Assembly: GCF_000003815.2 (NCBI RefSeq) | Contig: NC_049982.1 | Location: 5,423,105-5,487,104, forward strand | Reading direction: 5' to 3' | Length of the DNA: 64,000 nt | Origin: Branchiostoma floridae | Lineage: Eukaryota; Chordata; Leptocardii; Amphioxiformes; Branchiostomatidae | Part shown: positions 1 to 64,000 of the stretch, piece after piece | Position numbering within the stretch: position 1 is the stretch's first letter | Layout: every line of letters begins with the position of its first letter | The notes under the pieces: generated by a model | What the model saw: only the letters and a program-made list of their open reading frames with translations | What the model was told of the DNA's origin: nothing | The model's database searches: none | Program-made: the position numbers and the translations under genes

Positions 1-740
1 AATCATCTGCATTGTGACATAACTCTGTGATCAATGAAAATATCTATTGTCTGTCAACAGCTTAAAATCCCATGGATGTACAGAGTCTACTTGAACTACA
101 CCTCCCAAAATGTAATCCCCTAGCTTCTATCCTGATTTTTTTACTTATCCTGTTCAATCAAAAAGAAGAAAATAAGGAAATACAGATATAGCATAATCTA
201 TTTTGCAGTAATGTATCAGCACAAAATTGGTTTTACCCTCATTTTATGTTAATTGTGAAATTGAATGTCACTCAGCATGTTGGACCTGTCACAAAGGACG
301 TGTTGAATGTATTGCTCCAAGTCTAATGATGCTGCAAAATGATAGAACGTCCCTCAACTTACAACTTGCCAATGTGTAGTATTACCTTTTAACATAACAA
401 GAGAGGTTATGATATCTGTTTTTCCTTCAAGTTTCTTTTTTTGTGCTTTTCCTTGAAATTCATAATTTTTTTATATAGCCCTCCCATTCTATCCTTTTGC
501 CTTAAAATTTGCTGACAATGTTGAATAATCACCAATCTCTTCTTGATTGAAATGCAAGGCATACACCCCTTCAGACAATTTTCTCATGATTTTGTCTTTG
601 GCTTCTCCTGTTGCAGCAGAATGGCCTGGCCAAGCAGGTTAAAAATCTGATTTTTAACCTCTTTGGCCTGACTGACCAGTTGTGCTGTTCCTCAACCTCA
701 TGATCTAGAATAACTGGATCATTGTCACATTCAGTCTGCT
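1..740. other. AT-rich flank downstream of the first GTPase gene
   Basis: No coding exon, RNA gene or clear repeat is visible here. The stretch lies 3' of the minus-strand GTPase gene ending at 741 and probably includes its 3' untranslated region. Confidence 0.4.
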
Positions 741-2090
741 CTATATGAGAACTGCTGAATTAGCTCTGGTGTCACGATTTGTCATCTTCAGAACCAGTCT
801 GATTAGTTTCACCAGCTGCTTCCGTCTTAATGTCTCATCCTTTGTTATGTTATCAAAGAACACATACCTGTCATGACACATCTTTAAATCATCCCTAAAT
901 TTTAGAGGTGCATCTGTGATGTAATCTTCCTCAGACTCAGTTAACTGGTCTTTGCCTGTGATAACCATAATTACATGGTCAGAGAATTTGTCTCCAAGGA
1001 TGCGCTTTGTAATGCTTGCCATTTTTTCATCATCTGCCCCATACTTGCCTCTTTTTGATATCAAAAGAATTGCATCAAAATCTGCTGACCTTTCTTGAAA
1101 CCACTTTTCAACTGTTGTTTCAGACTCCTCACAAGACAAATCTATACCTGGTGTGTCAACTATATTCATTGTCAGGCTTCCCACTTTCCCTCTGAACTGT
1201 TCACAGGTGTCTGTTTTGGATACAGTAGTGTCTGAAACTGTGAAAGTATTAGTGCCAGCAATGCTGTTTCCTGTCCGACTCTTACCAACCCCTGTTTTGC
1301 CCACAAGCAGCAAGTGAATTTCATCTTTTTCCTTTTCACCAAGTTGTGGCATTTTACAGACTGAAGAGAGGTCAGCAAGAGTAAACCTTGAAGCCCCCAA
1401 TGTACTGGACAGTTTTGAAATTACATCAATCATAGTTCCTGTGACAGTCACTCTGTCTGGGCAGTACTTTGTAATGCTCTTCATGGAGTCAGGCAACGTG
1501 GTCAAAAACTCTGGAATGTCCTCCTCTTGAGCATGTGTGACCACGATGACAAGATGCTCGTACAGTCCATCACCAAACAGCCTGTGGAGGGACTGGAACA
1601 CTTGGACCTCCTTGTCTTCATTCCTCTCGGAGTTGTTGTAGTCCCAGACCAGACAGATGGCATCAAAACCCTCAGGAACCATCTTCACAGCTCGAACCAG
1701 CTCCTCAAACTCATACTCTGTCATCCCTAGTTTCCCTCCTTTGGATACTCCAGGTTCATCCTCTACTGCCGTCCTTTGGGTGATGCCAGGGGTGTCGACT
1801 ACTGTCACATCAATACTGACTCCATCAACCTCATGGCTGCTGCTGCCCAGGCTGGACTTCTCTGTTCCTCCTTTCCTGGTGACTTTGAAGGCCTCCTGTC
1901 CCAGGATGATGTTACCTGTGTGGCTCTTGCCATTGCCCTTACATCCCACAAGTAGTAGGTTCAACTTGATGTCCGTAGGTACATTTAACTTATCTTGTGA
2001 AGGTTGGATGCTGACTATGTTGTCTTGCTTTAATGAGTTTGATGCTGGTTGACATGCAGCTTCTAATTCTTTAGTCTTTGTTTTGTTCAT
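741..2090 (-). CDS. AIG1/GIMAP-family GTPase with two tandem G domains (449 aa)
   Basis: Predicted GTP-binding protein of the AIG1/GIMAP family (septin/Toc34-related), which usually acts at membranes in immune-cell survival and pathogen response. The reading frame continues 12 bases upstream through a TTG, but the first ATG is at 2090. A good splice acceptor (pyrimidine tract then CCAG) lies just upstream at about 2104, so a 5' exon is likely. Domain 1 has the P-loop GCKGNGKS at about residues 49-56 and DTPG at about 99-102. Domain 2 has GKTGVGKS at about 264-271, DTPG at about 312-315, TGKD at about 378-381 and VFFDN at about 410-414. Domain 1 has no ordinary G4 motif; THAQEED stands in its place. 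It also carries an insertion of about 17 residues after DTPG that the two paralogues in this window lack. The protein ends soon after domain 2, without the C-terminal tail seen in them. Confidence 0.85.
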   Translation of the reverse strand: MNKTKTKELEAACQPASNSLKQDNIVSIQPSQDKLNVPTDIKLNLLLVGCKGNGKSHTGNIILGQEAFKVTRKGGTEKSSLGSSSHEVDGVSIDVTVVDTPGITQRTAVEDEPGVSKGGKLGMTEYEFEELVRAVKMVPEGFDAICLVWDYNNSERNEDKEVQVFQSLHRLFGDGLYEHLVIVVTHAQEEDIPEFLTTLPDSMKSITKYCPDRVTVTGTMIDVISKLSSTLGASRFTLADLSSVCKMPQLGEKEKDEIHLLLVGKTGVGKSRTGNSIAGTNTFTVSDTTVSKTDTCEQFRGKVGSLTMNIVDTPGIDLSCEESETTVEKWFQERSADFDAILLISKRGKYGADDEKMASITKRILGDKFSDHVIMVITGKDQLTESEEDYITDAPLKFRDDLKMCHDRYVFFDNITKDETLRRKQLVKLIRLVLKMTNRDTRANSAVLI

Positions 2091-2347
2091 GTTTAAGAAC
2101 AATCTGGTTGTTTGGAGGAAAGAAATAAGTTCTTGATATTTTATTGAAGATTAATTTAAGAACCTCTTTCTGTATGGTGTCGGCCTCAGCTCTGTAATGT
2201 GTACAAGAACAGGCTGCCACTTTCTTGAATCTGGAAGCATAAAGAAAATGATGAAAACAAAGTTTGTAATGGACTGCTCAGAGACTGTTGAGTAGTTTTA
2301 CATGTAAATGGACCAGGTCTGTGAATTTAAGTCCCCAGAGAATGAAC

Positions 2348-2359
2348 AAAATCGGACTG
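2348..2359. repeat. Left target-site duplication of the Penelope-like element
   Basis: The 12-mer AAAATCGGACTG occurs here and again at 3941-3952, directly flanking the retroelement. Removing the element and one copy restores continuous flanking sequence. Confidence 0.75.
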
Positions 2360-2484
2360 CCGAAAATAGTTTCATCAGGTTGGTAGAATATAGGATAAGG
2401 GAGAAATTCTTTGTACACAACCAGTGGGTACTTACATAGCTTACGTTTCACCATATTAAGAATTCGAAACATCTGGCAGAAGAA

Positions 2485-3852
2485 ATGTCCACTGTATTGA
2501 TTGAACAGGATGATGTATTCATGTCACATGACGTTGTGTCCCTCTTTACGAACACTCCCATCCCAGAGACTCTCAACATCATACAGAAAAGACTAGAAGA
2601 GGATAGGGATCTGAAGAGTCGGACGAACTTAGAGGTAGATGACATCATTGAGCTGCTTTCCTTCATCGTCACGACCACGTACTTCTCCTTCAGGGGTAAC
2701 ATCTACCAGCAGAAATTTGGGACAGCAATGGGGAGCCCGGTATCCCCGGTACTGGCAAACTTGTTTATGGAGTGGCTAGAACAAGAAGCCATTGCCACAG
2801 CACCCATCACATGCAAGCCCAAGTTATGGAAAAGGTATGTTGATGACGTGGCAGAGGTGGTGAGGAGAGGAGCCCAGCAAGAGCTCACAGACCACCTTAA
2901 CAGCATCGACCCCACCGGCAACATACAGTTTACGTATGAAGAGGAGAAGGAAGGCACACTACCTTTCCTCGACACCCTTCTAGTGCGTAAGGAGGATGGT
3001 ACAGTGAAACTTTTGGTGTACAGGAAGAGCACGCACACGGACCAATACCTAAACTTCCAGTCCCACCACCCTCTGCACCAAAAGTTAGGAGTTATCCGTA
3101 CCTTGTTGGACCGATGCAACACCGTCACCACTGAAGACCAGGACAAAGAACAGGAAACACAACATGTCAAGAGAGCCCTCACACGCTGTGGCTACCCTCA
3201 ATGGGCCTTCAACAAAGTGGAACAACAGAAGAAGAGACCGAAACAGAAAGAACTGAGCACTAAACAACAGGAAAAGTCGAAAGGTATGGTGATCATCCCT
3301 TACGTCAAAGGAGTCACGGAACCTTTGGAAAGGGTATTTCGGAAACACGGGATAGTCACTGCAGTCAAACCCAAAACAACACTGAGAAGTCTGTTAGTGC
3401 ATCCTAAGGACAAACAGGAGGACTTAGCCAAAACAGACTGTGTGTACAGAATCCCGTGCCAGAGCTGTGATCAGGTGTATATTGGTGAAACAGGAAGGAC
3501 TTTTGGGACGAGGTTAGAAGAACACAAGAAAGAAGCCAACAACATAGATGCCACAAGATACACAAGATCACAGAAAAGACTTGCGCTCAAAGAAGAAAAG
3601 AAGTCGGCAGTTACAGACCATATCGCCAGGAACAATTGCGTAATTGACTGGGAGGGGGCGAAGGTCATAGACAGGGAAGACAATAGGCGGGCACGGTGGA
3701 TTAAGGAGGCCATCTGGATAAGAAAGTCAACCCCAGTGATGAACCGGGACGAAGGGGGATACAAACTAAGCCACGTTTGGGATTGTTTTCTCACCGCAAA
3801 AGCGCCACCTACATCGGCTACATATAGCGGTGAGAAGCAGAACTCCAGTTAG
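2485..3852 (+). CDS. Penelope-like reverse transcriptase with GIY-YIG endonuclease (N-terminally truncated)
   Basis: The 455-codon frame runs without a stop. The reverse transcriptase has motif A (SHDVVSLFTN, residues about 14-23), the GTAMGSPVSP segment (about 79-88) and the catalytic YVDD (118-121). A GIY-YIG-type endonuclease follows from about residue 318 (VYRIPCQSC, then VYIGETGR and FGTRLEEH), including the Cys pair typical of Penelope elements. The frame is open upstream of the ATG for about ten more codons, up to the junction with the inverted terminal fragment, so this Met is probably internal to the original protein. Catalytic motifs look intact although the N-terminus is gone. Confidence 0.85.
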   Translation: MSTVLIEQDDVFMSHDVVSLFTNTPIPETLNIIQKRLEEDRDLKSRTNLEVDDIIELLSFIVTTTYFSFRGNIYQQKFGTAMGSPVSPVLANLFMEWLEQEAIATAPITCKPKLWKRYVDDVAEVVRRGAQQELTDHLNSIDPTGNIQFTYEEEKEGTLPFLDTLLVRKEDGTVKLLVYRKSTHTDQYLNFQSHHPLHQKLGVIRTLLDRCNTVTTEDQDKEQETQHVKRALTRCGYPQWAFNKVEQQKKRPKQKELSTKQQEKSKGMVIIPYVKGVTEPLERVFRKHGIVTAVKPKTTLRSLLVHPKDKQEDLAKTDCVYRIPCQSCDQVYIGETGRTFGTRLEEHKKEANNIDATRYTRSQKRLALKEEKKSAVTDHIARNNCVIDWEGAKVIDREDNRRARWIKEAIWIRKSTPVMNRDEGGYKLSHVWDCFLTAKAPPTSATYSGEKQNSS

Positions 3853-3853
3853 A

Positions 3854-3894
3854 AGCTCTGACGAAGGTGTCTGAGAGACATCGAAACGTAAGCT
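3854..3894 (+). ncRNA. Hammerhead-ribozyme-like motif in the Penelope element 3' end
   Basis: The order fits a type I hammerhead. Stem I is AGCT (3854-3857) pairing with AGCT (3891-3894). The core CTGACGA follows at 3858-3864. A 7-bp stem II with a 3-base loop (GGTGTCT-GAG-AGACATC, one G-U pair) occupies 3866-3882, after one extra A. Then come GAAA and a minimal stem III (ACGT), with predicted cleavage after A3890. Penelope-like elements are known to carry hammerheads with very short stem III that act as dimers. The extra A before stem II is unusual. Confidence 0.6.
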
Positions 3895-3940
3895 ATGTAA
3901 GTACCCACTGGTTGTGTACAAAGAATTTCTCCCTTATCCT

Positions 3941-3952
3941 AAAATCGGACTG
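3941..3952. repeat. Right target-site duplication of the Penelope-like element
   Basis: Second copy of the 12-mer found at 2348-2359, directly after the element's 3' end. Confidence 0.75.
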
Positions 3953-4363
3953 TTTTGACAAGTTTCCTTTTTTTTATGATTCTGCCAAAGACATATTAAG
4001 AACACCCTACAAATGTACCATGATTTTAATAATTGTATGATAATCCGTTTCCAAGAGGTCTTTTGTTTTTGAGTGGATTGGCTTAGTTTCTTTGTGAACA
4101 ACATGACTCAAAAAGCTATGGATGGATTGTTATTGATATTTGGAACCCAGTATATTTGCCTCTATGCATATTAAACTGAAAAAAAACATTTGGCCTTTTT
4201 TTTATACTACAGCAGAACATTGGGATTAGTTTTAGCACTTTTACCATTTCTTTAAGGGATTTATGACTATTTGTGAAAATGTTGTTTCTGAATCAATATA
4301 ATTTTCCAAGCAGATCTTACTGATGGCAAAACAGTACTCATTGCTTGGAATCATAGTTTTATA

Positions 4364-5062
4364 TAGAGTCCATTCCAAGACACCATGCGGATGTTTGTTG
4401 CCATTGTTTAGAAAAGATTTTAATGTTTTGTAATTATATGTCTAGGACATTTGATACTTCAGAAATATTTTTAACACTGTTTCAACTTTATAAATATTTC
4501 CCTGGTCCTGTAAAACTTTGGAAATATTCATGGTGTGGAATTGGATACTTCTAATGGTTTCTAAATAATGATAACAGCATTCTACCATTATTTACCATTT
4601 TCTACCATTTTTTGTAAATGGTTTGGTGGGCTGGGAAGATAGCAATTCACACATCCTTGCAAAGTCTGGTTGGGTGCCATGCAACAATGGCCCACCACAG
4701 AGGATCCACCAGTGCCCAGCAGTGAAATCTAAAAATATACAGATGCAACAATAGGGCATACTTTTATGGGGGCAATTAACTAATTTTACCATTTGGTAAG
4801 GTTTACCATTTTTTGTAAATATTTGTAAATGTGAAATAATCACAGAGAGGTTTCACAATTATTCTAAATAAAGATATTTTTGTACAGTTTCTTTCAAAAT
4901 GTTTCTAAAATATTCAAAGAATTCAAATAAATGAGTATTTTCTTAGTCAAGTTTTTGAAAATAATTTAATTATTGTGGCTCAGATATTCTTTTATTCAAA
5001 ATAATTCAGACTAATTGTAAATATGGCCTAAAAACCCTCATGGTGTCTTGGAATGGACTCTA
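4364..5062. mobile_element. Inverted-repeat element (24-bp termini), about 0.7 kb
   Basis: The left end TAGAGTCCATTCCAAGACAC (continuing CATG) is matched in reverse complement at 5039-5062. The interior is AT-rich, with no coding frame. It is probably a non-autonomous DNA transposon; no target duplication is clear enough to name the superfamily. It directly abuts the next foldback element. Confidence 0.6.
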
Positions 5063-5682
5063 ACACCCTCCGATTTAATTTGGGAATTCCATTATTATTT
5101 GGGAGTAACCTTCAAACAAACCTTCCAGATATCAGCAACCGTACACCCAGATGGGCTGATATCGTAAGCTGTAAGTATAAGTGATGTAAGAAATACGTAG
5201 CAGCCAATAACGACCCCCAGGGGATTAATCTAAATTGGCATATTGATAACTGTACATAACTATGCATAATTATGCATAACTTTTGAGGGTTATGCATAAT
5301 TATGCAAAAGTTTCCAATGGTTATGCATAATTATGCATAAGGTTCCAAGAGTTATGCATAATTATCTATAAGGTTCCAAGGGTTATGCATAACTATGCTG
5401 TCAAAGGGTTATGCATAAGGGTTCTGATGACTATGCATAAATCTTGGAACGTTATGCATAATTATGCATAACCATTGGAAACTTATGCATAATTATGCAT
5501 AACCCTCAAAAGTTATATTATAGACAGTTATCAATATGCCAATTTAGATTAATCCCCAGGGGGTCGTTATTGGCTGCTACGTATTTCTTACATCATTTAT
5601 ACTTACAGCTTACGATATCAGCCCGTCTGGGTGTACGGTTGCTGATATCTGGAAGGTCACTCCCAAATAATCGGAGAGTGTT
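5063..5682. mobile_element. Foldback element with an internal ATGCATAATTATGCAT array
   Basis: Two long arms (about 5063-5260 and 5515-5682) are near-perfect reverse complements; each contains GCTGATATC and GCTGCTACGTATTTCTTAC or its complement. The centre, about 5255-5510, is an array of palindromic units built on TTATGCATAATTATGCATAA with short spacers such as GGTTCCAAG. The array is itself roughly symmetrical about 5400. There is no coding frame. It is probably a non-autonomous DNA transposon able to form a very large hairpin. Confidence 0.7.
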
Positions 5683-5689
5683 ATATGGA

Positions 5690-6330
5690 GAGTTGAAATA
5701 CAGTTACATTGAGGAAATAGTTGGGAATCAAATTTGGATGTAAGTTAATTCAAACTTAAAGTTTCTTCCTTGGTTAAATTGACATTTTGAGTTACCAGTT
5801 GCTGTATTTTCTCTAAAAAAATGATAAAAAAGGGGCAATTAAACTTTATGATGTCATCCATATGGTCCAAAAATCAATTCTTTCTTACCCAGCTATCATT
5901 ATTTGTTATGACTCCTTTCTTTCTTGATTCATCAATGAGGAAACAATGGAAGGTCAAAATGTCAATTTAGGCAGAGAGGAAACCTTAAGCATATTTTCTG
6001 CAGCTGTCAAACTGTGAGATTACCAGATACAGCATTATAACTATATGTACTGTAAGATTTACTTACTCCGATATCCTTTGTGTTATATCTGCTCTTGTCA
6101 AGTCAGATCTTTTAACAGCTAGAAGAGACTCAGTTCTCGCAAGCAAAGCAAGCCCCGTGTTCCTGTGTGCGTCATGGAAATACGAACCAGTTTATCTACT
6201 GGACAGGAGCAAACACTGCAGCAAGATATGAACTTTGAACTGAGGACTGGTCTATTCAAAATTGTATGGGGGAGGGAGGGTGATCTGAATTATTTTGGGC
6301 CCCTGTCTATTCTGATTTTGCAGGTAACAT
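5690..6330. other. Intergenic stretch, nothing recognised
   Basis: AT-rich sequence with no supported exon or repeat boundary. Confidence 0.3.
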
Positions 6331-6335
6331 ACATT

Positions 6336-6552
6336 CTCATAATTCCACCAGGACTGTCATTATGCCTCCACCTCAACAAAACGTTGTCATAGAGGCCTTC
6401 TCAAGATTGTCTTCAACACCTAAATATCTCAATTGTTTTACATTTAAGATATTTAACATTCAGTGTTCAAGAGAATCTTGGGAAGACCTCTATACTTAAA
6501 AAACGTTTTTTGAGGTGGCGGTACAATGACACCTGGTGGAATTATGATAGTC
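6336..6552. mobile_element. Short foldback element
   Basis: The left arm reads ATAATTCCACCAGG...CCTCCACCTCAA...AACGTT, then AGAGG. The right arm repeats this in reverse complement with a few differences (GACCTCTAT...AACGTTTTTTGAGGTGG...CCTGGTGGAATTAT). The length of about 215 bp and lack of coding frame suggest a MITE. Confidence 0.5.
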
Positions 6553-6620
6553 GATGTTATATACTCAATGCAACCTCCTTGATCAATGCATGACTGCCTT
6601 CAAGTTGTCAATTTTATTGT

Positions 6621-7520
6621 CAGTAGAAGCCAATTAATTGCACATCGGATAAACGCACACTTCGGTCAATTACACAGAATGCCCAAAACCCAAGCTCGAC
6701 CCTATTCACTTCAATACATTGTTATTGACTTCGCCTATCTGCACGACAATAAGTCACCAATGTCGGATAACTGCTCGAAAATTTGTCAAACTCCGTCAAC
6801 AAATTGACCTGAAAATACACTTACAAATAAGTCAATAGGTGCAATACCGACAACATGCCAAAAATTGTTATTAGGAGAAAAAAAAAGCGATATTGTGGTA
6901 GGTCGTGGGTGGGTCACGGGTGTGGCAGCACCATAAAGAGTCACCTGCCCGCTAAAGGCTGTCAAATCCGGCATTACGATTTGGCAGACAACTTGCTGTG
7001 ACATAATAAATAGAATCATTCTCTTACTACTAGGTGTCCATTGTTGATAGTAATCACTGTGATTGCATTTAAGGTCGCGGGGAAATATTTTTGTGTTAAA
7101 GGAGCAAATACAGTGATTTTTATTAAAGTTTTTGGCAGCCAGTTGGAAACCACACAGCAACTCGAATCCTACAGACAGACATAGCAGTCACTTTTGCCGA
7201 TGCAGTGCTTTCGTGATCATCAACTGTCAGTGTCACAGATCTGACCGTATCTACCCACTGGATAGTATTACGTAACAGTACAGCACATGTGCAGGGTACT
7301 TTATTACCATTATATTGAGTGTTGGCAGTCAAACCTGTCCAAGCATTTAGACAGGACACAGCTCTGGACTGACCCACAACCATTGATGTGTCACAGTACA
7401 CAGTATGCAGTAACGTATACATTATACGTTCAAACTGGGTAGCTTTGCATTAATGCACACACCGGATAATTGTACGAAATACGCTGCCTAATTGGGTGTG
7501 CAATTAAACAGCTTCTACAG
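6621..7520. mobile_element. Possible pogo/Tigger-like non-autonomous element
   Basis: The left end CAGTAGAAGCCAATTAATTG and the reverse complement of the right end (CTGTAGAAGCTGTTTAATTG) match in most positions. Both sides carry CGGATAA-type motifs close to the ends, a habit of Tigger-like elements. No transposase frame is visible in the 900 bp. A TA follows the right end, but the left TA is not preserved. Confidence 0.4.
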
Positions 7521-7850
7521 TAGTACTTTTTTGTATAAATTTGCCCCACACCCATACCATGTATTTAGTATTCATCCATGTAGCCATTAGTCTGAAAAAT
7601 AATTTGTCATTAATACATTTAGTACATTGCCACAGCGACTGTAGAACTGATACTGTATTGTCTAACAGATTTTTATAAAAAGGTTTAGCATACTGAAGTA
7701 GGCTATACCAATTTGGCTTCCAATTCTAGGCAGCAGGGAAAAGGCAGCAGTTTTCTTATCAATATGAGTCTTGAGGTCTGGGTTAGGCCAAGGAAATTAA
7801 CATATTGATTATGTTTTCAATTACAGCCCTTTAAACACTGTGGCAGTCAG

Positions 7851-8010
7851 ACTCTCCAAGCAGAGGTTGGTGGGGGGAAATCATCACCCTTTCCTTATAT
7901 GCCATATTTTTTTACCAGCTTCCCCTGAACAACTTGGTGGGGAGGTTGGGCCAAAATTATGGCCCTGGAAAAGGTCATTATTTTCCCCACCAACCTCTGC
8001 TTGGAGAGTA
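7851..8010. mobile_element. MITE copy 1 of the ACTCTCCAAGCAG family
   Basis: Starts ACTCTCCAAGCAGAGGTTGG and ends with its reverse complement. The interior is pyrimidine-rich and non-coding. At least five other full or partial members occur in the window (18369, 32888, 34423, 40035, 54928). Confidence 0.75.
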
Positions 8011-8142
8011 CATTAAGTATAGGGGATCTCTCTTTTTTTTTTTAGATTTTGGCCAAGATGTCATTCAACAGAATTTAGTGATTGATTACGACAGTGCATT
8101 GTATTTTGAACATCATATTCAGATGAACATAGTCTTACACAA

Positions 8143-8687
8143 AACATCGAGCAGATTAAAATTGGACTGAGCAGAGCACTTTGGACTAATGCTTGTAGCT
8201 TTTCACAGACTACACCAGTCCTATATATCAGATATTTTGTGAAAATGTATATTGAAAGGTAATTAATATGTAGAATGCAATTAGATGTCTCCAGGAACAA
8301 AGTCAATTCTGCAGAATTCTGGAGAATTCTGGGAACCTGAGCCAGAATTCTGGAGAATTCTGGGAACCTGAGCCAGAATTCTGGAGAATTCTGGAACCTG
8401 AGCCAGNNNNNNNNNNNNNNNNNNNNNNNNNNNNNNNNNNNNNNNNNNNNNNNNNNNNNNNNNNNNNNNNNNNNNNNNNNNNNNNNNNNNNNNNNNNNNN
8501 NNNNNNCAGGTTCCCAGAGTTCTGCAGAATTGACTTTGTTCCTGGAGACATCTAATTGCATTCTACATATTAATTACCTTTCAATATACATTTTCACAAA
8601 ATATCTGATATAAGGTGTAGTCTGTGAAAAGCTACAAGCATTAGTCCAAAGTGCTCTGCTCAGTCCAATTTTAATCTGCTCGATGTT
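8143..8687. repeat. Large inverted repeat flanking an assembly gap
   Basis: The left arm (8143 to about 8300) and right arm (about 8520-8687) are reverse complements over about 150 bp with one small indel. Inside the left arm is a tandem array of about 31-bp units (CCAGAATTCTGGAGAATTCT plus GGGAACCTGAG) that runs into the gap. It could be a real foldback element with a satellite core or an artefact of gap closure. Confidence 0.65.
8407..8506. other. Assembly gap (100 N)
   Basis: Exactly 100 N, the usual placeholder for a gap of unknown size. Confidence 0.95.
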
Positions 8688-8992
8688 ACAAGCACAATTT
8701 TCTGTTTCAACAGAAATGGGAAGAACTACATGTTTAAAAAAAGATTATACATTATTTTCATCACCCAGATATCAGATCTAATATTGGCCGTTGCAAGTGT
8801 TAGCGGTTGACCAGGAAAGGCTAGGGTCAGTCTGCTAATCGGAAACACAATGGTTGGCTTCATAAACATAATGTTCTATTCATTATAAAGACATTAGCCA
8901 TGGATGGGTAACCTTGGGAGCATGAAAAGAAATTTCTGACGTCTGCAACAGACATTAGCTAATTCTCTGTTTAGGTTGGCACTGTTTGTTTG

Positions 8993-9150
8993 TAGTCCAG
9001 TGGGTAGTGGCCCTGCCTCTGGAACTAGAAGCCATGAGTTTGATTCCGGCTGTGTCGCTCACACGACAAGCACGGTAACAAAAAAAGGGCTGCAGTCCTT
9101 AGATGGGGTGTTAAGCTGTTGTCCACTGTTCATAATGTGTATCTGAATCT
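8993..9150 (+). repeat. tRNA-derived SINE head
   Basis: The sequence has a pol III A-box-like segment (GTGGGTAGTGGCC) followed about 40 bases later by a B-box-like segment (GAGTTTGATTCCGG), the arrangement of a tRNA-derived SINE. It ends in a short GTATCTGAATCTGTATC tail next to the LINE 3' end. Confidence 0.5.
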
Positions 9151-9565
9151 GTATCTATATAGCCGGTATAACCGCCATTCGGCGTAACACACCAGCTTCG
9201 CAGGCACGCGGTGTGGCAGCAGCTGGTTATGTTACACTGAACAACCCGCCACACCTAACTTTTGCACATCTATCTGCAAGCGTTCTTTAAAACTATCCAG
9301 AGAAGATGCCCCTACTGTGCTTAGTGATAACAAATTCCAATCTACGATAGTTCTGGGAAAATACGAATTTTTGAACACATCAATCCTAGGTTGGAAACTC
9401 TGGTACTTGAAGTCATGGCCCGCCGGGCGGCTGTTTCTTGTTCTTTTTTGAGCTGGTATTAGATACTTATCAGTCGGTACGTCCACCAGCTTATTGGTCA
9501 TTTTGTACATCATGCAAAGTCTGGACATTTTCCTTCTGTCTTCAAGTGATGTCCACTGTAACATG
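9150..9565 (-). mobile_element. CR1/L2-type LINE 3' fragment (C-terminus and 3' UTR)
   Basis: On the minus strand 9565-9232 encodes the C-terminal part of a non-LTR reverse transcriptase (LQWTSLEDRRKMSRL..MYKM, later FKNSYFPRTIVDWN and SLDSFKERL), ending in a stop. 9231-9150 is the 3' UTR, ending in a GATACAGATTCAGATAC tail. It is truncated. The upstream part of the same domain continues at 10440-10680 beyond an inserted element. Confidence 0.7.
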
Positions 9566-10439
9566 CATTGGCATAATACCGGTCATAAGCCTTATACCGG
9601 TCGATTAAAAATAGTGGAACTTAAAGAGATCTACACATGCAACAATAGTTATTTCTGAGGTATGCACACTTCAGACATCTAGGTGTCCAATACATAATTT
9701 ACAAAGCATCGATAACAATGCATTTGAAGACAACAAGGCCAAAAGTTTTCAGGTCATTTTCGGGGCAGGCGATCTCGTCGTGGGACAAACACACTGTCAC
9801 GTTCATCGCCAGATTTGTAGATAATAATCACATGTGCTCACGGCACAAGACGAGCATGATTCAACAGCAATCTTGAATTTCTTTTGGTGACCTACAACTC
9901 ATGTAAAAGTGTGAGGAACCGTTGCATAATAGCCCGGATCTACGGCTGAATGGGTCAAATTGAACGTACGCCGCCATTTTCCCGCCATTTTTAATGCTAC
10001 GGCCAGCAGTAAAGTTTTACGTCATAGCGGTTGTGACGGACCAAAATTAAATGAAAATTCTTGTCAGTATGCGCCCATTTTCTCATGACTTTTTGTATGC
10101 TAATGCAGATTTTTGTTTTGTGCAACTACTAACAGGAAAGAAAGGAACAACAGAGGATGAATAAAGGTACATAGCGGCAGTTAATTGTGCCGTGTTTCGT
10201 TCGACCGGTATAGTGCACCCCTTCCAACCACGCGCCCGTTCTCCGTGCAATTCCGCAGTGTGTTCCAATTACGATATTATGTTTTTAGCAGGACCAGAGA
10301 GACAAAATAATTTACTTAGAAGAAGTGGCAAAGGTAAGCTGTAACAGCAACATGTAACTGGAGAAAATGATGCGTTGATCATTTGCCAAATTAGCATTGC
10401 TTGAGAAATTGCAGTAAACCGACTGGTATTATGCCAATG
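9566..10439. mobile_element. DNA transposon inserted into the LINE
   Basis: The ends are a perfect 15-bp inverted repeat: CATTGGCATAATACC at 9566-9580 and its complement at 10425-10439. A second internal pair (TTATACCGGTCGA near 9591, TCGACCGGTATA near 10200) also faces inward. The element interrupts the LINE reverse transcriptase between codons for KTDL and LQWTS, so it is younger than the LINE. I see no transposase frame. Confidence 0.6.
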
Positions 10440-10680
10440 GATGTTAGATCTGTTTTCATTTTGGTAACACTAGCATCCCTGTTGTAGTTGTTTGTACAGA
10501 ATCTGGCAGCTTGGTTCTGTACCCTTTCAAGTTTATCTTTGTCTTTCTTTGTATACGGATCCCATACTGTTGCACTGCATATTCAAGGTCTTACCAGTGA
10601 CGTGTATGCAAGTGATTTTACCCTGGCTGGGCATGCGCACAAGTTACGTTTGATGTGCTTGTCAAAAAGGGCTAGGGGAA
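10440..10680 (-). mobile_element. LINE reverse-transcriptase fragment, continuation of 9150-9565
   Basis: The minus strand translates to a CR1/L2-like thumb region (CPARVKSLAYTSLVRP, then ATVWDPYTKKDKDKLERVQ and NRDASVTKMKTDL) with stops and frame damage. It precedes the fragment at 9565 in element order. Confidence 0.65.
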
Positions 10681-13559
10681 TTTATTTGGTACGATGAATC
10701 TGTAGATACTGTACATACTTGTCTATCGTCCCTGTAAGTTCTTCAGTGAGCTAAAACCGGAACAAGATCACTTTCCTTTTTTGCTAAGGCTACACTATTC
10801 TTATTTCCTTGGTTGTCTGTTACAAACTTTGAATTCAGGCCAAGGTGAAAACAGTGCTCATACTAGAGGAGAACGTGAATCTCTCTAGCTACAAATGTAT
10901 TTATTCACTCCCTAAATACCAATAATGAAACAGACCTTTCCTCGGACTTGTACATTATGTTCCAGTGCAGTGAACCAACAATTTTAAACTGAATTTCTGT
11001 GGCCTGAGACAGGTACAAATTAAAGCTTACTACTTTCTATAATTTCAGCATTGAATAATTAGTCCAAAACTACAGATTGAAGCAGCTAGTCAGATAGAAT
11101 TATTGTCAACAAAGAGCATTGAGGAAAGACATTCTTAGTTTCAAGGTTTATTATCACTGCACAAAAACAAGAATTTCTGGCAATTTATGGTGTCTTGCAC
11201 TACCGTGGAACTTGACATGTCCGGGTTGTATAAAGGAATTTCTAAGCCACGGTGTGTCCGGTGCCGAATATCCCCAATCATTGCCGGACATGGCCATGTC
11301 TGGTAGTTCGCGGTACCCGCACACTGCTTGTCTTGAGAAGTGGTTGAGTGAAGGGGTAGTGTGAATTCAAGTGATAATTGCTATCAATGCTTTTTAAAAG
11401 AAAATGGTAGGGAAAACAGTATAAAAGTATCCCTGGAATAAAAAAAGGAAAAACTTCTATCTCTGTATCTTATTTCTTGCATTACAAAGCTTATGATTTT
11501 GATATAATTTTAACAACTGTGTATATTCAACTTACGGTACCGCAGAGTGACTTTAGAAATTTCAAAATTTGGCCATGCTGCATGAATTATAAGATATAAC
11601 GGGGGCCGCCCTAAGATGGTTCCCGTCGTAAGATGGCACAGATTTATTGATGATCTTATTATCCATAAGTACACCGTGTTTGTTGCCACTGACTATGCTG
11701 ATTACAAAGGTAAATAAACCAAGTCCATGCACACAGCTTTAATTTGCATTCCAAGTATACTTTAACATATTTACTTCATGTTTAAAAAAAAAACAGAATT
11801 CTAACATTCTAATGTTGACAGTGCTGAATCACTGCGGTCACCGGCCTCTGCGTATTGGCGGCTCGTGTCGCTAACTATACGAACTCTTCCAAGCAGTCAC
11901 ACAACTGCCACGATACACATAAATAAAGCTCCATAAAACACTATGAATATGGGTCTTCAAATGTTTGTTGAGTAGAAAAACAACCAAAAGGAAGCGACAT
12001 AAACATTGCCACCATTGTACTCCCAAGGGAGTGTGGCCGTGAAGGTGGCAGACTAGAGAACGCTCCAAAGATTTATTTGACTGTAACAAATGATTCGTGC
12101 TGTCTATGAAAATAAGACTTGATAGAGAGATGTAGATGATATTTTCATATAATCAGACAGAGTTTTGTTGATGTTGGCGGTGTCGTTTTTTCGTAATGGT
12201 TTTTTTAGTCGGGCATTCACAATCAGTGCATTCAGCCCATTGCCCGTAAAACATCAGCTGGATTGTTCTAACAGCCTTCCTCATGTGAGACAAGAAGTAC
12301 ATACAGTCACGATTTTACTGTCAAAAGAAAGCTAATTATAAAGTATCATACTATTAATTTTTTCTGTGTGCTTAAATTTACCACTTACTTCTGAAGAGAG
12401 CAAAATGTAAAAAAGCGTACCAAGTTAGGCACACTGTCCAGCGTAGCCCAAATTGGAAGGTTACATACACGAAATTGTTTCACAGTGTTTGCCGCTTGTA
12501 ACACGCAGCGCGAAAGGTTCATGAACCACATGAATGCATGTCTTATTCAAGTATGTTGTTCAAATCTATGTGTAAAAAATTCAGTCATCAAAATCTGACC
12601 ACTCTCAGGCAACTAGCGATGGAGCGCCATGAGTTTGAGCGCAAGAAAAAGCGTACCATGTTGGGGCACCTCCCGTTAGATATTACCGTGAAACAAAATG
12701 TTCGACATTTGAATAATGTCTATTTCGTAACATTCTGTTCCGTTTGCTTTTTTACTGGTCGCGCAGGAAAAGGCGCTACTGGTTCTAAACACGCACGTTC
12801 CAATTCTGTGAATAATGTCCGATACGGCAGTAGCATCTTACAGTAAATTTGCAAATTTGTCTAACTTTGAGGATTGAGATACCCATGGATGAAAATCTAC
12901 ACGCTACAGTATTTTTTAAAGAAACGGACGTTAATAAACTGCTATTTCCCCTGAGTGCACCCCCTCCCTCCAATACACATGCAATGTTTTGCATTCCAGG
13001 TAGAAGACAAATTGTATTTTGCTTCAGGAATCAAGAACTTGAAGTACAATCTGTAAAGTATAATGCATACTGGTATTTTGTATGTTCATTGCACAACATT
13101 ATCAATTATGCTTTATCAGGAACTGTAAATTGTGTTTCAGACTGTGACATTGATGCGTTGATGGCACAAGCAGTAAGATTGTGACAAATATGTAGCGTTG
13201 ATAATCTCTAAGATATAATTCATGCAAACTTGTTTATTTACATAACCGCAGTAACTATATGGAACAAGAAAATGCTATGTCTGTACTATATGATATTGGC
13301 TTCATGAGCAAGGTCAGATACAAATTCGGCAGCTGAAGGCCTGATTCACATAATCTACAAGGTAGGAAATGCTCTTCTGGTAAGTCCCTCAATGTTGTCT
13401 TTATCAGGACAAAATAATAAGGTTTTCTTGAGTTAAACCTGAGGTTTTCTTTTAAGTGAGGCCTCTGTGGGAATTTCAATCAAAATAATGGGTCTATTTT
13501 GGAGGTGACAACAGTCGAATATGGCAAAGGTTTAAGTGTGAATCTCATTGCCCCTCATG
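10681..13559. other. Intergenic region, no gene recognised
   Basis: Several 60-110 codon open frames exist here, but none shows a known domain, good codon usage or paired splice sites. There are GC-rich repeat-like patches near 11590-11640 (CCTAAGATGG and CGTAAGATGG) and 11830-11880 whose boundaries I cannot define. Confidence 0.3.
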
Positions 13560-15212
13560 CTAAACAGCAGTACTATCAGAACTTCCCAGAGATCCTCGAC
13601 GATCGGGAAAGAACCATGATGATATAATGTTCTTGATTGTTTTGAACAAATTAACCCCTGAGTGGTCCATTTCTGCCACTTTCCGTTTGGCTTCAAGCTC
13701 TTGTTGTATCAGAGACCAAGTAGGGTGTTGTCTCTTTGTTTCTTCAAGGATTTCTTCCATATATCTTTTCCCCTCTTGGAAGAGATCATCAGTGTATGGC
13801 CCCCCGTTTTCAATCACTATTTCATCAATCATTTGGATGAGCTTAACTAGCTGTTGTCTTTTAAGTGTCTCATCCCTAGTTGTATTGTCGAAGAAGACAC
13901 ATCTTTCCCCACACTGTTTTAAGATTGTTCTCAAACTCTCTGGAGCTGACAGAAACTCACTTTCGCTCATTCCTCTCAGGTTGTCTTTTCCAGTAACTAG
14001 GATAATAGCATAGTCTACAAACCTGTTGCCAAACAAGTGTTGAAAGATGTTAATTGCTTTGGTTTCAGACTCTGTAAATCTGACTCTGCTGCTTATAACA
14101 ACCACAAGTGCATGAAGGCCCTCATCACCAAATCGTGTCACAATTCTACACAACTGTTGTGCGATCTCCTTCAAGTCATGGTTATCAGTGGAAAATACCC
14201 CTGGTGTATCCAACACTTCTATTTCTCTGTCTTCCTTCTCTCTATCACCAGAGGCACATACAGTTGTTATAGAGGATGCAATGTCTCCTACTTTGAAAGT
14301 GTTTTTACCAATAATGGTATTCCCTGTATGACTTTTACCAACTCCAGTTTTACCTATGATGGTGATGTTTAGCTTTCGTCCATTGTTGATTTGACAATTT
14401 TGAGACAAGTCTGACTCTATGTACCTTATTGACATACTCTTAAGCACACCCAAGATTCTGTTAACCTGTTCCTTATTTCCTGATGAATCCTTGCCAGGCT
14501 TATTTTCAATTGCAACTATGTGATTTGCCTTTTTTGCAGTTTCCTCCATGGCTTTAGGAAGTTCATTCCTGAATTCTGAAATGTCCTCCTCCTGAGCATG
14601 AGTGACCAGGATGACAAGATGATCGTACAGCCCATCACCAAACAGCCTGTGGAGGGACTGGAACACTTGGACCTCCTTGTCTTCATTCCTCTCAGAGTTG
14701 TAGTAGTCCCAGACCAGACAGATGGAATTAAAGCCCTCAGGAACCATCTTCACAGCTCGAACCAGCTCCTCAAACTCTGACTCTGTCATCTCCTGGGAGA
14801 CTCCGGGGGTGTCAACTACTGTCACCTTCCTGCTGACTCCATCAACCTCAAGGCTGCTGCTGCCCAGGCTGGACTTCTCTGTTCCTCCTTTCCTGGTGAC
14901 TCTGAAGGCCTCCTGTCCCAGGATGGTGTTGCCTGTGTGGCTCTTGCCATTGCCCTTACAACCTACTAACAGACACGACAGAAGGGAAATACCATCATCA
15001 AAAGTGATAGTTGGCTCACCAGAAGGAGAGCTTGTGGCAGGAAGATTGGATGCTGATGGCAGATTTGTGGGAGTTTTGGACTCCACAGGGATTGGGTCAC
15101 AGCTCTTCTTAGAAATGTCATCATCACTTGTCACTTGGCCATCTGCTTGTTCAGAGTCTGCAGAATGGTTTTTATTAAAATTCAATTCATTATCATTTTC
15201 TTCTTCTGCCAT
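13560..15212 (-). CDS. AIG1/GIMAP-family GTPase with two tandem G domains (550 aa)
   Basis: Single coding exon, starting at an ATG 12-18 bases after a possible splice acceptor (TTCTCAGCAG). A candidate donor (ATTACAG then GTAGGA) near 15486 suggests a non-coding 5' exon. An acidic, Ser-rich N-terminus of about 75 residues precedes domain 1 (P-loop GCKGNGKS 84-91, DTPG 134-137, THAQEED in place of G4 at about 204-210, IENK near 235). Domain 2 has GKTGVGKS 287-294, DTPG 335-338, TGKD 407-410 and VFFDN 439-443. The C-terminal 90 residues are charged and helical, with a possible amphipathic end (NLFKTIKNIISSWFF), which could bind membrane. Domain 1 is nearly identical to that of the neighbouring GTPase genes while domain 2 is much more diverged. 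Confidence 0.88.
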   Translation of the reverse strand: MAEEENDNELNFNKNHSADSEQADGQVTSDDDISKKSCDPIPVESKTPTNLPSASNLPATSSPSGEPTITFDDGISLLSCLLVGCKGNGKSHTGNTILGQEAFRVTRKGGTEKSSLGSSSLEVDGVSRKVTVVDTPGVSQEMTESEFEELVRAVKMVPEGFNSICLVWDYYNSERNEDKEVQVFQSLHRLFGDGLYDHLVILVTHAQEEDISEFRNELPKAMEETAKKANHIVAIENKPGKDSSGNKEQVNRILGVLKSMSIRYIESDLSQNCQINNGRKLNITIIGKTGVGKSHTGNTIIGKNTFKVGDIASSITTVCASGDREKEDREIEVLDTPGVFSTDNHDLKEIAQQLCRIVTRFGDEGLHALVVVISSRVRFTESETKAINIFQHLFGNRFVDYAIILVTGKDNLRGMSESEFLSAPESLRTILKQCGERCVFFDNTTRDETLKRQQLVKLIQMIDEIVIENGGPYTDDLFQEGKRYMEEILEETKRQHPTWSLIQQELEAKRKVAEMDHSGVNLFKTIKNIISSWFFPDRRGSLGSSDSTAV

Positions 15213-16850
15213 AGTTGGTCCAACTGCTGAGAACTATTTCAGTCCTTTAAGGCATGGTACTTGATGTTTTCCTGTTGTTCTGGTGTTTTGAAGTAGAATA
15301 GTGTCCTTTGTTGAGCCATTTAATGTTTCTTGAATGATGAGATTTCTGTCTGTAGATGGAGAGGATACAAAATTATTAAGTGTCAGAGACGTAGGTATGA
15401 CAAATTCCTTGTCTGCTATCGTTCCTGGTAAACCAGGTACATTTGATTTTGAGGTCTTGAAAGATTAGTTTCTTTATCTCCTACCTGTAATGTTGCTATC
15501 TGCCAGAATGTTAAACCATTTCAAAATGACCTGGAAGAACAAAATTTGTGCAATGTGTACATTGCAAAGACTTAAAGTTTGCTTCTAATTAGTTCTGTAG
15601 GTCTGCATTTTAACACAATGTAACAGTCAATGTGTTAGGAATGGCAAATAGCTAGGTGGGACTCTTTTTTTTCAGGAGACACAAATTATTTCCACAAAAA
15701 TTATCTTTGTCAAGAATACTACGTTTTTAGTTCCATGTATGTTTGTGTCTCAGTGTAATGAATAGACAGAATGAATCCGTAACTTTGTATGGACCTTACT
15801 TCTAGAATTACATGGCATGGATCAGCTAATTGGTTTAGATTTATTGTGTATGGCATGGGAGTCCAGTGCTGCAGTATGAAAAAACCTTGTAAGCCTTTGA
15901 CAAGACCAGAAATGCACACTATTTCACATTATCATTATGGGCCTTAAGAAAGTTCATGTTTAAATTGATTTTTAGTTTAATCCAGATACCATGGTACAGT
16001 AACCCTCCAAAATCTACGTTTTGGGGATTAGGTGGCCAAAAAAGAACAGGAATTTTTTCAACAATCATTCTACGGAATGGATGCAAAGGAAATTCATTTG
16101 CTGTGCCTCCAACAACCTGTGCTTGTTGGTTTTCTCATAAAGTATAGTTTAAATGATATCATTCCTTACACATGTACATCATCATGCAAAATCTATTAAA
16201 TGTAAATGTAAGAAATACTAATTTTTTCCTTATTGATATAATGTACAAATTGATCAGAGCTATAACTCACCATTAGAATTCAAGGCTGCATGAGATGTTC
16301 ATTTATAGCAATGTGATTGCAGCTGATTTTTTTTCAGTGGCTATATCTTCATAAAACAGCTCTCTACTCACCGCAGCAAAGCATGGAGAGGTACATTTCA
16401 GGTGAGGGCATATGGCTGAAAAGTCAATATTTGACACAGCAGGCTGGTTTCATGACTGTTGTTTTAATGAGTCATGCTGAGTCAGGAACTTAAGGCAGCT
16501 TAAGTCCAAACAGACTGTTAATTGTTAACCGAGCTGTATACTTAACAGATTGTTTGATTTATAGTCAGATGACAGATAAAGGGAACAATTCAGTTCAATT
16601 CCTTGGTTCTCAGATGTTGTACAAGAAAGAAGTAGGCAGGCAAAACAAAGTTTTGGCTCAGTCTTGGACAAGGAGGCAAAACATGTCATCTGCCATAATG
16701 TTCCAAAATATCATTGTCAATATAATATGCAATGTCATCTTGCAAGGGAGGCCTTGTCAGCCCCCATTTACTTGTTTCTAATGTCAGGTAACAGTGGATA
16801 AAAGCAACTTGCACAGTTGCAAGTTTAGTCTGAGAATACATGCACCACAC
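15213..16850. other. Intergenic region upstream of the second GTPase gene
   Basis: Contains a candidate 5' non-coding exon donor near 15486 on the minus strand. Nothing else is recognised. Confidence 0.3.
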
Positions 16851-16853
16851 TGG

Positions 16854-17282
16854 TACAGAAAATTCAGGTACAGGTCCGGTTCAGGTCCAGGATCAGGTCC
16901 AGGTTTGGACCTGAGCCTGGACCTTATGTAGTATGTGAGAACTTGTAAATCGACGATACTCAAAACTAGGGGTGGGTACCAGTACGGTGTACTGATACAA
17001 AACCGTNNNNNNNNNNNNNNNNNNNNNNNNNNNNNNNNNNNNNNNNNNNNNNNNNNNNNNNNNNNNNNNNNNNNNNNNNNNNNNNNNNNNNNNNNNNNNN
17101 NNNNNNACTGTAGCGTAATGGGCCATTGTTTTGACTCTATTTGAGTATTATCCATTCACAAGTTTTCACATACTGAATCAGGTTCAGGTCCTGGTCTGGA
17201 CCTGATCCTCTGGACCTGAACCAGACCTGAATTTTCTGTACTGATACCCACCCCTACTCAAAACAATGGTCCATTTCGCTAC
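16854..17282. repeat. Composite inverted repeats around an assembly gap
   Basis: The arm 16854-16910 (AGAAAATTCAGG, GGTTCAGGTCCAG, GATCAGGTCCAG) is repeated in reverse complement at about 17180-17243. TAGGGGTGGGTACC at about 16968 faces GGTACCCACCCCTA-like ends at about 17240 and 17563. A third inverted pair flanks these (17108-17145 and 17255-17282, CATTGTTTTGA and complement). It looks like nested hAT-type or foldback non-autonomous elements. Confidence 0.5.
17007..17106. other. Assembly gap (100 N)
   Basis: Exactly 100 N inside the inverted-repeat cluster. Confidence 0.95.
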
Positions 17283-17877
17283 AAAGAAATCTGTTTTGTG
17301 AAGTATTCGACTCCCACTGGCTTTTTAAAATCCTATAACTTAAAGGCTAACTGCCTCTGTACGATTGACTGGAAAACTTGGTAGAAATGACTTTTTTACA
17401 GCTCTACTTTGCTCTATTGACTTGTTATTTTCATCAACCGATATGCCCCAAAATGTTTGAATGCCTGGTCATATAATCTGTTCATTTTCCAATCGGTCCA
17501 ACATCCGGTCCACTGAATTTTTTCAGGTCCGTTTTTTCTGGACCGGTCCAATCAGAATTATTCCGGTACCCACCCCTACACCACACCAATTTTACATGCA
17601 TAACCTTGCATATGCATGTGGAATTTTGAGCCCTACATTAAATTTTGTTGGATCACTTTGCCTCAAGTTAAGTAGAAAATGACATAAAAGAATGAGAAAA
17701 TCTATACCAACCAACCCTAATTTTTTCCGGATCGTAATCAGAGACACATTTTTTTCTTGGCTCTAGTGCCCTTCTGATTGAGTCAGATCGGCCCCCAATC
17801 GTGAAAAAAATCTGAATCAAGACCTCAAATGGCCAGCATGTTTAACCAATAAGCTTAGAATTTAGAGCAGGGCTCTA

Positions 17878-18211
17878 GCCAGCATCCGTTTTTCCGTCAA
17901 TTGACGGAAATTTGCTGCCTGTGACGGAAAAATTTTAAAACCAATCCGTCAACCTTGACGAAAAAAATCCTTCACCGTGGAAGCTACAGGCGGCTTGGGG
18001 ACGCCGTCCACGGCCGTAAAAGCCACACGCTGTTTGTTTTGCTATTGTTATGATTGTTGACAATGTGTGTCGGTGCCCTTTTGCATACAATAATCTCATT
18101 AAAAACTCGTTTTTCAAGGTCTCAGTTCAGTCTCTCTAACTCCTGGAATAGTGTTTTCCCGACAATGGGAATTGGCTGACGGAAAAAAAATTCGAGCTGG
18201 CTAGAGCCCTG
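17878..18211. mobile_element. hAT-type MITE with 8-bp target duplication
   Basis: The termini CAGGGCTCTAGCCAGC and GCTGGCTAGAGCCCTG are perfect complements. They are flanked by the direct 8-bp repeat ATTTAGAG (17870-17877 and 18212-18219). An 8-bp duplication and CAGGG ends are diagnostic of hAT elements. The interior has repeated TGACGG motifs and no coding frame. A relative lies at 41793-42009. Confidence 0.85.
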
Positions 18212-18368
18212 ATTTAGAGTTAGCTTTTAGACTAGAGACGCATGCTACATTGTCCTTCACTGTTTGTCCGTCCCCCTTCATATCTTTTGCAATTAGCCCT
18301 GGGCAAGAATTTGCAATAAAGTTATCATTATGAATTATCTGTTTCATTGACTAAATGCTGGTCATACT

Positions 18369-18490
18369 TACTCTCAAAGCAGAGGTTAGTGGGAAAACTC
18401 GTGACCTTTTCCTTATATGCCATCTTTTTCGATCAGCCTCCCCACAAGGTTGGCTAGTGATAAAACTGAATATAAGGTCTCCGGACCTGT
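18369..18490. mobile_element. Partial MITE of the ACTCTCCAAGCAG family
   Basis: Only the left end is preserved (TACTCTCAAAGCAGAGGTTA), followed by interior matching the copy at 7851 (CCTTATATGCCAT, then CCCC..AAGGTTGG). The right end is missing. Confidence 0.55.
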
Positions 18491-19590
18491 GTATTTTGAA
18501 TCCCAATGACTTAAGACAAAGTTCCTTTTTTTGTTGTTGCATATGTGTATGTTCAACGAATGATTATACAGAATGTGTTTTTGGTGTCATATCAAGCACA
18601 TAATTTTATAACATAGATTTATTAGTTATCGTGTAAATTAGTGTACCACGTATCTGATATATGCGTTGACAGTGCAGGTCAATATTTTGGAAGAATATTT
18701 TAGTTCTGCTAAATAAACCCTTTTTGCTGCCCGTCTAATGCCTAAATGATGTGTTTGTGATTGGTCTTCTCTTCTTCAGTTGAACTTGAAGTGAATGCTG
18801 GTGACAAAGTGTAAATGATATTTTGATCACGAACAGTGTCACTCTCATGGGTTAAGTAGCACATAGTAATACGTAGAGAAACAGCCAGAAATCTTTGGAC
18901 TGGTTGTCCAATCACAACACTATATCTCTGGTAGTCTATCGGTTTTGATAATGACATCTGTGCAGACCCTCATGATCAGGGGTGGGTCCTTTTCTGAACC
19001 CAAAGGCTAAGTCCAATCAATCAATCAGTACCCTTTTTTATTGAATGACAAAGTAGTTAGGCATAATAAACTTCATTTCCTGCACCTTATAATGAGGAGG
19101 ACCAAAGATTATGATTTAGATTTACATTTTTTGAAATTGCAGACAATGAAATACATGGCAAAACCCAGGCAGCTTATGATGATGATGACCGATGATGATG
19201 ATGAGGAGGAGGCTGAGGAGGGCCAATGATGATAATGATGAACATTGTATTGTGGCTTTGTGATGGTTTGCATAACATATTTACATGTAGCACACTGAGT
19301 CCCCCTACTCTTCTTAATAAGTGTGTTGTTTTCTTTTACTTGCAGAAGTTATCCACTTGAGGCTGATCTTCATACATGGGGCTGCTGTCTTTATGTTTCC
19401 ATTAGAATTGATGAATTGAATCCCTTACAAAAGGGGCCCACTGAGGAATGAACTCCCACCCCACTGAGGAATGAACTCCCACCCACAGATCCATGGAGTT
19501 AGATCCGTAATATACCTGTCCAGTAATGCTGCATAATTGTATATCTATATCCAAGTCTGCCATGACAAATTGCTCCAGGAGTACCAGTAT
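18491..19590. other. Intergenic region with simple repeats
   Basis: Contains a GAT-rich microsatellite at about 19178-19240 and a 24-bp tandem duplication (CCACTGAGGAATGAACTCCC) at about 19438-19483. No gene is seen. Confidence 0.5.
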
Positions 19591-19596
19591 CTTTAT

Positions 19597-20682
19597 TACC
19601 TCCATGAAATGTCATGGAATGGAGGTTATATTTTCTGTTATGTGTCTCTGTCTGTGTAGATGATTACTCAAGAACGGCTGGATTGGTTTCATACTTGTTG
19701 TGTTGGTGGGGTGTGATGAAAGCTCAAATCGATGAGATTTTGGGAGCCGTATCTGTCGTTATAATTGATGTAATAATATCAGAAATCACCCCTATATTTG
19801 AGATATATTGGTACAGGCATCGTGCTTTATGTGTTTGTTAATGGGCTTAGCTCCAAGCAGATGGTGAGGTGACAGCTGTTTGGGGAACCCCGAGTTTTTT
19901 TAATATGATCATTAAATTAGTTTTATTTATGTCTGCTTAGGATATCATGGAGATGTGAAGCGTAAATATAATTGTAAGAAGTTGAGGTACATTTAACGAT
20001 AATGCTTAACAGGTATGGATGTCTCACATACTGTACTGCTGATTTGAGTGACATGGTGATTAAAATGCCATTAGGTCCTCTCATCTGGGTTGGGTGTCAG
20101 AAGTTTTATGGGCGATACAGAAGTTCTGATTTTGTTACGATAAGGGACAGTTGTTAGTTGTCTCTTTCATAGCCAATGGTACTTGTTTTTTAGCAGACGG
20201 GGTTGGCGCCAAGTATTCATCTTACAGTTGGTGTAGGGCTGTCAGAGGAAAGTGTGCATCTCGTTTTTGTACCGTGTGAACAGCTGATGTTATGACATAT
20301 TGGTGGAAAATCAAATCACCATCTGACTAAAGTTGGCCACATCCCTTCTTCTTTCTGAGTTTCCTAACTTCCTCCCACCACACCGCTCTGAGGCACATAG
20401 TCGAACCTCAATAATGCTGACAACCTTAGACATTTTAAATGCCAAACATCAAGCTTAAGGAACACCACGCTACCATATGCCGTCGACCTCTTAAACGCAC
20501 ATTACACAATTAAGTGTCACATTTTGATAATTACTAATCAGATGGACATCCTCTGTGTCATTAAATAAATACACCACTACTTTCCCATAACATTTATATT
20601 ATATAACCATTACTCTCAAATACAACCGACTATAAACATACATACCATCCACAAAAAAGTAATAAATATTTCATGGAGGTAT
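19597..20682. mobile_element. Possible DNA element with 14-bp inverted ends
   Basis: TTACCTCCATGAAAT at 19597 faces ATTTCATGGAGGTA ending near 20681. The left part has a second local palindrome (CCATGAAATGTCATGGAATGG). No transposase is seen. The pairing over about 1.1 kb is suggestive, not proven. Confidence 0.35.
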
Positions 20683-20689
20683 GAGGTCC

Positions 20690-22353
20690 CCGAACTCTAG
20701 TTTATTCTTCATTTTTAAAAGACAGTTTTTATCATGATATTACAAGATGTTTTCTTGCAGCCTGTGTACCTGCCTGTATGGTGTATTGTTTCTATTTCAG
20801 GTGTAAAACATGTTGGTTCATTTAGTTTTTTGGCAACGCCTCAAGGGCTAGCCAAATGGTATATTATTGTGTTCAGTCTGCAGAAATTCTAGGAATTGCA
20901 CAGTCAGGCATTTTTCCACAGGAATGCCAGGCAACAGGCATGTTTGCAATGTGAGAAGTTAGTCTGGAGGAATTTCAATGGTAGGAATTTGGGTCATGCA
21001 AACTCACTCACTTGATAAGTTGTATATACTAAGTAGAATTTGCACAATTCATCACATTTCCTTGAGTTTTATAGAAGAACACACATTTTCTTCTAACTCA
21101 GAAAGACAAAGTAGTTTTGTGCCACTCAAAATTTGGAGGGGCAGTCACATTACAGAAAGACCACCGCAGAAAGAGAAAGAGGTAGACATCACTCAAGAGC
21201 TCGTTAGTCCAGACTAGCTGACGGTTTGTAACCAAAGAAGATTGCTATCTCTGTGGTTATTACAATCCTCATAGAATTCCTTATGTGTACCTGTTTTCTA
21301 AAACAGTGTGTGGCTGTTACAATGTTTTTAGATGCTGTTCCGTCACAAGTATAACATTTAATGTCCTTATTTTTAGGAAGGGGTCATAACTACATCAAGT
21401 TTGTACTTGTATATAGACTTCTCTATACCCTTCATACCCCTCTTTTATTACCAAGACAAGCTAGATGTTGTCTTGGAACCCACAGGAAAAATATCTACAT
21501 GACAGGAATATCCCGTTGACAGTGAAAACAAAAGAATTTCCTTATCAGAAACACCCAATCAATTATTTTTCAGGTTTCGTTTGTCTTACATGTATGTTCA
21601 CCTCCTGTAAATGACAATCGTCGCCATTGCAATAATGTTTTTATTGCCAATCTTGTTTCAATTATTCTTTTAATTATTAATGACAAAGTTGGTAGCTGCT
21701 GCGTGTATTACAGGAATGTCAGTAACATTATTTATCATATCAGTGGGACACCTCAAATTCCTCAGAAGTAGTTTACTTATTTGTTGTCAATGATTTGTGC
21801 ATTATTACAGGTCTGGTGCTGTTTCTGAAATTCAAGGGAACTTGAAGGACATTAGATTACACCCTCAAGTAGATAGATTAGCTTGTTAGCTTTGTCCCAG
21901 GTTTCTTGCTTTGTTTACATATATATTTTGGTATTCTTATATGTCTAACATATAACTCTTGACTATTGGCTCTAATGTAATTTAATACAACTAGAGATAG
22001 ATGGATCCAGTAGGCTGATAATAAATCACTCATTGCAGATCAACTGATGAAACATTTGTCCACAGAAAGTAAAACGTGTTTCTCACTGACAAACTCTCCT
22101 AGACAGTCGGTACCCTCCATTGTATTTACTGATGGCTCAATGTTTTTGCCTGTAAGCAAGTGAACTGAAGCAAGTGAAAAGATAGAGCCAGCTGTAACTA
22201 TGGAGGATGGTATACCCATGCAAGAGTACTCCCATGAAAAACAGGATTTTGGATCCCTGAATGTCATATAGCCAGGCTGTTTTGTAGAAACTATTCAGGA
22301 CATTAAAAATAGACGTACAAGATCAGTTAGTTACTTGGCCAACCTATCAAGGC
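20690..22353. other. Intergenic region downstream of the death-domain GTPase gene
   Basis: No supported coding exon. The last few hundred bases are probably the 3' UTR of the minus-strand gene ending at 22354. Confidence 0.3.
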
Positions 22354-24161
22354 CTAGAGCAAGAAGATGCGCTGTATTGTTTGAAAGAGTGATTTGGCAA
22401 TGCTTGTTTCATAATATTCATGCTCATTACTTGCTGCATATTGCCTTGCCCTGTCTACTAGGCTCTCCGATCTCAGGAAGTTAGCATGCTTGGGTGTGGG
22501 ATTCTCCACCTCTTCTCTGACGAATTCTTTTGGACCTTGGACATCCTTTGCCATTACCTTAAAGAGTTTTGTAATGATCCAATCAATGACCTTTGCACCT
22601 TCCAGAAAGAGTGTCTCATTGGGTCCTTGTCCGGTGTATGGACCCTTCCTCCTCTTTACAGCTTCTTGGGCCATTGTGATCAGCTTTGCCAGCTGCTTGC
22701 GACGTACTGTTGCATCCATTGTGACGTTGTCAAAGAAGATGCAGCGTTCCTGGCACTTCTTTAAAATGTCACTTAGTGTTTGTGGTGCTGATGCCAGGTA
22801 CTCCTCCTTGCTACTTTTCAGACTATCTTTCCCAGTTATCAGTACTACAGTGTGGTCCAGAAACCCCTCTCCAAAGACACGCTGGATATTCTTGAGTGCA
22901 TTGTCATCTTCCTCTGTAAACCTTGACATGCCGCTTATTACCAGGATTAGTGCATGGATACCATCATGGAATACAGTTGGTATTTTGCAGAGCTCCTCAG
23001 ATATTTTCTGTATCTCTTCCTTGTTTACTGTAGCAAACAGTCCTGGTGTGTCTAATATAGCTAGTTTGCTACCAACATCCTTCAGTGTTCTTATGTGGAA
23101 GTTACACTTTGTTGTGACTGTTGCAGCCACTGTTGCAACTTTGAAAACATCTTCACCAATGATGCTGTTCCCTGTAGAACTCTTCCCCACTCCAGTTTTG
23201 CCTATGAGCACCATGTGTAGATCAGCATTTGGGGGGATTTGGCACTCTTTGGAGAGGTTTGAAGAAGTGTACTTTGTGTCAGAGGTAGGAAAAAGCAACA
23301 GCTGACATGATGTTTCTCCTTTACGTCTGTTATCTATTGCAATCACAGTCTTTGCCTTGTCAGCGATTTGCTTCATGTTGACCGGCAGACCCTTGATGAA
23401 CTCTGGAATGTCCTCCTGCTGAGCATGTGTGACCAGGATGATAAGATGCTTGTACAGTCCATCACCAAACAGCCTGTGGAGGGACTGGAACACTTGGACC
23501 TCCTTGTCTTCATTCCTCTCAGAGTTGTTGTAGTCCCAGACCAGACAGATGGAATTAAAGCCCTCAGGAACCATCTTCACAGCTCGAACCAGCTCCTCAA
23601 ACTCAGACTCTGTCATCTCCTGGGAGACTCCAGGGGTGTCGACTACTGTCACTTCTCTGGTAACTCCATCTTCCTGAAGGTAGCTACTGCTGCACAGACT
23701 GGACTTTCCTGTTCCTCCTTTCCTGGTGACTCTGAAGGCCTCCCGTCCCAGGATGATGTTTCCTGTGTGGCTCTTGCCATTACCCTTACAGCCTAGAAGT
23801 AGGACTGAAGTTTGTTGCTGTGTAGAAGTGGGAACTGCACTGCTTTCGTGCTCCTTGATGTCCTTCTGTCTTGTTTCTCCCGGTTGTTGTGCTGGAGAAA
23901 GTTGCTGTAGGGATGTGGTGGTTCTGTCTCCTTGGACCTCTCTTGTTTCCATGGCCTTGTGTGTTTGGTCCTTGAGCTTTCTCTCTAGATCCTTGTTTTC
24001 TCTTGCCTTCTGCCATGCCACTTGCCAGATGGGACTGAGTTGCTTCATGGCCCTCATGGTAGAGTGCAGCTTGTTTGTACTGAGGTGAAGTGCATCCAAC
24101 GGTGTAGTTGCCATCGTTATTGGTTGCCTTCTTGTGGTGAAGACTGGATGCTCTGCTGGTG
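22354..24161 (-). CDS. Exon 4 of the fusion gene: tandem AIG1 GTPase domains
   Basis: Terminal exon of 1808 nt, with acceptor TTTATTCCAG before 24161. The first G domain has GCKGNGKSHTG, DTPGVSQEMTES and THAQQED in the G4 place. The second has GKTGVGKSSTG, DTPGLF, TGKDSL and IFFDN. A C-terminal extension of about 110 residues ends in an aromatic, hydrophobic tail (SLFQTIQRIFLL), as in the 13560-15212 paralogue. The frame also opens at an ATG at 24174, but that ATG lies inside the intron. Confidence 0.88.
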
Positions 24162-27100
24162 CTGGAATAAACAAAAAATGACATAGGCAAAAACAGAATT
24201 AAGGTACCTGTAGTAATACTATCTTCCATTAGCTATGACACTAAGCATAAGACTGTAAAACTAACATTTTGCTACTTAAGTTGGTGTTAACCAGTTTATG
24301 GTAAAATTGCCAAATTCATGAGAGCACTGACAGTCACTGACTTCATCCTCAAATGTAGATAGAGCACACTACTTTACTGCTCATAAGTCAATGATGGAAT
24401 AAAAGGGTTCCAGAATCTATGAAATGTTGTGTTGCATGACATCATATGTACTTACCACCAGTATGTCCACCCCTGATGAGGTAGTCAAGAGACCACTTCC
24501 AGTGGTCAGGATCAATGGTTGTCTCGATGAAGATGTCGTCACCCATCAGCTGTATGATCTCTTTGGTAAGCATAGATTCTCGTAATGTGATGGCCAACTT
24601 GCCATTCCTGTGCTCAAACCAAAGCTTGCCCAAACTATTCAAATCAAAACAGCCTACATTGAAGATAACACTACCTTTCTCTACATTATGGACTTTGATA
24701 CCATATACTTCCTGTATATCTCTGACTCCTTTTGAAAGATTAAGAAGATCATCAACAGTTTTGATTTGATCCTTAAGCTTCTTTATCAATCGAATAGTTT
24801 GATCTGTCAACCTGTACTGTGTTGATCTTATGATTCTTTTTTGTGCTTTTCCAAACTTCCTTATGTCCTTAGCAGTCTCCACCCGCTCTTCAACTTTGAC
24901 AAATATGTCTGTAATGATTGACAGAACTGGCATTTGTTGTGTTGTATTTGCAGCAAGATGATGTTGAAGTGGATGTGGATCTGAAAGACATTAATTTTGA
25001 TGTCAAACACTTTGTAACAGTCACAATGTATGATACGTTAATTTATATATGTGATTGACAAAATTGAGTTGCCAGAAGACAAATGATGCAGTGAGATTAT
25101 TTTCTATATCAGGATAGAGGCTCCAATCTGACAGCACTGTATGTAGTTACTGATCAAAGTCCTCAGTCTACTGCATACTACGAGGGTGAGTCAGAAAGTA
25201 ATTCAAGTGGTTTCATAACAGAGTCTTTCTTTGATCGAATGAGTTGAAATTTGGCACAAAGGTTAAGACATCTCTCCTCTTGAGACTGAAACATCTAAAT
25301 TTGTTGCTCATTGTTTTATGAGTGACTGAGCTGCTTTCAAGGTGACCACACCCTTGGTATCTCGTCAAATGAAAAGTGGGGTCCAATTAACGTACAATTA
25401 AGAATTTCCCTAAACCAATTTTTTTTTATTGTAGGAGACTAAGCCAGCACATGCAATAAGCTGCATTTCTCTGTAAGCCACACGCTTATTTTCAACACTG
25501 AAATCCGAGCGGTATTTCTTTTTTCGTTGCTGGTGTAGAGTGAGGTATACGCGGTCTTCAGGGTCATGAGATCTGCAGTGTTATGATTAAAACTTTCTGT
25601 AGCCTACTTTTTCATCAACAAAGAGAAATGAAACTTAGCACACTTTTTAGTCTTTAAACAGTTAATAACTGTGTAAAGTTTCGTTTCTTTTGGTAAACGG
25701 AAAAGCAGTCTTTAAATTAACCAACAACTCACGAATTCGTGTATAAATCCAATCGCTCTATAACGCAACTTACTGCATCCTAGCAGCTGTAAATAAAGAA
25801 CCATTACGAGTTTAGAAATGAAAATTGGTACGCAACCTATAGAGACATTTGTTATCATACATATATAATTTCAACCTCCTACAGTGATTTTCAGTGGGTC
25901 AGATTTAGAGGAATCGATAGTCTGACAAACTACCAAGGGCGTGTTCATCTTGAAATCAACTCAGTTGCTCATAAAATGATAAAGACCAAATCTAAAACGT
26001 TCAATCTTAAGAGGACATATATCTCTACCTTTATGCCAAATTTAAACTCAATTGATTAAAAAACGAGTCTGTTATGAAACCACTTGCATTACTTTCTGAC
26101 TTACCCTCGTAGCAAATGGACAATATTAAAAGACAGAACTTAACTTTTATTCCTGTCAATTAAGATTAATGGATTGCAATTGATTTGGAATTTAGAACTC
26201 ACACATTCCAAACATCCTGATCAAGGCCTTTGTAGACAGAAACTTTGGTCGGAATATCAATTGGTAGATTGATATCTCTTTCCTGACATATACACCGCAT
26301 GTACATATAGGACACACCTTATATACCAAAAAGCATAATGAGCTCATCAACTCTTTGATGAAGTACAGAGCTGACATTACCTAATACACTCTTGGCAAGC
26401 TCAAAATATTTACTAAGAATTAGCCTGAATCATTTCATTAATGATAAAAAAAGCACAATCTTGAAAAACACAATCTGAATGTTCTGTGAATCTTACTCAT
26501 GTCTAGTGTGAACTTAGTGTAATTAATTTACATAGAACTTCACTATCATTATTGCACTACGTTTGTTCTACACTGGACTTCCATGATGTGCCATGTTGGA
26601 TATGAAAGCTGTTTATGACAACCTTAATGCTCACCTGGCAGTTCGTCAGCAGCATCCTTATGTTTTGAATCAATGAGTGCTTGCTTTAAGACTGAAAGAG
26701 TTGCTGCCTTTCCTTTTATTCCCACCCACTTTTCAAGGACATCTCTGCATCCCGCTGTTGCGTCTCCCAGTCTGTTTTTCTCTATTGTAGTTATGTCTGA
26801 ATATTTTACCCCAAGATGGTGACCGAGCTGTTGCCAGTCATGTTTGACAAGGTCCACAACAACGTTGAAGTATTTTCTTACTCCTGTCACAAAATTAAGG
26901 AAAACGTTGCATGTCAGACGTCTTAATTTATGCAACTAAGGTTTCCTGATATCAATAAGTAATAAGATAACATGATGCAATCATTAGAAGTTACTACAAT
27001 CAGACATGGTACATCTGTATGGGGTTGGTGCTGTCTCTCTATGATTTTGCCAAATAAAGATATCAACCCTTATGTCAACCATTGTGTCTCTGTCTTTACT

Positions 27101-27181
27101 AGTTGTCTTGTTAGTTAGTAGTATTATCTCTGTGTGACGAATTGACAGCTCACCAGTGTCTCCATTTTGTCCAGATGCCAT
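22354..27181 (-). CDS. Death domain - TRADD-N-like - tandem AIG1 GTPase fusion gene (4 exons, 869 aa)
   Basis: Four exons join in frame with GT-AG sites: 27181-27154 (28 nt, ATG), 26883-26635 (249 nt), 24980-24456 (525 nt) and 24161-22354 (1808 nt, stop). The total is 2610 nt. Every intron is phase 1. The protein starts MASGQNGDTG, followed by a death domain (about 11-92), a helical linker, a TRADD-N-like domain (about 195-261), a Pro/Gln/Thr-rich linker and two AIG1 G domains (P-loops about 391-398 and 588-595; TGKD about 710-713). Death and TRADD-N domains assemble death-receptor-type signalling complexes. AIG1/GIMAP GTPases polymerise in a GTP-dependent way. The combination suggests a GTPase-gated adaptor in immunity or cell death, which is inference. 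A 5' UTR acceptor (TTTATTTCAG) lies just upstream of the ATG. No transcript evidence is available. Confidence 0.8.
24456..24980 (-). CDS. Exon 3 of the fusion gene: TRADD-N-like domain
   Basis: 525 nt, phase 1 at both ends (acceptor GTCTTTCAG before 24980, donor GGTG then GTAAGT at 24455). The exon starts with PHPLQHHLAANTTQQ, then a charged helical stretch (about 50 residues with repeated K/R/D/E). A TRADD-N-like fold follows: GSVIFNVGCFDLNSLGKLW, then EHRNGKLAITLRESML, then GDDIFIETTIDPDHW. The pattern (beta strand, helix with W, RxG+L, second strand ending ID..W) fits the TRADD N-terminal domain family, but I judge it by eye only. Confidence 0.65.
25181..26109. mobile_element. Mariner/Tc1-like non-autonomous element in intron 2 of the fusion gene
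   Basis: The ends CGAGGGTGAGTCAGAAAGTA and its near-complement (TACTTTCTGACTTACCCTCG) are flanked by TA at 25179-25180 and 26110-26111. The homology between arms extends about 190 bp inward (ACTGAGCTGC..TCAAGGTGACC against its complement), so the terminal repeats are long. The 930-bp body has no mariner transposase frame. Confidence 0.75.
26635..26883 (-). CDS. Exon 2 of the fusion gene: death domain
   Basis: 249 nt, phase 1 at both ends (acceptor TTTTGTGACAG, donor CCAG then GTGAGC). It encodes an 82-residue six-helix death domain, recognisable from HDWQQLGHHLGVKYSDI, then CRDVLEKWVGIKGKAATLSV and LKQALIDSKHKDAADEL. The hallmarks are the W-x-x-L-x-x-x-L-G of helices 1-2, W-x-x-x-x-G-x-x-A-T-x-x-x-L of helices 4-5 and D-x-A-D-x-L at the end. 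The exon is a clean single-domain cassette. Confidence 0.85.
27154..27181 (-). CDS. Exon 1 of the fusion gene: start codon exon
   Basis: 28 coding nt (MASGQNGDT plus one base). The donor is ACTG then GTGAGC. A splice acceptor TTTATTTCAG ends about 10 bases upstream of the ATG, so a non-coding 5' exon is expected further upstream. Phase 1 matches exon 2 exactly. Confidence 0.7.
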
Positions 27182-27191
27182 AGTTAGGAAT

Positions 27192-30100
27192 CTGAAATAA
27201 AAGAATTTTACAGTAAGTCAAGGTTGCATTCCAAAGGAATGCGTATATTAATTGTGTGTCAAGTGCGGCAGGGCTACCTAACGCTTGCCAATCTGCACCA
27301 GGGAGACGGACCAGTTTGAGTGACACGTTTACGTCCCCGAGTACGTTGTGCGAGAGCACTGATTGTAGCGCTGTATCAACATGTCCCAGATAAACGGACT
27401 TTGCTGAAAATAAAAACACTCACTGAACATGTTCATAGAAGAATGTACCAGGTACAGAATCTTGTGGACACTGGCCCAAACTTTTAGTCCTGTTGAAATC
27501 ATGAAAATCACTCGCTCGTGGAGTTTAAAGTTTGCTGCAGTGTACCTATCCTTTTAAAACATTTCAACCAGGTGATATAAGACGTCCAAATTAGATTCTT
27601 AGCATAGCCGCTATAGTAACAGCTCATTGAAAGATTTTTCAAGATGCCGTGAACACACGAAACATTACCAAAACTACAGGATCACTAGGAAATGTGCTGC
27701 ATTTAAGAGGGTCGAAAGCAAATTACTCATTAACCTATTAGTACACATAAATAAACTATCCGTCGCAATGATGTGAACCATGTAAAAAGGCATTGCGTAT
27801 TAACTTGGCGGACTACCGGTAAAGCGCGGCCTGAAATACAGTTCATGATACCAGAACATGCCATACTGGTAGCTAGAGGACTTTCCAGTTTGACTTAGCA
27901 GTAAACGTTGTACAACTATTACAATAAAGCCAGGACGCAATCGAGAACTGACAGCAACCTCGCATCAAAAGTTGTTACATTGCAAACAACAGACAAGAGA
28001 TGATAAAAAAAAATTGAAATGCAACTTTATGATTAACTTCAGCAGAGGTGACCTTACTGTAATATAAACACTGTTTTGCGTTACTCTACATTGAGAATCT
28101 GCCGCTGTAGTACAGTAGTAGTGATGTAGTAGTCGAATTTGGTTGTATAAACAAATATAACTTAGGTGCTGATGTTGCCAGAAAGAACGTTAATCTACAG
28201 TTGAAACCATTTATAGTCTGGGGACGAATATAAAGTAAGACCGTACACAATGACAATCCAGCTATCAGCCAGTATCCCCCATTTGTGTCTGTCCCAAAAG
28301 AACATGAAAATGCCTCGTACTGGCAAACCATACATGTATCAGTGTCGGAATGCAGCACATACATACATTTTGACATTTACTTTTCCCAAGAACTGCTGTC
28401 ATGGAACTCGTTATAAACGAATGAATACATTACCCGTCCACAACACACCGTTTCAGCTGGGCTTACATGTAAGTGTTGATATCTGTTTTATGTATATATA
28501 ACATATGTAGTCTACCACGTGTAACACACCATGTGTGGCCGCCAAGAAACGCAAAAGAAACATACTGTTACACTGGTCAATTGATGCTGATTATTTCCGT
28601 CAAAGATGGCATGCCAAATGCCACCTTGTCGATGGTTTGTGCTGTCCCTTGTAAATTACTAGTGTTTTTCGAAATACGTCAAAAGTTTATTCATCGCTTC
28701 TGAAAGCCTTATCGTTTTCTTGTTACCAGGTATTACAACTCATTACAGTATCAATAATATCACATACTAAGTATCTCGTATCATTATTACGTTACATATT
28801 TTACACTAACCTCGGGAAAGATGGCAGAAGACCGCCCCCATACACGTAGCTGTCGAAAGTCTTATGACTGAAGCGTCAGTCACGAGGTAGGAGTTAGTAT
28901 TAACTTATTAGATATGGCATTTCTGGTGGGTCACACCACTCGGAGACACGGACCACAATAATTGAAACGGCCTCGCCACACTTTACTCTTGACAGATAAA
29001 CGAGTATGGGTACTTATTGCGAATCTCCAATTTTAAGAAAAATGAATATTGTGACGACCGACCATATAAAAGGATATCGGAATAGAGTAGAAGCGCTTAT
29101 TTGGACGATGTCGTCTAAGACCGTGCCGTGACTTGCTTTACTACGGTCGCATATGTTGAGCCTATCTCGTTACACCAGGCCTCGTTTGAACAATGTATTT
29201 TTTCTTGAGATGGCGAGGCGAATCGTCACTGTCTTTTGACTTACAGGTAAAAGGCGTGTGACCTTTAAATCATCGGATCGATGGCAATGTTAATTGTCGC
29301 AAATTTTTATTGGCCTGAAAAAGGCAGAGAAAAGTTGCACCACCTGTCGGAATACTCAAGCACTGCAAAGTATCATGTACAATCATCGTCGTGTAATACA
29401 ACTAACTCCGAACTTCTGAACATCATACAAACACAATAATCCGACCAGCTCACATTACATCCATGGTATGCCACAATGATGTATACATGTATCTTTCTTT
29501 CAATGGAAATTATAATGTTACAAATAAATATTTCAACAAATAGAAACATGTCAAAATTGCCTCCATATACGAACGTACATAAAGCGAGGCTACATTTTTC
29601 ATCGCGGTCCCATGCCCACCGTCATGGCCAATACGAACTGTTCAGCATTGTTTTTGGCTCATATAGTCTGATTAAAATCGCGCTCCTAGCAGCCGGTCCT
29701 ACAGTTGCCGGGAGGGGTCAGCCAGCGAGAGATTGCGAAAACACAGGCCAGCATGAGCATTGGAACCAGAGGTTATATCAAAAGGTCCCAGTGGTCCATT
29801 TCAGCGACATTGCAAGCCTCACAGCGCCATCTTGCACTTTATCTGCGTACAGCCTGAGGCAGTTCTGCACTTCTGAACGCAAACCGACAGCATACACTCT
29901 TCCAGAGGAGTACATGTTAACATTGCGTTGCTTTCTATATTATAAATCTGTTCCTTGTATTTGAGCTGGTATCTAAGTGACGAAATTTACAGTGCCAGAG
30001 ACTTTATGATATACTTAGAAACAAACTCTCACATGGCATAATATGCAGGAAAACCCCCGGTTTTGTTACAACTTGTCCACATTATTATTCATCCTTATTC
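27192..30100. other. Intergenic region upstream of the fusion gene
   Basis: It should contain the promoter and first 5' UTR exon of the minus-strand fusion gene, but I cannot place them. The open frame at 29476-29964 has no recognisable domain. A repeat fragment (GATTAAAATCGCGCTCCTAG) at about 29668-29720 recurs in inverted form near 34040-34135. Confidence 0.35.
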
Positions 30101-30104
30101 CGCA

Positions 30105-30390
30105 AGGAGGCGTTTAGTGGCCCTAAATGGTACGAACTTACGAACGTTACGGCCTACAAGTGACAGCGGACGCTGCCTTTCCATTACGTCAGTCTTTACT
30201 GAAGGTCACACGTCAGTTTCGAATTACGGTGCGCCGACAATCTCTCTAATATTAAACTGACTTTTGCCCTGCTTTCTGTCGTCCATGTATGCATCAACAA
30301 TGCAGTATTATAGTGCACCAATTTTTATCAAAGTGGAAAGACCTTGAGAACATGCATGATAAAACCAACAGCCAACGAAAACTAGGGTTT
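30105..30390 (+). repeat. Dispersed repeat, copy 1 (second copy at 39828)
   Basis: GCGTTTAGTGGCCCTAAATGG through CTTTCTGTCGTCCATGTATG matches 39828-40240 in direct orientation with scattered differences. It is non-coding and probably a decayed transposon. Confidence 0.6.
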
Positions 30391-30854
30391 GATGAAAGGG
30401 CTGGGCTGTCCACCTGGCCTGGCTATCACGTCAGGCCACCAAGCTCCCCCCATTCAGACCCCCACAAATCGTCAGCCTCTCATGTAGCTGCGCCCTCTAG
30501 CGGAATAGAAACAAATTACAGTCGTGCACGTAGCGCATTGTCAAGCCTACTCGTAAGCAAAATAAACTGATAGCTATTCTACAACGTTACTTGTTTGAAT
30601 TTCTAAGGGTTTACAAACAGATAAACAGCAATATTATAAACGAGGCTCGTGGTTGATGTTCAGAACAGCGATACCATACTGGCAGTTTGGCCAAACAAAG
30701 GAGGTCATCAGGAGGTCACCACGTAACGGTCGGGTACCGATGTTGCCAGAGGATCGACTCGATATTTTCCCATAACGTTATCGAAGATTTGAAGATTTAA
30801 GATGTAGTCTTTGACGTACATAACGCGGGCTGTCTGCTATGAAACAAGGCTAGA

Positions 30855-30995
30855 CAGTTTGTTTTTCACTTAGCCAGCGACGAAAAGGTAACCGACACTG
30901 CTTTAGCGAGCCACCTTTTTCTCCCTCAGCACCAGGGATGTGACCCCGCCCCGGTCACCTCGGACGCTCCGACTATCATGTAGAATATAATCTCT
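30855..30995 (+). repeat. Duplicated segment with empty insertion site
   Basis: CAGTTTGTTTTTCACTTAGC through CATGTAGAATATAAT is repeated at 31740-31797 plus 32077-32115. The second copy is split by a Harbinger-type MITE; this copy shows the uninterrupted target (CTGCTTTAGCGAGC). Confidence 0.65.
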
Positions 30996-31194
30996 TCTAA
31001 AAAAAAATCATGGAAAGTGTGTTTCCCAGCCGACGCGGTGGCGGGGACGAGATTCGTTTTGAAGATGAAGATGAAGTGGCTGAAGATTACAAACTGGTGT
31101 TTAATACCTCCAAGTCGTTGGGGGCGGGGGACAACTTGGAATTGACGTTGCATAATTACCATATCACGCACAGGACTGCCAACACCGCTGTATA

Positions 31195-31597
31195 CTATAC
31201 ACCTTTCTCACGCGGCGGCCATGATAGATCTAAAACGAGTTCAATGTGGAAAACAAAAGGCTGTCCATCATAATTAGCAGTTCAACCAATGATAGCCTGC
31301 CAATTAGGAAAGCGACCAATAAGTGAATGGCTGCAAATCCGTCAAAAATTTGAATTATTATGTTTTTATTTTGCATCTCTTAAGGGACTATGGGGTCAGT
31401 CTGCACTACTCTAAATTGCTACATCTTTCGGTGCATAACACTTCTTGTAATATTTATTATTCTATCTTATATCATGAACATTTTTGTGGTTTGCGGGAAA
31501 ACTAAATGGCATCTGATTTAAGAAATAAGTTTTGTCTGTTTGCCTCATTGGCCTCGTCTTCTATCTATCATGGCCGCCGCGTGAGAAAGGTGTATAG
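31195..31597. mobile_element. MITE with perfect 35-bp inverted termini
   Basis: 31195-31229 (CTATACACCTTTCTCACGCG, GCGGCCATGATAGAT) is the exact reverse complement of 31563-31597. The 400-bp interior is non-coding. Identity of the arms suggests recent activity. Confidence 0.7.
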
Positions 31598-31797
31598 ACT
31601 AGTATAGTACTCGCCACGTTGGTGAAGGGACGGATCCATAATCTTTTTTGAGAGATTGCCGCACGAATCATAGATAAAAGAATTTTACTTTCATAGATAA
31701 AAGAATTGCACTTTCAACCTCCTTGCAGGAATACGGGGAGTGTCAGCAGTTTGTTTTTCATTTAGCCCGCCACGAAAAGCTAACGCCGTCTGCTTTA

Positions 31798-32076
31798 GGC
31801 TTAGGTCACATTTCCAAACCGGCCGGGCAGTTTTTGGGAACGAAAAGAACGATAAGGTCATCAAAATCCACAATACGTCCAAATACGATTCATGTAGCCT
31901 GATTTAATCGCGCTTCTCAGGCCCGTCGTACATTTCCGGATAGCGGAGTTTGCGTTACACAGACTACGATTCATGGGCATGATTTGTGTGTATTTCTAGG
32001 TATACATTTTAATTTTTCGTTTCTTAAAACATCCCGAACGGGCCCCGGGCCCCAGTTTGCAAATGTGACCTAAGCC
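31798..32076. mobile_element. PIF/Harbinger-type MITE with TTA target duplication
   Basis: The ends GGCTTAGGTCACATTT and AAATGTGACCTAAGCC are flanked by TTA on both sides (31795-31797, 32077-32079). The 3-bp TWA duplication fits the Harbinger superfamily. The unoccupied copy of the same target is at about 30900-30915. Confidence 0.8.
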
Positions 32077-32329
32077 TTAGCGAGCAACTCGGAAGCTCCG
32101 GTCATGTAGAATTTAGTGAATCAGGTGAGGAAATAACTCCTCTTGCCGGCCGACTCCCTAGCGTACAGTCAATTGTCAATTGACTTTATTTGCCCAAATT
32201 AGTCCTACGCACGTAGCCAAGCAAGGTTATTTTTCCCGCGAATTTCACACGAGCGTATATATTCAAGCCCATTTTAGGTCCGTATAGAAGTTTTAGGTTC
32301 TATTTTTCGCCAGAAAAATAATAGCAACT

Positions 32330-32424
32330 GGACAAATATAGCCAGATAATATGCCAGAGAAATAAGCTGGTTGCAACCCACATTCATTGGACAGCTAACT
32401 CCTCTGGCATGCTATTTGTCCACA
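32330..32424. repeat. Short hairpin element
   Basis: CTGGACAAATATAGCCAGATAA..TGCCAGAG pairs with CTCTGGCATGCTATTTGTCC. Under 100 bp and non-coding. Confidence 0.5.
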
Positions 32425-32880
32425 TTTTTTTTCAAATTTCTACTATTTTTCCAACGACATGTGGAGCCTGGTAGAGGCCAAGAATTCTATACGCACCTGT
32501 GAACCCGGCTCAGCATGCACGCGTGTGACTCCCGGTGGGCGGTTCAAAGCATTAAAGCAGATTAGTGGTCGAGACAGTACGGGTATTATCAGATAGAATA
32601 AACAGCTCGATACACTACGAATTCCCAGGAATAGAAAAGAATTTTCATTCTGACGGCATTCCGGCTCATTCTTACTCTCGTGTGAAGGGGCCTTTACGCG
32701 GTTACGGTTATGCCAACAGCTAGGACATTATGTAGGTCCTTGGTTGTATTGGTACATGCAGCATGCAGCCTTTAACTGATCACTGAAAGAAATGAAGTGC
32801 TCGTGGTGGGTTTAAGTTTGCCCTTAAAACAGAAGTACCACTACAGTTAGAAGACAGAGCAAACCTGTTCACAGTCACCG
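32425..32880. other. Intergenic, nothing recognised
   Basis: No supported feature. Confidence 0.3.
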
Positions 32881-32887
32881 TGGTATT

Positions 32888-33150
32888 TACTCTCCAAGCA
32901 GAGGTTAGGCTCTGGCTGTTTTTGACCGTTTTTTAGGCGTTTGTATGGGGCTTTTTTTTATTTTGTACCGTTTTCTTCATATCACGCGGCCTAATGTGTT
33001 GAAGTGTTTATGTTTATGGGGCATTCATAGTTACGTGTGCCGACAGGGGTTTGGTCATCAAGAAAACAGTACAAAATAGAAAGCCCGATAAAAACGCCTG
33101 CAAAAACGTAAAAAGAAAACAGCGGGAGCCTAACCTCTGCTTGGAGAGTA
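32888..33150. mobile_element. MITE copy of the ACTCTCCAAGCAG family, 263 bp
   Basis: Bounded by TACTCTCCAAGCAGAGGTTA and its complement, with inner arms GGCT..GGCTGTTTT and CAGC..GAGCC. The interior pairs over most of its length, so the element is almost a complete palindrome. It is close to the copies at 40035 and 54928. Confidence 0.8.
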
Positions 33151-33395
33151 CGCGATGAAGAAGTCACTGCAAAAACTACCAAACATAAAACATCCACGGA
33201 CAGTTCCCCTTTTACAGTAGATGACAGTTTTTGTCTCAGATTTACCTGATATTGTATTAAGTTTGATGTTTCCTGGTTAAATCGTTTATCTCTGAATGAT
33301 CGAGTTAAATTGTAAGACTGATGTGGATGCTGTTTTTGTATGACAGAGTGATCATGTACACGTACGACGATACCGTACGTAGACACTAATAACTA

Positions 33396-33835
33396 ATGAC
33401 AGAGCCAACATGTATAGAAACCGGGAGATTCCAAAAAATTCCTACCGACCAGAGGGTTTGTACATTTTGTCCAGAATTAATTGAAGACGGATATCACTTT
33501 CTGATTGTATGTCCCAATTATTCTGATATACGTTATTCCCTATATACAAGGCTGTCATCTTATACACAAGGATTTATGCCAATGGACCTGAAGAGCAAGT
33601 TTAAGTACATATTGACATGTGACAATCCCTACATGACAGACATAGGAAAATATATCAAAGAATGTCTAGACGTTAGGAATTCCTCCAATGAATCTACATG
33701 CCCATACTCATCCCATACTACACACTTGTGTATTAGTTAGATTAGCCTTATAGAATTGTAGTTATGTATCAGTAACGTTACATGCCATACTTTGCACTAT
33801 GTACAATTGTTGTGCAATAAAGTTATTATTATAAC
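33396..33835 (+). mobile_element. Non-LTR retrotransposon 3' end (zinc-knuckle C-terminus and tail)
   Basis: The frame 33396-33740 encodes a Cys-rich segment typical of LINE C-termini (TDQRVCTFCPELIEDGYHFL, then VCPNYSDIR; spacing C-x2-C-x8-H-x4-C). A short 3' UTR follows, ending AATAAAG plus a TTATTAT-type tail at about 33820-33835. It is 5'-truncated. Confidence 0.65.
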
Positions 33836-34039
33836 TACAATATAACCGTTATTCACAACATATTGACTACTGGAAATATTTCTGTTAGCCACGGGCAAGC
33901 AACCAAATCTAAGTTTGTTGGTTGTAGTGCAAAGGATGTAGGGACGTGAAAATTTTCTGACATGCGATATCAATCACGTGCACACCACATGTAATATGTA
34001 TACCAGGTCATCAAACCTATGCCTGTGCTTACACAATCC

Positions 34040-34135
34040 CTCGCTGGCTGGGGTTAATGACCCCGTCCCCTACGTGGCAGCAACTGTAGGGATTGGCCGC
34101 TAGGAGCGGAATTTTAGTCAGGCTACTCAGCAACC
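34040..34135 (-). repeat. Repeat fragment, inverted relative to 29668-29720
   Basis: The reverse complement reads TAGCCTGACTAAAATTCCGC, CTCCTAGCGG, then CCTACAGTTGC, matching the 29.7-kb fragment. A similar start (TAGCCTGATTTAATCGCG) also occurs near 31896 and 39353. Confidence 0.4.
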
Positions 34136-34422
34136 ATGATTCATGCCGAAGTCCACCTTGTGTTTTATTGACTGCCATTCCAGCAACTCTGGCTCAGTTC
34201 TCATGTCAGCAACTCAATCTGCCAATCTCGTTCACAGGACATGCCTTCGAGGTTATCACATGGTTGATCTGGAAGGGCAATAAATTTAGCACGAAGTCTA
34301 GTGAACTTATATGGCTTTGTGCGTCATTGTTGCCACGTAAAGCTATTCGATGAGTGGTAGCTTTGGCGAAAACAAGTCCCATTGTTATCTGAAGTGTAAA
34401 CACAAATCATATGACTCTTGCT

Positions 34423-34546
34423 TAATCTCCAAGCAGATCCTACGGTAGCCTAAGATAGTAGTATCAAAAGCTGCCAGAGGAGTGAACCCTGCCTACGAGT
34501 GGCTAGCCAAACACACTATGCTACCGTAGTATCTGCTTGGAGATAA
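34423..34546. mobile_element. MITE, variant subfamily of the CTCCAAGCAG family
   Basis: The ends AATCTCCAAGCAGATCCTAC and ..GTAGTATCTGCTTGGAGAT share the CTCCAAGCAGA core with the other copies, but the inner arm (CTACGGTAGC) differs. 124 bp. Confidence 0.7.
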
Positions 34547-35624
34547 AGTCCTGCTAGGGTATGAGCTTCGTAAGGAGATAAGTCCTCCAACAAGCTGACT
34601 CATGCGCATGTTCCAGTGCAAAAGTTCACAGAGTGCAACTGAGTAGCAATTTCATGGAAACAAAGAAAGGAGCACACTGTATTTTGCCTCTCATTTAACT
34701 TCAGAGCTACATTGTTTTTTTCTTGCTTGGTTAGGGATGGAAGAGCTGATGACGTTTTAGTTTGTTTCATGCAAGCTTGATGAAGCTACTGCTTAACTGG
34801 TTAGCCTTAATTTGCAAAAATTTCTAATTTCTCAAAAATTTTCAAAAAGTATTTGGAGACGAATTATCGATCTCCATTATTTTCCCATCTCTCATCCAGG
34901 GAAAAAGTTGTGCTCACACGGAGTCACAACTCATTCGCGTCGAGTCGTTATTCAAATATTTGCGCGCCTTCCTCTAGCTTTGAGATCACGTGGTAATGAT
35001 TTTTATGCTGGCCATTCCCTTCTGTTGTGGACCAGGCCACTTTATTGAATGATTCTTGAGATAAGAATTGTCGACATTGCACTATTCTCATATACTTTGT
35101 TATTGACTCACGTGGTCCCTTACTGTAATCGCTGGCTGCTTCTCTGTACTTCTCTATTGTACACCCCTCTAGAGTGCAAAAGTTCAGTGTTTCAAAGTCC
35201 AGGCACACTACTCGGAAACACGACCCGGAAGTACCTTCTACACTGCTGTTGAATATTCATGAGCGGTGCTTTGCACACGGCTCTCGTTATCCTGTTCCAC
35301 ACGGCCCCAAAACGATGAAGATTTTACAAACTGGCGCGAAACTTGTCTGGCGCACATGCCAAGCACAAATAAAAACAGTAATATCACACACGTTATTCAA
35401 CGAGTAAGCGGTCGATCCCCTAATTTCTTTAAAAATGAATGACCCAATCATACGTGACCTCACGTAACGCTGAAAAATCATAACGACGCCGGGCGCACGT
35501 AACACACCTCGTGACTATCACGGCAGTTTGGGCCAGTCACCTCTCACAAAATCCTCGAGACGCTGGCTTCATAAACGCTGGAAGCATTCTTTTCATCATA
35601 TCGAAGCAGTTGATCTGCTGAAGG
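34547..35624. promoter_or_regulatory. Upstream region of the zinc transporter gene
   Basis: No coding exon is seen. Two matches to the metal-response-element consensus TGCRCNC lie upstream of the ZIP start: TGCACAC at 35272-35278 (+) and TGCGCCC on the minus strand at 35491-35497. Matches to a 7-mer this loose occur by chance, so regulation by zinc is only a suggestion. Confidence 0.25.
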
Positions 35625-36614
35625 ATGGATCTGATTGCCGTACAGCTTCTGACCCTCACGGCACTTCTAGTGTCATGTTTGGGGTTCTCCTTGCTGCCCC
35701 TGGTTCTGGCGTGGAGGGCATCCAAGCCGTCGTCAGCATTAAGCAATATTCTGAGGCCCGATGTTATTGGCAAGGTGAACTGCTTCGTAGGGGGAGTTTT
35801 CCTTGCCACGTGTTTTCTTCACTTGCTTGCAGAAACGAGGGAGGACATTGAGGCCACCTTTCAGCGAGACAGGATTGTTGTGGAGTACCCCATAACCGAA
35901 CTGGTGGCATGCATTGGGTTTTTCATCGTTCATCTGGTGGAAACTTTGACACATCGCTGTTTGCCTCATGGTCATGGTCATGGTCATAGTCCTTCTCAAG
36001 ATGTGGGTGGGGGCCAACCATCGTCCAACCTAGTCGGCGAGGAGGGCACTACTCGTCCATCGGCAAGATATGGAGCCATCCAACTGGACAAAGGGACAGG
36101 CAATCCGTCGGCACAAGGGACTGGGTCACCAAACAGTCCTGCGGACTTACATGACAATGCGCCGAGCGGGGGAAGAAACCTGCAAACACTCCTGCTTCTG
36201 ATCGCCTTAACCGTTCACGGGACGTTTGAAGGTGTTGCAATCGGTGTCCAGACCAAACAGTCAGCTCTTCTGTGGCTGTTCTTCGTAGTTGCCCTCCACA
36301 AGAGCTTCTTGGCCCTCAGTCTTGGGATGAGCGTCGCAACCGGTAACCTGTCACTTCCATTAAAGGTCGTCACCTGCGTGGTCTTCAGTCTATCCGGTCC
36401 TGTAGGACAAGGCATCGGTCTCCTGGTCACGGACGCGGACGGCGGCGGTCTCGCCACCGACATTCTACAGGGGCTGGCTACGGGAACACTGCTACATGTC
36501 GCTTTTATGGAGGTTCTTTCCAAAGAACTGAAACCAGGTGATCTGCTGGGTTTGCTGTGTTCCGTCATTGGGTTCTCTATCCTCGCGGGACTGACTGCCT
36601 TGCCGGGATCATGA
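35625..36614 (+). CDS. ZIP-family (SLC39) zinc transporter, single exon (329 aa)
   Basis: Imports zinc or related divalent metals into the cytosol across the plasma membrane or a vesicle membrane. Eight hydrophobic segments fit the ZIP fold, with VNCFVGGVFLATCFLHL in TM2 at about 50-66. A His-rich cytosolic loop (HGHGHGHS, about 113-120) lies between TM3 and TM4. The TM4 signature HGTFEGVAIGVQ is at about 199-210, and the TM5 partner motif LHKSFLALSLGM at about 224-235. The length is near that of ZIP1/2/3 (about 310-330 aa), the subfamily suggested by TM4. The coding region has no intron. The start ATG is the first in frame after upstream stops and leads directly into TM1. The nearest flanking genes are several kilobases away and unrelated. 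Confidence 0.88.
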   Translation: MDLIAVQLLTLTALLVSCLGFSLLPLVLAWRASKPSSALSNILRPDVIGKVNCFVGGVFLATCFLHLLAETREDIEATFQRDRIVVEYPITELVACIGFFIVHLVETLTHRCLPHGHGHGHSPSQDVGGGQPSSNLVGEEGTTRPSARYGAIQLDKGTGNPSAQGTGSPNSPADLHDNAPSGGRNLQTLLLLIALTVHGTFEGVAIGVQTKQSALLWLFFVVALHKSFLALSLGMSVATGNLSLPLKVVTCVVFSLSGPVGQGIGLLVTDADGGGLATDILQGLATGTLLHVAFMEVLSKELKPGDLLGLLCSVIGFSILAGLTALPGS

Positions 36615-36689
36615 AAAGGACAATGGTTAGTTAGGCCATGTTGATTTCATAATATGGATTACGTAATCCGCGCTCCACAATGGTTGGCC

Positions 36690-36780
36690 GTTCCGTCGAC
36701 CCCCCCCCCCCCTGGGGATAGGGGCCGCCTTACCAAAAATATCTTGGGGGGGGGGGGGGGGGGCCCCCCCCCAAAACCCT
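36690..36780. other. Poly-C/poly-G runs
   Basis: Runs of 13 C, about 18 G and 9 C occur within 90 bp. They could be true homopolymers or uncertain base calls. Confidence 0.6.
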
Positions 36781-36824
36781 TGGGGATTTTTCATTTAAGT
36801 AACTTTTATCAAGCCTGGCTGGTC

Positions 36825-37440
36825 TAGTGGCAAAATATATCCTTCAAATGCAGGAAATGGCGTTTCAGAAGGTCAAGATTTCAAAATTTCTCGGTACTTC
36901 CCTGGCGACTGCTCGCGCCTTCGGTACTGGATATGGGGAAAGTATGTTGCGGGAGCGTCCCCCTCAAAAATATTTCTCACTTATAGAAATTTCATTATCA
37001 AACTAAGCTTAGTTTACAAGCAAAATGTACCCCTTAAATGCAGAGGGGTCAAACTTTCTCGGACCTGCCTTGCGACGGCTTTCACTTTCGACGCTCACAT
37101 GCTGTGGGTCATGGGTCGTCGCCCTCAAAAATCTTTTTCTCGAATAGGAATGTCATTAGATTTAGCTTAGTTTGCCAGCAAAACATTTTCCGCAAAATGC
37201 AGGAAATGGCGTTTCAGAGGGTCAAAATTTCACCGGACCTACGTTGCGACGACTCGTGCCTTCGGCGCTCGAAATGGTGAAAATATGTTGGGGGAGTCGC
37301 CCTCAGTAACCATGTGTATTTCTTACTGAAATACCGTTAAACTTAGCTTAATCTGCCAGCAAAATCTACCCCTCAAAATGAAGGAAATAGCGTTTCAGGG
37401 GTTAAGATTTCAAAATTTTCCCTGGGGAGCATAGCCCCGG
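36825..37440. repeat. Tandem array, about four units of 160-190 bp
   Basis: Each unit has a ..GCAAAA..CC.TCAAATGCAGG core, then AAATGGCGTTTCAGAGGGTC, then a GTCGCCCTCA segment. Unit starts are near 36829, 37022, 37180 and 37361. The same core is found inside the hAT MITE at 41793-42009. Confidence 0.65.
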
Positions 37441-38400
37441 CCCCACTCCGCCTGCTGACAATCAGGCCAGCAAAAGTTCGCCCCCCCCCCCCGTAACAAA
37501 TTTGCTGCCATTACCTCTGAGAATGAGCACATATATGCCGTGAATTGCAAAAATAGTATCGGGAAACGTATACTAATGTCACAAAATTCCAAGGTCAGTT
37601 CCAAGGTCAAAGAAGAAGATATGTAAGAATAAAAATTAAGAATCTATGTGGTTTTGAAGATGTTCGGTAACTTTGAATTTACTAAGTTAAAGAGTTCGTG
37701 TGTGTGTTCAGATATATGTTCAACCTTTCTGACCACTTACATTTCATAATGACGGCAACTTTTTGTCGGTCAAACTTTAAAAAAAAACTCATCAATTTGG
37801 AGGTTCCCATGGATGTCATCCGTATAATACAATCAACATGGTCTTAATTCGATAGTGGACGGCATTCACACATCCATGCGCCATAAGCATTGCACAGTGG
37901 TCTTAAACGAGAGTTTTGGCACCAGGTTTGAAAGGAGAAAAGTTGATTCTCGACTGACAGAGCTTCATCCTGTTGATTGAAGTTAAAACACTTCTTGTAT
38001 CATGTAAATGTATGTAGCTGCTTTATCCTTTTGCTGAAGAACTTACGAGGTATAATATGGGCTAATTTTAAATTTAATATCAGACTTTAGTTTACTTTCG
38101 ATGTGTCTTATGTTATACCTGACTCACACTTGTGTTTGACTTATGTTTTTTAATTTTTTTTTTAAATTTCGTATGGACTTCAGGAATAATAGATTTTACT
38201 TGCATATCACAAAGTCTGATGGAGATAGAAACAAGCAAACGATCCACCCTTGAACATGTACTTCATCTGCCGATATGTGATGCCAAAGATGAATAGTGCT
38301 GTAATGGTATTGGTGCATTGTGCAAATGTTCATTTTATACATGTAATTGTAATACATGTAATTGTATCTATCGTGATTTCATGCATGTTTGCCTAACGGC
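37441..38400. other. Intergenic, nothing recognised
   Basis: AT-rich sequence without supported genes. Confidence 0.3.
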
Positions 38401-38429
38401 TGATATACTTGTAATTGTTTTCCATATAT

Positions 38430-38760
38430 AGCGCGGGGGGGGGGGGGCATGAAGCCATGAAGGAAGCTACCAGGAAGGATCGCTATGCCGGTTTTAAAAA
38501 TGCCCCCCCCCCCCCCGGTGGGCATTTTAAAAAATTTTTTAAAAGGGGCCCTTTGGCCCTTAGGGGGTTGAACTTTTTGAGAAAACCTGGGTAACGATAG
38601 GGAAAAACCACAAACCTGGACCACTGGGTTGTTTTTTTAAAAAGGAATTTAATCCTAAATTTCCAAAACAAAAACCCCATGATTTGTAAACCCTTTTTCT
38701 GGGGGTTGAAACTGTTTAAATTGGGCTTTTTGGAAAAAGGGGGGGTGGCCAGGGCTAGCC
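38430..38760. other. Homopolymer-rich, probably low-quality sequence
   Basis: Runs of G and C (13-15 bases) surround a stretch where almost every base is in a homopolymer (TTTTAAAAAATTTTTTAAAA, GGGGCCC, TTTTTTTAAAAA). This resembles inflated base calls from a poor read end more than biology. Confidence 0.45.
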
Positions 38761-39454
38761 CTTTGTAATATTCTCCGGCTAGGTGGGTAGCCGTGGTTGC
38801 ATTTCTTTCTTATACCGCCTAATAAATGAAATCAAATCAAAGTCACTCTTCTTCAGAAACTTCTCGTATAGTCAGGGACTGTTTCCGACCGCACAGCTAC
38901 CTACGTCATTTTCATCAGAAATAGAATTGTAAGAGAAAGGGTCAAATGACAGTTTGTGGCATCATTTTACAGCAACGGAAAATAAACTACTTGCTAATGA
39001 TCCAGGATCCTTGTGATATGTTACTTGGAATGTTACGCCGTAGATGACACGCACACTAAATTGAAGAAGGCCTTTCACATTTGAGGACGAACAGAACAGA
39101 ACGGTACTGTACCTTTTCTGTGGCAGTGGACACAGTGATTAAGTTAAAAGGTAATTGAGTTAAACGAAGACAGGTCCCTGTGCGTTTACTTAACGTTTAC
39201 TGCAAACATACTCACACTGATCAATATTTGGAATTTCTACATAAACCTAGCTTGGTACCATCCTCCGTTTCATCCGCTGGCTCAGGGCTCTTCGCTTGCT
39301 TACGCCCCGGCTAACAGAAACCATCCTCTTAATCATAAACTGGGTGAAAACTAGCCTGACTTAATCGCACACTGGGTGAAAATACTCTTGCACAGACCTC
39401 ACGCCATCATTCATATAGTGATCCTGTGTCACAGAAGCCCTTTAAGTGCGGTTT

Positions 39455-39824
39455 AGACTCCGTTGCAGTCTTCGAACGGGGCAGGTTTTCGTATAAAACA
39501 TTCATCTCTCCACTGTACAAGGAAACCGTATCAGACTACCTGCTGTGCAAGCTGATACTGTGCAAGGGGAAATGTCTGCCACGATTTGATTTTTTTAGTA
39601 AAGAGAAAATAGAGACAAGGGGGTAGGAGAGGACAGAACAATAATTTTAAGGCTGGTTTTATGTTTGTGGCCAATAGGTCATCTCAAAAACCACAAACAT
39701 AAAACGTTAGCCTGTTTTTCACAGCAAACTCCCTTCCTCGGCAAACTCCCTTTCCCGGCACAAGAGACCCCCCCCCCCCCCCCCCAATAAAAAATAGCCC
39801 CGTTTGAAGACTGCAACGGAGTCT
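39455..39824. mobile_element. MITE with 27-bp inverted termini
   Basis: 39455-39481 (AGACTCCGTTGCAGTCTTC, then GAACGGGG) and 39798-39824 are reverse complements with one mismatch. The interior contains a separate hairpin (GGTTTTATGTTTGTGG and complement, 39653-39710) and an 18-C run. It lies at the edge of the dispersed repeat that starts at 39828. Confidence 0.65.
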
Positions 39825-39827
39825 AGC

Positions 39828-40240
39828 GTTTAGTGGCGCTAAATGGTTACTAACGGCACGGCATACAAGTGACAGCGCACGCTGCCTTTCCAATACTTCA
39901 GTCTTTACTAAACATCACGCATCAGTTCCAATTTCGCGCGCCGATAATCTCTCTAATAACTGACTTTCTCCTGCTTTCTGTCGTCCATGTATGCATCAAA
40001 GACATCAAAGTTTCAACTGGATGATGGATCGCACTACTCTCCAAGCAGAGGTTAGGCCCCGGCTGTTTTTTCACACAGCAAAAACAAAATAGAAAGCCCG
40101 ATAAAAACGATTAAAAAAACGTTGAAAAAACAGCCGAGGCCTAACCTCTGCTTGGAGAGTAGGATCGCACAACAAAGCAGATAACAAATTTCTAAGTCTG
40201 AAGAAAGAGGAAAGACATTTAGAAACATGACAAAACCAGC
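39828..40240 (+). repeat. Dispersed repeat, copy 2, interrupted by a MITE
   Basis: Direct copy of 30105-30390, split at 40035-40161 by a MITE of the ACTCTCCAAGCAG family. Confidence 0.6.
40035..40161. mobile_element. MITE of the ACTCTCCAAGCAG family with 9-bp target duplication
   Basis: The element (TACTCTCC..GGAGAGTA) is flanked on both sides by GGATCGCAC (40026-40034, 40162-40170). A 9-bp duplication is typical of the Mutator superfamily; this copy gives the best evidence for element boundaries. Confidence 0.8.
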
Positions 40241-41792
40241 AACCGACGATAACTACGTGACCTCGGTAACCACCACAACTCTCTCCAACACATTTTATGC
40301 GCCCAAAGTAAGGCTTACCACACATATCTAACGTTACTAGTATGTAGTTGTAGCAAGGAGCTTTCATCAGCTCTATTAGTTGGTTATAACGAGTTTAGTA
40401 ACGTTAACGGTTACGTGCTCTCGGTAAAAAAAAAGCACAAATCTCAAATTTAGCACCCGAAGATTAACGCTATTGCATAGAAAGTCTTGAAGAAGAAAAA
40501 TCTGTATCTACAATATTCGATGTATGAATAGAAACCCTGAATTCTTTATCTGACATCTTTCGACACTACTTTAGTAACCAGAGAGCAAATCCGGGCCACG
40601 ATCTCGTTCCCAGGGTAGTATATCATTTTCAGACTAAGAGGGACGCGATCTCGGGTGGACAGACGGGGGTGGCCCTTCGTTGTGGTTCAGTCCACGGGCG
40701 AATGTGCCAATAGGTGGGAGTTTCTAACGAATTTGATGTGAACGAAATATTCAGTGATCACGTTGGTATGTTGTGTGGCGATTTGTTGAAGGATAAATCG
40801 CTTAAAGGGCGTGATTTGTGGTGAAGTTTGGTCGGCATCGAACAAAAGCATCCATGATAAGGCACATTTTTGACCATTTTTAGTTGATTCAAAGGTGTTT
40901 CAAAGAAATTTTGCTGTCAATTCCTTTCCTGTGTTCATTGACAGTGAATTCTTTTGGTAGCTGGTTTTACCAAACCTACTTTTGACAGCGAAAATGCCGA
41001 AATTGTGTTGAAAATACTATATGACCTTTGACCTCAAACATGAAAATGGTTGTGCACTGTGCAAAAATGTACAAAATAGCAAATTTACACTAACAGGGAG
41101 GTTATAGGCAGAATGTAACCCCCTTGGCTGTAACAATACCTACTAGGGGCTCTGCTGTGCAACATGAGAAATAATTTTGTTTGATGAGATATAATGCATG
41201 CATGTATTTCAACACAGTGCAAGCATAACACTAGGCTGGAATCCAGCCGTATTGTGCTTTGGTCGCTCCCCTGAGGTACGCTTCCTGCCAATATTGGCCA
41301 ACATTTCCTTCCTTGTGAGATAACGTTACAACTAAGGAGGTTCAACCTCTTTGATATAACCAAGGCTTGGTTATATCATGAAGGAGGCTCGAGGTTAAAA
41401 CCTGACCTTGCTTGTGCTTAAGTTCCCCGTACACCAAATTTCCAATCAGCTGGCTTTTTTCTTGACACAGGAACCCAATATATATATTTATTTGTAAAAA
41501 AAATGGCAAAAAATCTAAAATTTAAGTAACGTTACACCGTAGAGTCTTGTGGGCACGACTGTATGCACCTTCACACCAAATTTCAGGTAATTTGTTTTTA
41601 ATACAAAGGCATAGGAGCCAGAAATATACACTTTTAGTCTAAAAATGCCCCAAATTCAACAATTTTCGAGTAAGGTATGCCTGAAGTGAAAATGAAGTAT
41701 TGTGGGCACATGTCCTACACACCTTCATGCCAAATTTCATGTCTTTTGGTTTTATACAAGTGCATAGAGTAGCCCAAAATATACATTTGTTG
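40241..41792. other. Intergenic, nothing recognised
   Basis: No supported exon. Reading frames are short. Confidence 0.3.
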
Positions 41793-42009
41793 CAGGGTTG
41801 TAGCCAGCACCCATCCTTCCGTCCTTTGACGGAATTTTGCAGCTGGCGAAGGAAATTTTTTTAGTCCATTCCATCCTGTGAGCAAATTTTAACCCTCAAA
41901 ATGCAGGAAATAGCATTTCAGAGGGTCTAAATTTCCCCCAAGGAATGCTGTGCCGAAGCCATTCAAAATTGAGGGGACGGAAAGTGATTTCTGGCTGGCT
42001 ACAACCCTG
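41793..42009. mobile_element. hAT-type MITE with 8-bp target duplication
   Basis: The termini CAGGGTTGTAGCCAGC and GCTGGCTACAACCCTG are perfect complements, flanked by ATTTGTTG (41785-41792, 42010-42017). It is related to the copy at 17878-18211 through the ends and the CCGTC..TTGACGG motif. The interior carries the AAATGCAGGAAATAGC core seen in the array at 36825. Confidence 0.85.
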
Positions 42010-42217
42010 ATTTGTTGTCAAAAATGTGAAGTAATGTGTGCACAAAAAGTGTTGATGGGTTCCTGTTGGCTCATGCCATGGGTTCATGTCCAATGCATGA
42101 CTGTGCCAAATTTGAGGTCATTAGGTTGTAAGTATAATAGTAGAAATCAGCTATTTTTCTAATCCCTCCATAGCTCTACAGTCCCTGCTGACCTGAGGTG
42201 AGGAACAGCTAGATTAC

Positions 42218-42262
42218 ATGATGGCAGCTACAGGGATGCTTCATCTCCAGTTCCCAGGACAG
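42218..42262 (+). CDS. BTB-ZF exon 1 (start codon)
   Basis: Fifteen codons from the first ATG to the donor CAG then GTGAGT; phase 0. A second ATG follows immediately. Confidence 0.65.
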
Positions 42263-45200
42263 GTGAGTGGGAAAAGAGAGGAATTCCGTATAATTTTCAA
42301 CACAAAAGAAATTTTTTTTAATAGAATGTCAAAGCCCCATGCCTGAATGGACAGTTGGCTCCTTCTTTGACTTAGAATCTTTATTTAAGATAATAGTACT
42401 GCTTCAAGTTCAACAGAAAAGACAACTTGCATATAAGATGACAGGCTGCACCTAACTATGACCCATGTAACTCAGGCAGGAGGCGGAAATTCTTAAAAGT
42501 TTGTCACAACTTCAGATTGAGTATGATGAACTGTTTAGATTATGAACATTTCACTCTATAAAGCTAAAACTCTTACAATTAGCTAGCCCACCACTGCTCC
42601 TAGTCGTCTATCAAGCTCAGTGTGCAGTATGAAAGTGCAGATAATTGAACCTGAAGGTTCTAAAATTTTCTATAAATTCTACCTTACATTCCCCCCAGGA
42701 GCACGCTGTCCTGTCCCAGCTGAACACCATGCGGCTGCAGAGTCAGCTGTGTGACGTGACCGTGTGGGCAGGCGGACAGAAGTTCCACTGTCACCAGGCC
42801 GTCCTGGCCGCCAGCAGCGGACACTTCCACAGCATCTTTGTACAGGTGAGTAGGAACAGTTTACAACGATGGCTGTCTCTAGCTTTACTAGTAAATTGTT
42901 TCCATCATTATTTGGGAGCCCATGTTGTTAGTTTTCCTTGTTAAATGTGTCATTTTAAGCTAATGAAGATACATTTTCAATAGTTTTATGTCATGAAGTT
43001 CAGATTCATGGGATAGATGGGGTAATATTTTTTCTGTCCCCATATTTATGTAGATTTCTGTCCCGGTACGGAGGGACGGGTCTTGGAAACAGCCCTGTTT
43101 ACAAAACAAACACTTCTCTTACAAATTACTAAACTCCACCCATACTGCCCAAGTACAAGTTTGAAGCTGGGCCTCTGGCTGGTTTTTGACATCTATGTTG
43201 GGATTTCTACATTCTTGTACTTTGTCAAGTTTTCTTGTTGTTCAGCCAAAAAACTGAGGGAAGCCTTGTGATCCTCTACTTTGAGAGCATAGAATTCGTA
43301 ACAATCATTTCTTTCAGTTCAAACATGCATATTTCATGTGCAAAAGCTCATGTAACTGTTGTTCCTTTGTTTCTCAGGGAGTGCTCTGCTTCCCCAAGAA
43401 ACCCACAAACGAAACCCTGGACCTGAGCTTTATCTCCGCAGAGGTCTTCTCCATCATACTGGACTACATCTACACGGCGAACATCCACTGTCCCACCGGG
43501 ATCGTGGCGGACGTTCTCCAGGCCGCGAAAACGCTGGAAATAGAACCGTTGACGACGCAGCTACCCGCGTTTGTGGGAGGTGCCACACCGATAAGTGGCT
43601 TGAACAATACCAGTGTACCCAGTGTGAGTGTGGAGAAACCCCCTCCCTCCAGCATAACGTCTAGTGTGGGAGGATCAAAACTGAATGTTCCAAATTCCTT
43701 GGCGGAGATGTTGAGTGAGCAAGAGGAAAACACGGACCAGCCAGCCGGCCAAAGTGCGATGGAAGATGTGGTTGTCAAACAAGGTAGGACAAATGTTTAT
43801 TGAAATGTGTCTTCAGTTAGAACACCACCTATAGTAACTTATTTTGCTTTGCCTCCTGAAGTGCAGTCCTCTTTGCCTGCCCAAAAATTGGCTTGGCCCC
43901 CAGGTTGGCGCAGCTCACAGTCAACACAAAAATCGTGTAGAAAGTAACAATAATGGCTGTGCCACAAAATCTAAAGAAGTCCAGTACACATCCTGGACCA
44001 CTTTCTGCCAAGGGGTGTTATAGATACTATATGAATCCTGTCCAGACAGGAGATTCATTACTTGAAACCTGCATTTGCCGTCAGTGGTGCATTGGTTCAG
44101 AGTTTAAGGGCGGAAGCCACGTGCACCACGGAAGGTGGGTAACATTTCAAGCAAAGTCGGTGATCATGGCATTGAAAGTTGTGTAAGGGAATAGAACAAA
44201 TTGTGTTCCTTTTGACACATTGATCTCTAATTCTGAGCTTTAATTTTGGTGTGAAATTGTAAGGTTTAATTGTTTTAGCAGTCTCTAATTCTACCCAAAT
44301 GTACAATCATCTGAAGGGCAAATTTTATCATCATCAGCTGGGACATTTGCATCTGTATTGTATATCCGTGTATTACTGTATACTTGCGTGACTGCAGAGA
44401 ACTGTCATGACGAAGTGTGGTTCTACTATAATAGTTTGAGTTTATTGTGATACCCTTCAGCGCCTTCCAGTGGGCCCAGAAAAGTAAAGGTTATGTAAAG
44501 GTTGTGCCATAGCCCTTTTAAGGCCGTAGGGTTTGTTTTCAAGGCACAGTATTAATATTAGGTGGTGGAGCCCATCCTTCTACTTCCACAACCTTTAACC
44601 TCCCCAGCTAGCTGAAGTCAGGTATAGATTTTTACACCTAGGTGGAGTGAGGAAGGCCATATAAAATGCCTTTCCCAAGGACACAGGATCAGTAGCATCA
44701 CAGGATTCAAACTCAGAACCTCTGGGCTCTGGATTCTGGGTCAAATACACTGCAGATATGCCGCAAGACCCCACCTACAATGTACAATGTGTACAATGTA
44801 TTACCAGATAGGTAAGAAGCAGGTTCTGTCCCTGTGAGACTTAGTGATCCCGGAGTAGACGAGAGGGTGGAGAAGGAATTGCACACCCCTCCTTCACCAT
44901 AAAAAGTCATGTGCAGGTCAGGCAAAACAGGTAAATGCCTGTCTGCCTGCTCATCTGTCAAACCGACAGGAGAACCATAAAAAGAAGCAGGTAATCAAGA
45001 ATGACTACTAGCAGCAGGCTATCAGTGACTCTCTGGGTTGGGTAAAATACCCTGCCGTTACACCGCATGAACCCACGTACCGTACATGCACATACATTTT
45101 TACCAGAAAGATAAAAAAGCAGGCAAGTACAAGAATGACTAGCAGGCTATCAGTGATGCTATCTTGTATTGAAAAGATCTTCATTAATCCTGTCACTTGA

Positions 45201-48200
45201 GCCCTTAGACTTTTCCATCTCTCGTTTCTTTCCATCATAAGGCCTAGGAAAACTCATGTTGTGTTTCTCCTAAAAAAATTGGGTCCAACAATGATCCAAC
45301 AAATATAGTTTAATAGATGTAAAACTTAAATGCATTTTCAGCACCATACTCTAATTGTACAGATTAACATTACTTCATACAGTTAGTTACACACAAAATT
45401 TTCTATTCTACCAAAATGAGGACAATTATATATGAAAAACAAATTTCTGCAACATTTTCATAAAAATTTAATGTCCTTTGCCAGCCCCTTGACCCTCCCA
45501 AAAAGGCATCAGGGCTGCCAGCTTTTTGCTAGCCATTCAGATGATCAGAAATGCAACATATTGTTTTCCTAGGCCTAAGTTACTGATAGCCTGCTTCTTA
45601 TCTTTCAGACTCAGACTCAGAGCAACAATACTCCGTGTGTGATCTCTGTGGAAAAGATTTCACTTCAAACGAGAGCCCCCAATTCGATGACAGCAGTACC
45701 ACCATCTGTCACACATGCTCCGAGTCACCTTATGGCCAAGCTGCCCTGCAACATGACAGTGACTTTGCCCACGGGGACAAGCCATTTCAGTGTGACCACT
45801 GTGGCAAAAGCTACAAGTCCTACGGAGGATACATGGCACACAGGTCCGTCCACGCTCCAGAGGAGTACGGATGCAAGGACTGTGGGGAGACGTTTTCAGA
45901 CAAGACTTCGCTCTACCGACACAGAGGAAAAGCCCACATCATACCAAAACTTAAATGTGACACCTGTGGAAGGTTCTTTCACCAGCCATCTCATCTTAAG
46001 GAGCACATGAAGACTCACATGGGAGATGAGGCCAGAATCTACAAGTGTCCCACCTGCCCAGCATCTTTCAAGTGGCCCAAGGCGCTCAAGAAGCACCAGA
46101 CAATACATGAGGGACAAAAGACTTGTGCCATCTGCAATAAAAACTACAATGGTTCGAGACAGCTAAAGAGACACATGTCAGCTGCACACAAAGAAGAGTC
46201 CAGCAATTGATCTTTCACAGAAGAATGTTTATATTTTAAAAAGCTTTTCAGCCCATGACAGCTTGTGGAGTAAGGCTGTGTACAAAATACATATATTACA
46301 AACAACAAAACAACGCTCCTTCGTTTAATGGCAGAAGTAAAAGTAAACTTATGGTTATTCACATACAGTTAAGAGTTTGTGTCCATATAATGGTTCTGTT
46401 GAACACTAGACTCCTTTCAGTGGTGTGTTGAGCTTTCCCAACAGAGTTTTGGGTTTCTTCTAGACAAGTGTTGTTGTTGGGTTTATTATTCCCTCTGGTT
46501 GTACCACTTTTTTGTTTTTTACCACAATGGCATCCAGTTGGGTTTCCATGACTTTGCTCCTTCAGTAGCACCCAACTAATCAAAGCTGGACATTCCTGAT
46601 GAAGAATGCGATGGGTACATTCCTCTGAAAAATTGGACATTCCTCAACTTTCAAGTGCACTCATGGAAAGCAGAATGTTCCTCCAGTTGTGAGATTACAT
46701 TCCCCAGGACTAGGTACATTTGTCTGTGCAAGGGGACATTTGTCTGGCCCTTGGAATCCTCTGTTAAAGTCACAACATCCAGAACATTGCAGCCACCAGT
46801 GGGATGGAAAAGACTCTCACAGTCTCAGATGTCACACAGGATGTAGCAAGCAAATACAATTGATTGAAGTTTCCACTGACTGAGGCTCATATTTTTCTCT
46901 CTGCAGATTGCAAACGTGTCAGGAGGTATCTGAGCAGAAACAAAGACCCTGTGTACACCTGCCCAACCTGCGGAGTACAGATTTTCACAGTAAAGGAAGC
47001 AAAACAACATGTCCAAAGGCATACAGGGGCAGCTTGCATTCAATTAAATTACTAGAATAATTTCATCATTTAGATTGAACTTTTGATATCCTTTGCCAAT
47101 CCCTTGACCCTTACAGAAGAGGCATTAGGGCTGTCAGCTTTTTGCTAGCTGTTCTGGTAACATGAAGCAAAGCTTATTTTTTTCCCTAGGCCTAAGTTAC
47201 TGATAGCCTGCTTCTTCTCTTTCAGACTCAGAGCAACAAAACTCCCTGTGTGATCTCTGTGGAACAGAGATCACCTCAAATGAGAACCCCCAATGCAGTG
47301 ACAGCAACACCAGCATCTGTCATGTATGCTCTGAGTCTTCTTATGGCCAAGCTGCCCTGCAATATGACAGTGACTTTGCCCATGGGGACAAGCTATTTCA
47401 GTGTGACCATTGTGACAAAAGCTACAAGTCCTACGGAGGATTCATGGTGCACAAGTCCGTCCACGCTCCAGAAGAATATGGATGCAAGGACTGCGGGGAG
47501 AAGTTTTCAGACAAAACGTCGCTCTACCGACACAGAGGCAAAGCCCACATCATACGTATGCCAAAACTTAAATGTGACACCTGTGGAAGGTTCTTTCACC
47601 AGCCATCTCATCTTAAAGGGCACATGAAGACTCACATGGGAGATGAGGCCAGAATTTACAAGTGTCCCACCTGCCCAGCATCTTTCAAGTGGCCCAAGGC
47701 GCTCAAGAAGCACCAAACAATACATGAGGGACAAAAGACCTGTGCCATCTGCAATAAAAGCTACAATGGTTCGAGACAACTGAAGAGACACATGTCAGCT
47801 GCACACAAAGAAGTGTCCAGCAATTGATCTTTGAATGAAAAGCTTTTCAACTCATGACTTGCTTGGGAAGTTATGCTACGGCACAAAATACATACAGCAC
47901 CAAAACAATGCTCCTTCATTTTATGGCAGAAGTAAAAGTAAACTTATGGTAATTCTCATACAGTTGTAAGATTTTTTACATGTCCATATGATGGTTCTGT
48001 TGAACACTAGACGTGTCTTTCAGTGGTGTGTTGAACTTTCCCAACAGAGTTTTGGGTTTCTTCTAGACAAGTGTTGTTGTTGGTTTTATTATTCCCTCTG
48101 GTTGTACCACTTTTTTGTTTTTTATCACCCAGTCATCCAGTTGGGTTTCCATGACTTTGCTGGTTCAGTTTGTTTGTTTGTTTGTTTGTTTGTTTGTTTC

Positions 48201-49291
48201 AGTAGCACCCAACTAATCAAATCTGGACATTCCTGATGGAGACTGGGTTCATTCCTTTAGAAAAGCGGACATTCCTGAACTTTCAAGCACACTTTCTCGT
48301 GGACAGCGGATGTTCCTCCGTTTGTAAGTTCACATTCCTCGGGAATAGGTAGGTTCTTCTGTGCAAGGGGACATTTCTTCAGCACCCCTGCTGGCCCTTG
48401 GAATTATTCGATATTAAAAGTCACAACATCCAGAACATTGCAGCCATCAGTGGGATGGAAAACACTCTCACAGTCTCAGATGTCACACAGGATGTAGCAA
48501 GCAAATACGATTGATTGAAGTTTCCACTGACTGAGGCTCATATTTTTCTCCCTGCAGATTGCAAAGGTGTCAGGAGATATCTGAGCAGAAACAAAGAGCC
48601 TGTGTACACCTGCCCAACCTGTGGAGTACAGATTTTCACGGAAACGGGAGCAAAACAACATGTCCGAAGGCATTCGGAGGCGGCTTGCAAGTTTCATTGT
48701 GAACAATGCTCCAAGAAGTTTCTAGTGAAATCAGAGTACGCAAGTCATCCTTGCATGACAAAAGGACAGGTATTTGAATGTCAGTACTGCTTCGCAGAGT
48801 TTAGTTCCAAACAAGGACTTCGGCTACACACCCAGTCATCACACACCCAGAAAACTGTTACATGCAAGGAATGTGGACAACAGTATGATTCGTCGTACAG
48901 ACTGAGGTATCACTATAAAAAAGCGCATGGATCACCAGGGATGAAGGCATGCCGTTTCTGCAGCAAGGAATTCTGTACTACAGCAGCGAGGAAGAGACAT
49001 GAACCAGTCTGCAAAGACAATGACAAAACAAATCCAACGTTATACAAATGTGTCCAGTGTTCGAAAGAATTCAGATCAAAATATAACCTAGCAAGACACA
49101 CATCAACTCATACGGACCAAAAGGAATGTACATATTGCAGCAAATCTTTTAAGAATGCTACACAGCTTGATGACCACATGGTAATCCACACAGGGGAACA
49201 ATGCACCATCTGTAAAAAGTTTTACAAGGATGAACATTCACTTCGCAAGCATATGGAGAAGAAGCATCATCATCCAGGAGAAGGCAATTGA
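42218..49291 (+). CDS. BTB/POZ zinc-finger gene with four alternative terminal zinc-finger exons
   Basis: Shared exons: 42218-42262 (ATG; M M A A T G..), 42699-42845 and 43378-43783. They encode 199 residues with one BTB/POZ domain (EHAVLSQLNTMRLQSQLCDV, FHCHQAVLAASSGHF, then SAEVFSIILDYIYTANI). The third exon ends in phase 1. Four downstream exons all begin in phase 1 and each ends in a stop: A1 45609-46210, B1 46907-47055, A2 47226-47827 and B2 48558-49291. They predict isoforms of about 399, 248, 399 and 443 aa. BTB-ZF proteins dimerise through BTB and recruit co-repressors, while the fingers choose DNA targets. Swapping terminal exons would keep the dimerisation part and change DNA specificity, as in insect lola. 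The alternative splicing is inferred from frame and splice sites, not from transcripts. Confidence 0.8.
42699..42845 (+). CDS. BTB-ZF exon 2 (first half of BTB domain)
   Basis: 49 codons, phase 0 at both ends (acceptor CCCCCCAG, donor TACAG then GTGAG). It contains the BTB hallmark LCDVTVWAGGQKFHCHQAVL, with the conserved Asp and the H-x-x-V-L-A-A-S-S segment. Confidence 0.88.
43378..43783 (+). CDS. BTB-ZF exon 3 (second half of BTB domain and linker)
   Basis: 135 codons plus one base. The first 70 residues finish the BTB domain (FISAEVFSIILDYIYTANI, then DVLQAAKTLEI). The rest is a Ser/Pro-rich linker. The donor AAACAAG then GTAGG leaves phase 1, compatible with all four downstream finger exons. 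Confidence 0.85.
44555..44775 (-). repeat. tRNA-derived SINE, antisense, in the BTB-ZF intron
   Basis: Read on the minus strand it begins GGTGGGGTCTTGCGGCATA, with a B-box-like GGTTCTGAGTTTGAATCC about 50 bases on. Then come CCTTGGGAAAGGCA and TTCCTCACTCCACCTAGG, a conserved SINE body seen in many marine animals. Confidence 0.55.
44978..45253 (+). repeat. Intronic inverted copies of the A-exon acceptor region
   Basis: AGCAGGCTATCAGTGAC (45013-45029), AGCAGGCTATCAGTGAT (45141-45157), GAAAGATAAAAAAGCAGGC (45106-45124) and AGGCCTAGGAAAAC (45240-45253) are each complementary to parts of 45562-45607. That segment lies immediately upstream of exon A1 and is nearly repeated before exon A2. Pairing of 14-19 bases could mask or loop the acceptors. 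It could also be an old inverted duplication with no function. Confidence 0.5.
45609..46210 (+). CDS. BTB-ZF terminal exon A1 (C2H2 fingers)
   Basis: 200 codons including stop, phase 1 start (DSDSEQQYSVCDLC). One CxxC..CxxC segment (CDLCGKDF, then CHTC) precedes five C2H2 fingers: CDHCGKSY, CKDCGETF, CDTCGRFF, CPTCPASF and CAICNKNY. The last ends H-MSAAH near the C-terminus. The acceptor ATCTTTCAG is good. It is about 90% alike to A2 at the DNA level. Confidence 0.85.
46907..47055 (+). CDS. BTB-ZF terminal exon B1 (single finger, shortened)
   Basis: 49 codons including stop, acceptor TTTTCTCTCTGCAG. It encodes one C2H2 finger (CPTCGVQIFTVKEAKQHVQR) and then diverges from B2 into a stop after LNY. 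Compared with B2, about 600 bp of further finger sequence is missing. It may be a decayed exon or give a short isoform. Confidence 0.6.
47226..47827 (+). CDS. BTB-ZF terminal exon A2 (C2H2 fingers)
   Basis: Exactly the length of A1 (602 nt), with the same phase and acceptor context (CTGATAGCCTGCTTCTTCTC). Five C2H2 fingers are conserved. Differences include CGTEITS for CGKDFTS in the N-terminal CxxC segment, CDHCDKSY for CDHCGKSY and a two-residue RM insertion (HIIRMPKL), balanced by loss of one DS repeat at the exon start. All five C2H2 zinc ligand sets are kept, so it looks functional. Confidence 0.85.
48163..48200. repeat. GTTT microsatellite
   Basis: Eight or so GTTT units, expanded in the second duplication unit and not in the first (about 46560). 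Confidence 0.8.
48558..49291 (+). CDS. BTB-ZF terminal exon B2 (eight C2H2 fingers)
   Basis: 244 codons including stop, phase 1 start (DCKGVRRYLSRN). The fingers begin CPTCGVQIF, CEQCSKKF, CQYCFAEF, CKECGQQY, CRFCSKEF, CVQCSKEF, CTYCSKSF and CTICKKFY. The second and fifth use a Cys as a late ligand (SHPC, HEPVC). The sequence upstream of the exon is nearly identical to that upstream of B1 for over 140 bp. Confidence 0.85.
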
Positions 49292-50866
49292 ATCTGGACA
49301 AGACATTACATTTCACAACATAAACATAATTATTAATACATCACTTTTAACCAGGGATATCTAGAAAGTGACTTAAGCCTGTTAATGCTTGAAATGATTT
49401 TTTTCCGAGACTCTCCTTTTTTTTGCTTTATATGTTTACCAAATTTAAAAGAAAGAAGATGACATTGTGGTACTATGGTGGTCAATTCACCAAGAGCAGT
49501 TCAACTGAAATCCATGATGATGTTGAATTGGTGGTTCTGTTAATATCACTTTCATGTAGATGCTGTTTTGTTTGAGATTTTCTGGTTGGTTTTGACTTTA
49601 TCATGTTTACTCTATAGTACCTACATCAAACATTATATTATGTCTCCATGTTTAGTGCATGGATGTTAGTCTACTAGATTTAGTGCATGTATTTGCACTT
49701 CGAGCATTATGTAACTCTGTTAAGCACATCTCCATACTAACAAAAACTTGAAAATATTTAGTATGTGCACTTGCAACACCAGATTCAAATGAAGGCTGGC
49801 ACTGGAAAACTTTTTGATAGATATTTTCTTCAGTTTTACAAAGGGAAACATTCTTGCCATGGAATGTCCCAACAAACAGAACATTTAGCTTTTTTCTAAT
49901 ATACGGCTAGTAGTACCACCATGAAGGTGTTTTTACTGATCAGAATTTGTTGTAAAAGTTTTGGGTTTCTTTTCATAGTTCTGTCAACTATTGAAAACTT
50001 TGTCTCTCATTTGTCTGGTATGGTGTTAGGCATTAAACAAAATAATATATATATATTATATTTAGTTTGTTGATATCCTTCTGTTTGCACTCATAGCACA
50101 AGCAATCTTCCAGAATTGGCAGAAACATACCATCTTTAGATTTCATTTGATTCATCTTAATATCTTCTAGGATGGCCAATAAAAGTTGATTGATTACTTG
50201 ATTGACTGATTATTCCATTCATTGACAAAAGGCTACCGGTACATTGAATCTTGTCTATTTCTTATAACCAAGCATAAAGTTTAACATAATCTTGTTTCAT
50301 GTCAAGAAAAGTTCAAGAAAGTTAAGCTGTACTGATCTACACTAAACTTATGAACATCATAATTTCAGCAATTGCTTGTAACTGTACAATGCTTATAATC
50401 TGCAGTATATCACATGGCCATTAAGACCCTATAGTGATCAAAAGTGTGAAATGCGTGTGGCTAGGAGGTTGGTATACTACTAGTGATCTATGTCTCGACA
50501 TGCACTTGACACTCTAACAACTCTGCCAATGAAGAAGGACTTGTCATGGGACGTCACTAAACAGTTGAAAACAAGTGATGGTCCATTGTGTAGTCAGGTC
50601 CACTTACAACATTCCAATTTCTATGAATCCACTTGGCAGAAGGGTGGTCCAGAGTGGGTATAAGAGAGGGCTGGCCACTTCAGATTTCTTACCATATATG
50701 ATTGTAATTGTTACTTTTGAATTTTTTTTTTGTCGACTATGAGCAATGCCATTTTGTGGCAGCCACTGGCGCCCAAGCAGATTTGTGAACCCACCAGACG
50801 CATTCTATAACTAAAAAAAATTGACCAATCAGAAAGTGTGTAGCTTATTGACCATGTTTCTTTCAG
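49292..50866. other. 3' UTR of the BTB-ZF gene and intergenic spacer
   Basis: A polyadenylation-type AATAAA at about 50178 could serve exon B2. A TATA-like GGGTATAAGAGAGGG at about 50656 precedes the next gene by about 200 bp. An AT microsatellite lies at about 50045. Confidence 0.4.
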
Positions 50867-53148
50867 TTGAGGATGCTGAGTTCAGTCAAATTTTGGACTC
50901 GATGATGAGTGAAACGGAGTCCAAGAGCGAAAATGGTGTCGGCAATTTGGTGGACTATTTTGGGGCTGCCGACACGAGCGATGACTCTGGCGATGAAGGC
51001 GATCAGGAAGAAGAGCAGGAAGGTAAGCTGTCATTTTTGTTGCACCAAAGTGGCTGATGACTAACGGCTTTTCTACAGTCATGTAGTTTACATTTATTTT
51101 TCTCTCCACCATTCATGGGGAGGAGGGGCACATAATGGAAGAAGACCTTGCAGTTCTGAGAGTTATGCCCAAAAGCAGTAATTACACAAGCAACTGGATA
51201 TGATTGTGGAAATGGTCAGACGTTTCAGATAACATCTGTTATCTATCCCCAGTGACACTGACATTCCAAAATCATATCCAATTGCTTGAGTAACTGCTTT
51301 TTGGCGTATCTTACTACCTGGATGTCTAACCTTCATCGAAGTTCTGAGAGTTGTTTAACAGCTGCAAACTTTGTGAAATTTTACACAATATTTCTCAAAG
51401 CTACATATTGTTCAACACCAAAATGTGATGATTACAACAGTTACTGTATTTGTGTTTATCTTTCTTCCTCCCCAGAATCAAGCAGTGACAACAGTGATGA
51501 TGATGACGACGATGATGATAATGATGATGACAACAATAAGGATGGTGCAGACTCTCATGGTGTTTGGATGCCAATCATAAAGGAAGACCCTGGTCCTGAT
51601 CCGATCCCTTTCACTGCAGTTCCAGGCATCAAGCACCCTCCCCCTCAGGACTCCAAACCCATTGATTACTTCAATCTCTTCTTCACGGCAAACATTGTCG
51701 CTAAGATTGTCTACGAGACCAATCGTTACGCCCAGCAGTGGATCGTTGCGCACCGGGACTACCTTCTTGAGAAACAGCGCTCCGTCGTTCACCAGTGGCA
51801 AAAGATTGGCCAAACTACAGCAGAGGAGTTCAGGGCATTTCTGGGAGTTGCTCTGAACATGGGGCTGGTGAAGAAGTCCACCATGAGCAGCTACTGGGAC
51901 AGGGCTCACAAGTGCCAGGCAACGCCGTGGTTCACTGAGCATTTTTCGAGGGATCGCTTTGAATTACTCCTAAAATTCCTTCACTTCAACAACATTGCTA
52001 GGCAGCCTCCCCCTGCTGACCCAGCACACAAGCTGTACAAGATAAAGCCCATTGTGGAGCACTTCAACAGGGTCTTCCTCCACCACTACCATCCTGGCAT
52101 GGACATTTCAATCAATGAGAGCTCAATGGGATTCAGAGACCAAGCACCCCATCCGACCCAGTTCAAGGCCCAGAAGCGCCATGCCAAGTTTGGAAAGAAG
52201 CTGTGGTGCGTGTGTGACAGCCTGACTGGCTACACCTCCTTCTTTGAGGTTTACACGGGAAGGGATTCGGCAGCGCCTGCTGACCCCCACGGGTCGATGT
52301 ACGCCATGGTGATGAGACTGATGACTGCCTGTGACTTCCTTCACTGCGGACACCACGTTGGAATAGACAACTTCCTCTCCTGTCCTGATCTCTTTTTTGA
52401 CCTGTACAAGCAGGGGACAACGGCTACTGGAACAGTCAGGTCGGACAGAAAGGGCCTGCCCCAACCAGCTGTCAACCAGAAGATTAAAAACAACCAGACT
52501 GCCGAGCGACGCAAAGGGCCCCTCCTCTGTGTGGTGTACAAGGATGGGAGTAAGTTTAAACAGCCAGTTGTCCTCCTGAGCACCGCTGTCGCCGGGGGAT
52601 CCCAAGCTGTTGTTACACAGAAGGGTAGGCAGGTGCAAAGGCCCAAGGTGGTCGTCAAGTTCAGCAAGGCGGTAGGAGGTGTCGACTTGGGCGATGCCAC
52701 GCTCACGAATCTCTCAGATAGGCGGACCATGAAATGGACCAACAAGGTGTTCTTCGCGATCTTTGGGAGGGCTGTGCTGAACAGTTTTGTCCTGTATGAC
52801 CAGCACAGCTCCGATAACCCCAAGCTCAGCAGACACCAGTTCATGTTGCAGCTTGTGGAGAGTCTTGCAGGCAGCTACTTCCCACCCAACGCTGTGCGCC
52901 CACCGCGCCGTACACCAAGCCAGATCAGACAGGACAGGGAAATGCCAAATGTGCAAGGAGCTTCTGCCCAGGTCGAGTCTGGTACTGCAGGAGGCCCAGG
53001 TGGCCAACATTGGCCCAGGAAGCTGCCGAAGGGCAGGCTGAGAAACTGTGTGGCAGGTCACCCGACCAGGACCAGAAGCTCGTATGAATGCCCAGCCTGT
53101 AATGTGGGGCTCTGCATCAAGTGCTTTCCTACTTATCACGAAAGATAA
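50867..53148 (+). CDS. piggyBac-transposase-derived gene (PGBD-like), spliced
   Basis: Two exons are visible: 50867-51022 (acidic, phase 1 at both ends) and 51476-53148 (stop). An upstream start exon is not identified. The acidic, Asp/Glu/Ser-rich N-terminus leads into the piggyBac DDE domain (IDYFNLFFT.., FRAFLGVALNMGLVKK, SRDRFELLLKFLHFNN, GKKLWCVCDSLTGYTSFF, VYTGRDS). The C-terminus is the cysteine-rich domain (NCVAGH, YECPAC, LCIKCFPTYH). The catalytic aspartates expected are Asn (codon 52114-52116 in INESSMGF), Asp (52366-52368, GIDNF) and Asp (52684-52686, GGVDLGD). Loss of the first Asp should abolish transposition. No TTAA-flanked terminal repeats were found. Together with the intron this favours a domesticated or dead copy. 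Neighbours: BTB-ZF upstream, Crypton-like gene downstream, same strand. Confidence 0.82.
51165..51305. mobile_element. Short inverted-repeat element in the PGBD intron
   Basis: AAGCAGTAATTACACAAGCA..CTGGATATGATT pairs with AATCATATCCAATTGCTTGAGTAACTGCTTTTTGG. About 140 bp, non-coding. The same arm sequence recurs in the array downstream of ERI1 (60985-61415). Confidence 0.6.
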
Positions 53149-53400
53149 GATATAACAGCATACCACTTACCAGCATGTAATGTTGGACTCTGCATCAAGT
53201 TCTTTGCTAGTTATCACCAATGATAAGATGTAACAGCATGTAATGTGGGACTCTGTATTTAGTTCAGTTCAGTCATCCATCTGGTGCTTTGCTAGTTATC
53301 ACCAAAGATACAATATTACAGCATACCAGCATGTGATGTGGGACTCTGCATCATGTTATTTGCTAGTTATCATCAGAAGTAAAGGTGTCAGCATACCAGC
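53094..53400 (+). repeat. Tandem copies of the PGBD C-terminal codons in its 3' UTR
   Basis: The last coding segment (CCAGCCTGTAATGTGGGGCT..TGCATCAAG..CTTATCACGAAAGATAAG) is repeated about three more times after the stop, with units of 75-100 bp. Each still reads as a degraded ACNVGLCIK..F..YH. Confidence 0.7.
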
Positions 53401-54669
53401 TTGTATTTCTGTAGAGTTTCATGATGAAAGAAAACATTTTATGTCCTCAAATAGACTTTTCCTTTTGAGAAACACTTTGATGAAGATTAATGCATTTGTA
53501 CTTTCGTTGAACCCAAAGCAGTTTGCTTCAATTTTCAGTTGCAAGTTGTATTAAGGTTAATACGTCAACTTTAAAAAAAGTTTTGCCGAATTGTGTTGGG
53601 AACTTTCTAAAATTCTATGACTATTGCTGCCATGAGATAGATCATATAATGTTTGTTTTTCTTTCATTGGAAAGTTCAGTCTCTCAGCTTTTCAGCAATA
53701 TACAGTTGTTCTAGTCTACTCCTACATAAGACTTGTGAGAAAATTAAAGCATCTGTTGACACCCGTTGAGTCTAAATTTTAGCTATAAATAATTATTGTT
53801 CACAATTCTGCCATATCTAAAATAGTAAAAAATGTAGCTAAGTTTCAAGAGCGTTTTAATAGATATATATCCTTGAGTACCATGCTAAGTATGAGTACAA
53901 GTACTCTCCACAGTCTTGATAATCATGTGTTGCATGGTACTAAATAATTTCATGAAGAACAGGAATCATAAAACTTTTCACTGCATATTACATGAATAGT
54001 CCTTCATTGTCTACCCTATTGTTACTTGTGTCCTAAAACTGCTATCAACAGAGTGTAGACTGAGGCAATATTTTGTCTGTATAATATATAATGCAAGTCA
54101 TGTACATGTACCTGCGATTTATAGTGATTACATTTTGCATACCAGCATATATATTGACTGTGTGTGTGTGTCTGTTTGTTTGTGGGTGTGTGTGCTTGCC
54201 AGTGTGTCTGTTTGTGCACATACCCTGCAGTCAGAAGTATCAGAATGAAAATTGAAGGAAGTATTTCCCCCAGTGTATTTCTAATTCTCTGCCTGTTTGT
54301 TGATCATATGCAGGGTTCTACTCAGTTTACCAACCCTGTTTGATAAACCTGTCACACTTTTGATACAAGTTTTGGTGCACAATAGTGTACAGTGCCTGAG
54401 TTCTACCATTCAAGCCAATACATGGTTTAAAACTATGATAGCCATTGTGGTATGGCAAAGATAATATGATGATGACAATGAGCTGCCATCAAGCACTTCT
54501 TCCATTGATTATTAGTCACAAGATAGGCTTCGAATGGTAGCAAAAACAATTAAAGATAGAATAATTTATTTATTTATTTACTTATCTATTTATAAATTTA
54601 CCACCGACATTGGTAAAATTTAGTGTGATTTGGGGCCTGGGTTCAGAATTGCCTTTTATTCCAAACCAG
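53401..54669. other. Spacer between PGBD and Crypton-like genes
   Basis: Contains a TG/TTTG microsatellite at about 54163-54195 and a TTTA repeat at about 54565. The first exon of the Crypton-like gene should be upstream, but I could not place it. Confidence 0.35.
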
Positions 54670-57600
54670 AACCATTTTACCCACTGGAAGACAGCCAGGA
54701 CACGTTGTCCTCCCCCAGCACAAGTTTACCCCCCATCCCCCACCTGTCTACTGATGATGGGGAGGAGGAGGACTTGGAGATGATGTCCTGGACCAGGTGG
54801 ATCAACGACGACTCTTCCCGAGGGCTGGGGGCAGAGGAGATAGCAGAGCTGGAGGAGAACTGCAGGAGGTGTGCGCGGAAGGACAACAGTGTCAGGTGCT
54901 GCATCAGGACTCTCAAAGGTCAGTCTCTACTCTCCAAGCAGAGGTTAGGCTCCGGCTGTTTTTTTAGTCTTTTTTATTGGGCTTTCTATTTTGTATTGTA
55001 TCTTGTATTGGCTGGCGGACTTCAAGAAAAATGACAAAATATAAAGCCTGATAAAAAAAGATAAAAAATAAACCCAGCCGGAGCCTTACCTCTGCTTGGA
55101 GAGTAAGGCTTCGATGAAGGCTACTTTGTGCCTTAAAAATACATTTGAGAACTGCTAATAGAGCATACAAAATGTACATTTCACTAAACCCATTTAATTA
55201 CTAGTAAATGATTCATTTTTTGCTTGCTCTAATAAGCTGTCTTCTTAGTTAGAATAAAAACTTTTTTGTGTGAATTATTAAGGTAACAAAATAAAACTGG
55301 CACTCATTCAGAATTTCTGCCATTATCAAACTTTGATAAAGCTGTCTTCTTTCCAACAGAATGGTGCCTGTCAAGAAAAAAGCCCGTAGACTTTGAAACG
55401 CTCCAGGGAGACCAGCTCTGCCGTCTCCTGCAGCAGTTCTACTACGAGGTGCGTAACCCTGATGGCAGACACTACGGCGCTCAGACCATGCTGGGCTTCA
55501 GGAGCGCCATCAAGACCTACCTGCTCCACCACCCTGCCCAGCCCAACTTCAACATCGTCGCAGACACGGCGTTCAGCGCAGCCAACAAGATGCTGCTCAA
55601 GGTATCTGATTCTGTATCTTTTCCAGTTGAAACGCACAATTGCAATGATTTTTGGTACATGGGTTTGTGCTGGCTGCCTGATGCTCGGGTTTGATTTTGG
55701 GCCTCCTGATGTTGTTGTGCAGTTTTCTGTAGTACCTTTTCATCCTGATGTTGTATTTCTTCGGGGTTCCTGGTCGACTTTGGGGGTCCTGGTCGACTTT
55801 GGGGTTCCTGGTCGACTTCGGGGGTCCTGGTCGTTCCATGGTATGTTAACCAATTTATAGGTCATTTTGTACATCATACACAGTCTGTACAATCATTTTC
55901 CTTCTGTCCTCATCAGGTGGTGAAGGACTGTCCCATCGGGTTCGAGGCAAAGTTCGGGATCAAGGCGATCAGCTTCCCTGATCTGCAGAAGTTGTTTGCC
56001 ACCGGGACCCTCAGTACCTCCACCCCCACCAGCCTGCAGAGACTCGTCTGGTTCTACTTCACCATCCACTTCCACATCAAGACCATGGACGAGTGGCTCA
56101 TGCTGAGGAAGAAAGACCTCACCCTGCACAAGCAGGGCAAGGACAAGGCCTACTTCACCCTCGGGGGGCCGGGGAGGAAAGGAGAACGACTGGAGGACAG
56201 GTGTTCATTGCTGTTCATTTGTTTATCTCATGTTTAGACTACAAGGTAATCCCTTTAGCTTTTAAAAGTTGATTTCCGAGTGGGCCCAGGATACATGTAA
56301 ACAGGACAAGGTGTGTTGGATTCAGTCAAGTTGAGACAAAAGTGGACAACTTTCATTACAACACTAAAAATCTGATGTGTCAAAACAAACAAACATTATC
56401 CATTACTCAAAGTCATAGTCATGTAGGAGAATGGCTGGAGGACAGGTGTTCATTGCTGTTTATTTATTTGACTTTTACTTTTAAATTAGTTCAGCCAAAC
56501 AAGACATAAAGAAAACAGCGTGAAAGAGAAAGCTTAATACAAACGCCAAATTTTCAGCCGAACCCCAGCTTGGAGAGTACTGTAAATGCAGATTAAAGAA
56601 ATGTTTGCGGTGGTTTCATGTTTTCGGAGTGGCCTCTTAATCGCGAACTTAAAACCACCGCGAATATTTTTCCATGGCAGTAAGAGACTTTAGTGCATGG
56701 TGCTACCACAAACTTATAACCACTGCAAACATTCCTTTTTCCCGCTACCACAAAATTAAATCCTCGCGAACTTAAATGTACAGTGCTCTGACAAAGTTGT
56801 GTGTGTGAACTCCAGGATGTACGCAGCAGGCGGGAGACTCTGTCCGGTTGCCGTGACGAAGTTCTACCTGAAGAAGCTGAATGTGCAGTGCCAATCTATT
56901 CTACAGAAGCCAGTACGGGGCAGGCTTTTCCATGGGAGAGGCAGGTCAGTGTCACAGTTTTCTACTTAAACTTAAAGGGTGACAGGCACTCTGCTAGCTT
57001 CCTTGTGTTTCCTGGAAAGGGCAATCAATCCTTCGATGTTTCATCAATTCAGGAATCAAGGAAATTAAACAGATACAACTCAAAGTTTGCTGTGAGAAGC
57101 TTTCAGATGGTATCCGCCATATTTCTTCCGCTCTGAAGGGTCACATGACCTGGGGGTCGGAGGTCACTCTCAGGTCACGTGACTGGACGATGGTGTTGTA
57201 GATAGGAGGGAGTTCATGAAGACAGTCAGTTTTCCTCTTAGCCCTCTGCTTTCTTGAGGTCTTGCAGGTTGAGTCCTCTAATTTTACAGAGCAAATACAG
57301 TGACTGTTGTATTCAAGTTTTGCTCCTTGCCCTATGACGATCTGCTTGCCATATTTACACCTTAAAAGGTCCAAATACCAATTAGAAAAAAATTCCTAAC
57401 TCCTTGTAAAAATCAAATGTTGCAGGTGGTACAAGGATCACGTCCCAGGACAGAACTACATCACTGCCATGATGAAGAACATCTCTATCGACGCAGGCCT
57501 GAGCCTGACGTACACCAACAACCGCATCCGAAAGACGACCCGTCAGGATCTGAACTTTGCCGGTGTCTTCTCCTCTACCTCCTCGATTACCTCAGAAGTG

Positions 57601-58092
57601 GTGAACCAACTGATGGCTCCGTTTGGTCCGTCGCAGTTTGAAACTTACAATCATTCCGCACCAGTCACTGCCGCCTCAGAAGCAGTGACCCAAACAGTGG
57701 CTCCGGCGGTGGCTCCACTCGGTGTGTCGCAAGTGAAAATGCCAGTTATAGAAATCAACACCACTCTTGGAGCTGCAATACTTCGTCATGGACCAGGACA
57801 GTCTCAGAGCATGGCCACTCCACCCAGTCAGCAAGTAGAAGAGACCAACGGACAACAAGCTCATTTAGACATAAACCAAGGATCAGTCATGGCTGCTACA
57901 ACACAAAATTCAGCAATAGGGCTACAACGACTGGCAGACAGTGCACACGGTAACCTAAATGATTTGCTGTTTGATTCCGAGAGTACAATGAAGAAGCGTC
58001 CCTGGAAAGGTGTCAGGAGAAGCACCAGGAAAAGAAAGTGTGAATTCCTGTTGAAAGAGGAAGAAGATGATGATGACTGGATCCCTGGATGA
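54670..58092 (+). CDS. Crypton tyrosine-recombinase-derived gene (KIAA1958/ZMYM-like), 5 exons visible
   Basis: Exons: 54670-54918, 55360-55601, 55917-56200, 56816-56944 and 57426-58092 (stop). Phases match at every junction (1, 0, 2, 2). The 5' start is missing. The N-terminal part is acidic. Then follow the recombinase core-binding region (LCRLLQQFYYEVRNPDGRHY, AIKTYLL, FNIVADTAFSAANKMLL) and the catalytic-like domain (VWFYFTIHFHIKTMDEWLML, then DHVPGQNYITAMMKNISID, then YTNNRIRKTTRQDLNFAGV). The usual His of the NHSLRATT-type motif is Asn (57520-57522), and the following GH..R..Y segment is absent. A Gln/Thr/Ala-rich tail with a basic RRSTRKRK cluster and an acidic end follows. Likely a domesticated chromatin or DNA-binding protein, not an active recombinase. 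Confidence 0.75.
54928..55105. mobile_element. MITE of the ACTCTCCAAGCAG family, 9 bases after a splice donor
   Basis: TACTCTCCAAGCAGAGGTTA to its complement, 178 bp, nearly a full palindrome. It starts just after the donor (54919) of the first visible Crypton-like exon. Confidence 0.8.
55757..55840. repeat. Intronic minisatellite
   Basis: About four units of GGGGTCCTGGTCGACTTT (20-21 bp) between exons 2 and 3 of the Crypton-like gene. Confidence 0.75.
56569..56582. mobile_element. Remnant right end of an ACTCTCCAAGCAG-family MITE
   Basis: CAGCTTGGAGAGTACTG resembles the family's right terminus. The left end is not found. Confidence 0.35.
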
Positions 58093-58790
58093 CGAGACAA
58101 ATATGTCTGTCCATCACCAGTGTCTGGGTAGTGATCAGTGGGAGCAAGGGCCATGATCATTTGATTTTTACACATGTACAATGTACAGTACTGTATATGG
58201 GTTACATACGTGCCACCTCAATTTTCATGTGTTTCCCCTCAAAAAGAGTTTCAACCATATTGTAAATCATACAAAGAAGCTGTAAAGGGAGCATACACAT
58301 ATGCTGTATGTTGAAAAAATGCCGGAAAACAGATACTCGTGTCATAGAAAGCCATAATTTGTTTTAACCTTTCGTCATGAAAAGCTGACCTGTAGTGTTA
58401 AGTACATGTATTGAAATTTCAAAGTCAAAGAAGAATGTGAAAGTACAGCAATGAAAAATCTTTTGTTCAGTTTAACATGCTTTGTGTGTTTAGTCATTTG
58501 TTCCACATTCCTGACTACTTCATAATGAAGGTAAGTTTTTTTTTGGGGGGGGGGCAATCTTCTTTCTTATTCATTTGCATCAGTTTTGGAGTTCTCAGAG
58601 GATGTCATCCATATAATCAAATCAACATGGCCTGAGTACATACCAAACATATGCATCAATCACACAACATTTTCTAATTATTGAAAAGGTTTGTAATGTT
58701 TGGCATGTGAGTGTCCACGATGGAAGATAGGCTAATGTATATATGTGATGAATTCAAATTTTATTTGATAGAAGGGTTTACTACATGTAA
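58093..58790. other. 3' UTR of the Crypton-like gene and spacer
   Basis: No further exon is seen. A short poly-G run lies at about 58543. Confidence 0.35.
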
Positions 58791-59151
58791 GGCCACACCA
58801 ATTTAATTTCTTGGTTCACGGATTTTTTCATAAAAAATATGGAGCGAGAGGGCGAAATAAAAATAAAAATTGTAAAATGGTTGGGGTAAAGGTAACGGCT
58901 AATCCAAAACATAAAGAAAAAAAGTTTTCAGCTTGAAAAAAGTACAAAAACACTATTTTTGTACAGTAACAGCACCTGTACCCACACTTTAAGGAGCTTA
59001 TAATATAAAGGCCAATTTGCTACACCAGAAAGTTGATGAATGGTTTCATTAATGGTGAAAATTTGCTGAGTGGTAATTTTTATTTTTATTTTTTTTCCCA
59101 AAAAATAGGAGCGAGCGAATCCGTGAACCAAGAAATTAAATCGGTGTGGCC
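58791..59151. mobile_element. PIF/Harbinger-type MITE with TAA target duplication
   Basis: The ends GGCCACACCAATTTAATTTC and GAAATTAAATCGGTGTGGCC extend to a 34-bp inverted repeat (GGTTCACGGATT inner part). They are flanked by TAA (58788-58790, 59152-59154). 361 bp, non-coding. Confidence 0.85.
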
Positions 59152-59154
59152 TAA

Positions 59155-60980
59155 GTGGTGTCAAGCATGGTTAAGTTTGATGTTATTCTGGTTTATACAC
59201 ATATGCACATGTTGATGTTAACATTCCATTTTCATATTGCTTAAGTAAAACATAATGTCAATACACAAGCCAATAGCAATTCTTTCCTGGTTGAGTATTC
59301 ATTACTATAGAGAACACTTTCTAGTGATTATGTCACTCCATGTGCATGTGCAGAATTCAGGGGATTGTCAGTAGCTCACTTATATATTATTTATAGTACC
59401 AGTATGTTATCTAATTCTGGGCAGGGCTAAACTACATATAATTAGTAGAAGCAGTAAGTGTAAGTCTTGTAAGAGAAACAGTGGATGATAAAGCCACTTA
59501 CTCTATGAATACAAACCCTATGTCCACTAATCTCGTTTGTGTATGTCTATCTTTGTCTGTAGTGTCAAAATGTTTGTGCCTAATTTGAGTTGGTATGTTA
59601 CAAAATTTACAGCACCAACTTTATTTAGTTATAAACCTTACCAACAACTTCAAAATCACCAAAAAATATGGCCGTTTTATGTACTTCAGCATGAAAAAGT
59701 ACAGCTTCATTACAACCCAGAGCATATGTAATGTGTTGTCAGTAACATTTATTAGGTAGAAGTCAACAAAGTATTTACTGTATGTATAGTTTGTATACCA
59801 CATCACAGTCAAATGGAGAAAGGGGCAGTATTGAAAACTATCAGCAGTATATTTCTTTTCTAAACGGAGAATTTTCATGTGCTCGATGAAACAAAATGAA
59901 ACCATTTCAATAATTTCTACAATATTTGTGTCCTAACCATAATTCTAGTACAGTACACCTTCAAAATGCACACGATAGCAGCTGAAGTCTCTATCAATGG
60001 AAAAGTGCTAGTACTGATGCTTAAAACTTACATATTACATTTTTTAAGTGCAGAAAGCACATAGTACAGAACAATTTTTTACAACACATTTCACTTGTTT
60101 GGCACATAACCAAACTTAAGTTAATGCAACATTTTTCAGTGACATACTATCGAGTATCCATAAACATTATTCAAGACACATTATATCACAAAAGTACTTC
60201 TTTTCCTGCCAACTTGAACATTTACACTAATGACCAGGTCAATGACAATTCAAATCCATAGTAACTTGGTAATCAACATAAGAGCTCATAAAACTTCTCT
60301 ACCAGTATCTATTGTAGAAATATTGAATTTCTGTCCAGATGACTTCATGAGGTTGTCAAAAAACTCTTGACTAGGCCATACAAACTCAATTTCATTGACA
60401 GATATCCTCTAGAGATTAGATGCAACACTAGTAACTGAAGATGAAAAAAGATAACAACTTACATTTCCTAGAATTGATCCAAGTATATAATACATTATTG
60501 TTATTGATGGATCTTTTACTCTAAGTCTAAGTCTTGTGCATGTACTTTGGGTATAATAGATTAAAAAAAGAAAAAATCAAGGTATACACATCAGTTCATT
60601 TTTCTTTAGAATAGATATCTTGCTCATAGCTACTTCGACAACTTTCACACTTGCATTGTTGAATACCAGTATACATGTGTATGTAGATGATCTTCTTAAC
60701 AACAAGATTTGTTTCCTGAGAGGGAAACTGGACAGTCAATGCCTTTTCTCAGCAGTCACTTGATGAACAACAAACGAATATCATTACTAACACAGTAACA
60801 TCAAGATGGCGTCCCATGTACTGAAATGGCCATCGGGTAGGCAAAATAAATTAGGACAAACATTTTGTACACAGGTCTGGCTTTCGTGCCATTTACAATC
60901 AAGTAGAGTCAATTTTTGATACCAACATTGATGAAGGCTAGTTACTAGTATCCAGGTAAATAAACTAATAAGATATGCCA
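59155..60980. other. Intergenic region, nothing recognised
   Basis: AT-rich, no supported exon on either strand. It may include distal 3' UTR of the minus-strand ERI1 gene. Confidence 0.35.
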
Positions 60981-60984
60981 AATA

Positions 60985-61645
60985 CTGAAATAGCAGTTGC
61001 TCAAGCAACTTTTCAAAATCATGTTGCTTGAAGATGAGTAACTGCTACTTATCACTATTGACCATTATCCATAAAATAAAATGAACCGTATGCGAGCTCC
61101 TTAGTAGTTATTGGAAGCCAGTTTTGCCTGTGGGGGAACAAATGGCTCAACCCTGGTAGGAAATCATATCAAATTATTCAAAATCATATCCAGTTGCTTG
61201 AAGTTGAGTAACTGCTACTTATCAAACAAATCACTATTGACCATTATGATTTGCATTATCCATAAAATCAAATTATACGTATGGCCGTATGCGAGCCTCT
61301 TAGTTACTGGAAGCCAGTTTTGCCCGCGGGAGAACAACAGGCTCCACCCTGTAGGAAATCATATCAAATTCAATGACATTGTTCAAAATCATATCCAGTT
61401 GCTTGAAGTTGATTAACTCCTACTTATCACTATTGACCATTATCCATAAAATCAAATTAAACGCATGGTCGTAACTTAAGTGAGCTCCTTAGTTACTGGC
61501 AGCCAGTTTTGGCCACGGCAGCTCGACCCTGCCCTGCCTTGAGGAAGTTCAGCTTTCGTTTAATTTGTGACCAAAAACAGTTTACTATCATTAGCGACCA
61601 TTATCCATAAAACAAAAATTAACTGCATGGCCTTGTGTGAGATCC
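60985..61645. repeat. Tandem array containing copies of the ERI1 stop-codon region
   Basis: Units of about 160-200 bp start near 61096, 61296 and 61480, after a partial unit near 60985. Each repeats, in antisense to this strand, the last ERI1 codons (..VEP..P.AKLASSN-stop) followed by TAGGAAATCATATCAAATT, CCAGTTGCTTGAAGTTGAGT and CACTATTGACCATTATCCAT. The true ERI1 end at 61649 is the outermost unit. Confidence 0.75.
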
Positions 61646-61648
61646 TTC

Positions 61649-62644
61649 TTAGTTACTGGAGGCCAGTTTTGCCCTCGGCGGAACAACAGGCTCCACCCTG
61701 CCATTGTTCAGACACTCGTTAACCCGCAGCTCGCAGCCGTCCTGTATCAGCCGTCCGGCGATGCGAGCGATGTTGACCGCGTCGTCCCGGCCGCTGTGCG
61801 GCTTCCCCTCGAACTGCAGCCCCAGGCTGGCCAGCATCTCCTGCAGCTTGGTGCCGCCCCGCGTCTGGTAGAAGTTGGCGAAGTGCTTCTTCACGTTGAT
61901 CCACCTGCGGAAGGGCCGCGGGTACGGGATGCCGCAGTACAGGCACTGCTGGTACAGGAACCGGCACATGTCCCAAGGGCCGTCCGTCGCCACCGCGAAC
62001 CTGGAGTGCCCCATCCCGTACCCCTTACTGGACATCCAGTCCAGCACGTCCTCCAGAACCTGGGGAAACTCCGGAGCCTTGTCCACCATCTTCTGCGTGA
62101 TTCCTGTCAGTTTTGTGCAGAAGGGAGTCAGTTTGGGGTTGATGGTGGGTCTGCAGTAAGAGTGGAACTGGTCCTCGACTATGAGAGTCTCCGTGTTGAC
62201 GAGCAGGATGGGGAACTCGATGATCTCGTGCTGGAAGTCCGGAGGGTTCTCCTCCATGCACGTCGCCTCGAAGTCGATGACAAGGAGGAAGTCGTAGTGT
62301 TCGGACTTGATGCCGACAACTTCCGGGGTAAGCTTCTCCTTCTTGTAGTAAGACTTCAGCCGCTTCTTCAGGACTTCCTTCACGCCTCTCGTCTCCAGGT
62401 GCAGCTCCTCTAGTTTCTGCCGCACCTCCTCCTTGTTCATCCGGTTGATCTGTCCGTTTGTGAGGGAAAGTTCCCTCAGAACCCCATCTCCACCTCCTCC
62501 TCCGCCCCTCCCCTTGCCTGTTTTGGTGGAGTTCTCCTTCTCGTCTTCGTCGTTTCCGATCATCTTGGAAGGCAAAAGAAACGATAAGTACAGTAAGGTA
62601 AACACAAAAATCAAACCGCCGACCAAAACGATCTCGTTCAGCAT
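61649..62644 (-). CDS. ERI1: ERI1-type 3'-5' exoribonuclease, intronless (331 aa)
   Basis: DEDDh exonuclease that trims histone-mRNA stem-loop ends and 5.8S rRNA and limits small RNAs. Positions are counted from the ATG at 62644. A SAP domain lies at about 67-105 (INRMNKEEVRQKLEELHL, TRGVKEVLKKRLKSYYKK). The exonuclease starts VIDFEATCMEE at about 121 (catalytic Asp, Glu), has LTGITQKMVD at about 180, TDGPWDM at about 219 (Asp) and KPHSGRDDAVNIARIAGRL at about 284 (His, Asp). All catalytic residues are present. The first ATG, in a weak context, adds a hydrophobic stretch (VLVGGLIFVFTLLYLSFLL) not expected in this family. The ATG at 62563 (MIGNDEDE) has a better context and may be the true start (304 aa). 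Vertebrate ERI1 has several introns, so this copy may be a retrogene or may have lost introns. Confidence 0.85.
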   Translation of the reverse strand: MLNEIVLVGGLIFVFTLLYLSFLLPSKMIGNDEDEKENSTKTGKGRGGGGGGDGVLRELSLTNGQINRMNKEEVRQKLEELHLETRGVKEVLKKRLKSYYKKEKLTPEVVGIKSEHYDFLLVIDFEATCMEENPPDFQHEIIEFPILLVNTETLIVEDQFHSYCRPTINPKLTPFCTKLTGITQKMVDKAPEFPQVLEDVLDWMSSKGYGMGHSRFAVATDGPWDMCRFLYQQCLYCGIPYPRPFRRWINVKKHFANFYQTRGGTKLQEMLASLGLQFEGKPHSGRDDAVNIARIAGRLIQDGCELRVNECLNNGRVEPVVPPRAKLASSN

Positions 62645-62699
62645 TCGGACGGGATGAAATCGCGCCACAAACTGCGGGGAAAAACAAGATTTTCCTCCG

Positions 62700-63004
62700 A
62701 TTTCTTTTCCGCCATTTGCTTTGAAATTTTATGCGAGCAGTCCATTCTAGTGGGATGATATGTAAGTAGTCGTTTTCATAAATAGTACATATGACAGAAA
62801 AAATAGAATACAAGAAAGATTTTGACTTTAGAATTTTATACATATTTTGTTATCATCGCAAAAATATATCATATTGTGGTATCTAGTATGACAAAAAGGG
62901 GTAGAAAGGTTTACTCTTTTTCGCAACTACCCTTCTGAATAGAATAGAACTGTCCAACGTAGCAAGTCTCGCGAGATTTCCAGATAACATTTATCGCGGG
63001 GGCT
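62700..63004. promoter_or_regulatory. Divergent promoter region with TCTCGCGAGA element
   Basis: The palindrome TCTCGCGAGA at 62967-62976 is a known TATA-less promoter motif (BANP/Kaiso-type). CCGCCATTTGC (62708) and CGCCATTTCGC (63017) resemble YY1 sites. It lies between ERI1 (minus) and a plus-strand 5' exon, which suggests a bidirectional promoter. Confidence 0.55.
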
Positions 63005-63131
63005 GCTGGGATCACTCGCCATTTCGCAACATAGAAGAAGCGTCAACGTTGCGGGAGGAGGCAAAAACTGTTAGAAATTTGGTATTTCCCCGCATAGTGT
63101 GGGCACCGACCAAGCTGGAGTAGATAGAAAG
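63005..63131 (+). other. Candidate 5' non-coding exon of a plus-strand gene
   Basis: The GC-rich segment after the TCTCGCGAGA site ends in a strong donor (AGAAAG then GTAAGT at 63132). No ATG-led frame crosses it, so it would be 5' UTR. The rest of the gene would lie beyond the window. Confidence 0.45.
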
Positions 63132-64000
63132 GTAAGTCTCCAACGCCCTGCCGTTATCTATTCGTCCCAGGTCATTTTTATCGTCCCAGAAATCGCTGAA
63201 AGATGTTGGGCTTACTGGTCGAGAACAAAGCCGCTATGGCCGTTCTTGTTGCACGCGCGCGCTACACTCTGTGAAATTTTTACCAGTTTTGGGAAAGCTC
63301 TAGGAACATTGTGTGACATTTCTATCATCAAACACAACACTTGATATATGGTGGTAAGGCTCTGGACGCAATATTAGCAACGGAGAGAATATTCTTGGGG
63401 AAGAAAGAAGGGTTTCCATTAAACAAGAATTCCATTCAAAATGGCCGCTGACGCCGGTTCAACCGCAGCATGTCCGATTCCAAAATATGTTAATATTTCT
63501 CTGTTCTTCGTTCTTCAACGCAATGATGCTATGGTAGTACAGTGCAATATCACCATTTTATTTAGAAAAAATGTTGAACGTTTTCTTTTATTCAATGTTT
63601 CTGAAACCCACTAACCAATTTGACGTTACTAATTTTTGAGAGTGGGCAGACAGGAAATGACTGGATTGTTTGTTGTGTGTTGTTAATCGTCACAATCGTC
63701 ACCAACTCACGACGTCAGACAGTCCTTGTCAAACCAGCAATTTTGGCAAAAAGTTCTGCTTCTTTGGCAGACACGGACCACTTTGAAACCTCACAAATGG
63801 ATATAGTGAGGCGAAGGTTGTCATGTAAATTTAGAAGCCAACAACAAAAGGATTCTCCAGCTGAACCCTGTCAGTTTTATGCTTATTTCATGATTCTTTT
63901 CACAGTTTGGAAAGGAAAATAGACAATATACTTTAAATTGAAAGTCTAGAACAGTCTTTTTTTAATCAGGACATGTTCTTGATTTATGAATCACACTGCA
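63132..64000. other. Window end, probably first intron of a plus-strand gene
   Basis: No further supported exon. ATGGCCGCTGACGCC at about 63441 opens a short frame without a following donor that I can support. Confidence 0.3.

Follow-up and report, generated by a model that had tools for sequence, protein, structure and literature searches.

In lancelets, the closest described counterparts of the gene reported here are the cephalochordate expansions of DEDD2-clade TRADD-N domains, which number 46–71 copies according to passages of Kaur et al. 2021 (PMC8195603). As portrayed there, the expansions share a constant region made of a death-like and a TRADD-N domain with variable flanks, fusions of TRADD-N to AIG and GBP GTPases are named, GT4 is reported in front of TRADD-N, and the death-like domain precedes TRADD-N both in DEDD2 and in the invertebrate expansions. 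Lancelet proteins with CARD plus AIG1, with HINT and with tandem AIG1 domains are reported in parts of a second study (PMC12373286), proteins with a death domain and AIG1 appear in passages on the snail Biomphalaria glabrata (PMC7053062), and expressed amphioxus hybrid genes, for example death-NACHT and death-caspase, are mentioned in an excerpt of another study (PMC2575513).

The stretch analysed here, called the window, comprises 64,000 nucleotides of Branchiostoma floridae (C4:5423105-5487104; the assembly has 431 contigs and 513 Mb). On its minus strand we rebuilt from the sequence a gene of four exons (28, 249, 525 and 1808 nt), which are read in a single frame of 2610 nt including the stop codon and specify 869 amino acids; this reproduces the product that the sequence-only reading had put forward. 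The three introns (270, 1654 and 294 nt) are of the GT-AG type and all of phase 1, splitting a codon after its first base, with the donors GTGAGC, GTGAGC and GTAAGT and the acceptor ends GACAG, TTCAG and TCCAG. The four-exon structure of this gene for a death domain (DD), a TRADD-N-like domain and two AIG1 domains is well supported, as judged from the DNA. Chance in-frame joining of the exons was ruled out by the clean sites, the single phase and a sibling gene with the same plan. The features are collected in Table 1. Intron 2 also harbours a 190-nt inverted repeat (window 25178-25367 and 25923-26112, 80% complementary, 555 nt apart) that resembles a non-autonomous DNA transposon bearing long terminal inverted repeats.

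Table 1. Features of the DD–TRADD-N-like–AIG1–AIG1 gene and of two further twin-AIG1 genes, in window coordinates
Feature	Position	Strand	Basis
Exon 1: start codon, 28 nt, MASGQNGDT and phase-1 overhang	27154..27181	-	In-frame ATG followed by a GTGAGC donor
Exon 2: death domain, aa 10-92	26635..26883	-	Pfam Death
Intron 2, 1654 nt; contains inverted-repeat element and 2 AATAAA	24981..26634	-	
Exon 3: TRADD-N-like, aa 93-267, extra N-terminal helices	24456..24980	-	Relatives and TRADD-like_N family link
TRADD-N-like core of exon 3 (input to second model)	24463..24774	-	
Intron 3, 294 nt; without AATAAA, ATTAAA or TATAAA on coding strand; 1 AGTAAA, 1 CATAAA	24162..24455	-	
Exon 4: both AIG1 G domains plus the C-terminal tail	22354..24161	-	Pfam AIG1
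First AIG1 domain: G1 GCKGNGKS, G3 DTPG, THAQ at G4 position	23317..23808	-	82 bits, motifs
Second AIG1 domain: G1 GKTGVGKS, G3 DTPG, TGKD at G4 position	22636..23217	-	177 bits, motifs
C-terminal extension with a short, hydrophobic and probably amphipathic end (SLFQTIQRIFLL)	22354..22635	-	
Twin-AIG1 gene of the same tandem array, no DD/TRADD-N exon found upstream in window	13560-15233	-	
Twin-AIG1 gene of the same tandem array, no DD/TRADD-N exon found upstream in window	741-2150	-	

The death domain and the twin AIG1 part, both claimed earlier, were recovered by Pfam profile searches far over the curated cut-offs. Death (PF00531) matches residues 12–91 with an E-value of 3.4e-13 (50 bits) when residues 1–94 are scanned alone, and scores 45.6 bits within the whole protein, above the curated cut-off of 22.6. 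The death domain of exon 2 has at least 150 places in the genome, itself included, and the best other among the matches listed is 47% identical. AIG1 (PF04548) covers two stretches of the whole protein at E 1.6e-74 (250 bits), again above its curated cut-off; the separate scores of the two domains are given in Table 1. A G1 P-loop and a G3 DTPG motif were found in both domains, and G2, the conserved box and the G5/IAN motifs are named as AIG1/GIMAP criteria in passages of PMC7053062. The nearest PDB sequences overall are GIMAP4, GIMAP7, GIMAP5 and GIMAP2, which align to the second AIG1 domain. The first domain is matched by PDB chains named T7I23.11 (3bb4 over residues 383-553); we take these chains to be Toc33-type, and other presumably Toc-type chains match the second domain. 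The usual G4 motif of GTPases is NKxD-like, and THAQ is found also in plant Toc GTPases; with THAQ in place of that motif, the first domain has an uncertain nucleotide preference. Some paralogues have tails that look, by eye, like the hydrophobic stretch at the C-terminus, for which a membrane role would be a guess.

The TRADD-N assignment of exon 3 is the weakest of the three domain labels. Scanned alone, exon 3 reaches 17.2 bits (E 0.0044) against Pfam TRADD-like_N, and inside the whole protein 14.4 bits (E 0.035); all its single-sequence scores lie between 14.4 and 18.4 bits and so below the cut-off of 23.7, which is a detection threshold and no structural criterion. Because the cut-off is not reached, the domain is called TRADD-N-like throughout. 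The low scores are what would be expected if exon 3 were an unrelated alpha+beta domain resembling TRADD-like_N by chance, and the comparison of a 26-row profile of the exon 3 family with the sequences of solved structures points the same way: the TRADD chains 1f2h (E 1.0) and 1f3v (E 1.2) came only fourth and fifth of eight, in a fitting register but outranked by adiponectin and two other unrelated chains. Since these matches are non-significant, they are not counted as evidence for TRADD-N. The classical TRADD_N model gave no match to the exon 3 core at E ≤ 0.1, and was matched at that level by 4 of the 26 family rows (best 0.014). Structural comparison of the predicted model of exon 3 likewise returned no significant match.

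Against a chance resemblance stand the relatives of exon 3. Nine strong ones, 28–32% identical in the alignment, were found in the genome, and TRADD-like_N is matched at E ≤ 1 by eight of the ten aligned sequences, the window exon included (best 6.6e-4). The window exon, used as query, finds places that pass the TRADD-like_N cut-off themselves, e.g. C7:5224127 (E 3.2e-4; 26.3 bits), and hhalign of the ten relatives against six genome sequences, picked because they pass TRADD-like_N, gave p 2.5e-7 and a probability of 93.4. A G-S/C turn motif is present in 25 of 26 aligned rows (G in all 26, followed by S in 14, C in 11 and A in 1; GS in the window) and lies between strands 27-32 and 37-41 of the predicted model. 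In the TRADD-N superfamily, according to passages of PMC8195603, a tiny residue plus Ser (or Cys) marks the turn that links strand 2 to strand 3; these passages also tie TRADD-N to the ACT and RRM-like fold, and the structural neighbours listed for the exon 3 model include ACT-type regulatory domains. An unrelated domain is, in our judgement, improbable, and membership of exon 3 in the TRADD-N superfamily is probable. The earlier claim of a TRADD-N-like domain was thus borne out through the profile-profile and family links and the turn motif, and fell short where exon 3 is scored singly against the Pfam cut-off.

Six tandem AIG1 pairs lie on the minus strand of C4:5388-5447 kb, three of them inside the window, and the window gene is among these three. 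In a scan of the window and of neighbouring C4, two of the six pairs have a TRADD-N exon upstream and one has a DD exon; for the other four, neither exon type turned up in the stretches searched, from which C4:5402001-5405199 and 5414001-5415199 were left out. Since the sets behind the scan models contain the window exons and, in the TRADD-N set, also that of the sibling, these exons match by construction. Matches on C13 aside, a single other DD match appeared (E 0.34, within the sibling's AIG1 exon but in a different frame), and this was taken as noise. On the plus strand, beside an AIG1 gene, the window also contains a reverse-transcriptase-like frame at 2440-3849 (RVT_1 24.2 bits, under the cut-off of 29.6), whose C-terminal part looks GIY-YIG-like, as in Penelope-like elements. 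A long open frame at 51262-53145 on the same strand matches a transposase domain (DDE_Tnp_1_7, 1.5e-71), presumably of piggyBac type, and a minus-strand frame at 61652-62728 joins a SAP domain to an RNase_T exonuclease and, as we assume, resembles ERI1-type exonucleases.

The sibling gene lies about 51 kb away at C4:5387905-5394435 and encodes GT4, TRADD-N, a coiled coil and two AIG1 domains in one frame with phase-1 introns. Its product has 1391 or 1373 residues, set by the last acceptor, and more upstream exons are possible. The first exon matches the Pfam family 'GT4 in conflict systems' at 7e-58, and its AIG1 part shares 53% identity with the AIG1 part of the window gene. At the sequence level, the pair seems to exemplify clearly how one GTPase end can carry different fronts within a gene cluster. 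A tree of TRADD-N exons places the window exon on a long branch, away from that of the sibling, a position that is weakly supported (78/78) and carries a long-branch warning; since the two exons do not group, the TRADD-N + AIG1 fusions of the two genes may have arisen separately.

The cluster bears also on whether the four exons belong to one gene. They might instead form two transcription units, namely a DD–TRADD-N protein ending just past exon 3 and a separate twin-AIG1 gene starting from an in-frame ATG in exon 4 (MATTPLDAL). If exon 3 is read on beyond its donor, a stop follows within four codons (ORF 24442-24990), intron 3 contains one AGTAAA and one CATAAA, which are weak poly(A) signal variants, and the sparse occurrence of DD (1/6) and TRADD-N (2/6) at the cluster pairs in the stretches searched would suit such a division. 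However, intron 3 is only 294 nt long and free of AATAAA and ATTAAA, the splice sites and frame are clean, and in the sibling, too, TRADD-N precedes twin AIG1 in a single frame, which makes two units quite unlikely. A young shuffled fusion without function, open merely by chance, would agree with the finding that 6 of 12 annotated GIMAP genes of B. floridae are dispensable, i.e. present or absent between individuals (9 of 13 in B. belcheri), as stated in parts of PMC12373286. We consider this highly improbable given 2610 nt of open frame with intact nucleotide-binding motifs, and given the family-wide residues retained in the long-diverged exon 3.

The sequence-only reading pointed out that the order of the domains is reversed relative to TRADD, which loses weight as a special feature in a genome-wide count. 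Among 105 TRADD-N places, 20 have a listed DD within 3 kb, and every one of these 20, the window pair included, has it on the same strand and 5′ of TRADD-N; a death-like domain ahead of TRADD-N is also described in passages of PMC8195603. DD-then-TRADD-N is therefore the normal order in this genome. The 105 places comprise all 35 rows of one search and 78 of 96 of another, the 18 lowest rows having been dropped beforehand, with overlaps merged. The 187 DD places comprise 150 rows of a first search and 37 of 150 of a second, picked by eye as non-overlapping; 150 of 208 and 150 of 588 candidates were scored in these searches, and the DD-paired TRADD-N places are at least 20 of 105. Two TRADD-N places on C215 share one DD, and naive binomial values for the order were left unused because they ignore tandem duplication. 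Widening the distance to 8 kb, the nearest listed DD was upstream on the same strand for 30 of the 105 places, downstream on the same strand for 4 and upstream on the opposite strand for 1, and 70 places had none. A dense array of TRADD-like_N lies at C17:18.3-18.9 Mb, where ten have a listed DD within 3 kb upstream, some within a few hundred bases. Outside this array, among 55 TRADD-N places, the DD is 5′ in 10 of 10 listed pairs.

The partners of TRADD-N vary. Related TRADD-N exons lie 3′ of DED at C13 and C19 and 3′ of GT4 at C19:13.72 and 13.73 Mb, and the C13 relative lies 5′ of a coiled-coil exon that is similar by eye to the sibling's. Along one strand of C13:20592-20601 kb, a death domain, a coiled-coil-like frame, DED, TRADD-N and a second coiled coil follow each other, as one gene or two. 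The genome also codes for CARD with two AIG1 stretches (C9) and for AIG1-Hint. In seven TRADD-N exons inspected, six starts and six ends were visible and all fit phase-1 sites; for the DD exons, the nearest AG, by reading, is a phase-1 acceptor in 10 of 12. Such phase-1 boundaries of both exon types are the expected trace of exon shuffling.

What, then, might the protein do? In the reading that we prefer, the locus is a single four-exon gene for an intracellular immune or cell-death adaptor assembled by phase-1 exon shuffling, in which GTP-driven assembly of AIG1 would cluster the death domains; we put its probability at roughly 0.55. A TRADD-N exon with phase-1 edges would sit between exchangeable fronts (DD, DED, GT4) and ends (twin AIG1, coiled coil), and further exchangeable ends around TRADD-N are reported in passages of PMC8195603. 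When bound to GTP, the twin AIG1 unit would self-assemble, perhaps on a membrane via the tail, and gather several death domains, which could seed a death-domain complex with adaptors or caspases; the TRADD-N surface would recruit a TRAF-like partner, and GTP hydrolysis would take the assembly apart. Precedents exist for the single steps: GIMAP2 dimerises on GTP binding and membrane-bound GIMAPs are proposed to form scaffolds, according to parts of PMC8201404, and TRADD-N binds the MATH domain of TRAF2 and the death domain of TRADD those of TNF receptors, according to passages of PMC8195603. Combined, these precedents suggest that twin AIG1 units assembling under GTP would draw death domains together and set off a signalling complex. 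The architecture is read most sensibly as an immune or cell-death scaffold, and a GTP-controlled polymerising one is plausible by analogy with vertebrate GIMAPs.

The opposite polarity is also conceivable, with the GTPase part holding the protein in a survival mode and the DD soaking up partners instead of firing. Vertebrate GIMAPs favour lymphocyte survival in the account of PMC8201404, as far as its relevant passages go, and Pfam finds no caspase or other known effector domain in the protein; the DD front, on the other hand, is common to a large family predicted in immune and apoptotic signalling (passages of PMC8195603), and we hold a restraining decoy to be unlikely. The preferred adaptor reading can be extended, rather doubtfully, to a lancelet cassette system, in which a phase-1 TRADD-N exon would join interchangeable sensors or adaptors (DD, DED, GT4) to switches that are likewise interchangeable, the window gene being a GTP-gated signalosome. 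It might then act as a GIMAP counterpart of the inflammasome, with GTPase assembly, rather than a STAND ATPase, nucleating death-domain filaments, and the GT4 sibling, whose front is enzymatic, would share this GTPase switch. Were the fusion expressed, GIMAP-type GTPases would be directly linked to death-domain signalling in one chain, and the notion that GTPase assembly triggers death signalling would become testable in a single protein, the action of vertebrate GIMAPs being still unsettled. The window gene and its GT4 sibling are relevant, moreover, to the diversification of immune genes in lancelets; the general idea has already been published.

Compared with the described systems, the window gene is less isolated than had been supposed. 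The sequence-only reading knew of no described protein of this kind; the class is published, in passages of PMC8195603 and PMC12373286, and what stands of the claim is that the exact order DD–TRADD-N–AIG1–AIG1 was not seen in the titles and abstracts listed by literature searches, which did not extend to the supplementary tables of PMC8195603. Vertebrate TRADD resembles the window gene in combining a TRADD-N-type domain and a death domain in one protein, but in the opposite order and with no GTPase, and its classical TRADD_N model is without a match to the exon 3 core at E ≤ 0.1. A vertebrate-type TRADD orthologue was ruled out by the order DD, TRADD-N-like, AIG1, AIG1 together with this unmatched model. 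Vertebrate GIMAPs share the AIG1 G domains and supply the closest PDB sequences (GIMAP4, 7, 5 and 2), and GIMAP8 has three G domains, but no death-fold or TRADD-N parts are described for them in the relevant passages of PMC8201404. The AIG proteins of Biomphalaria glabrata are alike in their N-terminal death domain with AIG1, some with dual AIG1, and unlike in that TRADD-N is not mentioned in the passages of PMC7053062 that deal with them. The CARD+AIG1 and tandem-AIG1 GIMAPs of lancelets (parts of PMC12373286) similarly place a death-fold adaptor in front of AIG1, although the CARD-AIG1 frame on C9 has CARD instead of DD and gave no TRADD-N match in the frame scanned. Closest are the lancelet expansions in the passages of PMC8195603, with their death-like domain, TRADD-N, variable flanks and AIG fusions, and with GT4–TRADD-N relatives in this very genome and cluster; they differ in that their death-like part is usually DED, whereas the window gene has DD and a tandem AIG1 end. 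The likeness to these DEDD2-clade expansions is one of domain arrangement. Provided that exon 3 is TRADD-N-like, the window gene fits the lancelet family of shuffled death-like plus TRADD-N genes, with the DD directly 5′ and a variable end, and it looks like one more combination in an already described family of shuffled immune genes.
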